Shown here piece after piece: positions 1 to 64,000 of a stretch of 64,000 nt of DNA. Every line of letters begins with the position of its first letter. The stretch's first letter is position 1. Position numbers and translations under genes: made by a program. Origin of the DNA: Streptomyces globisporus (lineage in GTDB: Bacteria > Actinomycetota > Actinomycetes > Streptomycetales > Streptomycetaceae). The DNA is taken from the NCBI GenBank assembly GCA_014649555.1, contig BMTG01000023.1, positions 1 through 64,000 of the forward strand, read 5' to 3'. A model generated the notes under the pieces. That model was not told the DNA's origin, did not search any database, and worked only from the letters and a program-made list of their open reading frames with translations.

Positions 1-83
1 ATCTTCGCGATGCCCGACATTCCGGCGCCGCCGATGCCGATGAAGTGGGGCCGTTCCATGGCGGCGGGAATGCCGGGTGCCAT
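1..83 (-). CDS. murC: UDP-N-acetylmuramate--L-alanine ligase, N-terminal fragment
   Basis: Only the first 27 codons are present; the gene runs off the left edge. The minus-strand translation starts MAPGIPAAMERPHF and continues into the glycine-rich IGIGGAGMSGIAK, the N-terminal dinucleotide-fold loop typical of MurC. MurC adds the first L-alanine to UDP-MurNAc in the cytoplasm during peptidoglycan synthesis. The start is the ATG at 83; an in-frame ATG (the second Met) lies eight codons later. It lies 72 bp downstream of, and in the same direction as, the universal-stress-like gene. The identification rests on this short signature and on the expected Streptomyces gene order, so it is good but not complete. 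Confidence 0.85.
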   Translation of the reverse strand, partial: MAPGIPAAMERPHFIGIGGAGMSGIAK

Positions 84-155
84 CTGTACTCCTGCGGTCG
101 TGGTTCGGGTTCCGATGAGGCGGCCGAGGGCCAACCCGGACCGCGCGGCTTCAGC

Positions 156-626
156 CTATTCGCTGTGCGCGAAGAGCTTGAGCACCGGGACGCCCACCTT
201 GTGGCGGGCCCGGGAGGCCCAGTCGCGGTGGAAGAACTCCTCCACGTAGTGCGGGGCCGTCAGGACGATGACCTCGTCCGCGCCCGCCTCCTCGACGACG
301 GCCGTCAGTTTGTCCAGAGGGTGATCCTCGACCACCTGTCCGACGGCTTCGGAGCCCGCCTGGCGCAGGGCCCGTAGGGAGTACTCCAGGCCGATCTCGG
401 CGGGTTCACGGGCCTCGCTGCCCTCCGGCTCCTCCCCTTCGCGCACCGCTTCCTTCAGCTCTCCCATCGCCACGTCGTCGATCGCGCGCAGCAGAACATC
501 GGCCTGGTCACCGCGCGGCTGCAACAGAACGACGAACGAGATCCGCTCCTCGCCGTGGAGCGTGGTGACGAAGTCCACGTCCTCGGGAGTGAGCGGCTTC
601 TCGATCATCAAAACGCTTGTGAACAC
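156..626 (-). CDS. UspA-like small conserved protein (about 156 aa)
   Basis: The protein starts VFTSVLMIEKPLTPEDVDF and ends GVPVLKLFAHSE. The GTG at 626 is chosen because GGAAGGG lies eight bases upstream; a longer reading to 716 would add an Arg-rich, unlikely N terminus, and an ATG at 608 is the other candidate. The order of elements (N-terminal VxxxLMIEKP strand, 'SFVVLLQP' strand, central acidic loop around residues 65-80, C-terminal 'ADEVIVLTAPHYVEEFFHRDW') resembles universal-stress or nucleotide-binding folds. It is too short for a TIM barrel, so an indole-glycerol-phosphate synthase function is not supported. It precedes murC and may be co-transcribed with it. Function unknown. Confidence 0.75.
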   Translation of the reverse strand: MFTSVLMIEKPLTPEDVDFVTTLHGEERISFVVLLQPRGDQADVLLRAIDDVAMGELKEAVREGEEPEGSEAREPAEIGLEYSLRALRQAGSEAVGQVVEDHPLDKLTAVVEEAGADEVIVLTAPHYVEEFFHRDWASRARHKVGVPVLKLFAHSE

Positions 627-770
627 GACAGGCGCCCTTCCGCTTCTTCGTCTCGTCGACCGCCGGCTCGACCGTCGACGGTCGTTTGCTGAAACCATCC
701 TTCCCCGCGCTTCCACGGGGTTGCAGGGGTAAGTGTGCCCAGCCGCAGCTAAGCGGAACGGTAAATTCCG

Positions 771-1559
771 CTAACTGTCCGTCCGACGGTACCGAGAGAA
801 GAGGAAACCGGCCTCTTCCAGCAGCGATGCCAGGAAAAAACGTTCCGGCACGGCAACCCCGGGACCCCCGGCGATGCGCTGAGCGTCACCCGCAGTGAGC
901 ATCGGGGAGAGCGTCAGGCACAGCTCGTCCAGCGCGCCGGCCGCCACGAACTGGCCGAGCAGCCGGGGCCCGCCCTCGGTGAGCTGGCGGCGCAGCCCCC
1001 GGACGGCCAGTTCCCGGACGACCCGCTCGGGGTCCACCCGGGTCCCGTCGCCCGCGATCACCACCACGGCGCCTGCCTTCCGGGCCGCCTCGATCCGGTC
1101 GGCGGGGGCCCCGGCGCCGGTCACCACGAGGGTGGGGACGAGCGGCTCGGTGAACAGCGGCAGCGAGAAGTCCAGGTCCAGGGAGCCGGTCACCACCGCG
1201 ACGGCGGGCGCGGGGCCCTGCCCGGCGGCCGCCCGGCGCTCCGCGAACGCCTCCCGGGCGCGGGCCGGACGGTATCCCTCCTGCCGTACGGTCTCGGCCC
1301 CGGCGATCACCACGTCGGCCAGGCCCCGCAGGGTGCCGAAGATCCGCATGTCGGCGGCGCAGGAGATGGGCTGCGAGCGGCCGTCGTGCTGGGCGGCCCC
1401 GTCGAGGGTGGAGACCATGTTGGCGCGCAGCCAGGAAGTCCCGTCGGGGAGGCCGGAGGGGTAGGCGTACGCCTCCGCCAGCTCGTCGAGACTCCACTCG
1501 CGGTCGGGGGCGGCGGCGCCCGTCGTTGTCAGGTCCGTCACAGGGAACAGGCTTCGCAT
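771..1559 (-). CDS. RibD C-terminal-domain pyrimidine reductase family protein
   Basis: A 262-aa protein starting MRSLFPVTDLTTTGAAAPDR. A RibD-C / dihydrofolate-reductase-like domain covers most of it: 'LRANMVSTLDGAAQ' near residue 45, 'GTLRGLADVVIAGAETVRQEGY' near 75-95, and the C-terminal 'LTEGGPRLLGQFVAAGALDELCLTLSP'. These are the substrate and NADPH-binding motifs of the family that reduces the ribosylamino group in riboflavin synthesis. There is no RibD deaminase domain and no riboflavin genes nearby, so it is probably a stand-alone NADPH reductase of unknown substrate. The ATG at 1559 is divergent from zapE with only 37 bp between the start codons. Confidence 0.85.
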   Translation of the reverse strand: MRSLFPVTDLTTTGAAAPDREWSLDELAEAYAYPSGLPDGTSWLRANMVSTLDGAAQHDGRSQPISCAADMRIFGTLRGLADVVIAGAETVRQEGYRPARAREAFAERRAAAGQGPAPAVAVVTGSLDLDFSLPLFTEPLVPTLVVTGAGAPADRIEAARKAGAVVVIAGDGTRVDPERVVRELAVRGLRRQLTEGGPRLLGQFVAAGALDELCLTLSPMLTAGDAQRIAGGPGVAVPERFFLASLLEEAGFLFSRYRRTDS

Positions 1560-1596
1560 GGGTTGCAGTCTGGCACGGGCCTTAGGGTGGACAGTT

Positions 1597-2691
1597 GTGT
1601 CGTCATCCACCGCGTTTCCGGGGCAGAGCCCCCTTGCCGAAACGGCCCCGCTGTCCCTGCGCGCCCGCGAGCCGCACGTCCCCGCCGACCGTCTGGTCGC
1701 CGAGATGGTGCCGCCGCCGCGCTTCGATTCGGTGCGCTTCGACACGTACGTACCCGACCCGAACCAGCCCAGCCAGAGCGAGGCGGTCACGGTCCTGGAG
1801 GGGTTCGCCGCCGGGCTCGGCGGGGCGCACGCGACGGGTTCCGGCCGCCGCAAGTGGTTCGGGAGCAAGAAGCCGGCCGCGCCGGCCGGGCCGCGCGGGG
1901 TGTATCTCGACGGCGGCTACGGCGTCGGCAAGACCCACCTGCTGGCCTCCCTCTGGCACGCCACGCCCGCCGAGCCGTCGCTGAAGGCGTTCGGGACGTT
2001 CGTGGAACTGACAAACCTTGTGGGCGCGCTGGGGTTCCAGCAGACCGTGCGGACGCTCAGCGGTCACCGGCTCCTGTGCATCGACGAGTTCGAGCTGGAC
2101 GACCCGGGCGACACCGTGCTGGTGTCCTCGCTGCTCAGCCGGCTCGTGGAGTCGGGGGTGGCGCTGGCCGCGACCTCGAACACGCTGCCGGGCAAGCTCG
2201 GCGAGGGCCGGTTCGCCGCGGCCGACTTCCTGCGCGAGATCCAGGGCCTGTCCGCGCACTTCCGCCCGCTGCGCATCGACGGCGAGGACTACCGGCATCG
2301 CGGTCTGCCCGAGGCCCCGCCGCCGTACAGCGACGAGCAGGTGACCCGGGCCGCGTACGCCACGCCGGGCGCGTCGCTGGACGACTTCCCGGGGCTGCTG
2401 GACCACCTGGCGAAGGTGCACCCGAGCCGGTACGGCGCGCTCACCGACGAGCTGGGCGCGGTCTGCCTGACCGGGGTGACGCCGGTGCCCGACCAGTCGA
2501 CGGCGCTGCGCCTGGTGGTGCTGGCCGACCGGCTGTACGACCGGGAGGTTCCGGTGCTCGCTTCCGGGCTGCCGTTCGACCAGCTGTTCAGCGACGAGAT
2601 GCTGAACGGCGGGTACCGGAAGAAGTACTTCCGGGCGATCTCCCGGCTGACGGCGCTGGCGCGTGACGCGAAGGGGCTGGTGGCGCAGTAG
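1597..2691 (+). CDS. zapE: Cell division protein ZapE / AFG1-family ATPase
   Basis: A 364-aa AFG1-like P-loop ATPase. Walker A is 'GGYGVGKTHLL' near residue 110, Walker B is 'LLCIDEFELDD' near residue 160, followed by the sensor-1-like 'VALAATSNTLPG' and 'FLREIQGL', all diagnostic of ZapE/AFG1. In E. coli ZapE associates with the FtsZ ring and is needed for division under stress; mitochondrial AFG1 handles damaged membrane proteins. The start is GTG 1597 (MSSSTAFPGQ...), with AGGGTGG six bases upstream. The gene is divergent from the RibD-C reductase and shares a very short promoter region with it. Confidence 0.92.
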   Translation: MSSSTAFPGQSPLAETAPLSLRAREPHVPADRLVAEMVPPPRFDSVRFDTYVPDPNQPSQSEAVTVLEGFAAGLGGAHATGSGRRKWFGSKKPAAPAGPRGVYLDGGYGVGKTHLLASLWHATPAEPSLKAFGTFVELTNLVGALGFQQTVRTLSGHRLLCIDEFELDDPGDTVLVSSLLSRLVESGVALAATSNTLPGKLGEGRFAAADFLREIQGLSAHFRPLRIDGEDYRHRGLPEAPPPYSDEQVTRAAYATPGASLDDFPGLLDHLAKVHPSRYGALTDELGAVCLTGVTPVPDQSTALRLVVLADRLYDREVPVLASGLPFDQLFSDEMLNGGYRKKYFRAISRLTALARDAKGLVAQ

Positions 2692-2775
2692 GTTCGGGGG
2701 CGTAACGCAACGGGACACCGCGAGGTGCCCCGTGTTGTCCCGTACAACCGCGCACACCGTTCGAAGGGATCCAGC

Positions 2776-3201
2776 ATGGCTACCACGCGTCAGGCGCACA
2801 CGGTCTGGGAAGGCAACCTGATCGAGGGCAAGGGGGTCGTCACCTTCGACTCCTCCGGCATCGGTGAGTACGACGTCTCCTGGCCGTCCCGCTCCGAGGC
2901 GGCGAACGGCAAGACCAGCCCGGAGGAGCTGATCGCCGCCGCGCACTCCAGCTGCTTCTCGATGGCGCTCTCGCACGGTCTTGCCGGGGCCGGTACCCCG
3001 CCCACCAAGCTCGAGACGAAGGCGGACGTCACCTTCCAGCCCGGCACCGGCATCACCGGAATCCACCTCAGCGTCGTGGGTGAGGTCCCCGGTCTCGACG
3101 AGGCGGCCTTCGTGAAGGCGGCCGAGGACGCCAAGGCGAACTGCCCGGTCAGCCAGGCGCTGACGGGCACGACGATCACGCTGTCGGCTTCGCTGGCCTG
3201 A
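2776..3201 (+). CDS. OsmC family peroxiredoxin
   Basis: A 141-aa OsmC/Ohr-fold protein starting MATTRQAHTVWEGNLIEGKG. The family's two redox cysteines are visible: one in 'AAAHSSCFSMALSH' on the long central helix near residue 58, the other in 'AKANCPVSQAL' near residue 124. OsmC proteins reduce organic hydroperoxides in the cytoplasm with these thiols. The ATG at 2776 is preceded by GAAGGGATC. The gene stands 84 bp after zapE on the same strand. 'WEGNLIEGKGVVTFDSSG' points to the OsmC rather than the Ohr branch. Confidence 0.92.
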   Translation: MATTRQAHTVWEGNLIEGKGVVTFDSSGIGEYDVSWPSRSEAANGKTSPEELIAAAHSSCFSMALSHGLAGAGTPPTKLETKADVTFQPGTGITGIHLSVVGEVPGLDEAAFVKAAEDAKANCPVSQALTGTTITLSASLA

Positions 3202-3385
3202 CCGGTCGGCCTCGCCGGACCGGCCCGTCGGCCGACGCCGGCCTGACCGCCCACGGGCGGCCCTTCCTCTCTGGGCCGTCCCAGCAGCAACACGGGGCGC
3301 GGGGGCGCGCATGGTTCCCCCGCGCCTCTGTGCGTGCTACACACGTGCGGGTCACTTCACCTGTCCGCCAACAGGGAGTCACCTC

Positions 3386-4759
3386 ATGTCAACCGCACCC
3401 CGCTCCACCGCAACCCGACGCCAGGTCCTGGCAGGCAGCGGCGCAGCCGCAGCGATCGCCTTCACGGGAGCCTTCTCCGAACTCTTCGCGGGCACGGCAG
3501 CCGCGCGCGGCCACGACGGCTACGGCCCCCTCGTCCCCGATCCGGACGGTCTGCTCGACCTGCCGAAAGGATTCCGCTACCGGGTGCTGTCCCGGGAGGG
3601 CGAGCCGCTGCGCTCCGGCGAGGGCCCGGTGCCGAGCAACCACGACGGCATGGCGGCCCTGCGGGGCCGCAACGGGCGGATCCACCTGGTCCGCAATCAC
3701 GAGAACCGGCACACGGCCGAGATCGGCGTGCCGACGATTGAGGGGCTGACCTACGACCCGGCGGCCAAGGGCGGCTGTACGTCGCTGGAGCTGGACGGCC
3801 GCAACAAGGTGCTCGGCGAGCGGGTCGCCATCGCGGGTACCGCGGTCAACTGCGCGGGCGGGCCCACCCCCTGGCGCACCTGGCTGACCTGCGAGGAGAA
3901 CGAGGACAAGGCCGGGACCAACGGGTACACCAAGGACCACGGCTTCATCTTCGAGGTGGACGGCGCCGATCCGCGCCGCACCGGGGCCGTCCCGCTGACC
4001 GCGATGGGCCGTTTCCAGCACGAGGCGATCGCCGTCGACCCGAAGTCGGGGATCGTATACGAGACGGAGGACGCGTTCGACAAGCCGTTCGGGCTCTTCT
4101 ACCGCTTCCTCCCCGAGAAGCCGCTCGGCGGCACCGGTTCGCTCCGGGCGGGCGGTGAGCTGGAGGCGATGCGGGTCCCGGGCGTGCCCGACCTGTCGGT
4201 CGTCCAGGAGACGGGGACCAGCTTCGACCGGATCGAGTGGGTCCCCGTACCGGATCCGCTGGCGAAGGAGACGGCGATCCGCTTCCAGGACTTCGGGCCG
4301 AAGGGGATCACGCACGCGCAGAAACTGGAGGGCTGCTACTGGGGCGGCTCGTCGGTCTACTTCGTCTCCAGCTTCGCCCACCGCGACGAGGGCTCGGCAG
4401 CCGACCACTACGGCCAGGTGTGGCGCTACGAGCCGAAGAAGCGACGGCTGACCCTGGTGGTGATCTTCGGCCCGGACACCGACATCCAGCTGCCCGGCGA
4501 GTCCCCCGACAACATCTGCCTGGCGGCCGACGGCGGGCTGATGGTCTGCGAGGACGGCGGCGGCGCGCAGCATGTGCTCGGGGTGACCCGGCGCGGCGAG
4601 GTGTACGCGATGGCACGCGGGCGGCAGAACATCGGGACGCCCGAGGAGCCGGAGTGGGGCGAGTTCGCGGGGGTCACGTTCTCGCCGGACGGCTCGACGA
4701 TGTACGTGAACTGCTACACGCCGGGGACGACGTTCGCGGTGACGGGGCCGTGGTGCTGA
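3386..4759 (+). CDS. Tat-exported PhoX-family (DUF839) phosphatase
   Basis: A 457-aa exported protein. It begins MSTAPRSTATRRQVLAGSG with twin arginines at residues 11-12, then a hydrophobic Ala/Gly stretch and a probable cleavage after TAAARG, so it is a Tat substrate. The rest matches the DUF839/PhoX beta-propeller: 'PSNHDGMAAL', 'LVRNHEN', 'CGGP..WRTWLTCEENED', 'FEVDG', 'GRFQHEAIAVDPKSGIVYETED', 'SPDNICLAADGGLMVCEDGGG' and 'FAGVTFSPDGSTMYVNCYTPG'. PhoX enzymes are secreted Ca/Fe-dependent alkaline phosphatases releasing phosphate from organic esters. A PHO box could not be convincingly located. The ATG at 3386 follows AGGGAGTCACCTC. Confidence 0.88.
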   Translation: MSTAPRSTATRRQVLAGSGAAAAIAFTGAFSELFAGTAAARGHDGYGPLVPDPDGLLDLPKGFRYRVLSREGEPLRSGEGPVPSNHDGMAALRGRNGRIHLVRNHENRHTAEIGVPTIEGLTYDPAAKGGCTSLELDGRNKVLGERVAIAGTAVNCAGGPTPWRTWLTCEENEDKAGTNGYTKDHGFIFEVDGADPRRTGAVPLTAMGRFQHEAIAVDPKSGIVYETEDAFDKPFGLFYRFLPEKPLGGTGSLRAGGELEAMRVPGVPDLSVVQETGTSFDRIEWVPVPDPLAKETAIRFQDFGPKGITHAQKLEGCYWGGSSVYFVSSFAHRDEGSAADHYGQVWRYEPKKRRLTLVVIFGPDTDIQLPGESPDNICLAADGGLMVCEDGGGAQHVLGVTRRGEVYAMARGRQNIGTPEEPEWGEFAGVTFSPDGSTMYVNCYTPGTTFAVTGPWC

Positions 4760-4802
4760 GGTAGCCACTTCCCGGCGCCCGCCTTCGGAGTGCCACCGAC
4801 CG

Positions 4803-4825
4803 ATATTGCCATATTGTCGGATATT
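4803..4825 (+). promoter_or_regulatory. AT-rich triple ATATT cluster upstream of the deacetylase
   Basis: Three copies of ATATT occur at 4803, 4811 and 4821, only about 10-30 bp before the GTG of the deacetylase gene. Such AT-rich sequence is rare in this genome, so it probably contains the promoter and perhaps a regulator site. No consensus hexamers can be assigned with confidence. Confidence 0.3.
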
Positions 4826-4833
4826 TTCCGTGA

Positions 4834-5742
4834 GTGATCACTGCTGCACGGAAGACGCGGAAGACCCGGAAGGCACGGAAGGCACGGCAGACGACGGTTC
4901 TGGCGGTCGCGGGGGTGCTGACCGGCACCGCCCTGACCGGGTGCGGGGGCGAGGCCCCCGCACCCGCTCCCCCACCCCCGCCCGCTTCGGTCTCTCCCGC
5001 CCCGAAGAAGCCGCCGACGATGGCCCCCGGCCCGGCGGGCCGCACCCCGGTCTTCGAACGGAGAGTGGCGGGCGGGCGCAGGGACGCGGGCGGCGGGTCG
5101 GCGGAGAAGGTCGTGGCGCTCACGTTCGACGCCGACATGACGGCCGATCAGGGCCCCCGGGCCGCCTCGGGTGAGCGGTTCGACAATCCGGAGCTGGTCG
5201 CGCTGCTGCGCCGGCTGAAGGTGCCCTCCACGGTCTTCATGACCGGCCGCTGGGCCGAGGAGTACCCGGCCCAGGCGAGGGCCATCGGTACCGACCCCCT
5301 CTTCGAGGTCGCCAACCACTCCTACAGCCACCACGCGTTCAGCTCCCCCTGCTACGGGCTGCCGGTGGTCGGCAAGAACGCGATGACCCGCGACGTCGAA
5401 CGCGCCTTCACCGCGTTCCGGAAGGCGGGTGTGCGGAACGTGGTGCCGTACTTCCGCTTCCCCGGCGGCTGTTACGACGACACGGCCCTGCGCGCCCTGG
5501 CCCCGGCGAACGTGACGGCCGTCCAGTGGGACGTGATCAGCGGCGACGCCTTCGCCACGGACGCGGGCGCGGTGGCCGAGCAGGTGCTGGACGGGGTCCG
5601 GCCGGGCTCGCTCGTGGTGATGCACTGCACCCGCAGCGCGGCCCCGGCCACCGAGGCGGCGGTACGCCGGATCGTGCCGGAGCTGCGCGAGCGCGGGTAC
5701 CGCTTCGTGAAGGTGTCGGAGCTGATGGAGGACGGCGGCTGA
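4834..5742 (+). CDS. Polysaccharide deacetylase (NodB-type) lipoprotein
   Basis: A 302-aa lipoprotein. A very basic N terminus (residues 5-19 rich in Arg/Lys) precedes a hydrophobic segment and the lipobox LTGC with the acylated Cys at 37, then a Pro/Ala linker. The NodB homology domain spans about 90-290: 'VALTFDADM' (catalytic Asp pair), 'VANHSYSHHAF' (metal-binding His pair), 'YFRFPGGCYDD' and 'VVMHCTRS'. Such enzymes remove N-acetyl groups from chitin oligomers or peptidoglycan outside the membrane. The GTG at 4834 is used. It is transcribed alone, with the AT-rich tract 4803-4825 just upstream. Confidence 0.9.
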   Translation: MITAARKTRKTRKARKARQTTVLAVAGVLTGTALTGCGGEAPAPAPPPPPASVSPAPKKPPTMAPGPAGRTPVFERRVAGGRRDAGGGSAEKVVALTFDADMTADQGPRAASGERFDNPELVALLRRLKVPSTVFMTGRWAEEYPAQARAIGTDPLFEVANHSYSHHAFSSPCYGLPVVGKNAMTRDVERAFTAFRKAGVRNVVPYFRFPGGCYDDTALRALAPANVTAVQWDVISGDAFATDAGAVAEQVLDGVRPGSLVVMHCTRSAAPATEAAVRRIVPELRERGYRFVKVSELMEDGG

Positions 5743-5760
5743 GCCGGGGCGGGTCGTCAG

Positions 5761-5979
5761 TCAGCCGGAGCAGGCCGTGCGCCCCGCCTCCTGCCAGGCG
5801 CAGACCGGGCAGAGCGTGGCCCCCTTCGTCGACTCCGGGTACTCGGTCGGCTCGCGGCACAGCACGCACTCGGCGTACGGAGGGCCTCCAGCGGCTCCGT
5901 ACGGCGGGGCGGTCGTGCTCGGCTCCGGGGAGTCGCAGTACGTGCCCTCGCCGTGCGGGTCGTCCGTTTCCCGGCTCAA
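5761..5979 (-). CDS. Small zinc-ribbon-like protein coupled to AIM24
   Basis: A 72-aa protein with two CxxC pairs: 'ECVLCREP' near residue 35 and 'TLCPVCAW' near residue 55, a likely zinc ribbon. The N-terminal half is Ser/Thr/Pro/Gly rich and disordered-looking. The start is inferred as TTG at 5979, overlapping the AIM24 stop codon as TTGA, a 4-bp overlap that suggests translational coupling. The reading frame then runs to a TGA at 5761-5763. Function is unknown. Being a partner or metal chaperone of the AIM24 protein is only an inference from the coupling. Confidence 0.65.
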   Translation of the reverse strand: MSRETDDPHGEGTYCDSPEPSTTAPPYGAAGGPPYAECVLCREPTEYPESTKGATLCPVCAWQEAGRTACSG

Positions 5980-6650
5980 TTGGCGGTCTTCTCGGGCCTG
6001 GCCTCGCTCGGGCGGACGATGACGAAGCCCTCGCCCTGGAGCATCAGCTGGACGGCCTCGCCGGAGCCGCCGCGGACCATCGAGCCGACGCTCTGGGAGC
6101 GGTTCAGGCTGGTCGTGAGCTGCTGGCTCCAGCCGACGACCCCGTCCGTGTCCACGTACACCGGCTGGGCGGCCGTCACGGGGATCACGATCGGGGTGCC
6201 CTCGCACATCAGGCCGAGCTTGCCGTATCCCGTGAAAACGCTGTTGAAGAGGCCGCCGCCGACCATTCCGGCGCCCTTCACCGTCTTGATCTCGTAGGAG
6301 AGGGTGGGGTCGAAGCAGAGGACGTTGCGGCCGTTGATGGTGATCGAGTCGCCCTGGTCCAGCTCCACGATGAAACAGTTCGCCGCCTCGTGCGCGAACC
6401 ATGCCTCGCCCTGGCCGCGGACGGCCATCAGCGCGAGGCCCTCGCCGGTGACGGCGCGCTTGAGCATGCCGCCGATACCCTGGCCCTTGCGCTCGAACTG
6501 GAGGTTGCCGCGGAAGGCGATCATCGAGCCCTGCCGGGCGTGCATCTCCCCGTTGACGGCGTACTTGATGGATTTCGCGTTCTGCAGGGTCATCCCCGGG
6601 GCGGTGGCCGGCTGGGCCATGTGCTCGCTGGAAAAGAGATCGCTCTTCAT
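5976..6650 (-). CDS. AIM24 family protein
   Basis: A 224-aa protein starting MKSDLFSSEHMAQPATAPG, with GAGGA nine bases before the ATG at 6650. It shows the repetitive beta-sheet pattern of AIM24/TIGR00266-like proteins: 'KYAVNGEMHARQGSMIAFRGNLQF', 'GLALMAVRGQGEAWFAHEAANCFIVELDQGDS', 'GGGLFNSVFTGYGKLGLMCEGTP'. The mitochondrial founder of the family shapes inner-membrane organisation; the bacterial function is not known. The C-terminal third 'VQLMLQGEGFVIVRPSEAR' is typical of actinobacterial members. It is the first gene of a two-gene unit with the zinc-ribbon protein and lies divergent from the PTH2 gene. Confidence 0.88.
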   Translation of the reverse strand: MKSDLFSSEHMAQPATAPGMTLQNAKSIKYAVNGEMHARQGSMIAFRGNLQFERKGQGIGGMLKRAVTGEGLALMAVRGQGEAWFAHEAANCFIVELDQGDSITINGRNVLCFDPTLSYEIKTVKGAGMVGGGLFNSVFTGYGKLGLMCEGTPIVIPVTAAQPVYVDTDGVVGWSQQLTTSLNRSQSVGSMVRGGSGEAVQLMLQGEGFVIVRPSEARPEKTAN

Positions 6651-6721
6651 GCGGAGCATCCTCACCCGGACCCGGTCGTTCCGCCAAGCAGGTGACCTCG
6701 TCCGCCTGGCAGACTGGGACG

Positions 6722-7450
6722 GTGACCAGCCATGACACCCCCTCCCCCGCCTCCGGGAGCCCGTTCCGCAGCGGCCCGACCGACCGCGATCAGGCGCCGC
6801 AGTTCGTGCTGCCTCTGGTGCTGCACCTGGAGAAGACGGACCCGCCCGCCCGCACCGACGCGCTGCGGGCCGCCGCCCGGGCGGTGCTGACGATCCTCTC
6901 CGACGAGCGTTCCCACGGCGACGGCGCGTGGGCGGCGGCGATGCGGGACTGGCAGGACGCCCGGATCCGCAAGGTCGTGCGCCGGGCGCGCGGTGCGGAG
7001 TGGCGCAAGGCGGCGGCGCTCGACGGCATCACGGTGACGGGCGAGGACGGCGCGGAGGTACGGGTGTTCCCGCCGATCCCGCTGGACGGCTGGCCCAAGG
7101 AGCTGGCCAAGCTCCAGGTGTCGGGCACCGACCTGGACGACCCCGAGCCGCCCGCCGCCCCCGATCTGTCGGGCCCGGTGCTGTGGCTGAACCCCGATGT
7201 CGACATGTCGGCGGGCAAGACGATGGCCCAGGCCGGGCACGGCGCGCAGCTCGCCTGGTGGGAGCTGTCCGACACCGAGCGCAAGGCCTGGCGCGAGGCC
7301 GGGTTCCCGCTCTCCGTGGCCACCCCCGGGCCGGAGCGCTGGCGGGAGCTGACGGCGAGCGGGCTGCCGGTGGTGCGCGACGCGGGGTTCACCGAGATCG
7401 CCCCCGGCTCCTGCACGGTGATCGCCGACCACCCGGCGCTGCGCCGCTGA
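6722..7450 (+). CDS. PTH2-family peptidyl-tRNA hydrolase-like protein
   Basis: A 242-aa protein starting VTSHDTPSPASGSPF (GTG 6722). The N-terminal half, about residues 20-145, is an actinobacterial extension rich in Arg and Ala. The C-terminal 100 residues carry the PTH2 signature 'NPDVDMSAGKTMAQAGHGAQLAWW', followed by 'PLSVATPGPERWRELTASGLPVVRDAGFTEIAPGSCTVIADHP'. PTH2 enzymes cleave peptidyl-tRNA released from stalled ribosomes. The key lysine of the GK motif is present. The gene starts 71 bp from the divergent AIM24 start. The N-terminal extension means a different or additional substrate cannot be excluded. Confidence 0.85.
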   Translation: MTSHDTPSPASGSPFRSGPTDRDQAPQFVLPLVLHLEKTDPPARTDALRAAARAVLTILSDERSHGDGAWAAAMRDWQDARIRKVVRRARGAEWRKAAALDGITVTGEDGAEVRVFPPIPLDGWPKELAKLQVSGTDLDDPEPPAAPDLSGPVLWLNPDVDMSAGKTMAQAGHGAQLAWWELSDTERKAWREAGFPLSVATPGPERWRELTASGLPVVRDAGFTEIAPGSCTVIADHPALRR

Positions 7451-7541
7451 ACGGGACGGCGACCACAGCGGGTCCCCCGTCGCGGAGCCGCGACCACATC
7501 GCCCGCGCGCTGAACGTTTCTCGTTCCTCTTACGTACCTCC

Positions 7542-7624
7542 CGGTACTGCCCTGTCGGCAGTACCGCCAAGTAGCCTGCGCAGCCAGTCGATTGGCGGTT
7601 GATCGACGCCTGTTCGATCGACGC
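7542..7624 (+). promoter_or_regulatory. Structured leader with hairpins and a 9-bp direct repeat
   Basis: Between the PTH2 gene and the DUF4142 gene a 10-bp inverted repeat pairs 7542-7551 with 7557-7566 (CGGTACTGCC, five-base loop). A second, overlapping inverted repeat pairs CCGCCAA (7564-7570) with TTGGCGG (7592-7598). Then GATCGACGC occurs twice, at 7601 and 7616. The first hairpin could terminate the upstream gene; the repeats could bind a regulator of the downstream gene. Confidence 0.4.
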
Positions 7625-7650
7625 TGTCACGCCTCGGCCCGGGAGACACC

Positions 7651-8400
7651 TTGTTGCGACGCATCAACGGCACGGCCCTCATCATCGCGGCACTGGTCGC
7701 CACACTCGGCGCGCTCGCGTTCCCCGTCTGGTCCTACGCGGACCGTTCGGGCACCGGCGAGGCGAATCTCAACGCCTCCAGCGTCGCCACCCAGTGGGGG
7801 CCGCTCTCCGCGACCGACCGGGACTTCCTGGTCAAGGTGCGGCTCGCCGGGCTGTGGGAGCTGCCCGCCGGGCAGCAGGCGATCGAGCGGGCGCCCAGCG
7901 AGGCGACGAAGGCCGCCGGGGACCACCTCGTCGTCGGGCACACGGACCTGGACCGGCGGGCCCGGGACGTCGCGGCGAAGCTCGGGGTGGAGCTGCCCAA
8001 CCAGCCCACCGCCCAGCAGCAGGAGTGGCTGCGGGAGCTGACGGCGGCGAGCGGTGACGCGTACGAGCGGAAGTTCGCCAACATCCTGCGCGCCGCCCAC
8101 GGCAAGGTCTTCGGCCTGATCGGCCAGGTCCGCCACACCACCCGGAACACGCTGATCCGGCAGCTGGCGAGCGATGCCAACCAGACCGTGCTGGACCACA
8201 TCACCATGCTGGAGGCGACCGGGTTCGTCGACTTCGACGCCCTGGCGCGCGAAGCGGTGAGCGGGTCGACGTCCAGTCCTTCCGGCCCGCCGATGCCCCG
8301 GGACGGCCAGGCCCCGCTGGCCCCGGTGCCGGTGACGCCGACCGGCGAGCAGTCCTTCACCTCGCGCCCGGTGCCGCCCACGATGATGCCGATGCCATAA
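7651..8400 (+). CDS. Secreted or membrane-anchored DUF4142 protein
   Basis: A 249-aa protein starting at TTG 7651 (LRRINGTALIIAALVATLGALAF), which gives a basic start and one hydrophobic segment over residues 7-28 with a possible cleavage near SYADRSG. The body is a helical DUF4142 domain (about 45-205): 'ATDRDFLVKVRLAGLWELPAGQQAIERAPSEATKAAGDHLVVGHTDLDRRARDVAAKLG'. DUF4142 is a ferritin-like four-helix domain of unknown function in exported proteins. The tail from 210 on is Pro/Ser-rich. It lies 122 bp upstream of the MNIO enzyme on the same strand; a shared operon is possible but not shown. Confidence 0.82.
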   Translation: MLRRINGTALIIAALVATLGALAFPVWSYADRSGTGEANLNASSVATQWGPLSATDRDFLVKVRLAGLWELPAGQQAIERAPSEATKAAGDHLVVGHTDLDRRARDVAAKLGVELPNQPTAQQQEWLRELTAASGDAYERKFANILRAAHGKVFGLIGQVRHTTRNTLIRQLASDANQTVLDHITMLEATGFVDFDALAREAVSGSTSSPSGPPMPRDGQAPLAPVPVTPTGEQSFTSRPVPPTMMPMP

Positions 8401-8522
8401 CGACGGCGGCGGGTCCGGAACCTCAAATGAAGCTCTGAACGTCCCCCCGGTCGGGTTCATCGCCGCGCGACGGGGCCATGACCCCTGGGCAGAACGAGGT
8501 GAGCAGGGGGACGGGGGACGTC

Positions 8523-10004
8523 ATGGAACTGGGTATCGGTATCGGCTGGCGGCCGGAGATCGCGGCCGAGGTGGAATCGCTGGGCGGGATCGACTGGGTG
8601 GAGGCGGTCGCCGAGAACCTCTGCGCCGACCATCTCCCGGACTCGCTGGTGCGGCTGCGGGAGCGCGGGGTGACCGTCGTGCCGCACGGGGTGGCGCTCG
8701 GGCTCGGCGGCGCGGACCGCCCCGACCCCGACCGGCTCGCCGGTCTCGCGGCGCGCGCCGGACTGCTGGGGGCGCCCCTGGTGACCGAGCACATCGCGTT
8801 CGTACGGGCCGGGGGGCCGCTGACCGCGTCGCCGAGGCTGGAGGCGGGGCACCTGCTGCCGGTGCCCCGCACCTGGGACGCGCTGGACGTGCTGTGCGAG
8901 AACGTGCGGATCGCGCAGGACTCGCTGCCGGTGCCGCTCGCCCTGGAGAACATCGCCGCGCTGATCACCTGGCCGGACGAGGAGCTCACCGAGGGGCAGT
9001 TCCTGGCGGAGCTGGTCGAGCGGACCGGGGTGCGGCTGCTGATCGACGTGGCCAATCTGCACACCAATCACGTCAACCTCGGCCAGGACCCGGCGAAGGC
9101 GCTGGACGAGCTGCCGGTGGAGGCCATCGCGTACGTCCATGTGGCGGGCGGGGTCGAGAAGAACGGCGTCTGGCACGACACACACGCCCACCCTCTGTCC
9201 GAACCCGTCCTGGAGGTGCTGGCCGAGCTGCGCTCCCGGGTCGATCCGCCCGGCGTGCTGCTGGAGCGGGACGACGCCTTCCCGCCGGGCGCGGAGCTGG
9301 CGGGCGAACTCGACGCGATCCGGGCGACGCTGCGGAAGGCGGCACCCTCGGCGGGTCCGGGGCCGGACCGGGCGGCGCCTCGGAAGGCCGTCCCCTCGGC
9401 GGACCGGAGGAACGCTCTGGAGCAGGCGGCACCCTCGACGGGCCAGGGGCCGGACCGGGCGGCGGCGCGGAAGGCCGACCCTTCGGCGGACCGGGGGCCG
9501 GTCGCGAGCCCGGCCCCGAGGCCGGACCCGGCTCCCGCGTCCGACGGCAGCGCCGGCGCCGGGGCCCGTACGGACACATCCGCCCCCGTGCCCGCCGGCA
9601 CCCGCGACCGTACCGCCGTCGCGCAGACCGCCCTGCTCTCCGCCCTGGTCGCCGGAACGCCCGCCCCCGAAGGCTTCGACCACCGGCGGCTGCGGGTGCA
9701 GAGCCGGGCGCTGGCGGCCAAGCGCGCCGACGTCGTCGCCAAGGTGGCCCCCGAACTGCCGGAGATCCTCGGCGACGGCTACCGTGCCGCGTTCCTCGCG
9801 TACGCCGGGAGCCGCCCGATGTCCGGTGGCTACCGCCGGGACGCCCTGGACTTCGCGGAGCACGTGCTCATCGCGGGCGGTCCGGCCGATCCGGCGGCGC
9901 GGCGCCGGCTGACGTACTGGTGGCAGGACCGGTCGGGCGCCCGGCCCCCGCGCCGTACGACCCGTCTCGTCCGGGCGGCCCGTGCCGCCCTCGTGGGGAA
10001 GTGA
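8523..10004 (+). CDS. DUF692 / MNIO multinuclear iron oxidase with fused C-terminal domain
   Basis: A 493-aa protein. Residues 1-265 form the DUF692 TIM barrel. Candidate iron ligands are visible in order: H55 (VVPHG), E89-H90 (TEHIAF), E142-N143 (LENIA), D175 and H180/H183 ([14 protein letters not shown]), H206 (YVHVAGG), the 'DTHAH' motif at 219-223 and E248 (LLERDD). MNIO enzymes (MbnB, TglH and bufferin-type relatives) oxidatively modify cysteines of ribosomal peptides. Residues 270-360 are a linker of imperfect Arg-Lys-Ala-x-Pro-Ser repeats. Residues 361-493 form a separate helical domain that looks like the DUF2063 partner proteins (HvfC/BufC) which normally accompany these enzymes. The gene is five bases upstream of the Cys-rich TIGR04222 gene. 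Start ATG 8523. Confidence 0.9.
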
Positions 10005-10009
10005 CCGCC

Positions 10010-11062
10010 ATGAACACGCTCGCTCTGCTGGCGACCCTCGCGATCGTCGTCTCGTCGGTGCTGCTCGTCGCCAAGGCGGTGGCCGAGCGGTCCCGACGTC
10101 CCTCTCCGGGCCCCGGCGTCGCCCTGCACGACCTGTACGAGGTCGCCTTCCTGAACGGCGGTCCGGCCAGGGTCGTGGACACCGCCCTGACCGCCCTGCA
10201 CGCGGACGGCCGGCTGGCCGTCGGCGGACCCGGCATCGTCGCCGTACAGCGGGCACAGGCGAACGACCCGGTGGAACGTGCGGTGTTCCAGGAGCTGGCC
10301 GCCGCCCCGAACGGCGCCCTGCACGTCCTGCGGGAAGCGGTCATGCGGCACCCGGCGGTCCAGGAGGTGGGCGACGGGCTCGCGGCGCGCGGGCTGCTGG
10401 TGCCGCCCCACCGGCTCCGCCCGCTGCGGCGGTGGGGGCTGACCCAGGGGACCGTGTGCCTGATCGCCCTCCCGCTGAGCCTGCTGCTGACGTTCGTCCA
10501 GTTCGCCACGGACGACTCCCTGGACTTCTCGGTCCCGTTCATCGTGAAGATGCTGCCCGCGATCGTGATCGGCTCGTTCACCGGGCTGATCGTCGCCAAC
10601 ACCTCGGCGGGCCGCCTCACGGCGTCGGGGCGCCACGCCGCCCAGTCGTTCCGGGCCGCCTACGCCTACGTGGTGACCCCCGCCCATCTCGTCGCCACCC
10701 TGGGCCTTCGCGCCCTGCCGGATCCGGTGTTCCAGGCCCAGTTGATGGCCGCGGCACGGCTGAGCGCTCCGCGACGGCGGTCCTCCGGGCGCGTCGGCGG
10801 ATCCACGGCGACGGGTGTCACCGCCGTCGGCGTGGCGACGGTCTGGTGCGCCGCGTCCGGTCCCGGCGGCTCCAGTTGCGGGGGGTCGACCGGGGGCGGC
10901 TCCGGATCGAGCTGCGGAGGCGGCTCCGGGTGCTCCTCGGGGTCCGGGTGCGGAGGCGGCAGCGGGTCGAGCTGCGGCGGTGGCTCCAGTTGCGGCAGCT
11001 CCAGCGGCTCCAGCTGTGGGGGCGGAGGCGGCGGATCCAGCTGTGGGGGCGACGGCTCCTGA
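10010..11062 (+). CDS. TIGR04222 membrane protein with Gly/Ser/Cys-rich tail
   Basis: A 350-aa protein. A first membrane helix lies at residues 3-22. A cytoplasmic winged-helix-like part follows ('LHDLYEVAFLNGGPARVVDTAL', 'ALHADGRLAV', 'DPVERAVFQEL'), which is the TIGR04222 signature. Two further membrane helices lie at about 144-166 and 178-198. Residues 260-286 lead into a pure low-complexity tail, 287-350, of Gly, Ser and eight Cys (290, 302, 308, 314, 322, 328, 336, 345), mostly as SCGG or GCGG. ATG 10010 is preferred because GGGGAAG is about ten bases upstream; a GTG at 10001 overlaps the MNIO stop. Direct coupling to an MNIO enzyme makes the tail a strong candidate substrate; that step is inference. 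Confidence 0.85.
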   Translation: MNTLALLATLAIVVSSVLLVAKAVAERSRRPSPGPGVALHDLYEVAFLNGGPARVVDTALTALHADGRLAVGGPGIVAVQRAQANDPVERAVFQELAAAPNGALHVLREAVMRHPAVQEVGDGLAARGLLVPPHRLRPLRRWGLTQGTVCLIALPLSLLLTFVQFATDDSLDFSVPFIVKMLPAIVIGSFTGLIVANTSAGRLTASGRHAAQSFRAAYAYVVTPAHLVATLGLRALPDPVFQAQLMAAARLSAPRRRSSGRVGGSTATGVTAVGVATVWCAASGPGGSSCGGSTGGGSGSSCGGGSGCSSGSGCGGGSGSSCGGGSSCGSSSGSSCGGGGGGSSCGGDGS

Positions 11063-11212
11063 AGCGGCACCCCTGGGCCTGAATCAGTTGCGTACGTCAG
11101 GACTTTGATCGGCCGTCAGGGTGGATTCCGGTGACATTCCGGGGCGGTGCTGGACATATCCGCCCGGCCGCCCGACCATCCCTCTCCGCATCCGCAGAGA
11201 GGCCCCCCGCGC

Positions 11213-12775
11213 GTGAGAACTGCTGCGCTCTACACATCGATCGGCTCCCTGGTCCTGTCCGCCCTCGCCGCCGCTCCGGCGGGGGCCTGGGAACGCCCCG
11301 GCTCCGCCGAGGCCCGGGGCACCGCGATCGCCGCCGCCCGAGCCACCGCCGCCGGGATCGACTTCGCCGCCTGCCCCGAGGAGGAGATGCTCCCGGACTC
11401 CCTGAAGTGCGGCACGGTGAAGGTGCCCCTCGACTACGCGGAGCCGGACGGGCGGCAGCTCGAACTGACCGTCAGCCGGACGCCCGCCACCGGTCCGGCC
11501 GAGGAGCGGCAGGGCGCCTTCGTCTACAACCCGGGTGGCCCCGGCGCGTCCAGCATCACCTTCCCGCTGGCCGGGGAGCTGCCGGAGTGGAAGGAGATCG
11601 CCGAGGCGTACGACCTGGTCGGCTACGCCCCGCGCGGGGTGAACGGCTCCTCCGCCCCGCTGAGTTGCCAGGACCCGGCCGCGTACACGAAGGGCCCGAC
11701 CGACGCCCCGACGCATCCGACCCAGGAGGACAAGGAGCGGCGCGTCGCCCGGGCGAAGGCGTACGCGCGGGGCTGCGCGGAGCACGCGGGCGAGACACTG
11801 CGGCACTACACCTCGCTGAACAACGCGCGGGACCTCGATGTGCTGCGGGCCGCGCTCGGTGAGAGCCGGCTGACGTTCATGGGGGCGTCCTACGGGACGT
11901 ACTTCGGGGCGCTGTACGCGACGCTGTTCCCCTCCCACGTACGCCGCATGGTCTTCGATTCGGCGGTCGATCCCGACCCGGAGCAGATCTGGTACCGCTC
12001 CAACATGGGCCAGTCGCTGGCCTTTGAAGCGCGCTGGGGGGACTTCCGCCGCTGGGTCGCCAAGCACGACGACGTGTACCACCTGGGGACCACCCCTGAG
12101 GCGGTGCAACGGCGCTACGACGAGGTGCGCGCCGAGCTGGCGGTGAAGCCGGCGGGCGGCAAGGTCGGACCGGGGCAGCTGCACTCGGCGTTCCTGGGGG
12201 CCGGTTACTACGACGACTACTGGGCGATGCGGGCGACGGCGCTGTCGGAGTACGTCCGGGGCAACTCGGAGCCGTTGGTCGCGCAGGCGTCCCCGCGCGA
12301 GGTGGCGGCGAAGGACAACGAGAACGCGCAGGCGGTGTACACGGCCGTCGAGTGCAACGACGCGCCCTGGCCCGAGGACTTCGAGGTCTGGGACCGTGAC
12401 CACACGGAACTGGCGCGCGTCGCGCCCTTCGAGACGTGGGACAACGCCTTCTCGAACCTGCCGTGCGCCTTCTGGCCGGCTCCCCGGCAGCGGCCGCTGG
12501 ACGTCCGCGTGGGCTGGAGCGAGCTGCCGCCCACGCTGATCCTGGCGGCGGAGCGGGACGCGGCGACCCCGTACAAGGGGGCACTGGAGCTGCGGAAGCG
12601 GCTGCCCGGCTCGTCGCTGGTGACGGAGCGGGACGCGGGGACGCATGGCATCGGCGGGGCCGGGAACACCTGCGTCGACGATCATCTGCGCCGGTATCTG
12701 CTGACCGGCGAGGTGCCGGGGCGGGGTGCGGACTGTGCCGCGCACCCGGAGCCCAACCCCGTGTCGCTGGACTGA
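11213..12775 (+). CDS. Secreted S33 tripeptidyl aminopeptidase-type alpha/beta hydrolase
   Basis: A 520-aa secreted enzyme starting VRTAALYTSIGSLVLSALAAAPAGAWE, with signal peptidase cleavage likely after PAGA. GTG 11213 has AGAGAGG ten bases upstream. The S33 domain shows the oxyanion loop 'YNPGGPGAS', the nucleophile 'MGASYGTYFGA' (Ser near 225), the C-terminal acid in 'ERDAATPYKGA' and His in 'DAGTHGIGG'. The family, including Streptomyces SlpD/SlpE and Tap, releases tripeptides or cleaves small secreted peptides. The C-terminal TAP-like domain has 'GNTCVDDHLRRYLLTGEVPGRG'. It could act on peptides exported nearby, but no specific substrate can be claimed. Confidence 0.9.
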   Translation: MRTAALYTSIGSLVLSALAAAPAGAWERPGSAEARGTAIAAARATAAGIDFAACPEEEMLPDSLKCGTVKVPLDYAEPDGRQLELTVSRTPATGPAEERQGAFVYNPGGPGASSITFPLAGELPEWKEIAEAYDLVGYAPRGVNGSSAPLSCQDPAAYTKGPTDAPTHPTQEDKERRVARAKAYARGCAEHAGETLRHYTSLNNARDLDVLRAALGESRLTFMGASYGTYFGALYATLFPSHVRRMVFDSAVDPDPEQIWYRSNMGQSLAFEARWGDFRRWVAKHDDVYHLGTTPEAVQRRYDEVRAELAVKPAGGKVGPGQLHSAFLGAGYYDDYWAMRATALSEYVRGNSEPLVAQASPREVAAKDNENAQAVYTAVECNDAPWPEDFEVWDRDHTELARVAPFETWDNAFSNLPCAFWPAPRQRPLDVRVGWSELPPTLILAAERDAATPYKGALELRKRLPGSSLVTERDAGTHGIGGAGNTCVDDHLRRYLLTGEVPGRGADCAAHPEPNPVSLD

Positions 12776-12794
12776 CGTCGGGAGAGAACGGAGC

Positions 12795-12829
12795 GGGGGC
12801 CGCCGCACCTTCACGGTGCGACGGCCCCC
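12795..12829. terminator. Hairpin between the S33 peptidase and hemQ
   Basis: A 15-bp stem, 12795-12809 with 12815-12829, with one mismatch and a five-base loop, lies between two convergent genes and can serve both. There is no U tract, as is usual in Streptomyces. Confidence 0.7.
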
Positions 12830-12928
12830 GAAGCCGAACCCGGTGTCGCTGGAGAGGCGGACGGCACGATCGGTGCCCGGTGCCCGACTCTCTGATCTTC
12901 CGGGTTGGGGTGGCGCGGGACTCGCTGG

Positions 12929-13657
12929 TTATGCGAGCCCGGCCACCAGGTCTGCGACGCTCTTCCTGCGGCCCGTGTAGAACGGGACCTCCTCGCGCAC
13001 GTGGAGCCGTGCCTCGGAGGCGCGCAGGTGACGCATCAGGTCGACGATGCGGTACAGCTCGTCCGCCTCGAAGGCGAGGATCCACTCGTAGTCGCCGAGC
13101 GAGAACGAGGCGACGGTGTTGGCGCGGACGTCGGGGTAGCCCCGGGCCATCTTGCCGTGGTCCGCGAGCATGCGGCGGCGGTCCTCGTCGGGCAGCAGGT
13201 ACCAGTCGTAGGACCGGACGAAGGGGTAGACGCTGATGTAGTCGCGCGGCGTCTCGTCGGCGAGGAACGCCGGGATGTGCGACTTGTTGAACTCGGCCGG
13301 GCGGTGCAGCGCCATGTTCGACCAGACCGGGTCGAGCGCGCGGCCGAGCTTGGTGCGCCTGAAGAGGTTGTACGCGTCCTGGAGCTGGTCCGAGGTCTCG
13401 GCGTGCCACCAGATCATGATGTCCGCGTCGGCCCGCAGCCCGGACAGGTCGTAGGTGCCCCGGACGGTGATGTCCTTGGCCGCGAGCTGGTCGAACAGCT
13501 CCTGCACCTCGTCGGCGTAGCCCGCGCGGTCCAGCGGGAGCACGTCGCGCAGTTTGAAGACCGACCACAGGGTGTAGCGGATGACCTCGTTGAGGTCCTT
13601 GGCCTTCTTGCCGGCGTTCGGACTCTTGCTTGATGTCACAGTCTCAGGAGCACTCAT
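12929..13657 (-). CDS. hemQ: Coproheme decarboxylase (HemQ, chlorite-dismutase family)
   Basis: A 242-aa enzyme that converts iron-coproporphyrin III to heme b by two oxidative decarboxylations, the last step of the coproporphyrin-dependent heme route of Gram-positive bacteria. The catalytic tyrosine is in '[12 protein letters not shown]' (Y144), and the probable heme-ligand histidine is in '[14 protein letters not shown]' (H167). '[25 protein letters not shown]' is the conserved N-terminal half-barrel. There is no Arg next to the distal pocket of the kind chlorite dismutases need. It starts four bases after the stop of hemY, so the two form an operon. Confidence 0.95.
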
Positions 13658-13661
13658 ACGG

Positions 13662-15125
13662 CTATTGTCCCGCCTCGCTCCCCGTGCCCCGAACCCGGGT
13701 CGGCGTGGCGATGATCTCCCTTGCGATCTCGTCGGCCGCGCGGTGCGCGCTCGCGATGCAGGCGGGGATGCCCACCCCGTCGTAGACCGCGCCGCAGATC
13801 CGCAGGGCGGGCAGCTTGGCGACCTCGTCGCGGATGCGGGCGACCCGGGTCAGATGGCCGACCGGGTACTGCGGCAGGCCGCCGATCCAGCGGGTGACCT
13901 CGGTGTCGACGGGCCGGGCGGTGAGGCCGGTGGCGGCGGCGAGGTCGCGCAGGGAGACGGAGACGAGCTCCTCGTCCTCGCGGTGGAGGTGGTCCTCCTC
14001 GCCGTAGCGGCCGACGGAGGTGCGGAGCACGAACAGGTCGGGGTCGGCGTCGGCGACCCACTGCCACTTGTTGCTGGAGAACGTGGACGCCTTGATCGTG
14101 TGCCCGTCGACCGGCGGCACCAGGAAGCCGGAGCGGCCGCGCAGGGCCTCGTACGCCTCGATGTCGGTACGCCGGAAGGCCAGGGTGACCAGGGCCATCG
14201 ACGCGTACTCGACACCGGACAGCTCGGCGGAGGCGGCCGGGGACTCGGCGGCGAGCAGGGTGCCCGCCGACCAGGCGGGGGTGGCCAGGACGATGCCGTC
14301 GGCGGCGATGGTCCGGGTGTCGGTGCGGACGGCCCAGCCCGCTTCCGTACGGGTCAGGCCGAGGACAGGGGTCTCGGTGAGGATCTCGCCGCCCCCGGCC
14401 CGTACGGCGTCGCCGACGGCGGCCGGGAGGGTGCCGATGCCGCCCGCGATGCCCTGGAAGACGGGGCCGGTCTGCTGCCGGGCGGCGGCCCGCTCCTGGA
14501 TGCGGCGGACACCGTCCAGCAGCGGGCCGCCCTCCTTCACGGCCTCGAAGAGCTGGGGTACGGCGGCGCGCATCGAGATCCGGTAGGCGTCTCCGGCGTA
14601 GACCCCGCCGAGGAGGGGCTCCACCAGCCGGTCCACGACCTCACGGCCGAGCCGGTCGGCGACGTACGCGCCGACCGCGACGTCGTCGCCGACGGGGGTC
14701 GGGGTGAGGTCGCGCTCCTCGGCGATCCGGGCCAGGCCCTCGGGGGACAGCACCTCGCCGAGGACCGCCGGGTCGCCGGGCACGCCCATGACGTGCCCCT
14801 TGGGCATGGGGCGCAGCGCGTCGCGCGTCCAGAGCGACGCGGTGGCGGTGGCGGGCGGCTGGAGCCGGTCGCCGAGGCCCACGGCCTCGGCCAGCGCGAC
14901 CGCCTCGGGGCGCCGGGCGAGCATCGACTCGGCCCCCAGGTCGACCTGGACGCCCGCGATCTCGCCGGTCATGAGCTTGCCGCCGAGCCGGTCCGTGGCC
15001 TCCAGGAGGGTGACCCGCAGGCCGGTGGCGACCAGGTGGTGGGCGGCCGCCAGACCGGCGATGCCGCCGCCGATGACGACGACGTGCCCCGGGGGCGTTT
15101 CCGCACGCTGTTGAGAACGCTGCAT
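13662..15125 (-). CDS. hemY: Coproporphyrinogen III / protoporphyrinogen oxidase (HemY type)
   Basis: A 487-aa FAD enzyme with the N-terminal Rossmann motif '[17 protein letters not shown]' (14-30), '[14 protein letters not shown]', and the C-terminal FAD motif '[24 protein letters not shown]'. In actinobacteria this protein oxidises coproporphyrinogen III to coproporphyrin III using oxygen, feeding ferrochelatase and HemQ. '[12 protein letters not shown]' and '[28 protein letters not shown]' are typical of the family. It is the first gene of the hemY-hemQ pair; ferrochelatase is not in the window. It is divergent from the DUF4349 lipoprotein. Confidence 0.93.
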
Positions 15126-15251
15126 GGGTCCACTCTCTCAAACCCGTACCGAGTCCCGACCGTGACCGCTTCGAAACCGCCCGTGGGCAACCGGTCCCGG
15201 GGCCGCCGCGTCGAACGGTCACCATCAACGAACTTTCTGGGGGGACCAGTT

Positions 15252-16247
15252 ATGGATGTGGAGAGAAAGAGCGGGCGATCGTTCGTCCGCGCACGTGCGG
15301 CGCTCGTGGCAGGGTCGCTCGGCCTGCTGCTCGCCGTCGGCGGCTGCGGGGCGTCGGGCGACTCGATGGACAGCGGCGCGAAGGCGGCGGACGGAAAGGC
15401 CGCGCCGCGCGAGGGGTTCGCGGACGGGGACGGAGGGGCAGCCGCCTCCGCCGCTCCCGAGGAGCAGGCGGACGGGAAGGCGGCCGGGAAGAAGGCGGCA
15501 CCGAAGCCGGGGGGCACCCATGTGATCCGTACGGCCACGCTTTCCGTCGAGGTGAAGAGCGTGCCGAAGGCCGCGGCCGCCGCGCGCGGTGTCGCGGAGG
15601 GCGCGGGGGGCCTGGTCGCGTCGGAGAACACCGAGCGGCTCGACGACACCTATGAGACCTCGCACCTGGTGCTGCGGGTGCCGCAGGAGCGGTTCCAGGA
15701 GGTGCTGCGGGAGCTGGCGGGTTCCGGGAAGCTGCTGTCACGCACCTCGAACGCGAAGGACGTCACCGATCAGGTGGTCGACGTGGAGAGCCGGATCGCC
15801 ACCCAGCGGGCGAGTGTGGCGCGAGTGCGGGAGCTGATGGACCAGGCGGAGAAGATCAGCGATGTGGTGGCCCTGGAGGGCGAGCTGAGCAGCCGTCAGT
15901 CCGATCTGGAGTCGCTGCTGGCCCAGCAGGCGAGCCTGAAGGACCGGACCTCGCTGGCGACGATCACGCTGGACCTGACGCCGCCGGACGCCCCGGGCGA
16001 CGACGGGTCGAAGGACGAGGACCCCGGGTTCCTGGACGCGCTGGGCGGCGGCTGGGACGCGTTCGTGACGATGCTGCGGTGGATCGCGGTGGCGTTCGGG
16101 GCCGCGTTCCCGTTCCTGCTCACGGCGGCCCTGGCGGCCCTGGCGGTCGTGGTGTGGCGGGTGCTGCGGAAGCGCAAGGCCGCCCGCCGTGCGGCTCCGG
16201 CGGTTACGGCGGCCCCGGCCGGGAAGGACGGTGCCTCGGCCCCCTGA
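15252..16247 (+). CDS. DUF4349 lipoprotein with C-terminal membrane helix
   Basis: A 331-aa protein. The signal peptide ends in the lipobox AVGGC with Cys 32; a Gly/Ala/Lys-rich spacer follows to about residue 90. The DUF4349 domain (about 95-270) contains 'HVIRTATLSVEVKSVPKAAAAARGVAEGAGGLVASENTE', the coiled-coil 'VVDVESRIATQRASVARVRELMDQAEKISDVVALEGELSSRQSDLESL' and 'TSLATITLDL'. A transmembrane helix (about 283-310) and a basic tail end it. The layout resembles envelope proteins with a lipid anchor at one end and a helix at the other. Function unknown. ATG 15252. Confidence 0.85.
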   Translation: MDVERKSGRSFVRARAALVAGSLGLLLAVGGCGASGDSMDSGAKAADGKAAPREGFADGDGGAAASAAPEEQADGKAAGKKAAPKPGGTHVIRTATLSVEVKSVPKAAAAARGVAEGAGGLVASENTERLDDTYETSHLVLRVPQERFQEVLRELAGSGKLLSRTSNAKDVTDQVVDVESRIATQRASVARVRELMDQAEKISDVVALEGELSSRQSDLESLLAQQASLKDRTSLATITLDLTPPDAPGDDGSKDEDPGFLDALGGGWDAFVTMLRWIAVAFGAAFPFLLTAALAALAVVVWRVLRKRKAARRAAPAVTAAPAGKDGASAP

Positions 16248-16314
16248 CGCGCTCCGGCGTCGTAGCGTGGGGCCCTGATTCGCCGATGCGGCGAACCGGC
16301 GGAAGGGACCCGGC

Positions 16315-17703
16315 ATGGCAGCGGAGCGACTGGTGGTCATCGGCGGTGACGCGGCGGGCATGTCCGCCGCGTCACAGGCCCGCAGGCTGAAGGGGCCGGG
16401 CGCGCTGGAGATCGTCGCCTTCGAGCGCGGCCACTTCACCTCGTACTCCGCCTGCGGCATCCCGTACTGGGTGGGCGGCGACGTCGAGGCCCGCGACGAC
16501 CTGATCGCGCGCACCCCCGAGGAGCACCGCGAGCGGGACATCGATCTGCGGATGCGGACCGAGGTCACCGAGCTGGACGTGGCCGGGCAGCGGGTGAAGG
16601 CGCTGGACCGGGAGAGCGGGAAGACGTACTGGACGGGCTTCGACAAGCTGGTCATCGCCACCGGGGCCCGTCCGGTGCGCCCGGCGCTGCCGGGGATGGA
16701 CGCGGCCGGGGTGCACGGGGTGCAGACCCTGGACGACGGGCAGGCGCTGCTGGACTCGCTGGACGCGCTGCGTTCCGAGGGGCCCCGGCGGGCGGTCGTG
16801 GTGGGCGCGGGGTACATCGGCGTGGAGATGGCCGAGGCGATGCTCAAGCGGGGCTTCGAGGTGACCGTCCTCAACCGGGGCGAGCAGCCGATGGCGACGT
16901 TGGACGCGGACATGGGGCGGCTCGTCCACGAGGCGCTGGACGGTCTCGGCATCACCACGGTCAACGGGGCGGCCGTGACGAAGATCCTCACGGGTCCCGA
17001 CGGCCGGGTCACCGAGGTGGCCACGGACGCGGGGACGTATCCGGCGGACGTGGTGGTCCTCGGTATCGGCGTGGAGCCGGAGACGGGGCTCGCGCGCGCC
17101 GCGGGCCTGCCGGTGGGGCCGCACGGCGGGCTGCTGACGGACCTGGCGATGCGGGTCGTGGGCCACGACAACATCTGGGCGGGCGGCGACTGTGTCGAGG
17201 TCCTGGACCTGGTGGCGGGCCGCACCCGGCACGTGGCGCTGGGCACCCACGCCAACAAGCACGGCCAGGTGATCGGTTCCAACATCGGGGGCGGCTACGG
17301 CACGTTCCCCGGCGTGGTCGGTACGGCGGTGAGCAAGGTCTGCGATCTGGAGATCGCCCGGACCGGGCTGCGGGAGAAGGACGCCCGCGCGGTCGGGCTG
17401 CGCTATGTCACGGCGACGATCGAGTCGACGCAGCGGGCGGGGTACTACCCGGGGGCGAAGCCGATGACGGTGAAGATGATCGCGGAGCTGCGTACGGGCC
17501 GGCTGCTCGGGGTGCAGATCGTCGGCCGCGAGGGGTCGGCGAAGCGGGTGGACGTGGCGGCGGTGGCGCTGACGGCCGGAATGACGGTGGAGCAGATGAC
17601 GGCGCTCGACCTCGGCTACGCCCCGCCGTTCTCGCCGGTCTGGGACCCGGTGCTGGTCGCCGCCCGCAAGACGGTGGCGGCGGTGCGGGGCGCGGGGAGC
17701 TGA
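16315..17703 (+). CDS. FAD/NAD(P)-dependent disulfide reductase, CoA-disulfide-reductase-like
   Basis: A 462-aa flavoprotein with three Rossmann segments: 'VVIGGDAAGMSAASQARRL' (7-25), 'VVVGAGYIGVEMAEAMLKRGFEVTVL' (160-185) and 'NIWAGGDCVEV' near 285. The single redox cysteine sits in 'YSACGIPYWVGG' near residue 45, as in CoA-disulfide reductases and NADH oxidases of this family. The C-terminal dimerisation domain ends 'YAPPFSPVWDPVLVAARKT', the conserved tail with the Tyr pair region. The likely role is redox homeostasis of a low-molecular thiol or peroxide reduction. ATG 16315 follows GGAAGGGACCCGGC. Confidence 0.87.
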   Translation: MAAERLVVIGGDAAGMSAASQARRLKGPGALEIVAFERGHFTSYSACGIPYWVGGDVEARDDLIARTPEEHRERDIDLRMRTEVTELDVAGQRVKALDRESGKTYWTGFDKLVIATGARPVRPALPGMDAAGVHGVQTLDDGQALLDSLDALRSEGPRRAVVVGAGYIGVEMAEAMLKRGFEVTVLNRGEQPMATLDADMGRLVHEALDGLGITTVNGAAVTKILTGPDGRVTEVATDAGTYPADVVVLGIGVEPETGLARAAGLPVGPHGGLLTDLAMRVVGHDNIWAGGDCVEVLDLVAGRTRHVALGTHANKHGQVIGSNIGGGYGTFPGVVGTAVSKVCDLEIARTGLREKDARAVGLRYVTATIESTQRAGYYPGAKPMTVKMIAELRTGRLLGVQIVGREGSAKRVDVAAVALTAGMTVEQMTALDLGYAPPFSPVWDPVLVAARKTVAAVRGAGS

Positions 17704-17707
17704 ACGC

Positions 17708-17737
17708 CAGGGGGCCGGCCTTCCGGCCGGCCCCCTG
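17708..17737. terminator. 13-bp perfect hairpin between the flavoprotein gene and hemE
   Basis: 17708-17720 pairs perfectly with 17725-17737 around a TTCC loop. It lies a few bases after the stop of the flavoprotein gene and 14 bases before the end of convergent hemE, so it probably stops transcription in both directions. Confidence 0.85.
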
Positions 17738-17750
17738 CTGCATGCGTGCT

Positions 17751-18848
17751 TCAGCGCGCGGTCTGCTCGTGGACGTACCCCACGAGGCGGGTGAGCGCGT
17801 CCGGGTCCATGTTCGGCATGACGCCGTGGCCCAGGTTGAAGATGTGACCCTCCAGTCCGGCGGCGGCGTCCAGCACCTCGCGGGTCTTGGCCTCGACGGC
17901 CGGGGTCGGCGCGAAGAGCACCGCCGGGTCGAGGTTGCCCTGGAGCGCCTTGCCGGGTCCGACACGGCGGGCGGCCTCGTCCAGCGGGACCCGCCAGTCG
18001 ACGCCGACGACGTCCGCGCCCGCCTCGCCCATCAGGCCGAGCAGTTCGCCGGTGCCGACGCCGAAGTGGATGCGGGGGACGCCGTAGGGGGCGACGGCGT
18101 CGAAGACCTTCGCCGAGGCGGGGAGAACCGCGCGGCGGTAGTCGGCGGGGGCCAGCGCGCCGACCCAGGAGTCGAAGAGCTGGACGGCGGAGGCGCCGGC
18201 CTCGATCTGGACCTTGAGGAAGGCGCCGGTGATCTCCGCGAGCCGGTCCACGAGGTCGGCCCAGAGCTGCGGGTCGCCGTACATCATGGCCTTGGTGCGC
18301 TCGTGGTTGCGCGAGGGGCCGCCCTCGACGAGGTAGCTGGCGAGCGTGAACGGGGCCCCGGCGAAGCCGATGAGCGGGGTGGCGCCCAGCTCGGCGGTGA
18401 GCATTCCGATGGCCTCGGTGACGTACGGGACGTCCTCGGGGGTGAGGTCGCGCAGCCGGGCCAGGTCGGCGCGGGTGCGGATCGGCTCGGCGATGACGGG
18501 GCCGACCCCGGGCTTGATGTCGAGATCGATGCCGATGGCCTTCAGGGGCACCACGATGTCGCTGAAGTAGATCGCGGCGTCGACCTTGTGGCGGCGTACG
18601 GGCTGCAGGGTGATCTCGGCGACCAGCTCCGGCATCATGCAGGAGTCGAGCATCGCGATGCCCTCACGGACCTTCAGGTACTCGGGCAGCGAGCGTCCCG
18701 CCTGGCGCATGAACCAGACCGGTGTGTGCGGGACGGGTTCGCGGCGGCAGGCCTTGAGGAACGCCGAGTCGTGGGTGGCGTTGCGGACCGCGTCGAGGCT
18801 GGCGGAGGTCGTCGTCTGCTGGCCCGAAGGGCTGTCGTTGGCACTCAC
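17751..18848 (-). CDS. hemE: Uroporphyrinogen decarboxylase
   Basis: A 365-aa TIM-barrel enzyme that removes four carboxyl groups from uroporphyrinogen III to give coproporphyrinogen III. Visible signatures are '[15 protein letters not shown]' (conserved Arg for substrate propionates), '[16 protein letters not shown]' (catalytic Asp), '[17 protein letters not shown]', '[11 protein letters not shown]' and '[11 protein letters not shown]'. The start is GTG 18848. Together with hemY-hemQ about 3 kb away it forms the late heme group, although plus-strand genes separate them. It is divergent from the DUF3000 gene, sharing 92 bp. Confidence 0.96.
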
Positions 18849-18940
18849 GCACAGAATCTTCGCACGCGTGCCGAAGGAGCCCGGCCCCGCACGGGTGTCT
18901 CTCCCTGCGCGCGGCCCGCCTTCCGCCTACTCTTCCCCGC

Positions 18941-19603
18941 ATGGCTCCGGCTCAGGGACAGTTTTCCGATCATTCCGACGGCGTTGAGGACAAGGACCGC
19001 GCGGAGGAGGGCCCTCCCGTGCCTCCCGCGTTCCTGGCGGCGGTCGACGGGCTGCGCTCCGCGCGGCTGCGCCCGGAGCTGGAGGTGGAGGCGACCAGGC
19101 CGCCCCAGCGCCTCGCGCCGCACGCGTACGCCCTGGAGGCGGCGGTGGTGGACGGCGAGGACGATCTCGCGGACGGCAGACTGGTCCTGCTGCACGACCC
19201 GGCGGGGCACGACGCCTGGCAGGGCACGTTCCGGCTGGTGACCCTGGTCCGCGCGGAGCTGGAGCCGGAGATGGCGGCGGACCCGCTGCTGCCGGAGGTG
19301 TGCTGGTCCTGGCTGACGGGTGCGCTGGAGGCGCGGGGCCTGTCGTACGGGGAGGCCGGCGGGACGGTGACACGCGCCGGATCGCACTACTTCGGTGCGC
19401 TCTCCGCGCGCCGTCCGGCGACACAGATCGAGATCCGCGCCTCGTGGACGCCCAAGGAGTGGCGCGGCGGGATCCCGGACACCGCCTCACACCTGATGGC
19501 CTGGGGTGATCTGCTGTGCCAGATCGCGGGGCTGCCGCCGTCCGATCTGTCCGACGCGGCGGTGGTGACGTTGCCGCAGCGGCGCGGGCCGCAGGTTTCG
19601 TAA
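18941..19603 (+). CDS. DUF3000 conserved actinobacterial protein
   Basis: A 220-aa protein. An acidic N terminus (1-30) precedes the DUF3000 domain: 'PPAFLAAVDGLRSARLRPELEVEATRPPQRLAPHAYALEAAV', 'GRLVLLHDPAGHDAWQGTFRLVTLVRAELEPEMA' and 'CWSWLTGALEARG'. No catalytic motif is visible. In Streptomyces it is regularly found between hemE and whiI, which is what identifies this segment as the conserved core. It lies 211 bp before whiI and appears to have its own promoter in the hemE divergent region. Confidence 0.9.
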   Translation: MAPAQGQFSDHSDGVEDKDRAEEGPPVPPAFLAAVDGLRSARLRPELEVEATRPPQRLAPHAYALEAAVVDGEDDLADGRLVLLHDPAGHDAWQGTFRLVTLVRAELEPEMAADPLLPEVCWSWLTGALEARGLSYGEAGGTVTRAGSHYFGALSARRPATQIEIRASWTPKEWRGGIPDTASHLMAWGDLLCQIAGLPPSDLSDAAVVTLPQRRGPQVS

Positions 19604-19705
19604 CACTCCGTCACCCGTATCGCACATACGCCGGATCTCTTTTCGTACAATCGATCGCGCGTCCTATTTGCCCGAATTGTTACTCACCAAATCGTGATCT
19701 TCCCC

Positions 19706-19733
19706 TAAAGGAGGACGGGTCCGCTGCCGAAGA
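19706..19733 (+). promoter_or_regulatory. Sigma-WhiG type promoter for whiI
   Basis: TAAA at 19706-19709, a 16-base spacer, and GCCGAAGA at 19726-19733 match the motility/sporulation sigma factor pattern TAAA-N15/16-GCCGATAA except for two bases of the -10. It ends about 80 bp before the whiI start, and whiI is a known WhiG target in S. coelicolor. Transcription would begin near 19740. Confidence 0.65.
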
Positions 19734-19814
19734 GGTCAATGACCCTTCAAGCACGGTTCGCCCCCGGCTTCACCCCCCGAGCCGGCCCGTCCCGCCACTC
19801 CCCCAGGAGGCCTG

Positions 19815-20477
19815 GTGTCCGTTCTCCTTGAGCAGCCCGCAAGCCTGGTCGCCTACCGCCCGAACAAGCCGACGGCCATGGTCGTCGTGGCCGACCCGCG
19901 CGTCCGTTCCACCGTCACCCGCCATCTGTGGGCCCTCGGAGTACGTGACGTCATCGAGGCGTCGTCCATCGCGGAGGCACGTCCCCGCGTCGGCAACCCG
20001 CGCGACATCTGCATTGCCGACGTCCACCTGCCCGACGGTTCCGGGCTGACCCTGCTGTCCGAGACCCGCGCCGCAGGCTGGCCCAACGGTCTCGCCCTCT
20101 CCGCCGCCGACGACATCGGCGCCGTTCGCAACGCCCTCGCGGGCGGCGTGAAGGGCTACGTCGTCACCGGCACCCGAACCAACATCGGCCACCCCACCCG
20201 CCCCGGCGTCGCCCCCATCGGCGCCAACGCGGCCCGCATGCACCGCAGGCCTCCCGGCTCCCCGAGCCACCCGGGCGGCTACCGCGAACTGTCCGGACGT
20301 GAGGTGGAGGTGCTCCGCCTGGTCGCCGAAGGCCAGTCCAACAAGGCCATCGGCGTCTCAATGGGCCTTTCCGCCCTGACCGTCAAGTCCCACCTCGCCC
20401 GCATCGCCCGCAAGCTCGGCACCGGAGACCGTGCCGGAATGGTCGCCGTCGCCCTGCGGACGGGCATCATCCACTGA
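19815..20477 (+). CDS. whiI: Atypical sporulation response regulator WhiI
   Basis: A 220-aa orphan response regulator with no sensor kinase beside it. The receiver domain (20-120) is degenerate: the acidic pocket reads 'VVVADPRVR' with one Asp (D27) instead of two acids, the phosphorylation position is D69 in 'IADVHLPDGSGL', and the conserved Lys is replaced in 'GYVVTGT'. A LuxR/NarL HTH covers 157-218 ('LSGREVEVLRLVAEGQSNKAIGVSMGLSALTVKSHLARIARKLG'). WhiI forms a heterodimer with BldM and switches on late sporulation genes in Streptomyces. AGGAGG stands just before GTG 19815. Gene order (DUF3000, whiI, RNase D) supports orthology with SCO6029. Confidence 0.93.
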   Translation: MSVLLEQPASLVAYRPNKPTAMVVVADPRVRSTVTRHLWALGVRDVIEASSIAEARPRVGNPRDICIADVHLPDGSGLTLLSETRAAGWPNGLALSAADDIGAVRNALAGGVKGYVVTGTRTNIGHPTRPGVAPIGANAARMHRRPPGSPSHPGGYRELSGREVEVLRLVAEGQSNKAIGVSMGLSALTVKSHLARIARKLGTGDRAGMVAVALRTGIIH

Positions 20478-20534
20478 CCGCCCCCCGCCGGGACGTGCAC
20501 CGATGCGACTCCGGCTGGATTACGTGCATGGCCG

Positions 20535-20562
20535 CCCGTCGACGGAACGTTCCGTCGACGGG
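20535..20562. terminator. 28-bp perfect palindrome between whiI and RNase D
   Basis: A perfect palindrome centred on AACGTT spans 20535-20562. The outer arms TGCATG/GTGCAT extend it imperfectly to about 20525-20571. It starts 58 bp after the whiI stop and could be its terminator. Since it has no loop spacer, it could equally be a protein-binding dyad. Confidence 0.6.
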
Positions 20563-20591
20563 CTCCGTGCATACACAGATACCCTTGACAC

Positions 20592-21866
20592 GTGACCGAC
20601 GCCCAAGAGACCGCAGCAGACACTTCACTGCGAACCACCGGGGGCGCTCCCCCGGACGACGTCGCCCCGGCGCCGATCCCCTTGCTGGAGCCGCGCGAGG
20701 GCATTCCCCCGGTGGTGACGTCCGACGACGCCCTCGCCCGGGTGATCGCCGCCTTCGCCGCGGGCACCGGCCCCGTGGCCGTGGACGCCGAGCGCGCCTC
20801 GGGGTATCGATACGGCCAGCGCGCCTACCTCGTACAGCTGCGCCGCGAGGGCGCGGGCAGCGCCCTGGTCGACCCGGTCGGCTGCCCCGACCTCTCCGGT
20901 CTCGGCACCGCGCTGGACGGCACCGAGTGGATCCTGCACGCCGCGACCCAGGACCTGCCGTGCCTGCGGGACATAGGCATGACCCCCAGCTCGCTCTTCG
21001 ACACCGAGCTGGCGGGGCGGCTCGCGGGCTTCCCGCGTGTCGGCCTCGGCGCGATGGTGGAGAACGTCCTCGGATACGCCCTGGAGAAGGGCCACTCCGC
21101 GGTCGACTGGTCCACCCGCCCGCTGCCCGAGCCCTGGCTGCGCTATGCCGCCCTCGACGTGGAGCTCCTGATCGACCTGCGCGACGCGCTGGAGGAGGAG
21201 CTGGAGCGGCAGGGCAAGCTGGAGTGGGCCCGCGAGGAGTTCGACGCCATCGCCGCCGCGCCGCCGGCCCCGCCCCGCAAGGACCCCTGGCGCCGCACCT
21301 CGGGCATGCACAAGGTGCGCCGCCGCCGCCAGATGGCCGTCGTCCGGGAGCTGTGGACCACCCGTGACCAGGTCGCCCAGCGCCGGGACGTCTCGCCGGG
21401 CAAGGTGCTCGGCGACGCCGCGATCGTCGAGGCCGCGCTCTCGCTGCCGGTCGACGTGCAGGCTCTGACCGCGCTGCCGGGATTCGGCCACCGCATGGGC
21501 CGCCGTCAGCTGGAGCAGTGGCAGGCGGCCGTGGACCGGGCCAAGGCGCTGCCGGAGTCGGCGCTGCCGCAGCCGGGTCAGCAGCCGGCCGGGCCGCCCC
21601 CGCCGCGCTCCTGGGCCGACAAGGACCCGGCCGCCGCCGCCCGGCTCTCGGCCGCCCGCACGGCGGTCTCCGAGCTGGCGGAGCGCCTGCACATGCCCCA
21701 GGAGAACCTGATCACCCCGGACACCGTGCGCCGGCTCTGCTGGGAGCCGCCGAAGAACCCGACCCCGGGCGCCGTCGAGGACACCCTCGCCGGGTACGGG
21801 GCGCGGAACTGGCAGATCCAGCAGGTCGCCCCGCTCCTGGTCCGGGCGCTGGACGCCACCGCCTGA
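20592..21866 (+). CDS. rnd: Ribonuclease D family 3'-5' exonuclease with HRDC domain
   Basis: A 424-aa protein. The DEDDy exonuclease domain (about 40-215) has the acidic residues in 'GPVAVDAERASGYRYGQRAYLVQL' (D and E), 'ILHAATQDLPCL' (D) and 'WLRYAALDVELLIDL' (Tyr and D). An HRDC domain follows near 255-320 ('VVRELWTTRDQVAQRRDVSPGKVLGDAAIVEAA'), and a C-terminal helical part ends 'WQIQQVAPLLVRALDATA'. RNase D trims tRNA and other structured RNA 3' ends. The GTG at 20592 begins a Thr/Ala-rich N-terminal extension. It stands alone on the plus strand downstream of whiI. Confidence 0.93.
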   Translation: MTDAQETAADTSLRTTGGAPPDDVAPAPIPLLEPREGIPPVVTSDDALARVIAAFAAGTGPVAVDAERASGYRYGQRAYLVQLRREGAGSALVDPVGCPDLSGLGTALDGTEWILHAATQDLPCLRDIGMTPSSLFDTELAGRLAGFPRVGLGAMVENVLGYALEKGHSAVDWSTRPLPEPWLRYAALDVELLIDLRDALEEELERQGKLEWAREEFDAIAAAPPAPPRKDPWRRTSGMHKVRRRRQMAVVRELWTTRDQVAQRRDVSPGKVLGDAAIVEAALSLPVDVQALTALPGFGHRMGRRQLEQWQAAVDRAKALPESALPQPGQQPAGPPPPRSWADKDPAAAARLSAARTAVSELAERLHMPQENLITPDTVRRLCWEPPKNPTPGAVEDTLAGYGARNWQIQQVAPLLVRALDATA

Positions 21867-21886
21867 CACCCACGAGGAGCTGACCC

Positions 21887-21896
21887 GGGGGGGGGG
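21887..21896 (+). repeat. Ten-G homopolymer in the translation-initiation region
   Basis: Ten consecutive G residues lie five bases before the ATG of the ferritin-like gene. The conventional ribosome-binding sequence GAGGAG at 21874-21879 is 22 bases from the start, so the tract either serves as the ribosome-binding site itself or separates it from the start. Confidence 0.8.
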
Positions 21897-21901
21897 CGGG
21901 C

Positions 21902-22600
21902 ATGGGGACCACGGCGTACGGCGACTGGATACGCGACTTCGAGGCGGCGCGCCGCGAGCGGGCCGAAAGGGGCGATCCGGAATGGCGGACCGGGGTTCCC
22001 CTGCACCCCGCGATCCGGCGCAGCCTGCAGCGTTTCCAGGTCGGCGAGGACGGCGACGGGGCCGAGCCGATCACCAAGGCGGAGGCGGCCGGTGACGCGG
22101 AGTACGCGTCGGCGGTGCGGATGTTCGTCGCGGAGGAGCGAAATCACGCCAGGTTGCCGGCGCTTCTGCTGGCCTCCGGCGGCGCGCCGCTGATCGCCTC
22201 CCACTGGAGCGACCGGGTCTTCGTGACGCTCCGCCGCGCCCTGGGGCTCCGCCTCGAACTGCTGGTCCTGATGATCGCGGAGGTGGTCGCGCTGCGGTAC
22301 TACCGGGCCCTGCGGGACGGGGCCGGCGATGCGCTGACGCGGGAGGTGGCGGGGCGGATCCTCTCCGACGAGGAACGGCACGTGCCCTTCCACTGCCACC
22401 GCCTGCGCCGCTCGCTGCGCCCGCTGCCGCCGCCGGTGCGGGTGCTGGTGACCTCCGGGTGGCGGGCCGCCCTGGCCGCGGTCGCGCTGGTGGTGGCCGC
22501 GGACCACGGACCCGCGCTGCGGCGGCTGGGGGTCGGGCGGGGACGATTCGTGGCGGAGGTGGTCCGGTCCTCGGGGCCGATCGCGGTGACCATGCGGTGA
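21902..22600 (+). CDS. Ferritin-like di-iron domain protein
   Basis: A 232-aa protein of unknown function. Two helices carry possible carboxylate/histidine metal motifs typical of ferritin-like folds: 'MFVAEERNHARL' near residue 82 and 'ILSDEERHVPFHCHRL' near residue 163, spaced as E-x2-H and DEE-x-H pairs. Hydrophobic helices such as 'LGLRLELLVLMIAEVVALRYYRAL' and 'AALAAVALVVAADHG' fit a helical bundle, possibly membrane-associated. I cannot assign a substrate. The ATG at 21902 follows the G10 tract. It is 35 bp downstream of RNase D and may be read through from it. Confidence 0.75.
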   Translation: MGTTAYGDWIRDFEAARRERAERGDPEWRTGVPLHPAIRRSLQRFQVGEDGDGAEPITKAEAAGDAEYASAVRMFVAEERNHARLPALLLASGGAPLIASHWSDRVFVTLRRALGLRLELLVLMIAEVVALRYYRALRDGAGDALTREVAGRILSDEERHVPFHCHRLRRSLRPLPPPVRVLVTSGWRAALAAVALVVAADHGPALRRLGVGRGRFVAEVVRSSGPIAVTMR

Positions 22601-22814
22601 GGGGCGCGCCGTGGACGGAAGGCCGGGACGCCCGGGAACGTACGGCCGAGGCGCCCGGGAAAGCCCCCGGCGGCCGCCGGGGTGGTGTGACCTTCGACGC
22701 TCCGGCCGTGGGGGGTGGGCAGTCTGGTTACCCGCAAGTAGCATGATGGCAGGCGGTGCGTCCCCGTGGCGCGCCCCGCAGCAGTGCCATCCCGCACCCT
22801 GGAGGAGAGCCACC

Positions 22815-24035
22815 GTGCCTCGTACCATCCGGGACGTCGTCTTCGTCGACGGCGTCCGCACCCCGTTCGGCAAAGCGGGCCCGAAGGGCATCTACCACGA
22901 GACCCGCGCCGACGATCTCGTCGTGAAGGCCATCCGGGAGCTGCTGCGCCGCAACCCGGACCTGGACCCCAAGAAGATCGACGAGGTCGCCATCGCCGCG
23001 ACCACGCAGATCGGGGACCAGGGCCTCACGCTGGGCCGCACCGCCGGAATCCTGGCCGGTCTGCCGCAGTCCGTCCCCGGCTACTCGATCGACCGCATGT
23101 GCGCGGGCGCGCTGACCGCCGTCACCTCGACGGCCGGTTCCATCGCCTTCGGCGCGTACGACGTCGTCGTGGCCGGTGGCGTCGAGCACATGGGCCGCCA
23201 CCCGATGGGCGAGGGCGTCGACCCGAACCCGCGGTTCGTGTCGGAGAAGCTGGTCGACGAGTCCGCCCTGTTCATGGGCATGACGGCGGAGAACCTGCAC
23301 GACCGCTACCCCACGATCACCAAGCAGCGCGCCGACGAGTACGCGGTGCGTTCGCAGGAGAAGGCCGCCAAGGCGTACGCCAACGGCAAGATCCAGCAGG
23401 ACCTGGTACCGGTCTCGGTGCGCCGCACCAACGCCGAGGCGGGCGAGACGGGCTGGGGCCTGGTCACCGCCGACGAGCCGATGCGCCCGGGCACCACGCT
23501 GGAGTCGCTGGCCGGTCTGAAGACCCCCTTCCGCGCCCACGGCCGTGTGACGGCCGGTAACGCCGCGGGTCTCAACGACGGCGCCACCGCTTCGCTGCTC
23601 GCCGCCGAGGACGTCGCCCGCGAGCTGGGCCTCCCGGTCAAGATGCGCCTGGTCTCCTACGCCTTCGCGGGCGTCGAGCCGGAGGTCATGGGCTACGGCC
23701 CGATCCCGGCGACCGAGAAGGCGCTGGCCCAGGCCGGCCTCTCCATCTCCGACATCGGTCTCTTCGAGATCAACGAGGCGTTCGCCGTGCAGGTGCTCGC
23801 CTTCCTGGAGCACTACGGCATCGCGGACGACGACGCCCGTGTCAACCAGTACGGCGGCGCCATCGCGTACGGCCACCCGCTCGCCTCCTCCGGTGTCCGG
23901 CTCATGACGCAGCTGGCCCGGCAGTTCGAGGAGCAGCCCGAGGTCCGCTACGGCCTGACGACGATGTGCGTCGGCTTCGGCATGGGCGCCACGGTCATCT
24001 GGGAGAACCCGAATTTCGACGGAGGCAACAAGTGA
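22815..24035 (+). CDS. fadA: Acetyl-CoA acyltransferase (thiolase), beta-oxidation
   Basis: A 406-aa thiolase starting VPRTIRDVVFVDGVRTPFGK (GTG 22815, GGAGGAG upstream). The acyl-accepting cysteine is in 'DRMCAGALTAV', the catalytic His in 'GGAIAYGHPLASSGVR' and the second Cys in 'TTMCVGFGMGATVIWE'. It cleaves 3-ketoacyl-CoA to acetyl-CoA and a shortened acyl-CoA in the cytoplasm. It overlaps fadB by four bases (GTGA), so the two subunits of the fatty-acid oxidation complex are translationally coupled. 'LFEINEAFAVQVL' is also diagnostic. Confidence 0.94.
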   Translation: MPRTIRDVVFVDGVRTPFGKAGPKGIYHETRADDLVVKAIRELLRRNPDLDPKKIDEVAIAATTQIGDQGLTLGRTAGILAGLPQSVPGYSIDRMCAGALTAVTSTAGSIAFGAYDVVVAGGVEHMGRHPMGEGVDPNPRFVSEKLVDESALFMGMTAENLHDRYPTITKQRADEYAVRSQEKAAKAYANGKIQQDLVPVSVRRTNAEAGETGWGLVTADEPMRPGTTLESLAGLKTPFRAHGRVTAGNAAGLNDGATASLLAAEDVARELGLPVKMRLVSYAFAGVEPEVMGYGPIPATEKALAQAGLSISDIGLFEINEAFAVQVLAFLEHYGIADDDARVNQYGGAIAYGHPLASSGVRLMTQLARQFEEQPEVRYGLTTMCVGFGMGATVIWENPNFDGGNK

Positions 24036-26161
24036 GCTCCACCACTGAGCTTCTGAAGGGTGCGGCCGAGCTGTTCCCCGGCGAGGTCGTCACGCAGGCG
24101 CACGTACGCCACCTGGACCTGCCGTTCGGCGCCGGGCGGTTCGCGCTCATCACGCTGGACAACGGCCTGGACCACACCAAGCCGACCACCTTCGGACCGC
24201 AGTCGCTGGCGAACCTGGACGCCGCGATCGACCAGGTCGAGAAGGAGGCCGCCGACGGCACCATCACCGGCATCGGCCTCACCGGCAAGCCGTTCATCTT
24301 CGCGGTCGGCGCCGACCTCAAGGGTGTCGAGCTGCTGAGCCGTCACGAGGACGCGCTGGCCATCGGCAAGGGCGGCCACGACGTCTTCCGCCGTCTCTCC
24401 GGCCTCGCGGTCCCCACCTTCGCGTACTACAACGGCGCGGCGATGGGCGGCGGTGTCGAGGTCGGTCTGCACTGCTCCTACCGCACCGTCTCGAAGGCGC
24501 TCCCGGCGTTCTCGCTGCCCGAGGTCTTCCTCGGTCTGGTCCCCGGCTGGGGCGGCTGCGCGCTGCTCCCGAACCTGATCGGCGCGGACCGCGCGGTCTC
24601 GGTGATCATCGAGAACTCGCTGAACCAGAACCGTCAGCTCAAGGGCAAGCAGGTCTTCGAGCTCGGCATCGCGGACGCGCTGTTCGAGGGCGCGGACTTC
24701 CTGGAGCAGTCGCTGATCTGGACCGCGAACGTGCTCAAGGGCTCGGTCTCGGTCGAGCGCGCCGAGGTCGACCGCGGTGACGCCTGGGACGCGGCTGTCG
24801 CCCGCGGCCGGGCGATCGCCGACTCCAAGGTGCACGGTGCGGCCCCGGCCGCGTACCGCGCGCTGGACATCATCGCGGCGGCGAAGGACGGCGACCTGTC
24901 CGCCGGCTTCGACGCCGAGGACCAGGCTCTCGCGGACCTGATCATGGGCGGCGAGCTGCGCAGCGGCATCTACGCCTTCAACCTGGTCCAGAAGCGCGCC
25001 AAGCGCCCGGCCGGCGCCCCGGACAAGAACCTGGCCCGCCCGGTCACCAAGGTCGGCGTCGTCGGAGCCGGTCTGATGGCCTCGCAGCTGGCTCTGCTGT
25101 TCCTGCGCCGCCTGGAGGTCCCGGTCGTCCTCACGGACATCGACCAGGAGCGCGTCGACAAGGGTGTGGGGTACGTCCACGCCGAGATCGAGAAGCTGCT
25201 CGGCAAGGGCCGCATCAACCAGGACAAGGCCAACCGCCTCAAGGGCCTGGTCTCCGGTGTCCTCGACAAGGCCGAGGGTTTCGCGGACGCGGACTTCGTC
25301 ATCGAGGCCGTCTTCGAGGAGATCGGCGTCAAGCAGCAGGTGTTCGCGGAGGTCGAGGCGGTCGCCCCGGCGCACGCGATCCTCGCCACCAACACCTCCT
25401 CGCTGTCGGTGACCGAGATGGCGTCGAAGCTGAAGAACCCCGAGCGGGTCGTCGGCTTCCACTTCTTCAACCCGGTCGCGATCCTCCCGCTCCTGGAGAT
25501 CGTGCGCGGCGAGCAGACCGACGACGCCTCGCTGGCCACGGCGTTCGGTGTGGCCCGGAAGCTGAAGAAGACCGCGGTCCTGGTGAAGGACGCCCCGGCG
25601 TTCGTCGTCAACCGCATCCTCACCCGCTTCATGGGCGAGATCCAGAACGTCATCGACGAGGGCACCCCGGTCGAGGTCGCGGAGAAGGCCGTCGAGCCGC
25701 TCGGCCTGCCGATGTCCCCGCTGGTGCTCCTGGAGCTGGTCGGCCCGGCCATCGGCCTGCACGTCTCCGAGACCCTGAACCGCTCCTTCCCGGAGCGCTT
25801 CACCGTCTCGCAGAACCTCGCGGCGGTCGTGAAGGCCGGCAAGCGCGGCTTCTACGTCTACGACTCCGGTGCGCCGGTCCTCGACCCCGAGGTCGCCGCG
25901 CTCCTCAAGCAGGGCGACACCGTCCTGACCGAGGAGCAGACCCGCGACCGCGTGCTCGACGCGGTGGCGCAGGAGATCGGCCTCATGCTGGACGAGGGCG
26001 TCGTCGCCGAGGCCCAGGACATCGACCTGTGCCTGATCACCGGCGCGGGCTGGCCCTTCCACCTGGGCGGCATCACGCCGTACCTGGACCGTGAGGGCGT
26101 CTCGCAGCGGGTGAACGGCAAGCCGTTCCTCGCGCAGGGTGTGGCGAGCGTGCCGGCGTAG
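24032..26161 (+). CDS. fadB: Fatty oxidation complex alpha subunit (enoyl-CoA hydratase / 3-hydroxyacyl-CoA dehydrogenase)
   Basis: A 709-aa bifunctional enzyme. The N-terminal hydratase/isomerase domain (about 1-290) has the oxyanion segments 'FIFAVGADLKGV' and 'YYNGAAMGGGVEVGLH'. The NAD-binding domain starts near 340 with 'KVGVVGAGLMASQLALLFL', then 'ATNTSSLSVTEMA', 'VVGFHFFNPVAILPLLEIVRGEQT' (catalytic His) and two C-terminal helical domains. It catalyses the middle two steps of beta-oxidation and hands products to FadA. GTG 24032 overlaps the fadA stop. The gene ends before a strong hairpin. Confidence 0.94.
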   Translation: MSSTTELLKGAAELFPGEVVTQAHVRHLDLPFGAGRFALITLDNGLDHTKPTTFGPQSLANLDAAIDQVEKEAADGTITGIGLTGKPFIFAVGADLKGVELLSRHEDALAIGKGGHDVFRRLSGLAVPTFAYYNGAAMGGGVEVGLHCSYRTVSKALPAFSLPEVFLGLVPGWGGCALLPNLIGADRAVSVIIENSLNQNRQLKGKQVFELGIADALFEGADFLEQSLIWTANVLKGSVSVERAEVDRGDAWDAAVARGRAIADSKVHGAAPAAYRALDIIAAAKDGDLSAGFDAEDQALADLIMGGELRSGIYAFNLVQKRAKRPAGAPDKNLARPVTKVGVVGAGLMASQLALLFLRRLEVPVVLTDIDQERVDKGVGYVHAEIEKLLGKGRINQDKANRLKGLVSGVLDKAEGFADADFVIEAVFEEIGVKQQVFAEVEAVAPAHAILATNTSSLSVTEMASKLKNPERVVGFHFFNPVAILPLLEIVRGEQTDDASLATAFGVARKLKKTAVLVKDAPAFVVNRILTRFMGEIQNVIDEGTPVEVAEKAVEPLGLPMSPLVLLELVGPAIGLHVSETLNRSFPERFTVSQNLAAVVKAGKRGFYVYDSGAPVLDPEVAALLKQGDTVLTEEQTRDRVLDAVAQEIGLMLDEGVVAEAQDIDLCLITGAGWPFHLGGITPYLDREGVSQRVNGKPFLAQGVASVPA

Positions 26162-26186
26162 CCACTCCGCCGTGAACCAACGAGCT

Positions 26187-26220
26187 CGGGACGTACGGGA
26201 TTTCCTTCCTGTACGTCCCG
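26187..26220 (+). terminator. Terminator of the fadAB operon
   Basis: CGGGACGTAC at 26187-26196 pairs with GTACGTCCCG at 26211-26220, giving ten perfect pairs with a pyrimidine-rich loop, 25 bp after the fadB stop. Confidence 0.75.
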
Positions 26221-26288
26221 AATCCGTATCGGTACCCGGCCGGGCCGGTCGGCATCCGGGCCACCCACCGCTTGGACAACTGTTCTAC

Positions 26289-26302
26289 ACTGATCGGTCA
26301 GT
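26289..26302. promoter_or_regulatory. ACTGA-N4-TCAGT inverted repeat before the LCP gene
   Basis: A short inverted repeat (ACTGATCGGTCAGT), resembling many TetR-family operators, lies about 90 bp upstream of the LCP start in an AT-richer stretch that includes TACACT. No cognate regulator is in the window. Confidence 0.35.
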
Positions 26303-26391
26303 CGAACATTCACGGACCGGCCACTCCCCCCACCCGAGTCCCCCGTACTCCCCCGCCCCCGCGGGTCATGAGATGTGAGGACTCGCGCACG

Positions 26392-27471
26392 ATGAGCAAC
26401 GACGAGACGCCCCCGGGCCCCCGCGCCTCCCGACGTGCGGCGAAGCCCCGCAAACGCCGCCGCGGCCTCAAGATCACGCTCGGTGTCCTGCTCGTCCTGC
26501 TGCTCGCCACCGGTGGCACCCTCTACTGGCTCTACAGTCAGCTCGACGGGAACATCAAGGGCGTCGACATCAACAAGGCGCTCGGTGAGGACCGTCCGGA
26601 GAAGCTCCCCACCAGCGGGCAGAACCTGCTGGTCCTCGGCTCGGACTCCCGTGCCGGGGCGGAGAACAAGGAGCTGGGCGGCGGAGGCTCCGTCAGCGGC
26701 GCGCGCTCCGACACCGCGATGGTGGTGCACATACCCGAGGGCCGGTCGAAGGCCGTCGCCGTCTCCATCCCACGCGACACGCTGGTGACCCGGCCCGAGT
26801 GCGTCAAGGACGACGGCTCGACGGTGGCGGGCAAGGAGCGCGTCATGTTCAACTCCGTCTACGCGCAGGCCGGTCCGGCCTGTGTGGTGAAGACGGTGGA
26901 GAAGATGTCCGGCGTCCGCGTCGACCACTATCTGGAGATCAACTTCGCCGGGTTCAAGGACCTGGTCGACGCGATCGGCGGGGTCACCGTCGACGTACCG
27001 CAGGACATCGACGACAAGGCGTCCGGGCTGCACCTCGCCGCGGGCCCGCAGAAGCTGGACGGCACCGAGTCCCTGGCGTACGTCCGGACCCGGCACGGCA
27101 TCGGTGACGGAAGCGACCTCGGCCGGATCGGGCTCCAGCAGCAGTTCCTGATGGCCCTGCTGAGCGAGGTCAAGTCGCAGGACCTGCTGGGCAGTCCGGC
27201 GAACTCGTACAAGATCGCCAAGTCCGCCACCCAGTCGCTCACCACGGACTCCTCCCTCGCCTCGCTCACCTCGCTGGCGGAGTTCGCCCGCTCCATGAAC
27301 GGCGTCGACCCGGCCTCCATGGAGACGATCATGCTGCCGGTGGCGTACGACAAGATCGACCCGAACCGGGTGATCGCGTCCGAACCGCAGTCGGGTCAGC
27401 TGTGGAAGGCGATCCGCGAGGACACCACGATCCCCGAGGAAGCGAAGAAGTCCCCCGCCACCGGGGGCTGA
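26392..27471 (+). CDS. LytR-CpsA-Psr (LCP) family cell-wall glycopolymer ligase
   Basis: A 359-aa membrane protein. A basic cytoplasmic N terminus (11-25) and one transmembrane helix (27-48) lead to an extracellular LCP domain. The family's substrate-binding charged residues are visible in 'LLVLGSDSRAG', 'ARSDTAMVVHIPEG', 'VSIPRDTLV' and 'YVRTRHGIGDGSDLGRIGLQQQFLMALL'. LCP enzymes transfer teichoic-acid-like or other polymers from lipid carriers to peptidoglycan. ATG 26392 is used; in-frame codons upstream are Pro-rich and unlikely. It is 39 bp before the NYN-domain gene and probably co-transcribed. Confidence 0.93.
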   Translation: MSNDETPPGPRASRRAAKPRKRRRGLKITLGVLLVLLLATGGTLYWLYSQLDGNIKGVDINKALGEDRPEKLPTSGQNLLVLGSDSRAGAENKELGGGGSVSGARSDTAMVVHIPEGRSKAVAVSIPRDTLVTRPECVKDDGSTVAGKERVMFNSVYAQAGPACVVKTVEKMSGVRVDHYLEINFAGFKDLVDAIGGVTVDVPQDIDDKASGLHLAAGPQKLDGTESLAYVRTRHGIGDGSDLGRIGLQQQFLMALLSEVKSQDLLGSPANSYKIAKSATQSLTTDSSLASLTSLAEFARSMNGVDPASMETIMLPVAYDKIDPNRVIASEPQSGQLWKAIREDTTIPEEAKKSPATGG

Positions 27472-27510
27472 CGGGCCGTCGTGCCGATCCCCCCGTGACA
27501 CCCTGCCGGG

Positions 27511-27927
27511 ATGAGCGAGGACGAAGCGGTGCTGGTGATCGTGGACGGCGCCAATGTGGTCGGGTCCGTGCCCGACGGCTGGTGGCGCGACCGGCGCGGG
27601 GCGGCGGTCCGGCTGCGCGACTCGCTGGTCCCGTACGCCACGGCCGGGCTGTCGGGGCTGCCGGGACCGGTCGAGATCGTGCTCGTGGTCGAGGGAGCCG
27701 CCCGGGGCGTCGACTCCGTGGCCGGGGTCCGGGTCGCATCGGCCCCCGGCAGCGGTGACGATCTGATCGCCGGGCTGGCGGCCGCCGCGGGACCGGACCG
27801 GGAGTGCGTCGTGGTCACCGCGGACCGCGGACTGCGACAGCGGGTCGAGGCGTACGGGGCCCGGTGCGTGGGGCCCCGTACGGTACGTCCACCGCGCCGA
27901 CCGGGGAACGAGAGCATGTCGGGCTGA
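27511..27927 (+). CDS. NYN/YacP-like PIN-fold nuclease
   Basis: A 138-aa protein with a PIN/NYN fold: 'LVIVDGANVVGS' (first catalytic Asp, D12 region), 'GSGDDLIAGLAAAAG' (paired Asp near 77-78) and 'CVVVTADRGLRQRVEAYGARCVGPRTV' (Asp near 96). These match the YacP/Rae1-like and NYN nucleases that cut mRNA or rRNA. It should be a cytoplasmic single-domain ribonuclease. It lies directly after the LCP gene on the same strand. Other annotations of such proteins as NTP pyrophosphohydrolase are not supported by the motifs. Confidence 0.8.
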   Translation: MSEDEAVLVIVDGANVVGSVPDGWWRDRRGAAVRLRDSLVPYATAGLSGLPGPVEIVLVVEGAARGVDSVAGVRVASAPGSGDDLIAGLAAAAGPDRECVVVTADRGLRQRVEAYGARCVGPRTVRPPRRPGNESMSG

Positions 27928-28233
27928 TGAAGATTTCGGGGAAAGGCTGCCCTTTCAGGATCGAAGAGACAGGCGCGACTCCTGCGGCAGGGTGGACTCC
28001 TGTACGGTCGTCCCCGACCCCGTGCCGTCAAGGCGTGCCACGAGCCCCTGCACGCCGGCCCGCGCCCCGCGCTGTGTCCCGTCGGTACGCACGGTCGCAC
28101 CCGAAGTCGCTTGCCGCGTCCGGCACTTCATTTACTCGGCCTGCGGGGACCGGCCGGGTGAGGCCCTGGGCGAGGTGCACTCGGCGCCGGTTGTCGACAT
28201 GGCTCCTGATCCAGACGTGAGTAAGGAATGCGC
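27928..28233 (+). other. 306-bp intergenic region before the ChW-like protein
   Basis: No credible gene is present. A loosely promoter-like pair, TTGCCG at 28111 and TACTCG at 28133, lies about 100 bp before the next start. Otherwise no strong repeat was seen. Confidence 0.4.
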
Positions 28234-29589
28234 ATGGCACAAGAGCACGATCCTGATAGTCACATACCACCGCGGCAGGCCACGTCCGGGACGAGCGGTG
28301 GATCCGGAACTGGGGCCTCCGCGAGTTCACCGGTCTCCGTCCGCCGGGCGGTCACCATGCGAGGCACTGCCGGGGAACCCGGCGACGCTCTGACGCCGGC
28401 CGCTCAGCGCGGCCGCTCCGAAACTCCGTCCTCGTCGTCCGACCCGGATGCGAGCGCACACGGCCCGACGAGCGAACCCGAGCAGGACAAGGGAGCCGAG
28501 CAGCCGGCCTCGCAGAGGCAAGGGGCGGAGGCCCCTGCCAACGCCGCGGCCCTTCGCGGTACCGGCACTCCGAAGCAGTCGGAGAGGAAGCCCTCGGCAC
28601 CGGCAGAGGCATCAGCCGCCGCCGGAGGAATGGGCGCTGCTTCGGCGGCGGAGCCCTCCTCGGCACCGGCCGCGGCAGCCGCCTCCGGCGGATCCCCGGA
28701 AGCCGCGACAGCAGTGGCGTCTCCGGGCGGTGGTGCGGGGACGCATACGGACGAGGAGCCACCCGGCAACAGGCCGAAGAAGCCGATGCTGGCCGCCGCG
28801 GCGATCGTCGGCGCGGTCCTGATCTCGGTGCCGTTCCTCGTAGCGGGGCAGGACGACGACCGCAAGCCCGAGAAGGACCAGACCCAGAACGCGGCGGGCA
28901 CGGTTCTGGACGCTCAACGTCCCCCTGCCCCGGAGACCTACACCAGCGAGTCGCCGAAACCCTCCGTGAAACCCAGCAAGAAGGAGACGGTGAAGCCGTC
29001 CGTCCCGCCGGCGCCCAAGCCGGTGGTCGTGCCTCCGTCCCCGAGTCCTTCGGCGAGCAAACCGGCGGAGAAGAAGCCGGAGAAGAAGGCGGCGACGGGC
29101 CCACCGCGGGGGACGGCGGCCGCCGCGGTGGCCGGCCTCGCCAAGAGCGACCCCCAGGGGCGGCACATCTGCTATCGCGCCTTCATCTCCGGCCAGGGCT
29201 GGCAGTCGGCCGTGTGCGACGGGACGATGACCGGGACAGCGGGGCAGGGCAAGAAGATCACGGCCCTCAACATCGCGGTCTGGAACGTCGAAGGCTCCTC
29301 GGCCAACGCTCTGCTCCACGAGGGGGGTTCCTCGAGCGCGAAATGGGCTCCGAACTGGACAGCCGTCGTCGGCGACGGCAAGAACAACTACATCGGCAGT
29401 TCGAAGCCCGGCGCACCGTTCCTGACGGGCTTCGCCATGAACGTCGGCAAGGGCAGCGTCTGCCACACCGCCAAGATGCAGAACGGCGGCTGGGGCCAGC
29501 AGTTCTGCAAGAACGGCCGACCTGAGTACATGTTCGTCGGCACCACCGACAACAACAACTGGTTCGAGGCCGTCAAGCTGACGGTATGA
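28234..29589 (+). CDS. Single-pass membrane protein with extracellular ChW-like domain
   Basis: A 451-aa protein. ATG 28234 is chosen over 28228 because AAGGA stands at the right distance. Residues 1-180 are a disordered Ala/Ser/Pro/Glu cytoplasmic part, and a helix at about 185-207 crosses the membrane. Residues 210-305 are a Pro/Lys/Ser wall-spanning linker. The C-terminal 140 residues contain a 'YRAFISGQGWQSAVCDGTMTGTAGQGKKITALNIAV' unit, close to the clostridial hydrophobic-W (ChW) pattern GWQ-x-V-x-DG-x-GT-x-GQ. A second, degenerate unit follows ('VCHTAKMQNGGWGQQFCKNGR'). ChW repeats are surface adhesion modules. The function here is unknown. Confidence 0.7.
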   Translation: MAQEHDPDSHIPPRQATSGTSGGSGTGASASSPVSVRRAVTMRGTAGEPGDALTPAAQRGRSETPSSSSDPDASAHGPTSEPEQDKGAEQPASQRQGAEAPANAAALRGTGTPKQSERKPSAPAEASAAAGGMGAASAAEPSSAPAAAAASGGSPEAATAVASPGGGAGTHTDEEPPGNRPKKPMLAAAAIVGAVLISVPFLVAGQDDDRKPEKDQTQNAAGTVLDAQRPPAPETYTSESPKPSVKPSKKETVKPSVPPAPKPVVVPPSPSPSASKPAEKKPEKKAATGPPRGTAAAAVAGLAKSDPQGRHICYRAFISGQGWQSAVCDGTMTGTAGQGKKITALNIAVWNVEGSSANALLHEGGSSSAKWAPNWTAVVGDGKNNYIGSSKPGAPFLTGFAMNVGKGSVCHTAKMQNGGWGQQFCKNGRPEYMFVGTTDNNNWFEAVKLTV

Positions 29590-29614
29590 CGGCCTCGGCC
29601 GATCGCTCTCCCGC

Positions 29615-29661
29615 GCAAGGAGGAGCCCCCCGGGTCCACACCCTGGGGGGCTCCTCCTTGC
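29615..29661. terminator. 17-bp perfect hairpin between convergent genes
   Basis: 29615-29631 pairs perfectly with 29645-29661 (13-base loop). It lies between the ChW-like gene and the amino-acid permease gene and can act in both directions. Confidence 0.88.
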
Positions 29662-29704
29662 GGCATCGGCACATCGTCGGCTCCCACGCCGACGTCGGCC
29701 CCTC

Positions 29705-31219
<1,515 letters not shown>

Positions 31220-31306
31220 CTGCGTACCTCCACGCATTGGTTGTGAACGCCATGATTCGGACCGGTCAGGCACGGGAACGCGCCATCCGGCCCGTTTCAC
31301 GCGAAT

Positions 31307-31348
31307 GGGCCGGGAGAACCACCCGTACAGGGGCGGTTCTCCCGGCCC
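31307..31348 (-). terminator. Terminator downstream of dxs
   Basis: A perfect 14-bp stem pairs 31307-31320 with 31335-31348, 35 bp after the dxs stop and before the permease start. Confidence 0.85.
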
Positions 31349-31383
31349 GTCGGCCGTACGAGCCCTGCTGACAGGGGCGTGGA

Positions 31384-33297
31384 TCAGTCGCGGGCGGGCT
31401 CCACGGCGCGGCTCTCGAAGCGGCCGTCGAGCTTGGCGACCAGGCCCGTGACCTGCCGGGCGATGTCCGGCGCGGTCAGCCCGATGTCGGTCATGACCTC
31501 GCCGCGCGAGGCGTGGTCGAGGAAGACCGGCGGGATGCCGAAGTCGCGCAGCGGTACGTCGACACCGGCGTCGCGCAGGGCCTGGGCGACGGCGGAGCCG
31601 ACGCCTCCGGCGCGGCTGTTGTCCTCGACGGTGACGACGACGCGGTGGCGCTCGGCGAGCGGGGCGAGCGCCTCGTCGACGGGCTTGACCCAGCGGGGGT
31701 CGACGACGGTGCTGGAGATGCCCTGGGCGTCCAGCAGGTCGGCGATCTCCAGGCACATCGGGGCGAGCGCGCCGACGGAGACGATCAGGACGTCCGGGCG
31801 GGCCGCCTTCGGCTCGCGCAGGATGTCCATGCCGCCGGCCCTGCCGACCGCCTGGACGGCGGGTCCGACCGCGCCCTTGGAGAAGCGGACCACGGTGGGC
31901 GCGTCGTCGACGGCGACGGCCTCGCGCAGCTGGGCGCGGACCTGGTCGGCGTCGCGCGGGGCGGCGATCCGGAGCGTGGGCACGCACTGGAGGATCGACA
32001 TGTCCCACATGCCGTTGTGCGAGGCGCCGTCCGTGCCGGTGATGCCGGCCCGGTCCAGGACGAAGGTGACGCCGCACTTGTGCAGGGCGACGTCCATCAG
32101 GACCTGGTCGAAGGCGCGGTTCAGGAAGGTGGCGTAGACCGCGAAGACCGGGTGGAGGCCGCCGGTGGCGAGGCCGGCCGCGGAGACCGCGCCGTGCTGC
32201 TCGGCGATGCCCACGTCGTAGATCCGGTCCGGGAAGGCCTCCTCGAACTTGCCGAGGCCGACCGGCTGGAGCATGGCGGCCGTGATCGCGACGATGTCCT
32301 CGCGCTCCTGGCCGAGCTTGACCATCTCCTCGCCGAAGACGGAGGTCCAGTCGAGGCCGGAGGTGGAGATCGGCAGGCCGGTGTCCGGGTGGATCTTGCC
32401 GACCGCGTGGAAGCGGTCCGCCTCGTCCTCCAGGGCCGGGGTGTAGCCGCGGCCCTTCTCGGTGAGGCAGTGCACGATGACCGGGCCGCCGAAGCGTTTG
32501 GCGCGCTGGAGAGCGGATTCCAGGGCCTCGACGTCGTGGCCGTCGATCGGGCCGACGTACTTCAGGCCGAGGTCCTCGAACATGCCCTGCGGGGCGATGA
32601 AGTCCTTGAGGCCCTTCTTGGCGCCGTGCAGCGTCTCGTACAGCGGGCGGCCGACGACCGGCGTGCGCTCCAGGATGTCCTTGCCGCGGGCCAGGAACCG
32701 TTCGTAACCGTCGGTCGTACGGAGCGTGGCGAGGTGGTTGGCCAGGCCGCCGATGGTCGGGGCGTAGGAGCGCTCGTTGTCGTTGACGACGATGACGAGC
32801 GGGCGGTCCTTGGCGGCGGCGATGTTGTTCAGCGCCTCCCAGGCCATACCGCCCGTGAGCGCGCCGTCACCGATGACCGCGACGACGTGGTCGTCCTTCT
32901 TCAGGACCTCGTTCGCCTTGGCGAGGCCGTCGGCCCAGCCGAGGACCCCGGAGGCGTGGCTGTTCTCGATGATGTCGTGGTCGGACTCGGCGCGGGAGGG
33001 GTAGCCGGAGAGGCCGCCCTTGCTCTTGAGCCGGGAGAAGTCCTGGCGGCCGGTGAGCAGCTTGTGGACGTAGGCCTGGTGGCCGGTGTCCCAGAGCACC
33101 TTGTCCTTGGGGGACTCGAAGACCCGGTGCAGGGCGATGGTGAGCTCGACGACGCCCAGGTTGGGTCCGAGGTGGCCGCCGGTCTTGGACACCGCGTCCA
33201 CCAGGAAGGTGCGGATCTCCTCCGCGAGCTGGTCCAGCTCACCGAGGCTGAGCCGGTCCAGGTCGCGCGGTCCCTTGATGCGGGTCAGCAGATCCAC
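31384..33297 (-). CDS. dxs: 1-deoxy-D-xylulose-5-phosphate synthase
   Basis: A 637-aa thiamine-diphosphate enzyme that condenses pyruvate and glyceraldehyde-3-phosphate, the first step of the MEP isoprenoid pathway. The ThDP motif starts with GDG at 143-145 and ends in 'IVVNDN' about 28 residues later. '[18 protein letters not shown]' and '[34 protein letters not shown]' (catalytic Glu and His) are diagnostic. The C-terminal transketolase domain '[24 protein letters not shown]' is complete. It is a single-gene unit with its own terminator. Start GTG 33297. Confidence 0.97.
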
Positions 33298-33405
33298 CCG
33301 TGCCTCCTTGCGTTTGAGCTGATCGAGCGTGCCGATCCGATGAGTCTAATGTTCCGCTACCGGACGTGAGCAGCGGGCGGGCCTGTTCGTAGCGATACCC
33401 GGACA

Positions 33406-33452
33406 CGCGCAGGTGCCCGGCAGCCCCTGTCGGGACGCCGGGCACCTGCGCG
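33406..33452 (-). terminator. Terminator of the xyl operon
   Basis: A perfect 16-bp stem pairs 33406-33421 with 33437-33452, ten bases beyond the xylH stop. Confidence 0.88.
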
Positions 33453-33461
33453 AACGTGCGG

Positions 33462-34792
<1,331 letters not shown>

Positions 34793-34796
<4 letters not shown>

Positions 34797-35572
34797 TTGG
34801 AAACCTCCGCGTTGCGCGCCGCACGTCGGGTCACGGCGTTGTCCGTGGCGCCCGTGATGGCGGAGATGATCTCTTCCTGGGAGGTGGTCTTCACATCGAA
34901 GACACCGTTGTTCCGGCCCAGCCGGAGCACGGCGACCTTGTCGGCCACGGCCTTCACGTCCGCCATGTTGTGGCTGATGAGGATGACCGCGTGACCGCGC
35001 TCGCGCAGCCGCTCGACGAGGTCGAGGACCTGGGCGGTCTGCTCGACGCCGAGGGCGGCGGTCGGCTCGTCGAGGATGACGAGCTTGGGCTCACCGAGCA
35101 TCGACCGGGCGATGGCCACGGTCTGGCGCTGGCCGCCGGAGAGCGAGGCGATCGGGATACGGACGCTCGGGATCCGGATGGAGAGCGTGGAGAGCAGCTC
35201 GCGCGAGCGGCGCTCCATCTCCACCTCGTCCAGGATGCCGAACTTGCGCAGCTCCCGGCCCAGGTAGAGGTTGCCGACGACATCGATGTTGTCGCACAGC
35301 GCGAGGTCCTGATAGACGGTCGCGACGCCCAGGTTCTGGGAGTCGTGCGGCTTGTTGATCTGCACCGCCCGGCCCTCCCACTCGATGACGCCGTCATCGA
35401 TGGGGTGCACTCCGGCGATCGTCTTGACCAGCGTTGATTTACCGGCGCCGTTGTCGCCGACCAGGGCGACCACCTCGCCGGCGTGGACCTCAAGCTCTAC
35501 ATCGGTGAGTACCTGGACGGCACCGAAGCGCTTGGAGACCCCTCGCAACGCCAACACGGGCGTAGCGGACAC
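34793..35572 (-). CDS. xylG: Xylose-type sugar ABC transporter ATP-binding protein (single domain)
   Basis: A 259-aa ATPase with Walker A 'VALVGDNGAGKSTLVKTIAG', Q-loop 'VATVYQDLALCD', signature 'ASLSGGQRQTVAIARSM', Walker B 'KLVILDEPTAALG' and H-loop 'AVILISHNMAD'. It powers sugar import with XylH and XylF. It is half the size of the usual two-domain CUT2 ATPase, so a homodimer must form. The GTG at 35572 is preferred (AAGGAG nine bases upstream); an ATG three codons earlier is too close to it. It overlaps xylH. Confidence 0.92.
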
Positions 35573-35881
35573 ATGAACCATCTCCTTCGCCGCCTGACCG
35601 GCGGGGATGCCGCACCCGGGGGAAGGCGCGGCGGTGTCGAGCAGAAGAGATACGGGAAGAGCGGTGAAGCGTTCCGTCCGGCGCCCCGCCCGGTAGCGGG
35701 ACGGTTGATGTGCGGGACGCCGGACAGGCTTCGTGACGCGGGCGGGCCGGGGCCTGCGCCCACGCGGGCGGTGGGCCGCCCGGCCCTCGCGCGGGCGCGC
35801 GGCGGACCGGGTGGCGGTGGAGCGGGCGGGACCCGGCAGCTCGGGGGCGGGCCGGGTCCCTGGGGCCGGAGCCCCGGGGGA
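35573..35881 (-). promoter_or_regulatory. xylF-xylG intercistronic region with tandem hairpins
   Basis: A 309-bp gap inside the operon holds no gene. Right after the xylF stop a GGGGC/GCCCC hairpin (35862-35866 with 35871-35875) is followed by a ten-pair hairpin (GGGACCCGGC, 35828-35837 with 35851-35860). Such elements commonly protect or partly terminate the binding-protein mRNA so that it is made in excess over the membrane parts. Confidence 0.55.
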
Positions 35882-36994
35882 CTACTTCAGACCGATCTTG
35901 TCGCAGGCGGCCTTGTACTTGGCCGTGCAGATCTCGTCCAGCGTCCAGATGCCGTCCTTGAGGACGGTGTCCTGGATGTTGTCCTTGGTCAGCGAGACGA
36001 CCGGGACGAGGACCGTCGGGATGCCCTTGGTGGTGGCGCTGTCGACCTTGGAGGTGGCGATGGAGTCGAGCTTCTCGCCCTTGGCGAGCGCGACGGCCAT
36101 CTCCGCGGCGACGATGCCCTCGGCCGGGTAGGACTTGTAGACGCTCATGAACTGCTCACCGGAGACGATGCGCTGCACACCCGCGAGCTCGGCGTCCTGG
36201 CCGGTGACCGGCGGGAGCGGCGACAGGCCGGCGCCCTTGAGGGCCGTGATGATGCCGCCCGCCATGCCGTCGTTGGCGGAGTAGACGCCGTCGATCTTGT
36301 CCTTGCCGAGCGCGGTGATCGCCGCTTCCATGTTGGCGTTGGCGTTCTCCGGCTTCCACTCCTTGGTGTCGTACTCCTTGCCGTACTTCACCTTGCCGTC
36401 GAGGACGGACTTGGCGCCCTTCTTGAAGAGCGCGGCGTTCGGGTCGGTGATCGCACCGTTCATCATCACGATCGTGCCGCCGTCGGCCTTGTCGCCCAGG
36501 GCCTCCAGCAGGGCGGTGCCCTGGGCCCGGCCGACCTCTTCGTTGTCGAAGGAGGTGTAGGCGTCGATGGGGCCCTCGGCGAGGCGGTCGAAGGCGACGA
36601 CCGGGATGCCGGCGTCCTTGGCCTTCTTGACGCTGTTGGCGATCGCCTTGGAGTCGACCGAGCCCAGGATGAGGGCGTCGACCTTGTTGGTGATCATGGT
36701 GTCGACCTGCTGGGCCTGCGTGTTCGCATCCTGCTTGGCGTTGGCGTAGGTGACCTTCGCCTTGCCGTCGGTGAGCTCGCTGATCTTCTTCTCGATGATC
36801 GGCCGGTCGAACTTCTCGTAACGGGCCGTCTGGTTCTCGGGAAGGAGCAGACCTATCTTCAGGTCGTCGCCCTTCTTCTCCGAGCCCTGCTCGGCCTTGT
36901 CACCGGACTCCTTGGCGCTCCCGCAAGCGGCCAGCGAGATCGCCATCGTGGTGGCGGCAACGGCAACGGCGGCACGACGCATACGCGTGTTCAT
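35882..36994 (-). CDS. xylF: Xylose-type sugar-binding lipoprotein
   Basis: A 370-aa periplasmic-binding-type lipoprotein with a signal peptide and lipobox SLAAC (Cys 24). The ligand-binding fold of the XylF/RbsB class shows 'LKIGLLLPENQTARYEKFDRPIIEKKI', 'VDALILGSVDSKAIANSVKKAKDAGIPVVAFDRLAEGPIDAYTSFDNEEVG' and 'IDGVYSANDGMAGGIITALKGAGL'. It captures the sugar outside the membrane for XylGH. It is the first gene of the operon and lies 120 bp downstream of the ROK regulator gene on the same strand. Xylose specificity is inferred from gene order and from the regulator. Confidence 0.92.
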   Translation of the reverse strand: MNTRMRRAAVAVAATTMAISLAACGSAKESGDKAEQGSEKKGDDLKIGLLLPENQTARYEKFDRPIIEKKISELTDGKAKVTYANAKQDANTQAQQVDTMITNKVDALILGSVDSKAIANSVKKAKDAGIPVVAFDRLAEGPIDAYTSFDNEEVGRAQGTALLEALGDKADGGTIVMMNGAITDPNAALFKKGAKSVLDGKVKYGKEYDTKEWKPENANANMEAAITALGKDKIDGVYSANDGMAGGIITALKGAGLSPLPPVTGQDAELAGVQRIVSGEQFMSVYKSYPAEGIVAAEMAVALAKGEKLDSIATSKVDSATTKGIPTVLVPVVSLTKDNIQDTVLKDGIWTLDEICTAKYKAACDKIGLK

Positions 36995-37070
36995 TCTCGA
37001 ACCTCCCTGACGAGGCCGCGACGTTGCGGCCGAGGTGGCTGGAAGTCAACTCGGCCCCAGCGCCAGCGTC

Positions 37071-37113
37071 AAGGAGTAAATCCTTAACGAGATGACAACG
37101 GTGCCATTCGTTA
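37071..37113. promoter_or_regulatory. Candidate ROK operators between rok7B7 and xylF
   Basis: Two inverted repeats sit in the AT-richest part of this intergenic region, 77-119 bp upstream of xylF: AAGGA-N5-TCCTT at 37071-37085 and TAACGA-N17-TCGTTA at 37085-37113. They are reasonable targets for the adjacent ROK repressor, but the exact motif is not established here. Confidence 0.4.
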
Positions 37114-37114
37114 T

Positions 37115-38314
37115 CTAAGTGAAGGCAGGAGTGGCCACAGGGAGGGTGCTCTCCAAAAGGGTTGAATCCCCCATCTCGCTGAGCACCAGGGCGAGTGCGC
37201 CCAGCACCTCGGCACGGCCGCCGAGGGCCCCGGGAAGGACCGAGAGCTGCCGGGCGGCGCTGGGGATCGCGTACCGCGACACGGAGTCCCGTATGGGCCC
37301 CAGAACCAGCTCCCCGGCCTCCGCCAGCGAGCCGCCGAGCACGACGCGGCTGGGGTTGAGCAGATTGCACAGGTTGGCCACACCGCTGCCTATGTGGCGG
37401 CCGACGTCCCCGATCACCCGGCGGCACCCCGGATCGCCCTCCCGGGCCAGCTGGACGACCCGTTCCATGGTGAGCCCGGGGCCGTGGCTGGGCTGGAGCA
37501 GCGGCAGGACGTAGCGGGCGGCGGTGAAGGTCTCCAGGCAGCCGCGGTTGCCGCAGCGGCAGACCGGGCCCGACTCGTCGAGCGTGATGTGCCCGATCTC
37601 GCCGGCGGTGCCGCCGGGGCCCCGGTAGATGGTTCCGTCGATCACCAGGCCGGCGCCGACGCCGCTGGCCACCTTGATGTACGCGAGGTCCTTGACGCCC
37701 CGGCCGCTGCCCCAGACCAGCTCGCCCAGCGCCCCGAGGTTGGCGTCGTTGTCGACGTACACGGGCACGCCCAGGCGGCCGGAGAGCTCCTCGCTGGGGT
37801 TGATGCCCGTCCAGCCCGGCAGGATCGAGGTGGAGCCCAGCGTGCCGGACTCGACGTCGATGGGGCCCGGCACGCCGAGACCGACGCCGATCACCTTGTC
37901 CGGGCCGATCCCGGTGGCCTCGATCAGCCGGTTGACCAGCACCTCGGCCCGGCCGAAGCCCTCGGCGGACGAGGCGTCGACGTCCAGCGGCTCGGACTCC
38001 TCGGCGAGCACCTGGTGGGCGAGGTTGCCGACGGCGACGCGCAGATGCGTATGGCCGAAGTCGACGCCGATGACGATGCCCGCGTCGCCGCTGAGAGAGA
38101 CACTGCGGGCCCGCCGGCCGCCCGCCGAGGTGGGCGTGACCTCGACCGTTCCGCCTTCCTTCAGCTCCCGGACGATATTGGAGACCGTGGCCGCGGACAG
38201 CCCGGTGCTCCGGGCGATCTCCGCCTGGGTGAGCGATCCCGCCATCCGTACGGCGCGGACGACCCGCTCCAGATTGGCCCTGTGCAGTGACGTCTGCGAC
38301 CCGGGAGTCTCCAT
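37115..38314 (-). CDS. rok7B7: ROK-family xylose operon regulator
   Basis: A 399-aa regulator starting METPGSQTSLHRANLERVV (ATG 38314; GTG 38326 is an alternative). The winged HTH covers about 8-65 ('GSLTQAEIARSTGLSAATVSNIVREL'). The ROK sugar-kinase-like domain follows, with 'VIGVDFGHTHLRVAVGN', 'VDNDANLGALGE', 'GTAGEIGHITLDE' and the zinc motif 'CRCGNRGCLE'. Neighbouring xylFGH and ngcEFG match the S. coelicolor SCO6005-6011 arrangement, in which Rok7B7 controls xylose uptake and influences carbon repression and antibiotic production. It is transcribed toward xylF. Confidence 0.9.
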   Translation of the reverse strand: METPGSQTSLHRANLERVVRAVRMAGSLTQAEIARSTGLSAATVSNIVRELKEGGTVEVTPTSAGGRRARSVSLSGDAGIVIGVDFGHTHLRVAVGNLAHQVLAEESEPLDVDASSAEGFGRAEVLVNRLIEATGIGPDKVIGVGLGVPGPIDVESGTLGSTSILPGWTGINPSEELSGRLGVPVYVDNDANLGALGELVWGSGRGVKDLAYIKVASGVGAGLVIDGTIYRGPGGTAGEIGHITLDESGPVCRCGNRGCLETFTAARYVLPLLQPSHGPGLTMERVVQLAREGDPGCRRVIGDVGRHIGSGVANLCNLLNPSRVVLGGSLAEAGELVLGPIRDSVSRYAIPSAARQLSVLPGALGGRAEVLGALALVLSEMGDSTLLESTLPVATPAFT

Positions 38315-38467
38315 CGACTCATCCACTCCTGCCCTTGGCGGACGGCCCCTGAGGACCGCCCCGGCCGGGGCCGCAGCGATGAGACCCCCGCTTCCTCCAA
38401 CATGTGAACTCTAAGCTGACCGTTCGGGGGTACCTCCCGTCAAGACCTGAGCACCGGCGCACCCCGT

Positions 38468-38516
38468 AACGGCCCGGTGCCCCGGCGGATCGAGTCCGCC
38501 GGGGCACCGGGCCGTT
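38468..38516 (-). terminator. Terminator of the ngcEFG operon
   Basis: A perfect 22-bp stem pairs 38468-38489 with 38495-38516 around loop TCGAG, 27 bases beyond the ngcG stop. Confidence 0.92.
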
Positions 38517-38542
38517 GTGGATACGTGACCTTCGCGCGCGGG

Positions 38543-39493
38543 CTACTTCAGCGCGCCCGCCGTCAGACCGGAGACGACCTGGCGCTGGAAGATGATGTAG
38601 GCGGCCAGCACGGGCAGCATCGCGATCACCAGACCGGCGAAGAGGCCGGAGTAGTCGCCCTTGTACCCCTGGCTGGCGGCCAGCTCCACCAGGCCCTGGG
38701 CCAGCACCCGCTTCTCCGGGTCGGTGTTCAGCACCGTCGGCAGCATGTACTGGTTCCACTGCCCCAGGAAGTTGAAGATCCCGACGCTGATCAGACCGGG
38801 CTTGGCCATCGGCAGCATGACCTGGAAGAACGTGCGGGTGTGCGAGGCCCCGTCGATGATCGACGCCTCCGCCACCGAGGTCGGCAGCGTACGGAAGAAC
38901 GAGGTCAGGAAGAACACGGTGAACGGCAGCGAGTACGCGATGTACACGGCGATCAGGCCGTGGATCGTGTTCAGCAGCCCCATGTTGTCCATGACGTAGA
39001 ACAGCGGGACCAGCGCCAGCATGATCGGGAAGCTCATGCCGCCGACGAACAAGAAGTAAATGAAGCGGTTCCCGGGGAACTCGAAGCGGGCCAGCACATA
39101 GGCGGCCATGGACCCGAGGACCAGGGTGCCGGTGAGCGACCCGCCCACCACCAGGATGGTGTTCAGGAAGTACTCGCTCATATGGGCCTGGCTCCAGGCC
39201 CGGCCCCAGCTGTCGAAGTTCAGCGAACTCGGCAGCGACCACGGAGTGTTGAAGATGTCCGAGTCGGTCTTGAACGAGGACATCACCGCCCAGAACAGCG
39301 GCAGGACGACCATGATCGCCCACAGGACGAGCATCCCGTGCGAGAAGACGTTGAGGACGCGGCCCTCACTGCTCTTCGCGGGGGCCGCCGAGCCCTTGGA
39401 GACCGTGCCGGTGCGCTGGGCCGGGACCTTGGCCGCGTCGGCGTCGGACGGGGTCCCGGAGGGCCCGGACGGAGGGGTGTCAGTGGTCTTCAT
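38543..39493 (-). CDS. ngcG: Chitobiose/GlcNAc ABC transporter permease
   Basis: A 316-aa MalG-type permease. After a 45-residue hydrophilic start there are six membrane segments with the ATPase-contact EAA loop 'EASIIDGASHTRTFFQVMLPMAKPGL'. It ends 'QRQVVSGLTAGALK', typical of CUT1 inner permeases. It works with NgcF, the binding protein NgcE and presumably the shared ATPase MsiK encoded elsewhere, since no ATPase gene is in this operon. Its ATG overlaps the ngcF stop by one base (TGATG). Confidence 0.9.
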   Translation of the reverse strand: MKTTDTPPSGPSGTPSDADAAKVPAQRTGTVSKGSAAPAKSSEGRVLNVFSHGMLVLWAIMVVLPLFWAVMSSFKTDSDIFNTPWSLPSSLNFDSWGRAWSQAHMSEYFLNTILVVGGSLTGTLVLGSMAAYVLARFEFPGNRFIYFLFVGGMSFPIMLALVPLFYVMDNMGLLNTIHGLIAVYIAYSLPFTVFFLTSFFRTLPTSVAEASIIDGASHTRTFFQVMLPMAKPGLISVGIFNFLGQWNQYMLPTVLNTDPEKRVLAQGLVELAASQGYKGDYSGLFAGLVIAMLPVLAAYIIFQRQVVSGLTAGALK

Positions 39494-40413
39494 CAGAACT
39501 CCAGCCGCTCGCGCCGGCCCACCCGCATGACGATGGCGGCGAACGCCAGCGTCACGATGAGCAGGGCGACACCGATCGTGGTCGCGTAGCCCGCCTGTCC
39601 GTCACGGAACGCCGACTGGTAGACGTACAGCGGCAGGACGGTGGTCGAGTAGTCGGGCCCGCCGGGACCGACGCTCATGATGTGGACGATGGCGAAGCCC
39701 TCGGCGCCGAGCGCCAGGATGCCCATGTAGACCCAGCCGGACTGGACCGTGTCCCACAGCAGGGGCAGCGTGATCCGGAAGAAGGTCGTGAAGCGGCTCG
39801 CGCCGTCCAGCAGGGCCGCCTCGTAGAAGTCCTTGGGGATGGAGGCCATGCCCGCGGAGAACAGCACCACGAAGAAGCCGGTGGTGCACCAGACGAGGAC
39901 CGCCATGATGACCCACAGGGCCAGGTTCGGATCGCCCAGCCAGTCCGGTACGTCCTTGAAGCCGACGGCCTTCAGCGTGCCGTTGATCATGCCCTGGGCC
40001 GGGTCGAAGGCGAACTGGAACAGGATGGCCACGATCGCGATCGAGAGCACCTGCGGGAAGAAGTACGCGATCTTGTAGAACCCCGAGCCCCGTACGCCGG
40101 AGATGGCGGCGCCCTTGCGGCGCCGTCCGCCCACGTTGAGCATGAAGGCGAAGAAGAGCGCGAGGCCCAGCGTCACCAGCGGGAGCAGCACCGCCAGCAG
40201 CACACTGTGCTGCAGCGATTTCCAGAAGACGTCGTCGTCGAGCATCTTGGTGTAGTTGTCGAACCCGACCATCTTGAAGTCGGGGCTCAGACCCGTCCAG
40301 TCCGTGAACGAGTAGTAGATGGACTGGATGAAGGGCCAGATGACGAAGATGACGTACAACGCCATCGGGACCACCAAGAACCCGACTATGAACCGGTATT
40401 TACCGTGTTGCAT
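39493..40413 (-). CDS. ngcF: Chitobiose/GlcNAc ABC transporter permease
   Basis: A 306-aa MalF-type permease starting MQHGKYRFIVGFLVVPMALYVIFVIWPFIQSIYYSFTDW, with six membrane helices. The EAA loop is 'YEAALLDGASRFTTFFRITLPLLWDTV'. It is the outer partner of NgcG in a CUT1 sugar importer. It lies 49 bp after ngcE and is coupled to ngcG by a one-base stop/start overlap. A hydrophilic loop near residue 100 (GGRRRKGAAISGVRG) is unusual but seen in actinobacterial members. Confidence 0.9.
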   Translation of the reverse strand: MQHGKYRFIVGFLVVPMALYVIFVIWPFIQSIYYSFTDWTGLSPDFKMVGFDNYTKMLDDDVFWKSLQHSVLLAVLLPLVTLGLALFFAFMLNVGGRRRKGAAISGVRGSGFYKIAYFFPQVLSIAIVAILFQFAFDPAQGMINGTLKAVGFKDVPDWLGDPNLALWVIMAVLVWCTTGFFVVLFSAGMASIPKDFYEAALLDGASRFTTFFRITLPLLWDTVQSGWVYMGILALGAEGFAIVHIMSVGPGGPDYSTTVLPLYVYQSAFRDGQAGYATTIGVALLIVTLAFAAIVMRVGRRERLEF

Positions 40414-40462
40414 CGTTACCGACTCCGACCTTCCCGTGCTGCCCGCCGCTGGTGACGCGTGG

Positions 40463-41908
40463 TCACTGGTGCTTGAAGTGCTTGATGGACTGGTCCTTGG
40501 CGGTCGCGTCGGCGAAGGCCTGGATCTTCTTGATGGTCTCGGCCGGCTTGGCGCGGCCCGCCATCATCTCGCCGAGCGCGGCGACACCGATCTGCTCCTT
40601 CTGGAGCTTCACGTACCAGTCCTGCAGGCGCGGGTTGACCACGTTGGTGCCGGCCTTCTCCAGCGCCGCGACACCGGACTTGAGGCCGTCGGACAGCTCG
40701 ATGCCGTCCGTGCCGCCGTTGAAGGCGGACAGCGACTTCGTGCTGGCGGTGAAGGACTTGGAGGAGGCCTCGCTGAGCATGATGCGCAGCTGCTCCATAC
40801 CGCCCTCGACGTTCTTCGCCTTGCTCGGGACGATGAACGGCTCGCCGCCGGACGCCCAGATGGTGCCGAAGGGCATCTTGTCGGAGGAGTCGAGGCTGGA
40901 GGGGGCGCCCACGGACAGCTTGAAGTCCTTGGGGATGATCGCCGCTTCCTCGTTCTCCACCCAGGAGCCGTTCGGGATGAACAGCGCCTTGCCGCGGGCC
41001 CAGGCGCCCTGCGAACCGCGGTGGTCGAGGCCCGGGGTGCCCTTGAGGATGTAGCCCTTGGCGACGAGCTCGTAGTACGCCTCGAAGGCCGCCTTGACCG
41101 CGGGGTGCTCCCAGGCCTTCGGCTCCAGGTTGTCGATCGCGTCGAGGACCTCGACACCGCCGATCTTGGCGATGAAGGGGTACAGCGAGAAGGGGAGGTA
41201 GTAAGGGTGCTTGCCGGGGTAGGTCCAGCCGGCGATGTCCTGCTTCTTCGCCTTCGCGCAGAGCGCGAGCATGTCGTCCCAGTTCTCCGGGTACGTGGCG
41301 TCGAGCTTCTCCAGCGCGGTCTGCGAGTACCAGACGCCGTAGACCGTGTACGCGTAGTACATGATCCAGACCGGGTCGCCGTCGAACTGGCCCATCTCGA
41401 CGATGCCGGGCCGCAGGGTGTCGCGGACCTTCTTGGCGGGGTCGTCGATGGAGGGGGCGTCGAGGAGCGGGGTCAGGTCGGTGAGCTGCTTCTTGCCGAC
41501 CAGGACGCCCATGTCCATCTGCTGGGCGCCGGAGTTGTCGATCAGGTCCGGCGGGGTGCCACCGTTGAACCGCGGCTGAAGAACCGACTGGATCTTCTGC
41601 GTCGCCGAGAACTTGACCTTCGCCTCGGGGTAGGTCTTCTCGTAGACGGCCTTGGCGTCCTCGGCGTACTTGGTACCGAAGCCGCCGTCGAAGATGACGA
41701 TCTCCAGCGGGGCGCTGCCGTTGACGGCCAGCGGGTTCTTGTCGCTCTTTTCGCCCTTTTCGACCTTGTCGTCGCTGCTGCTGTCGCCGCTCGCGCAGGC
41801 GGACAGGAAGCTCATCGTCGGAACAGCGATCAGGCCGAGTGCGGCAGAACGCTTGATCAGATCGCGACGGCCAAGGCCCTCATTGTTGTGGGCGGAGGTG
41901 GATCCCAT
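40463..41908 (-). CDS. ngcE: Chitobiose/GlcNAc-binding lipoprotein
   Basis: A 481-aa solute-binding protein. The N terminus MGSTSAHNNEGLGRRDLIKRS carries a twin-arginine motif (R14-R15) followed by the lipobox FLSAC (Cys 38), so it is a Tat-exported lipoprotein. The fold is CUT1 extracellular binding protein (about 60-470), with many Trp/Tyr residues ('WIMYYAYTVYGVWYS', 'WTYPGKHPYYLPFSLYPF') suited to stacking on GlcNAc units. The S. coelicolor orthologue (SCO6005) is reported to bind diacetylchitobiose. It is the first gene of the operon. The ATG at 41908 has GAGGA seven bases upstream; a DasR-like site lies further up. Confidence 0.9.
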   Translation of the reverse strand: MGSTSAHNNEGLGRRDLIKRSAALGLIAVPTMSFLSACASGDSSSDDKVEKGEKSDKNPLAVNGSAPLEIVIFDGGFGTKYAEDAKAVYEKTYPEAKVKFSATQKIQSVLQPRFNGGTPPDLIDNSGAQQMDMGVLVGKKQLTDLTPLLDAPSIDDPAKKVRDTLRPGIVEMGQFDGDPVWIMYYAYTVYGVWYSQTALEKLDATYPENWDDMLALCAKAKKQDIAGWTYPGKHPYYLPFSLYPFIAKIGGVEVLDAIDNLEPKAWEHPAVKAAFEAYYELVAKGYILKGTPGLDHRGSQGAWARGKALFIPNGSWVENEEAAIIPKDFKLSVGAPSSLDSSDKMPFGTIWASGGEPFIVPSKAKNVEGGMEQLRIMLSEASSKSFTASTKSLSAFNGGTDGIELSDGLKSGVAALEKAGTNVVNPRLQDWYVKLQKEQIGVAALGEMMAGRAKPAETIKKIQAFADATAKDQSIKHFKHQ

Positions 41909-42151
41909 GCTCAAGTCCTCGCCTTCTCCAGGACTCAGGCGGTGTACCGGTCACCCGTCGAGAATTCGCCTCAGGCGAAGGGCCCCGCCACCGCGGTCAG
42001 TTGCGCTTGGGTCATGCGGATATGCAGATGTACCGGACACGCCGGTGCAGTGGGGATGCCGGGAGACCGTACAGCGAGGACGCCCTCGGCGTCCTGGCGA
42101 CGTTCCGGTTTCCCCCGCGCACACCCGCGTGAAACGGCTGTGCAGATGCCG

Positions 42152-42167
42152 ACAGGTATAGTCCACT
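42152..42167. promoter_or_regulatory. DasR (dre)-like operator between ngcE and GH92
   Basis: ACAGGTATAGTCCACT matches 12 of 16 positions of the DasR response element ACTGGTCTAGACCAGT and keeps its dyad. It lies midway between two divergent genes for amino-sugar uptake and glycan degradation, a fitting place for GlcNAc control. Confidence 0.5.
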
Positions 42168-42367
42168 TGCCGCCAACTGAGCAAGATCGAAAGCAGGTTT
42201 GGGCGGCAGTCTTTCCCGAGTTGAGACCTCACGGATACCTCGGCGCCCCGACCCCTCCTCCCGCGGCGGCTATTTCACCATTCCGGCCGATTCGCCGACG
42301 GGCCGCGCGGCAACACCCTTGACACGTCCTGTCACTTGGCTCCCTACTGGACCTTGCATCCCGCTAT

Positions 42368-42379
42368 GACAACGTTGTC
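42368..42379 (+). promoter_or_regulatory. LacI-type palindrome upstream of the GH92 gene
   Basis: A perfect 12-bp palindrome, GACAACGTTGTC with central CG as in LacI-family operators, lies 31 bp before the GH92 start. About 45 bp further up, TTGACA (42319-42324) may be the -35 and belongs to a TGACA-N5-TGTCA inverted repeat (42320-42334). The remaining part of the 502-bp intergenic region (41909-42410) shows no gene. Confidence 0.5.
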
Positions 42380-42410
42380 CATGCATTTTCCCGGGGAGGA
42401 ACGGCTCGGC

Positions 42411-45400
42411 ATGCAGCCACCACGCGGCCTCAACCACGGCTTCGACACAGCCCCTCACGCGGTCCCCCGCCCGGCTCCCCGCCGGAGACGGACCCCCACA
42501 GCAGCCGCCCTGGCGGCTTCCCTCGCCCTGGTGGTGATCGCCCCCGCGGTCGCCACCGCGCAGCCCTCCTCGCCGGACCGGAAGCCCTCCGGCGACCGGA
42601 CGTTCACCACCTCCTTCGAGGCGGACGAGACGCAGCCGGACTGGCGCAACACCGTCGAGGAGGGCCCCGACGGCAAGAAGCGGTCCTCCGGTGTCGACGG
42701 GGGCTTCTCCTCCGGCATACCGGGCAATGTCACCGACCGGGTGACGGAGGTGCGCGCGAGCGCCGAGAACACCGCGGGCGGCGAGGTCAAGGAGAACCTC
42801 GTCGACGTCGAGCCCGGCTCCAAGTGGCTGACGTTCGCGAAGACCGGCTGGGTGGAGTTCGATCTGGACGAACCCGTGAAGGTCGTGACGTACGCGCTCA
42901 CTTCGGCCAACGACCACGCCGAACGCGACCCGAAGGCCTGGACGCTCCAGGGCTCGGCGGACGGCAAGGAGTGGACCGACCTCGACACCCGCACCGGCGA
43001 GACCTTCGCCAAGCGGCACGAGACGAAGACGTACGACTTCAAGGGCGACACCGCCTACAAGCACTTCCGGCTGGACATCACCGCGAACAACGGCGCGGAC
43101 GCGCTCCAGCTCGCCGACGTTCAGTTCTCGAACGGTGACACCTCCACCCCGGTGCCCGACGAGATGCGCAGCCAGCCCGACCGCGGCCCCTCCGGCTCCC
43201 CCACCGCGAAGTCGGGTGCGGGATTCACCGGAAAGAAGGCACTGCGTTACGCGGGCACGCACACGCCCGACGGACGCGCGTACTCGTACAACAAGATCTT
43301 CGACGTGAACACGGCCGTCACCAAGGACACCGAGCTGTCCTACCTCGTCTACCCGCAGATGGGCGAGACGGATCTGAACTACCCGGCCACGCACGTCGCG
43401 GTGGACCTCGCCTTCACCGACGGCACGTACCTGAGCGACCTGAAGGCCACCGACAGCCACGGCGGGCTGCTGACCCCGCAGGGCCAGGCGGACGCCAAGC
43501 GCCTCTACGTCAACCAGTGGAACAAGGTCGCCGCCCGGCTCGGCGCGGTCGCCGCGGGCAAGACGGTCGACCGGATCCTGGTGGCGTACGACTCCCCCAA
43601 GGGGAAGGCGAAGTTCCAGGGCTGGATCGACGACATCTCGATCGCCCCGAAGAAGCCGGAGAAGCGCAAGGCGCATCTGTCGGACTACGCGCTGACGACC
43701 CGCGGCACCAATTCCAGCGGCGGCTTCTCGCGCGGCAACAACATTCCGGCCACGGCGGTCCCGCACGGCTTCAACTTCTGGACGCCGGTGACGAACGCCG
43801 GTTCGCTGAGCTGGCTGTACGACTACCACCGGGGCAACAACGCGGACAACCTCCCCACGCTCCAGGCGTTCGGCGCGAGCCATGAGCCGAGCCCGTGGAT
43901 GGGCGACCGGCAGACCTTCCAGCTGATGCCCTCGGCCGCGAGCGGCACCCCGGACGCGTCCCGGACCGCCCGCGCCCTGCCGTTCCGGCACGAGAACGAG
44001 ACGGCGAAGCCGCACTACTACGGCGTCACCTTCGAGAACGGCCTCAAGGCCGAGATGACGCCGACCGACCACGCGGCCCGGATGCGGTTCACCTATCCGG
44101 GCAAGGACGCCAGCCTGATCTTCGACAACGTGTCGAACGACGGCGGCATCACGCTGGACCCGGAGACCGGCTCCTTCTCCGGTTACTCGGACGTCAAGAG
44201 CGGCCTGTCCACCGGCGCGACCCGGATGTTCGTGTACGGCGTCTTCGACGCGCCGGTCACCGACAGCGGCAAGCTGAAGGGCGGCGGGGGCGACGACGTG
44301 ACCGGGTTCTTCCGCTTCGACGCGGGCAAGGACCGCACGGTCAACCTCCGCCTGGCCACCTCGCTGATCGGCGTCGACCAGGCGAAGCAGAATCTGACCA
44401 TGGAGATCCCGGAGTCGACCTCCTTCGACCGGGTGCAGCGCAAAGCGCAGGGGGCCTGGGACGACATCCTGGGGACGGTCGAGGTCGAGGGCGCGAACGC
44501 CGACCAGCTGACGACGCTCTACTCCAGCCTCTACCGGCTCTACCTCTACCCGAACTCCGGCCACGAGAAGGTGAAGGGCAGGAACAAGTACGCCAGCCCC
44601 TTCTCCAAGGCGACCGGTGAGAACACCCCGACGCAGACGGGTGCCAAGATCGTCGACGGCAAGGTGTACGTCAACAACGGCTTCTGGGACACCTACCGCA
44701 CGACCTGGCCCGCCTACTCCTTCTTCTCCCCGAAGAAGGCCGGCGAGCTGGTGGACGGCTTCGTCCAGCACTACAAGGACGGCGGCTGGACCTCGCGCTG
44801 GTCCTCCCCCGGCGCCGCCGACCTGATGACCGGCACCAGCTCGGACGTGGCGTTCGCCGACGCGTACGTCAAGGGCGTGAAGTTCGACGCCGAGGCGGCC
44901 TACGACGCGGCGCTCAAGAACGCCACCGTGGCCCCGCCGTCCTCGGGCGTCGGCCGCAAGGGCCTGGAGACCTCGGTCTTCAAGGGCTACGCCAACACCG
45001 CCACCCACGAGGGCCTGTCCTGGTCCCTGGAGGGTTACGTCAACGACTACGGCATCGCCCGCATGGGCCAGGAGCTGTACAAGAAGACGAAGAAGGCGCG
45101 GTACAAGGAAGAGTCCGAGTACTTCATGAACCGGGCGCAGAAGTACGTCAAGCTCTTCGACGACAAGGCCGGGTTCTTCCAGGGCAAGAAGCCGAACGGC
45201 GACTGGCGCCTGCCCTCGGACCAGTACGACCCGCGCGTCTGGGGCTACGACTACACCGAGACCAACGGCTGGGGCTACGCCTTCACCGCCCCGCAGGACA
45301 GCCGGGGCCTGGCCAACCTGTACGGCGGCCGCGCCGGTCTGGGCAAGAAGCTGGACACGTACTTCTCGACGCCGGAGACGGCGGGCCCGGAGTTCGTCGG

Positions 45401-46292
45401 CAGCTACGGCGGGGTCATCCACGAGATGACCGAGGCGCGGGACGTGCGGATGGGCCAGTACGGGCACAGCAACCAGGTCGCCCACCACGCCACGTACATG
45501 TACAACGCGGCCTCGCAGCCGTACAAGACGCAGGAGAAGGTCCGCGAGGTGCTGGGCCGGCTGTACATCGGCAGCGAGATCGGGCAGGGCATCCACGGCG
45601 ACGAGGACAACGGCGAGCAGTCGGCCTGGTTCCTCTTCTCCTCGCTCGGCTTCTACCCGCTGGTGATGGGCAGCGGGGAGTACGCGATCGGCTCGCCGCT
45701 CTTCAAGAAGGTCACCGTCCGCATGGACAACGGCCGCAAGCTGGTCGTGAAGGCCCCGAAGAACAGCGACAAGAACATCTACGTGCAGGGCGTGAAGGTC
45801 AACGGCAAGAAGTGGGCCTCCACGGCGCTCCCCCACGACGTCCTGGCCAAGGGCGGCACGCTGGAGTTCGCCATGGGCCCGAAGCCGTCGGCCTGGGGCA
45901 CGGGCAAGGACGCGGCCCCGGTCTCGGTGCAGAAGGACGACAAGGTCCCGACGCCCAAGGGTGACGCGCTGAAGGGTGACGGCGCGCTGTTCGACGACAC
46001 CTCGGCCACCTCGGCGACGGTGGAGTCGGCGGAGCTGCCGGTGTCCTCGGCCACGAAGGGCGTGCAGTACACGCTGACCTCGGCGGCGGCGGACAAGGCC
46101 CCGAAGGGGTGGACGCTCCAGGGTTCGACGGACGGCAAGGAGTGGAAGGACGTCGACCGCCGCTCCGGCCAGTCCTTCGCCTGGGACAAGCAGACCCGGG
46201 TGTTCTCGGTGGCGAAGCCCGGCTCGTACACGCAGTACCGGCTGGTGCTGACGGGGTCGGCGACGCTCGCGGAGGTGGAGCTGCTGTCCTGA
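42411..46292 (+). CDS. Secreted GH92 alpha-1,2-mannosidase with discoidin-like modules
   Basis: A 1293-aa secreted enzyme. ATG 42411 (MQPPRGLNHGFD) has GGGGAGGAA upstream; an Arg-rich segment near 20 and a long hydrophobic stretch form the signal, cleaved near ATAQ. An F5/8-type (discoidin-like) module lies near 115-240 ('WVEFDLDEPVKVVTYALTSANDHAERDPKAWTLQGSADGKEWTDL'). A second module of the same kind ends the protein ('GVQYTLTSAAADKAPKGWTLQGSTDGKEWKDV'). The GH92 catalytic part between about 440 and 1150 has 'NGFWDTYRTTWPAYSFFSP', 'GYDYTETNGWGYAFTAPQDSRGL' and 'IHGDEDNGEQSAWFLFSSLGFYPLVMGSGEYAIGSP'. It releases mannose from fungal or yeast N-glycans using calcium. Confidence 0.93.
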   Translation: MQPPRGLNHGFDTAPHAVPRPAPRRRRTPTAAALAASLALVVIAPAVATAQPSSPDRKPSGDRTFTTSFEADETQPDWRNTVEEGPDGKKRSSGVDGGFSSGIPGNVTDRVTEVRASAENTAGGEVKENLVDVEPGSKWLTFAKTGWVEFDLDEPVKVVTYALTSANDHAERDPKAWTLQGSADGKEWTDLDTRTGETFAKRHETKTYDFKGDTAYKHFRLDITANNGADALQLADVQFSNGDTSTPVPDEMRSQPDRGPSGSPTAKSGAGFTGKKALRYAGTHTPDGRAYSYNKIFDVNTAVTKDTELSYLVYPQMGETDLNYPATHVAVDLAFTDGTYLSDLKATDSHGGLLTPQGQADAKRLYVNQWNKVAARLGAVAAGKTVDRILVAYDSPKGKAKFQGWIDDISIAPKKPEKRKAHLSDYALTTRGTNSSGGFSRGNNIPATAVPHGFNFWTPVTNAGSLSWLYDYHRGNNADNLPTLQAFGASHEPSPWMGDRQTFQLMPSAASGTPDASRTARALPFRHENETAKPHYYGVTFENGLKAEMTPTDHAARMRFTYPGKDASLIFDNVSNDGGITLDPETGSFSGYSDVKSGLSTGATRMFVYGVFDAPVTDSGKLKGGGGDDVTGFFRFDAGKDRTVNLRLATSLIGVDQAKQNLTMEIPESTSFDRVQRKAQGAWDDILGTVEVEGANADQLTTLYSSLYRLYLYPNSGHEKVKGRNKYASPFSKATGENTPTQTGAKIVDGKVYVNNGFWDTYRTTWPAYSFFSPKKAGELVDGFVQHYKDGGWTSRWSSPGAADLMTGTSSDVAFADAYVKGVKFDAEAAYDAALKNATVAPPSSGVGRKGLETSVFKGYANTATHEGLSWSLEGYVNDYGIARMGQELYKKTKKARYKEESEYFMNRAQKYVKLFDDKAGFFQGKKPNGDWRLPSDQYDPRVWGYDYTETNGWGYAFTAPQDSRGLANLYGGRAGLGKKLDTYFSTPETAGPEFVGSYGGVIHEMTEARDVRMGQYGHSNQVAHHATYMYNAASQPYKTQEKVREVLGRLYIGSEIGQGIHGDEDNGEQSAWFLFSSLGFYPLVMGSGEYAIGSPLFKKVTVRMDNGRKLVVKAPKNSDKNIYVQGVKVNGKKWASTALPHDVLAKGGTLEFAMGPKPSAWGTGKDAAPVSVQKDDKVPTPKGDALKGDGALFDDTSATSATVESAELPVSSATKGVQYTLTSAAADKAPKGWTLQGSTDGKEWKDVDRRSGQSFAWDKQTRVFSVAKPGSYTQYRLVLTGSATLAEVELLS

Positions 46293-46313
46293 ACGTGACG
46301 CGGTGAGCGCGGG

Positions 46314-46346
46314 CGGCCGGTACCCCGGAGGACGGGGTGCCGGCCG
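46314..46346 (+). terminator. Terminator downstream of the GH92 gene
   Basis: A 14-bp stem, 46314-46327 with 46333-46346 (one G-T pair), five-base loop, lies 22 bp after the GH92 stop. Confidence 0.82.
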
Positions 46347-46413
46347 TCGGCGTGTCAGCGGTTCTGGCCGAGGCTGTCCAGAAGGCTCTCGGGCAGGCGA
46401 TGTCGAGCGGGGC

Positions 46414-47034
46414 TCACTCCGGCTGAAGGCTTTCGGGCAGGGCGATGTTGAGGGCGGCGACGACCGGGCGGCCGTGTTCGGTGCCGAGGCGGGAGACGGC
46501 CCCGGTGGCGAGCTGGAAGAGGCGCCCCTCGGCCGGGGTCAGGCCGAGGTAGCGGGCGGTGAGGACGCGCAGGAAGTGCGAGTGGGCGACGAGCGCGATG
46601 TCCTCCTCGTCCGGGACCTCCTCGGCGGCCGACCGGACGCCCGCGAGCACCTGGTCGGCCCGCTGGCCGATCTGGGCGGGGCTCTCGCCGGGGTGCTCGT
46701 CGGAGCCGGGGTCGACGCCGTCGGTCCACAGGTTCCAGAAGGGGCGGGTGCGGCGGATCTCCCGGGTGGTGATGCCCTCGTACCCGCCGTAGTCCCACTC
46801 CCGCAGCTCGGGGGTGACGCGGGGTGCGGGGAGCCCGGCCAGTTCGGCCGTGCGGCGGGCCCGGATCGACGGGCTGACGAGGGTGAGGCCGATGCCGCGG
46901 TCGGCCAGCAGCGGGACGAGGGCGCGGGCCTGGCGCTCCCCGACGTCGGTGAGGGGGAGGTCGGTCCAGCTCGTGTGCTGCCCGGATCGGGACCATTCGG
47001 TCTCGCCGTGCCGGATGAGGATCAGCTCGCCCAT
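46414..47034 (-). CDS. Histidine phosphatase (phosphoglycerate-mutase-like) family protein
   Basis: A 206-aa protein with the catalytic 'LILIRHGETEWS' motif (phospho-accepting His 9), 'SPSIRARRTAEL' and 'ELREWDYGGYEGITTREIRRTRPFWNLWTDG', plus the second catalytic His in 'ALVAHSHFLRVLTARYLGL'. The 'WDYGxYEGxTTxEI' pattern and the lack of the mutase insert fit an acid-phosphatase-like broad-specificity enzyme rather than glycolytic PGM. Its substrate is unknown. It is convergent with GH92 and divergent from the small membrane protein. Confidence 0.9.
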   Translation of the reverse strand: MGELILIRHGETEWSRSGQHTSWTDLPLTDVGERQARALVPLLADRGIGLTLVSPSIRARRTAELAGLPAPRVTPELREWDYGGYEGITTREIRRTRPFWNLWTDGVDPGSDEHPGESPAQIGQRADQVLAGVRSAAEEVPDEEDIALVAHSHFLRVLTARYLGLTPAEGRLFQLATGAVSRLGTEHGRPVVAALNIALPESLQPE

Positions 47035-47132
47035 GGTGGTCTGTTCGCTTTCTGTACAGGTGGTGCGGGTGGGGCTGATGGGGCCACGTACGGTAAGCCC
47101 CTCAGCTGATGACTTTCCCGTGGGGGGACCTC

Positions 47133-47723
47133 ATGTCCGACAACTTTCCGCCTCCGCCGCCCGAACAGCCGCAGTCGGAGTACCCGGTACCGGCGCAGCC
47201 TTCGCCGTGGGCCGCGCCCCCGGGACCGCCGCAGAAGCAGCGTACGGGGCTGATCGTGACGCTCGCCGTGGGCGGTGGGCTCATCGTGGCGGGGGCGGTG
47301 GTGGCGCTCGTCCACACGGCGATGTCCTCCGTCCAGGATTCCATCGCGCTGCCGCCGCGGTCGGAGGCGCCCTACTCGGAGCCGTACGAGGAGGAGCCGT
47401 ACGCCGAGGAGCCCAGCGCGGCCGAACCCGACGCGAAGGAGGACGTCACGATCATCTCGTGCACGCGCGATCCGCAGATCGGCTGGCAGTCGGCGAAGGT
47501 GAAGGTCGTGAACGGCTCGTCCACGACGGCGAGCTACACCATCATGATGGAGTTTCTCGACGAGGAAGGCGTCCAGGTCGCGGAAGGCGGGGCGGGCGTG
47601 GTCGGCCTGGAGCCCGGCGGGAGTGCTGTGAAGAAGGCGCAGGGCGTCGGTGAGGTGCCGCGCGGCACGACCTGCCGGATCAGCGACGTCTGGCGCACCC
47701 CGTCGGACCGGGGCGAGAGCTGA
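47133..47723 (+). CDS. Pro-rich membrane-anchored protein with FxLYD-like domain
   Basis: A 196-aa protein. The ATG at 47133 (MSDNFPPPPPEQPQSEYP) is chosen; an in-frame reading from 47109 adds eight residues. The Pro-rich cytoplasmic part (1-36) precedes a transmembrane helix at 39-62. A Glu/Pro-rich stalk (70-105) leads to a C-terminal beta-domain: 'SAKVKVVNGSSTTASYTIMMEFLDEEGVQVAEGGAGVVGLEPGGSAVKKAQGVG', an FxLYD-type fold with two Cys (near 114 and 183) that may pair. Such domains are common in actinobacterial surface proteins of unknown role. Confidence 0.78.
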   Translation: MSDNFPPPPPEQPQSEYPVPAQPSPWAAPPGPPQKQRTGLIVTLAVGGGLIVAGAVVALVHTAMSSVQDSIALPPRSEAPYSEPYEEEPYAEEPSAAEPDAKEDVTIISCTRDPQIGWQSAKVKVVNGSSTTASYTIMMEFLDEEGVQVAEGGAGVVGLEPGGSAVKKAQGVGEVPRGTTCRISDVWRTPSDRGES

Positions 47724-47742
47724 GGCCACGACGGCGAAACGG

Positions 47743-47785
47743 CGCGAGGGCCGCGCCCCGGGATTCCCGGGGCGCGGCCCTCGCG
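47743..47785. terminator. 20-bp perfect hairpin between convergent genes
   Basis: 47743-47762 pairs perfectly with 47766-47785 around a three-base ATT loop. It lies between the membrane-protein gene and the end of acnA and can act on both. Confidence 0.92.
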
Positions 47786-47801
47786 TTGTCCCGCTCGCTG
47801 A

Positions 47802-50555
<2,754 letters not shown>

Positions 50556-50620
50556 CTACCGCGCCGCGCCTCATTGGCCGCCGGCGCCGCGTTTTGCCAC
50601 CTACGGCTCCGGCCATCCGC

Positions 50621-50651
50621 TAAGGTAAGGCTTAGTTAGGTAACCCTTACC
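50621..50651 (-). promoter_or_regulatory. Iron-box-like sequence upstream of acnA
   Basis: TAAGGTAAGGCTTAGTTAG (50621-50639) matches 13 of 19 positions of the DmdR1/DtxR box TTAGGTTAGGCTCACCTAA. GGTAAGG (50624) is repeated inverted as CCTTACC (50645-50651). It lies about 95 bp upstream of acnA, whose product needs iron. Confidence 0.5.
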
Positions 50652-50680
50652 GGGCGGCGGCTGTGGTGCGCCTCGGCAGA

Positions 50681-50698
50681 TATCTCGATGTCGAGATA
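50681..50698 (-). promoter_or_regulatory. TamR-like (MarR family) operator upstream of acnA
   Basis: TATCTCGATGTCGAGATA is an 18-bp inverted repeat, eight perfect pairs around TG. It resembles the operators of the PecS/HucR/TamR branch of MarR regulators. TamR binds the aconitase promoter in S. coelicolor, so this is its probable site, about 155 bp upstream of the start. Confidence 0.6.
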
Positions 50699-50723
50699 AC
50701 TCTAGTACATAGCCGCCGCTCGG

Positions 50724-50855
50724 TCATGCCCAGGTGCCCTTCCACTGCTCGCCCCCCCACTCCTCGAACCGTTCGACCTCGGTGAACCCGAGCTTCCCCG
50801 CGAGGCGCAGGGAGAGGACGTTGGCGGTCCGGGCGGCGAGGGAGACCCACCCGGG
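50724..50855 (-). pseudogene. Remnant of a GNAT N-acetyltransferase gene
   Basis: The minus strand encodes a C-terminal acetyltransferase piece that starts without an initiation site near 50855 and ends at TGA 50724-50726. It reads 'GWVSLAARTANVLSLRLAGKLGFTEVERFEEW' and then 'GGEQWKGTWA', the usual end of GNAT proteins of the RimJ type (residues that bind acetyl-CoA followed by the FEEW/GxEQW motif). The N-terminal two thirds is missing; the frame breaks at a GC-rich inverted repeat (50856-50880), beyond which the MerR promoter begins. The gene was probably cut when the MerR-YnfA pair came in. The surrounding 406-bp region (50529-50934) otherwise holds only regulatory sites. Confidence 0.65.
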
Positions 50856-50896
50856 GCCCGTGCTGCAGCACAGCACGGGCGCAGAGGGACGACGTC

Positions 50897-50927
50897 TTGA
50901 CCTTCCAGTCGGGTGGAAGCTTTACGG
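50897..50927 (+). promoter_or_regulatory. MerR-type promoter with 19-bp spacer
   Basis: TTGACC (50897-50902) and TTACGG (50922-50927) are separated by 19 bases that contain the dyad TTCCA-N6-TGGAA. An overlong spacer with a central dyad is the hallmark of promoters untwisted by MerR proteins. Transcription would begin about at the ATG of the regulator itself, making a leaderless, autoregulated message. Confidence 0.7.
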
Positions 50928-50934
50928 TCGTGGC

Positions 50935-51804
50935 ATGACCTCCATGCGGATCTCCCAGCTCGCCGAGCGCAGCGGAGTGCCGGCCACGACCCTGCGGTTC
51001 TACGAGAGCGCGGGGCTGCTGTCCGCCGATCGGACCCCCGCCGGGTACCGGATGTACGGCGAGGACGCGGTCGACCGGCTGGCGTTCATCGGCGCGGCCA
51101 AGCATCTGGGGCTTGCGCTGGAGGAGATCGGCGAGCTGGTCGGGGTGTGGGAGGCCGGCGCCTGCCGCGACGTGAAGGCCGATCTGCGCCCCCGGATCTC
51201 CGCCCGGCTCGCCGAGGCCGAGGTCCGGGCGGCCGAGCTGGCGGCGTTCACCGCTTCCCTGCGCGGCGCCCTGGCCCACCTGGACGGGCTGCCGGACCGG
51301 GCGGGCCGGTGCGACCCGGAGTGCGGGTTCCTGGCGCCGGGGGTGGGGGCGAGGTCGGTGTCGGGCTCGGTGTCCGCCCAGGCCGCGGCCCCGGGCCCCG
51401 GTTCGTCAGCCCCGGGTTCGGCCCCCGTCTCCGGCGGGGCCCCTGGCGGACAGCCGGTCGATGTCGTCCTGTCGCCCGGCCGAGAGGCCGCCGAACAGGA
51501 GACGGAGCGGTGGCGCGCCGCGCCGGTGGCGTGCTCGCTGAGCGGCGACGGGCTGCACGAGCGCACCGCCCGGTGGCGCGAGGCCGTCGCCGGCGCGGCC
51601 CGGGCCGCCGTGCCCGAAGGGCTGCGGCTGACCCTGCCCGTCGACCGGGTCACGCGCATCGCCGAGCTGGCGGCCGCAAAGCAGGAGTGCTGCCCGTTCT
51701 TCGACTTCCGCCTCCACCTCGACGGCCCGTATCTGCACCTGGAGGTCCGCGCGCCTGCCGACGGGGGCGCGCCGCTCGCGGATCTCTTCGGCTCCGCCGA
51801 CTGA
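50935..51804 (+). CDS. MerR-family regulator with Cys-containing C-terminal domain
   Basis: A 289-aa protein. The MerR winged HTH covers 3-70 ('MRISQLAERSGVPATTLRFYESAGLLSADRTPAGYRMYGEDAVDRLAFI'), followed by the dimerisation helix with 'EAGACRDVKADL'. Cysteines lie near 83, at 'RCDPECGF' near 128-132, and in the C-terminal extension at 'VACSLSG' and 'QECCPFFDF'. The C-terminal 100 residues 'LHERTARWREAVAGAARAAVPEGLRLTLPVDRVTRIAELAAAKQECCPFF' form an extra domain of the kind found fused to actinobacterial MerR proteins. The effector may be a metal or thiol-reactive compound. It is 60 bp upstream of the YnfA transporter and likely controls it. ATG 50935. Confidence 0.85.
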   Translation: MTSMRISQLAERSGVPATTLRFYESAGLLSADRTPAGYRMYGEDAVDRLAFIGAAKHLGLALEEIGELVGVWEAGACRDVKADLRPRISARLAEAEVRAAELAAFTASLRGALAHLDGLPDRAGRCDPECGFLAPGVGARSVSGSVSAQAAAPGPGSSAPGSAPVSGGAPGGQPVDVVLSPGREAAEQETERWRAAPVACSLSGDGLHERTARWREAVAGAARAAVPEGLRLTLPVDRVTRIAELAAAKQECCPFFDFRLHLDGPYLHLEVRAPADGGAPLADLFGSAD

Positions 51805-51864
51805 CGTCCCCCGGCCTGTCCCGTCCCGCCTGCTTCAGCCATCCTCACCAGAAAGTCCTCCGCC

Positions 51865-52200
51865 GTGCTCGTCGCCCGTTCCATCGCCCTGTTCGTCGTC
51901 GCCGCGCTGTTCGAGATCGGGGGAGCCTGGCTGGTCTGGCAGGGCCTGCGGGAGCACAAGGGCTGGGTGTGGGTCGGGGCCGGCGTCATCGCGCTCGGTC
52001 TGTACGGCGTGGTCGCCACCCTCCAGAGCGACGACAACTTCGGCCGGATCCTCGCCGCGTACGGCGGCATCTTCGTCGCCGGGTCGATCGCCTGGGGCAT
52101 GGTCGCCGACGGCTACCGCCCGGACCGCTTCGACATCATCGGGGCCCTGGTCTGCCTGGCCGGCATGGCCGTGATCATGTACGCGCCGCGCGGCCACTGA
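51865..52200 (+). CDS. YnfA/UPF0060 family small membrane protein
   Basis: A 111-aa protein with four hydrophobic helices starting [33 protein letters not shown] (GTG 51865). '[10 protein letters not shown]', '[63 protein letters not shown]' is the UPF0060/YnfA signature. The family is related to small multidrug-resistance exporters; E. coli/Shigella YnfA exports cationic compounds. The pairing with the MerR regulator suggests inducible export of a toxic compound. Confidence 0.9.
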
Positions 52201-52237
52201 TACGGCCACTAATCTGGAGGCCTCACTTGGGGGGCCG

Positions 52238-52969
52238 ATGACACCAGCCGACGCACCGCCCATCGTCTTCGTGCACGGGACGCGTTTCAGCGCGGGACAG
52301 TGGAGCACGCAACTCGCCTCACTCCGGGAGGAGTTCCCGGTCACCGCCGTCGACCTTCCGGGCCACGGAGCGCGCTCGGCGCAGCCCTGGAGCCTGAGCG
52401 CCGCTACGGAGGTCGTCGCCGCCGCGGTGGACTCGCTCGGCGGCCGACCGGCCGTGGTCGTCGGGCATTCGCTCGGCGGATATGTGTCGCTGGAGTTCGC
52501 CAGGCGCTGCCCGGAGCGGTTGCGCGGGCTGGTTCTCGCGGGCGCCAGCGCGTCCACCCGCGGCCCCTGGGCCACGCCCTACCGGTGGATCGCCGGCCTG
52601 GTCCCCCGCATCCCGGCGGACCGGCTGACCCGGTGGAACGACCGGCTGCTGCTGCGGCACTACCCACGGGACGTGGTGGAGGCGACCATCCGCTCCGGCT
52701 ACGCCTTCCACACCCTGCCCGCCGCCTGGGGCGAGGTACTGGGCCGCTTCGGCACGGACGCGCTGCGCCCTGTGGCGGCGCCGGTGCTGATCCTGAACGG
52801 CGAGAAGGACACCGTCTTCCGGTCCGCCGAGGCCGACTTCGCCCGCGCGCATCCGGATGCCCGAATCGAACTGATCCCACGGGCAGGGCATCTCGCGAAC
52901 TTCGACGCCCCGGACGCCTTCACCGACGCCGTCCGCCGCTTCGCCCGGCAGCTCCCCGTGGCCGGCTGA
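52238..52969 (+). CDS. Alpha/beta hydrolase
   Basis: A 243-aa single-domain hydrolase. 'IVFVHGTRFSAGQW' forms the oxyanion region, 'VVGHSLGGYVSLEFARR' the nucleophile elbow (Ser near 78), Asp is in 'LILNGEKDTVFR' and His in 'PRAGHLANFDAPDAF', so the triad is complete. Without a cap-domain signature the substrate cannot be named; esterase, lactonase or epoxide-type activities are possible. It lies 37 bp after the YnfA gene on the same strand. Confidence 0.88.
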   Translation: MTPADAPPIVFVHGTRFSAGQWSTQLASLREEFPVTAVDLPGHGARSAQPWSLSAATEVVAAAVDSLGGRPAVVVGHSLGGYVSLEFARRCPERLRGLVLAGASASTRGPWATPYRWIAGLVPRIPADRLTRWNDRLLLRHYPRDVVEATIRSGYAFHTLPAAWGEVLGRFGTDALRPVAAPVLILNGEKDTVFRSAEADFARAHPDARIELIPRAGHLANFDAPDAFTDAVRRFARQLPVAG

Positions 52970-53006
52970 CCCTCCCGGTCGCACCACGCCGCCGCACAGC
53001 GCGCGA

Positions 53007-53921
53007 TCAGTTCACAGCCGTACGGAGAACGCGATCGAGCGCCGCCCGGCCCGCAGGCCCCCAGGCCGGCTTGCCGCCGGGCAGCCCCCGGTCTCCGTTC
53101 TGGCCCATGAGCATGAGGAACAGGCTCTTCAGCGCGGCCAGTCCACGGGCGCGCCGGATCGTCGCCCCGTCCGCGTGCGCGTACGCGTCGAAGAACCGCG
53201 CGGCGCCGCCCCGGGGAAGGACGACCCAGGCGGCCGCGAGGTCCCACGCCGGATCCCCGGCGAACAGGTCGCCGAAGTCGATCACGCCCGAGAGTGTCCC
53301 GGCCGACACGACGACGTTCGCGGGGTGGAGGTCACCGTGCACCCAGACCGGCCGGCCCTCCCACGCGGGGGCGGCGACCGCGTCGTCCCAGACGGCCCGG
53401 ACCTCGTCGGCCCTGCCGTCGAGGGCGACGGACCGGAAGAAGTGGTCGAAGCCTTCGGTGTACGTGCCCGGGTGAGCGCCCCGGTCACCAACTCCCGGCG
53501 CCTCGGCGGGCGCCGCCACATGGAGCGCCCTCAGGAAGTCCGCCAGGGTGTCCGCCGCGTGGTCGCCACGGCTGATCGAGGTGCGGTCCAGCGGCTCGCC
53601 GGGGACCCACGTCATGATCGTCCACCGCTTCGGGAAACGTGCGGACGGCTCCCCGACCCGCACCGGGAGCGGGACGGGGAGCGGCAGACGCGGAGCGAGA
53701 CGGGGCAGCCACCGGCACTCCTTGCGCTGGAGTTCCGGGGCGCGTTCCGTACGCGGCATACGTACGGCCAACTCGTCCCCGAGGCGCCACTGCTGGTTGT
53801 CCCATCCGCCCTCGACCTCGCGGACGGCCAGCTCCGCCAGGTCGGGATGTTGCTCCCGGAGCAGGTGACGGACCAGGTCCGCCGTGATCTCGGTCTCGGC
53901 GGCGGTGTCGGAGTCGGTCAT
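53007..53921 (-). CDS. Aminoglycoside phosphotransferase (APH) family kinase
   Basis: A 304-aa protein-kinase-fold enzyme. The nucleotide lobe has 'VEGGWDNQQWRLGDELAVRMPRT', the catalytic loop is 'VWVHGDLHPANVVV' (Asp near 200) and the metal motif is 'SGVIDFGDLFAGDPAWDLAAAWVVL'. It can phosphorylate an aminoglycoside, macrolide or other small hydroxylated molecule; the subfamily is not close to named resistance enzymes by motif. It stands upstream, on the minus strand, of no other gene in its operon. Resistance function is unproven. Confidence 0.85.
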   Translation of the reverse strand: MTDSDTAAETEITADLVRHLLREQHPDLAELAVREVEGGWDNQQWRLGDELAVRMPRTERAPELQRKECRWLPRLAPRLPLPVPLPVRVGEPSARFPKRWTIMTWVPGEPLDRTSISRGDHAADTLADFLRALHVAAPAEAPGVGDRGAHPGTYTEGFDHFFRSVALDGRADEVRAVWDDAVAAPAWEGRPVWVHGDLHPANVVVSAGTLSGVIDFGDLFAGDPAWDLAAAWVVLPRGGAARFFDAYAHADGATIRRARGLAALKSLFLMLMGQNGDRGLPGGKPAWGPAGRAALDRVLRTAVN

Positions 53922-53954
53922 GCCGAGCCACGGTACCGGGGCGGGCCCGGCCGG

Positions 53955-54389
53955 TCAGTCGAGGCAGAACTCGTTGCCCTCGATGTCCTGCATCACGAGG
54001 CAGGACTCGTTCTCCTCGTCGGCGAGAAGCAGGCGTACGCGCTTCGCGCCGAGCGGCAGAAGTCGTGCGCACTCGGCCTCCAGCGCGGCGAGGCGCTCCT
54101 CCCCCACGAGCCCGGTGCCGACCCGCACGCAGAGGTGCACCCGGTTCTTGACGACCTTCGCCTCGGGAACGCGCTGGAAGTACATCCGCGGGCCCACCCC
54201 CGTGGGGTCCTGGCAGACGAACCCCGCGTCCCGCTTCTCCTGCGGCAGGGAGAGGGTGTAATCGTCCCAACTGGCGAACCCCTCCGGCGGCGGTGGTACG
54301 ACGTACCCCAACACCTCGCACCAGAAGTGGGCGACGCGCGTGGGCGACGCGCAGTCGAAGGTGATCTGGACCTGCCTGATCGACGTCAT
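53955..54389 (-). CDS. VOC (glyoxalase/bleomycin-resistance fold) protein
   Basis: A 144-aa vicinal-oxygen-chelate protein starting MTSIRQVQITFDCASPTRVAHFW. Two beta-alpha-beta-beta-beta repeats are present: the first holds 'FDCASPTRVAHFWCEVLGYVV', the second 'NRVHLCVRVGTGLV...LEAECARLLPLGAKRV', ending 'CLVMQDIEGNEFCLD' with a possible metal-binding Glu. Many actinobacterial members have no metal and bind antibiotics or metabolites. It is 33 bp upstream of the APH-family gene in the same direction, so the two are likely an operon. Confidence 0.87.
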   Translation of the reverse strand: MTSIRQVQITFDCASPTRVAHFWCEVLGYVVPPPPEGFASWDDYTLSLPQEKRDAGFVCQDPTGVGPRMYFQRVPEAKVVKNRVHLCVRVGTGLVGEERLAALEAECARLLPLGAKRVRLLLADEENESCLVMQDIEGNEFCLD

Positions 54390-54583
54390 CAGGCCACCGT
54401 AGGGGGGCGCCGTTCGACGGGCATCCGAATTTCCCCGCCGGACGGGTCACCGCACGAGTCGCCACGCGAGGCGCCGTGCAAGACGCCGTGCAAAAGGAGG
54501 GGCGGAATCCGGAGCGCGCTGAAAGGATCACCCCCGTACGCACCCGGCACGCGACGCCCCACCCCGCAGGAGACGCACCCACC

Positions 54584-55036
54584 GTGACCCGCACCAGCGC
54601 CGTTTCGCTGATCCGTTCCCGTAGCCTCTCCGGCATCGCCGAGTACGCCTACGCGGCCACGGCGCCCGCCGGGTCCCGGCTGATCTTCCTCGCCGGTGCG
54701 TGCCCGCTCGACGAGCACGGCGGGACCGTGGCCGTCGGGGACTACGCCGGCCAGGCGGCGCAGGCCGTGGCGAACCTGAGGACCGCGCTCGCCGACGCCG
54801 GTGCCTCGGTCCAGGACGTCATCAGCACCCGGGTCCTCGTGGCATCGGCGCGGCAGGAGGATCTCGTGGCCGCCTGGCAGGTGGTCCGGGATTCCTTCGG
54901 CGACCACGACGTGCCCAGCACCCTGATGGGCGTCACCGTGCTCGGCTACGCCGATCAGCTCGTTGAGATCGAAGCCGTGGCCGCCGTCCTCGACGAACCG
55001 GAGCCCGAAGGACCGGCTTGCCCGCCGTCGGCGTAA
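54584..55036 (+). CDS. RidA family deaminase
   Basis: A 150-aa protein starting VTRTSAVSLIRSRSLSG (GTG 54584, GCAGGAG upstream). The YjgF/RidA fold shows 'LIFLAGACPLDEHGGTVAVGDYAGQAAQAVANLRTALADAGASVQDVISTRVLVAS' with the conserved Arg in 'STRVLV', and the C-terminal 'LVEIEAVAAVLD'. RidA hydrolyses reactive enamine/imine intermediates such as 2-aminoacrylate from amino-acid metabolism. It starts 40 bp before the TMEM175-like gene. Confidence 0.88.
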   Translation: MTRTSAVSLIRSRSLSGIAEYAYAATAPAGSRLIFLAGACPLDEHGGTVAVGDYAGQAAQAVANLRTALADAGASVQDVISTRVLVASARQEDLVAAWQVVRDSFGDHDVPSTLMGVTVLGYADQLVEIEAVAAVLDEPEPEGPACPPSA

Positions 55037-55075
55037 TGACGGGATGAGCCCCGTCGCCCCCTCACCCTGAGGCGG

Positions 55076-55723
55076 GTGAGCGATGCCCGAGCCGCCGACG
55101 AGAAGGCCGACGAGAAGAGCGCGGACCGTCTGACGACCCTGTCCGACGGGATCTTCGCCATCGCGATGACCCTGCTGGTCCTGGACCTCCATGTCGAACC
55201 GGGCCTGGACAAGGACGCGTTCACCGATGCCGTGCGCCAGGCGCTGCCCGACCTCGGCGCGTACGCCCTGAGTTTCACGATCCTGGCCGGGTTCTGGCGC
55301 GATCACCGGCTGATCGTGCGCCTCGTCCCGCGCTTCGAGGGGGTGGCGCTGCGGTTCGCGCTGATGTGGCTGGGCGCCATCGCTCTCGTCCCGTTCCCAA
55401 CGGCGCTGCTCTCCGAGTACGCCGCGCGCCCGCTGGCCGTGGCTGTCTACGCGGGCATGGTCGCTGTCACGAACCTGCTGGAGCTGGCGATGTTCCTTGC
55501 GGGCCGGCGGCAGACGGAGCATGCGACGGAGGCCTCCCGCAGCGAAGTGGGCCGGGCGGTCACCGCCGATCTGGCCTCGACCGCCGCGCTCTTCGCCGCG
55601 ACGGTTCCGGTCGCCTATCTCGTCTCTCCTCCCGCGGCCATGTGGTGCTGGCTCGCGCTGATCCCGGTCAAACTCACCCACCGGAAGCGCGCCACCGCGC
55701 GCCGGCACGGCCGGGCGAGCTGA
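55076..55723 (+). CDS. TMEM175-family potassium-channel-like protein
   Basis: A 215-aa membrane protein starting at GTG 55076 with a charged N terminus (MSDARAADEKADEKSADR). The family motif is at the start of helix 1: 'RLTTLSDGIFAIAMTLLVLDL', the counterpart of R-x3-FSDG in bacterial TMEM175 channels, whose Leu/Ile form the pore gate. Five to six hydrophobic segments follow, ending in a basic tail. It would conduct potassium across the plasma membrane. It is the likely partner of the RidA gene only by position. Confidence 0.85.
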   Translation: MSDARAADEKADEKSADRLTTLSDGIFAIAMTLLVLDLHVEPGLDKDAFTDAVRQALPDLGAYALSFTILAGFWRDHRLIVRLVPRFEGVALRFALMWLGAIALVPFPTALLSEYAARPLAVAVYAGMVAVTNLLELAMFLAGRRQTEHATEASRSEVGRAVTADLASTAALFAATVPVAYLVSPPAAMWCWLALIPVKLTHRKRATARRHGRAS

Positions 55724-55869
55724 ACACCGGCAGGGGCGGGCCCGGCCCCGTCCCCGTACGGACGCACCGCCCGCGCCGTCTCCCGCCGCGCGGGCGACGA
55801 TGGGGAGACCCGGCCGCGCGGAGCCGGTACACACCTGTCACTCGAACGGCACACCCCCACAGCATCCTC

Positions 55870-55885
55870 ATCTCATATCTGAGAT
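55870..55885 (+). promoter_or_regulatory. Dyad operator directly before the HTH-MurA gene
   Basis: ATCTCA-TATC-TGAGAT, a perfect six-base inverted repeat, ends 11 bases before the ATG, in an AT-rich spot overlapping the probable -10. It is the natural candidate site for the XRE domain encoded at the front of this very gene. Confidence 0.55.
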
Positions 55886-55896
55886 AGCCTGCCGAC

Positions 55897-57426
55897 ATGT
55901 CAGAAGACTACCTCGTACGTATCGGCAAGCTCATCCGTGACGCCCGTCAGCATCGGGGCTGGACACAGACGCAGTTGGCCGAGGCTCTCGGCACCAGCCA
56001 GAGCGCCGTCAACCGCATCGAGCGCGGCAACCAGAACATCAGCCTTGAGATGATCGCCCGCATCGGTGAAGCTCTCGACAGCGAGATCGTGTCGCTCGGG
56101 TACGCCGGACCCATGCATCTGCGGGTCGTCGGCGGGCGGCGGCTCTCCGGGGCCATCGACGTCAAGACCAGCAAGAACGCCTGTGTGGCGCTGCTCTGCG
56201 CCTCGCTCCTCAACAAGGGGCGTACGGTCCTGCGCCGGGTGGCCCGGATCGAGGAGGTGTTCCGGCTCCTGGAGGTGCTGAACTCCATCGGGGTCCGCAC
56301 CCGCTGGGTCAACGACGGTGTGGACCTGGAGATCGTGCCGCCCGCGCAGCTGGACCTGGCGGCGATCGACGCCGACGCCGCGCGCCGCACCCGCTCGATC
56401 ATCATGTTCCTGGGGCCGCTGCTGCACCGGACGGAGCAGTTCACCCTGCCGTACGCGGGCGGCTGCGACCTGGGCACCCGCACGATCGAGCCGCACATGA
56501 TCGCGCTGCGCCGCTTCGGCCTGGAGATCGCCGCGACGGAGGGCCTCTACCACGCGCAGGTCGACCGTACCGTGGCCCCGGACCGCCCCATCGTGCTGAC
56601 CGAGCGCGGCGACACGGTGACCGAGAACGCCCTGCTGGCCGCCGCCCGCCACGACGGCACGACCGTCATCCGCAACGCCTCGTCCAACTACATGGTCCAG
56701 GACCTGTGCTTCTTCCTGGAGGCCCTGGGCGTACGGGTCGACGGGGTCGGCACGACGACGCTCACCGTCCACGGGGTCCCGCAGATCGACGTGGACGTGG
56801 ACTACTCCCCCTCCGAGGACCCGGTCGAGGCGATGAGCCTGCTGGCCGCCGCCGTGGTGACCGAGTCCGAACTCACCATCCGCCGGGTGCCGATCGAGTT
56901 CCTGGAGATCGAGCTCGCCGTCCTGGAGGAGATGGGCGTCGACTGCGACCGCACCCCGGAGTACGCGGCCGACAACGCCCGCACCCGCCTGGTGGACCTC
57001 ACCGTCCGGCCCTCCAAGCTGGAGGCCCCGATCGACAAGATCCACCCGATGCCGTTCCCCGGCCTCAACATCGACAACGTCCCGTTCTTCGCGGCGATCG
57101 CCGCCGCGGCGCACGGCCAGACCCTGATCCACGACTGGGTCTACGACAACCGCGCGATCTACCTCACCGACCTCAACCGCCTCGGCGGCCGCCTCCAACT
57201 CCTCGACCCCCACCGGGTCCTGGTCGAGGGCCCGACCCGCTGGCGCGCCGCCGAAATGATGTGCCCGCCCGCCCTGCGGCCCGCCGTGGTGGTGCTGCTG
57301 GCGATGATGGCGGCCGAGGGAACCTCCGTACTCCGCAACGTCTATGTGATCAACCGCGGTTACGAGGAACTGGCGGAGCGGCTCAACTCGGTGGGGGCGC
57401 AGATCGAGATCTTCCGGGACATCTGA
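55897..57426 (+). CDS. murA: XRE HTH fused to MurA-like enolpyruvyl transferase
   Basis: A 509-aa protein. Residues 6-62 are an XRE-type helix-turn-helix ('KLIRDARQHRGWTQTQLAEALGTSQSAVNRIERG'). From about 72 to the end a full EPSP-synthase/MurA fold follows: 'SGAIDVKTSKNACVALLCASLL' (K93-N94, UDP-GlcNAc site), 'PYAGGCDLGTRTIEPHMIALRRFG' with the catalytic Cys 190, 'KIHPMPFPGLNIDNVPFFAAIAAAAHG' and 'YDNRAIYLTDLNRLGG'. MurA adds enolpyruvate to UDP-GlcNAc, the first committed step of peptidoglycan synthesis. This is the Streptomyces MurA paralogue (as SCO5998) rather than the main enzyme. The DNA-binding module suggests regulation tied to the enzyme's substrate. Confidence 0.92.
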   Translation: MSEDYLVRIGKLIRDARQHRGWTQTQLAEALGTSQSAVNRIERGNQNISLEMIARIGEALDSEIVSLGYAGPMHLRVVGGRRLSGAIDVKTSKNACVALLCASLLNKGRTVLRRVARIEEVFRLLEVLNSIGVRTRWVNDGVDLEIVPPAQLDLAAIDADAARRTRSIIMFLGPLLHRTEQFTLPYAGGCDLGTRTIEPHMIALRRFGLEIAATEGLYHAQVDRTVAPDRPIVLTERGDTVTENALLAAARHDGTTVIRNASSNYMVQDLCFFLEALGVRVDGVGTTTLTVHGVPQIDVDVDYSPSEDPVEAMSLLAAAVVTESELTIRRVPIEFLEIELAVLEEMGVDCDRTPEYAADNARTRLVDLTVRPSKLEAPIDKIHPMPFPGLNIDNVPFFAAIAAAAHGQTLIHDWVYDNRAIYLTDLNRLGGRLQLLDPHRVLVEGPTRWRAAEMMCPPALRPAVVVLLAMMAAEGTSVLRNVYVINRGYEELAERLNSVGAQIEIFRDI

Positions 57427-57431
57427 TCGGC

Positions 57432-57471
57432 GGGGTGTTGTGCCCCCTTGGGGCACGGGGAACAACACCCC
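57432..57471 (+). terminator. Terminator downstream of the HTH-MurA gene
   Basis: GGGGTGTTG (57432-57440) pairs with CAACACCCC (57463-57471), with an inner TGCCCC/GGGGCA stem (57441-57446 with 57450-57455) and a seven-base bulge. It starts five bases after the stop. Confidence 0.78.
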
Positions 57472-57541
57472 CAAACACCGGACGACCTGCGGTTATACCC
57501 TTTCTCGACCTTCCATCGATCACCGCTACTTTTCATCACCT

Positions 57542-57573
57542 TGTGCAACGCGTGTGCAAGATGATCTCACATT
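57542..57573 (+). promoter_or_regulatory. SARP-like direct repeats before valS
   Basis: The heptamer TGTGCAA occurs at 57542-57548 and 57553-57559, an 11-bp period. CACATT (57568-57573), a possible -10, follows eight bases later, the geometry of SARP-activated promoters. The rest of the 424-bp leader (57427-57850) contains a hairpin CCGGGCT/AGCCCGG (57781-57787 with 57809-57815) and no gene. Confidence 0.4.
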
Positions 57574-57850
57574 ACTGACAGAGGGTCAGCAGTACCTGAG
57601 CAACCGTCAGCCGGCGCCTTCCAACTGCGCACGACGAGAGGTGGACGTTCGTACCAGGCGGTGTCGATCGAACGAAGATCCGGCTGCGTGACGCAGGGGA
57701 AGGCTCCACCATCCCTTCGGCAACCCACCGGCAGCTGTGCCCAAAGTCGTTAGACTGAGCGGAGGGGTTGGGCCATGGACCCGGGCTTCGCACGACGTGC
57801 CGATCATGAGCCCGGCCTGAATCGCAGGATTACTAAGGAAGGTGTGTCGC

Positions 57851-60421
57851 GTGACGCGCTACGGGTCCCCTCTGCCAGAGAAGCCCTCTTTGGAGGGACT
57901 GGAAGCGAAGTGGTCGGCTTTCTGGGGTGAAGCCGCAGTACATCGCTTCGACCGGCCGGGGGATCGTGACGCGGTATTCTCCATCGACACTCCGCCCCCC
58001 ACGGTCAGCGGCTCCCTCCACGTCGGGCACGTCTTCAGCTATACACATACCGATATCATCGCCCGTTTCCAACGGATGCGCGGCAAGAGCGTCTTCTACC
58101 CCATGGGGTGGGACGACAACGGCCTGCCGACCGAGCGCCGGGTGCAGAATTACTACGGTGTCCGGTGCGACCCGACACTGCCGTACGACCCGGATTTCGT
58201 GGCGCCGACTCCCCTCTCCCAGCGCTCGGGCAAGGACAAGAAGGCACCGGCTGTCAGTATCGCGCGGCAGAATTTCGTCGAATTGTGCGAGCAGCTCACC
58301 GCAGAGGACGAGTCGATCTTCGAAGAGCTCTGGCGCAAGCTCGGGCTGTCGGTGGACTGGTCGATGACCTACACGACGATCGGGAAGGAAGCCCAACGAG
58401 TCGCCCAGGCCGCTTTCCTGCGACTCGCACGCTCCGGCGAGGCGTACCAGTCCGAGGCGCCCACCATGTGGGACGTCACCTTCCAGACCGCGGTGGCCAA
58501 CGCCGAAGTGGTCGAGAAGGAGGTCTCGGGGGCCTACCACAAAGTGGCGTTCACGCACGGGTCCGAGTCCGTCTGCATCGAGACCACCCGGCCGGAGCTC
58601 CTCCCCGCCTGTGTCGCCCTTGTGGCGCACCCGGACGACGAGCGGTACCGAGCCCTTATCGGCGAGGAGGTCGTCTCGCCGCTGTTCGGTGTTCGGGTGC
58701 CGGTCGTGGCGCACAGCGCCGCCGACCCTGAGAAGGGCAGCGGCATCGCCATGATCTGCACGTTCGGCGACATGACCGACGTGATGTGGTGGCGGGAGCT
58801 CCGGCTGCCGGTCCGCACGGTCATCGGCCGCAACGGCCGACTGCTGCCGATGGACTTCCAGCAGCTGCCGAGCGTCGATGCCGAGCGCGCCCAACGCGTC
58901 TACGACGACATCGCGGGGAAGACGGTGCACACCGCCCGGCAGATCGTCGTGGAGAAGCTGCGCGACGACGCCAGTCTGATCGGCGAACCGCGGCCGACGA
59001 GCCGGGCGGTCAAGTTCTTCGAGAAGGGCGACAAGCCCCTGGAGATCGTCAGCAGCCGGCAGTGGTTCATCAAGACCGTGGACCACCGCGAGGAACTCCT
59101 CGCCTCCGGGAACGAGATCCAGTGGCATCCGCCGCACATGCGGTCGCGTTACGACGACTGGGTGCAAGGCCTCAACGCCGACTGGCTGATCAGCAGGCAA
59201 CGCTTCTTCGGAGTTCCCTTCCCTCTCTGGTACGCCCTGGACGCCGAAGGCCGACCGGCTTACGACACCCCGCTCCTCCCCGACGAATCGGCGCTTCCCG
59301 TCGATCCGTCCACCGCCTGCCCGGTCGGCTACACCGAGGACATGCGCGGCGAACCGAACGGCTTCATCGGCGAGCCGGACATCATGGACACCTGGGCCAC
59401 CTCCTCGCTCAGCCCTCAGCTCGCCGGTGGCTGGCTCTCCGACCCGGAACTCTTCCGACAGGTCTTCCCGATGGACCTGCGCCCCCAGGGGCACGACATC
59501 ATCCGCACCTGGCTCTTCACGACCGTGGTCCGCTCCCGTCTGGAAGCCGGAACCACCCCCTGGAAGCACGCCGCTCTCTCCGGGTGGATCCTCGACCCGG
59601 ATCGCAAGAAGATGTCCAAGTCGCAGGGGAACGTCGTGACCCCCGGCCACCTGCTGGACGAGTACGGAGCCGACGCGGTCCGCTACTGGGCGGCGAGCGG
59701 TCGCCCCGGCACGGACACCGCCTTCGACCCGCAGCAGATGAAGATCGGCCGTCGGCTCGCCGTGAAGCTTCTCAACGCGAGCAAGTTCGTGCTCTCCCTT
59801 CCCTCCCCCAGCGACGAGGCGCTGACGACGGAACCGCTCGACACCGCTCTGCTGGCGAAGCTGGCGGACACCGTCAGGAACGCGACGACGGCGCTGGAGG
59901 GCTTCGACTACACCTCCGCACTGGACGAGATCGAGCGGTTCTTCTGGTTCTTCTGTGACAACTACGTCGAACTGGTCAAGGAACGCGCCTACGGTCACGG
60001 CGGCGAGGCGGGTGCCGAGTCGGCGCGTGTCACGTTGCGACGCACTCTCGACATCGTCACGCGTATGTTCGCGCCCGTGCTCCCGTACACCACGGAGGAG
60101 ACGTGGTCGTGGACCCACCCGTCCACGGTGCATCTGGCCGCGTGGCCGACGGCTGACGAACTCGGTACGGGTGCCGAGCAGGGCCGGCCGGCGCTGGCCG
60201 AGGCCGCCTCATCGATGATCGCCGTCATCCGTAAGGCGAAGTCCACCGCCAAACTGTCGATGCGCGCGGAGGTCGCCCGGGTCGTGGTCCAGGCTCCTGC
60301 CGACCTCCTGGACGCGATCGGTTCGGTGAGTGCGGACGTCAAGGCGGCGGGCAACGTGGCCGAGATCGTTTTGCGCCCGCACGACAGCACCGAGCTGGCG
60401 GTCGAGGTGGAGCTGCCGTAA
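57851..60421 (+). CDS. valS: Valyl-tRNA synthetase, probable accessory copy
   Basis: An 856-aa class I synthetase that charges tRNA-Val. The HIGH motif is 'GSLHVGHVFSYTHTDII' (HVGH 57-60), the KMSKS motif is 'RKKMSKSQGNVV' (587-591), and a full editing insertion lies between ('ETTRPELLPACVALVAHPDD'). There is no long C-terminal coiled-coil; it stops at 'LAVEVELP', shorter than the usual bacterial ValRS. 'DTWATSSLSPQLAGGW' and 'RPQGHDIIRTWLF' are ValRS-specific. GTG 57851 has AAGGAAGG eight bases upstream. It stands beside halogenase-like and methyltransferase genes, so a dedicated or resistance role is possible. Confidence 0.92.
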   Translation: MTRYGSPLPEKPSLEGLEAKWSAFWGEAAVHRFDRPGDRDAVFSIDTPPPTVSGSLHVGHVFSYTHTDIIARFQRMRGKSVFYPMGWDDNGLPTERRVQNYYGVRCDPTLPYDPDFVAPTPLSQRSGKDKKAPAVSIARQNFVELCEQLTAEDESIFEELWRKLGLSVDWSMTYTTIGKEAQRVAQAAFLRLARSGEAYQSEAPTMWDVTFQTAVANAEVVEKEVSGAYHKVAFTHGSESVCIETTRPELLPACVALVAHPDDERYRALIGEEVVSPLFGVRVPVVAHSAADPEKGSGIAMICTFGDMTDVMWWRELRLPVRTVIGRNGRLLPMDFQQLPSVDAERAQRVYDDIAGKTVHTARQIVVEKLRDDASLIGEPRPTSRAVKFFEKGDKPLEIVSSRQWFIKTVDHREELLASGNEIQWHPPHMRSRYDDWVQGLNADWLISRQRFFGVPFPLWYALDAEGRPAYDTPLLPDESALPVDPSTACPVGYTEDMRGEPNGFIGEPDIMDTWATSSLSPQLAGGWLSDPELFRQVFPMDLRPQGHDIIRTWLFTTVVRSRLEAGTTPWKHAALSGWILDPDRKKMSKSQGNVVTPGHLLDEYGADAVRYWAASGRPGTDTAFDPQQMKIGRRLAVKLLNASKFVLSLPSPSDEALTTEPLDTALLAKLADTVRNATTALEGFDYTSALDEIERFFWFFCDNYVELVKERAYGHGGEAGAESARVTLRRTLDIVTRMFAPVLPYTTEETWSWTHPSTVHLAAWPTADELGTGAEQGRPALAEAASSMIAVIRKAKSTAKLSMRAEVARVVVQAPADLLDAIGSVSADVKAAGNVAEIVLRPHDSTELAVEVELP

Positions 60422-60427
60422 AGCCCT

Positions 60428-60473
60428 GAGGGCCGGGGGCCCACCGCCACGTGGCGGTGGGCCCCCGGCCCTC
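60428..60473. terminator. 46-bp perfect palindrome between valS and the GNAT gene
   Basis: 23-bp arms (60428-60450 and 60451-60473) are exact complements with no spacer. It begins six bases after the valS stop and serves two convergent genes. Confidence 0.92.
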
Positions 60474-60507
60474 TGACGGCCCGGCTCGGGGCCGGCCTTC
60501 CGGTGGA

Positions 60508-61476
60508 TCAGCCTGTACCCGCGCCGGCGTCCAAGGCGCGGGCCAGGCTCCAGTACCCGACAGTCCGTTCCATGCCGATGGCACGGTTCAGACGCGTGAT
60601 GGGCTCGTTGGCCTCATCGCTGAGCGCTGTCACCACCCGAGCACCGGCTCGTCTCGCCTCCATCAGCACAGCCGCTTTGAGTGCGCTGCCCACCCCACGC
60701 CGACGGTGGTCGGGGTCCACTCCCGTGAAGACCGTGTGCCAGACCGTCCCCCCGGCCCCCGGAGCCATCACGGCCAAGCCGCGGGGAGGCCCGCCCGCCT
60801 CCTCGTCCGATTCGGCCAGAAACACGGTCGCGTCCCGGGGGACGGCGTTCAGGGCGGAGCGCATGTCGACGTTCCGGCCGGTGCCGAACGGAACGGGGAA
60901 GCCGATGACGCACCTGCTCGCGACGGCCATGACCAGGGCGGACTCCGTATCCACATCGGCCCGCCGCAACCGCACCGCGGCCCGGTCGGTGTGGCGCACG
61001 AGGTGCTTCTGAAGGTCTTCCTCGCTCTGGCACAGGTCGATGCTCCAGCCGATGTTGTGGTTGGTCACCGCGAGGCCGTACCGCTCGGCGAACAGCCGCC
61101 CCCGAGGCAGGTCGTCCCGCAGTGCGCATGTGACCGCGCCCGAGCCGGTACGGGCGTCCACCGCGGCCACGACCTCGTCGGCCAGGGCGGTCCCGAGGCC
61201 TTGGCCACGCTCGGACTCCCTCACCGCGATCCGAGCGGAGACCGAGCCGGGCAGGCTGGGCATCTCGGTGAGCGCCGCCGCTCCGACGACGTCTCCCTCC
61301 CGCTCGGCCACCCATACGCGACTGGTGTCGCCCTCGGCGCCGGCCGCCAGCATCCTGCGCAGCTGAGGGCGGTTGTCGTACGCACTCGCAACCGTCAGCA
61401 GCTCCACGACGTCATCGATGTCCGTGGCATCGGGGGCGCGGACCACGGTGCCAAGGGCTTGCCGACGCTCCGGCAC
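60508..61476 (-). CDS. Tandem-GNAT N-acetyltransferase
   Basis: A 322-aa protein starting VPERRQALGTVVRAPDATDIDD (GTG 61476, AGAGGAG five bases upstream). Two GNAT domains are visible. The first has 'VSARIAVRESERGQGLGTALADEVVAA' near 85-110; the second, more complete, has 'TVFTGVDPDHRRRGVGSALKAAVLMEARRAGARVVTALSDEANEPITRLNRAIGMERT' (acetyl-CoA loop R/Q-x-x-G-x-G/A) near 250-305. The arrangement resembles mycothiol synthase or tRNA-dependent aminoacyl transferases of the GNAT fold. It may acylate a small molecule or act in self-resistance; its substrate is unknown. It is convergent with valS. Confidence 0.82.
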   Translation of the reverse strand: MPERRQALGTVVRAPDATDIDDVVELLTVASAYDNRPQLRRMLAAGAEGDTSRVWVAEREGDVVGAAALTEMPSLPGSVSARIAVRESERGQGLGTALADEVVAAVDARTGSGAVTCALRDDLPRGRLFAERYGLAVTNHNIGWSIDLCQSEEDLQKHLVRHTDRAAVRLRRADVDTESALVMAVASRCVIGFPVPFGTGRNVDMRSALNAVPRDATVFLAESDEEAGGPPRGLAVMAPGAGGTVWHTVFTGVDPDHRRRGVGSALKAAVLMEARRAGARVVTALSDEANEPITRLNRAIGMERTVGYWSLARALDAGAGTG

Positions 61477-61507
61477 AGCGACTCCTCTGCTGGGGGAAGA
61501 ACACATG

Positions 61508-63199
61508 TCAGGCCGGGCTCACGGCCGAGGTGGACGCACGCCCGGCGGCGCCCTCGTACATCTCCGCCAGCGACTGGTGGCCATCCCAGTCCGGGTCGAA
61601 CACGGCCGTGAACCGCTCCTCGTCCCACACACCGCCGGAAAGCTCGACCAGCCGCTGGACGAGAGTCCGGCAGAAGATCTCGTAGGTCCGCTCGTCAGCC
61701 GGGACCTCCAGCGTCCAGTCCCTCGCCTCGTAGACCTTCGACATCAGCGTCTCGTCCTGGTCGAAGGCGGCCGAGTCGAGGAACTCGCCCTCGTTCTTCG
61801 CGTAGAAGCGCTCGTCGCGGTCGATCATCTCGACGAACTCTTCGGTGAGCCGGTCGGCCGAACTGAGCAGCCTGGCGAGCTTTCCTCCCATCACCGTGGC
61901 GTCACAGGGGCAGTCCGTGCCGTGGGTACGGGCGAACTGGAGCAGAATCCGATGGTCCTCCAGCGCGTCCGGCACGATGCGGTTGTAGTAGACCCGGGTG
62001 CGCAGGGCGAGCCAGGCCGCCCACGCGTCGAAGGAGCCGCGCGCGATGTAGTGACCATCCGTGTTGAGCAGCTTCTCGTAGCGGCTGCGGACCCGGATGT
62101 CGAAGTGGTGTACGAGGGAGGGGAGTTCCGCCGACTTCCCTTCGCGGTCCGATGCGATGAACTCGCCTATGAGCTTGTTGTTCTCGGTGAAGAGCCAGGA
62201 CGACGTGGCGAACATGGGGTCGAGCACGGTGGCGGCGTTACCCGTCAGGAACCAGCGGTCCTCTGAGAACTGCTGGCCGGCCAAACGCGCGAGCCGTTCA
62301 CGCGTCCCGAAGCTGCGAAGCTTCGCGTCGGGTCCGAGGATGTCGCGCAGCGCACGGTGCTCGCGGAGAAATGCCGCCAGCTCGTCCCCGGAACCGACAG
62401 AGGGCTCTGTGTGCCGCCGGTCGAAGACGACGCCGATGCTGTACTGCGACGCGGACAGCGGCATCAGCCAGATCCAGTAACCGCGGTACATGAAGTACGT
62501 CATCGACGACGACCTGCCCCAGTGAGGAACGCGATGGCGCCAGGCGTCGTCGCCGAGGGCGTCGAGGGACAGACATCCGTCGAACCGGCCCCACGACGCG
62601 GCGATCGGATTGCGGCCCTCCTCCGGCACCAGGTCGAGGAGGCGGGTGAGGGGAGAGGCCTCACCCGCGGCGTCCACCAGCCATGTGCAGGCGATGGTCC
62701 CCGCAGTCGTGCGCACGAGATGCCCGTTCCTGCCGTCGAGCGTGATCGCTTCGGCCGGCGACTCACCTGGTCCGCAGTTCAGTACGGAGGTTCCGAGCAG
62801 AACCCTGACACCGCTTTCGCGGTTCATCTCGCACAGGTCGCGTTCCACGGTGGGCCGGTCGATCAAGTAGGTGGGAATCGGATGGGGCCGCCTGCCGCCG
62901 ATCTCGGACATCCGCTCCAGCGTCAGATCCCTGTCGGGCGAATCGAAGAAGAAACGCATCCCGGAACTGACGTAGTGGTGCTTGCGCAGATAGGGGCCCA
63001 GTTGGAGGACGCGGTTGGCGTAGTTCGTGAACTCCTCGCCCGACGACTCGTCAAGACCGGGCGGGAATTCCGTCTCCTTGTCGATCACCATGATGTCCAG
63101 ATCGGGTTGCTCCAGCCGCAGCTGCCGCGCCAGCGTACCTCCGGCGAGCCCGGCGCCAATGATCAGGGCGTCGCACGTCAGGTCGGCCTTGCCAGTCAT
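61508..63199 (-). CDS. Flavin-dependent halogenase-like monooxygenase
   Basis: A 563-aa FAD enzyme. The Rossmann motif is 'DALIIGAGLAGGTLARQL' (G15-x-G17-x2-G20), 'VIDKE' follows, and the second FAD element 'TWLVDAAGEASPL' lies near 172-184. The halogenase hallmark appears as 'YWIWLMPLS' (W242-x-W244-x2-P247), one residue off from W-x-W-x-I-P. A lysine at 73 (LRKHHY) could be the catalytic Lys. 'NAATVLDPMFATSSWLFTENNK' is the conserved flavin-loop region of the family. It likely halogenates or hydroxylates an aromatic or carrier-bound substrate with reduced flavin. It starts three bases after the methyltransferase stop. Confidence 0.8.
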   Translation of the reverse strand: MTGKADLTCDALIIGAGLAGGTLARQLRLEQPDLDIMVIDKETEFPPGLDESSGEEFTNYANRVLQLGPYLRKHHYVSSGMRFFFDSPDRDLTLERMSEIGGRRPHPIPTYLIDRPTVERDLCEMNRESGVRVLLGTSVLNCGPGESPAEAITLDGRNGHLVRTTAGTIACTWLVDAAGEASPLTRLLDLVPEEGRNPIAASWGRFDGCLSLDALGDDAWRHRVPHWGRSSSMTYFMYRGYWIWLMPLSASQYSIGVVFDRRHTEPSVGSGDELAAFLREHRALRDILGPDAKLRSFGTRERLARLAGQQFSEDRWFLTGNAATVLDPMFATSSWLFTENNKLIGEFIASDREGKSAELPSLVHHFDIRVRSRYEKLLNTDGHYIARGSFDAWAAWLALRTRVYYNRIVPDALEDHRILLQFARTHGTDCPCDATVMGGKLARLLSSADRLTEEFVEMIDRDERFYAKNEGEFLDSAAFDQDETLMSKVYEARDWTLEVPADERTYEIFCRTLVQRLVELSGGVWDEERFTAVFDPDWDGHQSLAEMYEGAAGRASTSAVSPA

Positions 63200-63202
63200 C
63201 TC

Positions 63203-63889
63203 TTACTCTCCGTTCGTCGAGCGCGCCGCCTTCACCGGCTTGCGCGCGCAGAAAAGTGCCACTGATCCGACGCGACGTACGTCGACGTCGTCGAACCGGT
63301 CCCGCAGAGCGCGTTCCAGCCCGGACGCCGTATCAGCGGAATTGTGAAAGTGCCCGCGTTCGTTGTAGGCCTTGAGCAGCCACTTCGCAATGGCGTTGTG
63401 TCTGCTGTCCTGCACGACCGTCGACCCGAAAAGGACCCCGTCCCGCGTAAGGAGCGGAGCGAGGTTGTCGAAGACGACGCTCTTCTCCCCAAGGGATCCG
63501 GGGAGACAGTGAAGCAGGTAGTTCATGCTTATGGAATCAAATTCCTGTACACCATCGGGGAGGGGCTCCAATACGTTGCAGTGATGGATTTCCGGCTCGT
63601 ACCTGCGGGCGGCTCCGGCCGCGTAGTCCAGACTGTTGCGGTTGACGTCCATGAGACCCAGCCGAGGACTCCCGGTGGGGAACCGACAGTTGGCGACGTA
63701 ATACCCGGTGCCCACTCCGACGTCCAGATGGTTCTCCGACACATACGCGTCGTACATCTTGAGAAGTCGAGAGGTCGAGCACCGCCAGGCGAGCCGGTTG
63801 CTGAACCCGAGAACGAAGAACCTGTAGTAGGTCAGGCCCCATCGGGTGTAAGCCTGCTGCCCCTCTTGTACCTCTTTAGACAATTGCAC
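63203..63889 (-). CDS. Class I SAM-dependent methyltransferase
   Basis: A 228-aa protein. The start is probably GTG 63889 (VQLSKEVQEGQQAYTRWG), with AAGAGG six bases upstream; ATG 63904 is the alternative. SAM motif I is 'HLDVGVGTGYYVANC', then 'LGLMDVNRNSLDYAAGAARR', 'FDSISMNYLLHCLPG' and 'GVLFGSTVV'. It fits small-molecule O- or N-methyltransferases of the UbiE-like fold. TAA is followed by GAG and the ATG of the halogenase-like gene, so the two are translationally coupled, probably acting on the same pathway. Confidence 0.87.
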   Translation of the reverse strand: MQLSKEVQEGQQAYTRWGLTYYRFFVLGFSNRLAWRCSTSRLLKMYDAYVSENHLDVGVGTGYYVANCRFPTGSPRLGLMDVNRNSLDYAAGAARRYEPEIHHCNVLEPLPDGVQEFDSISMNYLLHCLPGSLGEKSVVFDNLAPLLTRDGVLFGSTVVQDSRHNAIAKWLLKAYNERGHFHNSADTASGLERALRDRFDDVDVRRVGSVALFCARKPVKAARSTNGE

Positions 63890-63934
63890 AGGACACCTCT
63901 TCATTCAGACCTGGATTCGGTGACGGCGGCAGGC

Positions 63935-64000
63935 CTACCGCTTCTTCGCTTCCGCCGATTCCAGGTGAGCGGATACGACTCGGGAGATCGCCGGCACGTT
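63935..64000 (-). CDS. C-terminal fragment of an upstream gene
   Basis: The last bases read in one frame as NVPAISRVVSAHLESAEAKKR followed by TAG at 63935-63937, an amphipathic, charged ending that looks like the C terminus of a protein. It would be the gene upstream of the methyltransferase on the minus strand. No family can be recognised from 21 residues. Confidence 0.35.
   Translation of the reverse strand, partial: NVPAISRVVSAHLESAEAKKR

Follow-up and report, generated by a model that had tools for sequence, protein, structure and literature searches.

In a 64,000-nucleotide stretch of Streptomyces globisporus DNA (the window), a gene for an MNIO (DUF692) enzyme and a gene for a membrane protein with a Cys-rich tail (genes A and B) would together make up a two-gene protein-modification cassette. 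With some confidence we favor the reading that the MNIO, equipped with a built-in partner domain, oxidizes the tail cysteines of the membrane carrier, and so creates groups that bind metal on the cytosolic side of the membrane. We regard it as probable that the gene B tail is the MNIO substrate, because of the fold and conserved residues of the enzyme, its partner domain, the distribution of Cys tails among genomes, the even spacing of the cysteines, and the presence of similar tails on carriers that do not belong to TIGR04222.

Gene A (8523..10004, + strand) encodes a protein of 493 aa that, judged from its sequence and predicted structure, is an MNIO (DUF692) enzyme with predicted multi-iron oxidative activity. 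As originally predicted, it is a DUF692 protein with the expected iron-ligand motifs: PF05114 matches residues 4-270 with 249.5 bits (Pfam cut-off 25), marking a TIM-barrel-like catalytic domain (8532..9332, +), and H55, H90, E142, D175, N178, H206, D219, H221, E248 and D250 are invariant in 142/142 aligned MNIOs (142 of 143 sequences were used, one being incomplete). By comparison with MbnB and TglH, the metal ligands are likely to be among these ten residues. A single-sequence model (mean pLDDT 45) gave meaningless fold matches and was superseded by a prediction from a 61-row alignment (mean pLDDT 88.1, pTM 0.84), for which the best Foldseek match was TglH (8hci_B, E 1.8e-16), followed by 3bww and MbnB, indicating an MNIO fold. 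The NCBIfam profile for bufferin maturases, MNIO_BufB, gives 167.5 bits, under its cut-off of 310. Of 199 Streptomyces genomes, 187 have an MNIO match. SCO6045 is presumably this MNIO, and we have left the value published for it, a 3-fold change in a redox-sensor dataset (PMC4991794, available text), out of the argument.

The second domain of gene A, overlooked in the original prediction, is helical, spans residues about 360-470 (9600..9932, +) and is modeled with pLDDT blocks of 94-98. It is joined to the catalytic domain by a linker (9333..9599, +) that is mostly of low confidence (block mean pLDDT 46-58 over residues 281-350). No family in Pfam or NCBIfam corresponds to this domain, and a profile built on 91 fused Streptomyces copies detects stand-alone genes adjoining MNIOs in other genera. 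Among 80 named loci (the best 80 of 574 confirmed relatives and hence non-random, some sharing contigs with other fetched loci) a partner-like domain is present in 77, as a fusion in 21 and as a gene of its own in 56; two of the three loci in which it was not found are interrupted by a contig end. Within Streptomyces, 103 of the 105 fetched loci having an MNIO carry it, and both exceptions lie at contig ends.

A location beside an MNIO together with the lack of a DUF2063 signature defines a PME-type 2 protein, and the domain has both properties, as a fusion in gene A and as a separate gene in the 56 named loci. In Micromonospora matsumotoense the separate partner-like gene beside the MNIO encodes 158 aa from its ATG, the same length as the PME-type 2 example of this species given by Antoine et al. 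(PMC12452194, cited throughout from the available part of the text). These sequence features suggest that gene A joins an MNIO and a PME-type 2 partner in one protein. DUF2063 (PF09836), the PME-type 1 partner, has no match in the window genome, and only 1 of 197 genomes of the class matches, below the cut-off. Comparison of the domain with the DUF2063-type partner by hhalign was not significant (probability about 0.4-0.5 %, E 0.07-0.1), the register being similar by eye only, and sequence comparison with solved structures was likewise not significant (best E 1.1). A structure search with the whole gene A model, in which NGO1945 (3dee) and TglI were looked for, returned catalytic-domain matches only among the 50 matches listed. 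The non-significant sequence comparisons of the partner domain count against the cassette reading.

Gene B (10010..11062, + strand) encodes a 350-aa TIGR04222 membrane protein (175.6 bits, NCBIfam cut-off 43), the candidate substrate, which we designate type A. It lies five bases past the DUF692 gene, as had been reported, with the stop codon of gene A ending at 10004 and the ATG of gene B at 10010. Hydropathy predicts transmembrane segments at residues 3-21 (10016..10072, +), 149-167 (10454..10510, +) and 177-195 (10538..10594, +). The Gly/Ser/Cys tail, which runs from a VWC motif to the C terminus (10841..11059, +), contains nine cysteines. The description of the tail in the original prediction, all of whose numbers were correct wherever checked, is borne out: the composition of the final 64 residues is G31 S23 C8 T1 D1, the eight cysteines (290, 302, 308, 314, 322, 328, 336 and 345) are spaced 6-12 residues apart, and six of the eight are in an SCGG or GCGG context. 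Further cysteines are found at 150 and 280, the latter within the VWC motif where the tail begins. Of 46 Streptomyces A proteins, 44 retain this VWC cysteine, and 42-45 retain the cysteine in each of four tail columns. The tail lacks an EGKCG motif, and gene B has no Pfam match (no DUF2282 signature).

The cysteines are more evenly spaced than in shuffled tails. For 49 Streptomyces tails with at least five cysteines the mean minimum Cys-Cys gap was 5.61 versus 1.82 after shuffling, with 49/49 above their own shuffled mean and 40/49 at p <= 0.05; for 60 named-locus tails with at least four cysteines, a set overlapping in kind with the first, the values were 4.88 versus 2.02. Gaps of 1 or 2 are nil in both sets, and cysteines three apart are rare (7 gaps per set). 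Gly follows Cys in 255 of 373 cases in the Streptomyces tails and 313 of 392 in the named-locus tails. Such spacing is hard to square with either drift or CxxC metal sites. Tails from outside Streptomyces often end exactly at or near GCGG, as do 20 of the 60 named-locus tails at their very end, and it is possible that this terminal GCGG is a C-terminal recognition or processing signal.

That Cys tails should track the presence of the enzyme had been proposed, with Cys tails common in genomes lacking DUF692 as the contrary pattern. We surveyed a class-wide sample of 296 genomes, in which TIGR04222 matches occur in 100 (74 above the cut-off) and MNIOs in 66. Outside Streptomyces, at least three tail cysteines in Gly/Ser context were found in 26 of 28 TIGR04222 proteins adjoining an MNIO, in 4 of 12 for which the MNIO sits elsewhere in the genome, and in 0 of 13 from genomes without an MNIO; comparison of 26/28 with 0/13 gives a Fisher value of 6e-9, with kinship ignored. 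The tail is the likely MNIO target, and the contrary pattern, which we looked for, was not seen. The 53 proteins counted derive from 59 rows, the six removed being G079 (an MNIO fragment at a contig end), G037 (a tail that extends past the sequence fetched), G064, G183 and G209 (apparently incorrect reading frames in the tail) and an additional match of 40 bits in G242. In a plain count, four complete rows have at least three cysteines without an MNIO (G079, 4; G183, 5; G180, 3; G250, 3), and G180 and G250 fail the Gly/Ser-context rule.

Given that the tree yields few independent pairs (4 pairs, 3.0 same and 0.1 opposite, for an MNIO beside the gene; 3 pairs, 0.7 same and 0.0 opposite, for an MNIO anywhere in the genome), neither pair test is able to reach significance, which counts against the cassette reading. 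Within Streptomyces, 12 of the 199 genomes have no MNIO match. Six of these have a TIGR04222 match, five without tail cysteines; the sixth, G391, a 1,420-contig draft and the sole Streptomyces case of the contrary pattern, has three.

The tail is also found beyond TIGR04222, on proteins beside MNIOs that have no NCBIfam match at E 0.1 yet carry a similar Cys tail. Carriers with one predicted helix (83-119 aa) occur in the near-identical L220 and L222, the near-identical L170 and L178, L286, L288, and L224, the last from another family code; the records L286-L288 are named Frankia and Pseudofrankia. At L190:4574-4768 (+), immediately 5' of an MNIO and downstream of two TIGR04222 genes, lies a helix-less Cys-rich Gly/Ser peptide of 65 aa, and at L221:3851-5191 (-) a putative 447-aa ORF with no Pfam or NCBIfam family, adjoining a fused MNIO, terminates in the same Cys/Gly tail. 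A carrier with at least two context tail cysteines is present in 69 of the 80 named loci, and with at least three in 67. Six of the 11 carrier-less loci (L314, L316, L333, L340, L357 and L360) have a contig end near the MNIO; L319, L328, L335, L337 and L364 have no such explanation. One record, L299, named as a Phycisphaerae MAG, shows the order TIGR04222 (4 Cys), MNIO, partner, reflecting either inter-phylum transfer or contamination.

TIGR04222 proteins also occur apart from the enzyme. The window's own genome encodes a 205-aa paralogue (L003:1489-2106, G000:C6) with a Gly-rich tail lacking cysteine, no MNIO nearby and no strong membrane segment (best 19-residue hydropathy 1.06); that a paralogue without an adjoining MNIO has a Cys-less tail counts for the cassette reading. 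The TIGR04222 paralogue termed B has two well-kept cysteines near TM1 (62/67 and 58/67), and was rejected as a tail substrate, having no Cys tail and persisting in MNIO-free genomes.

The pairing of enzyme and tail is upheld as an association, but the case for a strict one-to-one relation is weakened, since 17 of 40 Streptomyces MNIO loci in a stepped sample, drawn at intervals from the MNIO matches listed, have no adjoining Cys-tail protein (20 have one, and 3 are cut or unclear). Among 94 scored loci, part of them hand-picked, 44 are tail-less. An MNIO tree of 105 rows (50 with a tail, including G407 and G374 assigned by hand, 44 without, and 11 set aside by hand) gathers 40 of the tail-free rows into a single 48-member clade (SH-aLRT 93, not starred), with the other tail-free rows scattered. 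In all 44 the ten MNIO residues are intact, within the 142-sequence alignment. L110, L117, L137, L144 and other Streptomyces loci combine an intact MNIO and fused partner domain with no adjoining Cys-tail protein.

DUF4142 was considered as a substitute substrate and rejected: it occurs in 24 of the 44 tail-free and 20 of the 50 tail-bearing loci (fetched stretches), and, as 20 of the 44 have neither a Cys tail nor DUF4142, it offers no general answer. A profile search for unlinked tails in 15 genomes proved insensitive, finding the G000 and G313 tails, missing the known G364 tail, and returning one weak match (G112, E 0.36). Neither paralogue B nor DUF4142 explains an intact MNIO without a tail. 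The MNIO probably has a further substrate. These tail-less loci count against the cassette reading, and of all the puzzles in this family they are probably the one with most to teach.

The neighborhood of the pair was compared across loci as well. Outside Streptomyces the commonest flanking families are housekeeping (PheT, ArgC/ArgJ, PEPCK and UppS), and no copper gene is present among the neighbor families listed (25 of 69, from 87 flanking proteins), which also counts against the cassette reading. Relatives of HemQ, HemG, DUF4142, peptidyl-tRNA hydrolase 2 and the alpha/beta hydrolase occur only in Streptomyces loci; the restriction of HemQ and HemG to this genus was treated as synteny, and a heme link was rejected because neither is found in the non-Streptomyces loci fetched. 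What stays constant across loci is the set of carrier, MNIO and partner domain. Two side observations concern the Streptomyces neighborhood: the DUF4142 proteins found near the MNIO (7651-8400 in the window, and relatives) have two kept C-terminal motif types, about TYxLPPAxxSPPP and DQSFTSRP, and an AIM24-family protein lies near the cassette (5979-6665, -; PF01987, 117.5 bits), with relatives in 26 Streptomyces genomes (fetched stretches).

Where the tail resides bears directly on its possible role. The original prediction placed the modified cysteines at the cell surface or membrane, and Antoine et al. (PMC12452194) give a model-based topology with the TIGR04222 tail outside, which counts against the cassette reading and would fit their prediction of a tail that is modified in the cytosol and ends outside, a membrane-tethered outer metal chelator like bufferin. 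The charge distribution instead points to a cytosolic tail. Hydropathy gives exactly three segments in 34 of 50 Streptomyces A proteins (six have four, seven two and three one) and in 9 of 21 non-Streptomyces TIGR04222 proteins, and mean K+R for TM1-2, the TM2-3 loop and the region after TM3 is 13.8, 0.6 and 7.1 in the 34 and 16.8, 0.7 and 7.9 in the nine. The one-helix carriers follow suit, all seven having 0-1 K/R before the helix and 4-8 within the 25 residues after it, and the TIGR04222 paralogue without a strong membrane segment is also difficult to reconcile with an outside tail. The fourth segment of the six Streptomyces proteins would flip the tail, and gene B itself has a weak one at residues 262-280. 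Given the positive-inside charge pattern, we consider a cytosolic tail, as predicted from charge and hydropathy and contrary to the published topology, to be likely, and the outer chelator unlikely. A cytosolic tail, if true, would require no shielding from export prior to modification.

The tail might also go unmodified, its thiols binding metal or acting in redox directly while the MNIO substrate is encoded elsewhere. The many Streptomyces in which MNIO and partner domain are intact but no Cys-tail protein adjoins them are consistent with this, but the link between Cys tails and MNIOs extends to other genera and to unrelated carriers, and the near lack of closely spaced cysteines is unlike CxxC metal sites, so that we judge it improbable. 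It is scarcely credible that the cysteines are a drift by-product in a low-complexity Gly/Ser tail and the gene pair plain synteny: homologues, and the paralogue in the window's own genome, do include Gly-rich tails without cysteine, but the spacing relative to shuffles, the conserved tail Cys columns, and an association that spans families and carriers all argue otherwise.

Under the favored reading of a cassette that modifies the gene B tail, the MNIO would bind the membrane carrier, aided by the fused partner domain on its flexible linker, and would oxidize the isolated cysteines of the Gly/Ser tail one by one. If bufferins and captophorins are a guide, the most likely product would be a group of the thiooxazole type, and on that analogy we consider its presence on the tail cysteines an even call. 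The carrier, with three predicted helices and a predicted cytosolic domain, would keep the tail, once modified, on the inner side of the membrane, where it would most likely bind a soft metal, copper or another; that the tail serves to bind metal is itself a tentative suggestion.

A broader and still more speculative proposal is that the tail is a transferable C-terminal Cys tag, placed on unrelated, mostly membrane-anchored actinomycete proteins and facing the cytosol, which the MNIO-partner unit turns into a brush of metal-binding heterocycles. If true, this would be a protein-modification system and not a RiPP pathway. Small exported peptides are the best-known targets of MNIO chemistry. 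Should the cassette reading hold, that chemistry would extend to tails of membrane proteins that stay in the cell, and in a group that is widespread, as the MNIO count in Streptomyces genomes (187/199) indicates; despite that spread, the tail protein is present in only about half of the sampled Streptomyces MNIO loci.

The pairing itself is not new: Antoine et al. proposed in 2025 that MNIOs modify the Cys tails of TIGR04222 proteins, so the idea of enzyme and tail advanced in the original prediction was already in print (PMC12452194). Apart from supplements, we found no other literature on MNIO with TIGR04222, although TIGR04222 is mentioned in a bacteriocin cluster (PMC5183585, available text). 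The published clusters involve the same two families, with Cys-rich Gly/Ser tails as the proposed targets, and include a peptidyl-tRNA hydrolase, MNIO, TIGR04222 type similar to the arrangement in the window; the hydrolase there is PF01195, whereas that of the window is PF01981 with the DUF4142 gene between. Many MNIO-TIGR04222 clusters were described as apparently lacking partner genes, in contrast to the window, where enzyme and partner-like domain form a single protein. That survey asked how the modification of TIGR04222 proteins comes about in clusters with no visible partner gene; a fused or adjacent partner domain bears on this question, and the two genes of the window are a system suited to testing it. 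Beyond the published account, as far as its available text goes, our analysis adds the fused partner, unrelated one-helix carriers, the spacing test, and a topology in which charge suggests a cytosolic tail.

Bufferins (Buf1 and Buf2) resemble the gene B product in having several cysteines that are modified by an MNIO and a proposed metal role, but are small Sec-exported proteins, for which a UV maximum near 305 nm is reported (PMC12452194), and gene A is below the bufferin maturase cut-off. The captophorin repeats (fontiphorin, oxazolin and gonophorin), which contain 5-thiooxazoles and bind copper, likewise combine an MNIO with a partner protein and have repeated isolated cysteines, often followed by Gly (EGKCG), but are small precursors with PME1/DUF2063 partners (PMC13097082, available text), whereas gene B encodes a membrane carrier and the window pair has no EGKCG, annotated signal peptide or DUF2063 match. 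MbnB and TglH share their catalytic fold with gene A. Their systems have separate partner proteins and small peptide substrates. In a RiPP the core is released from a leader; no leader/core boundary was identified in gene B, and the substrate would be the whole protein.
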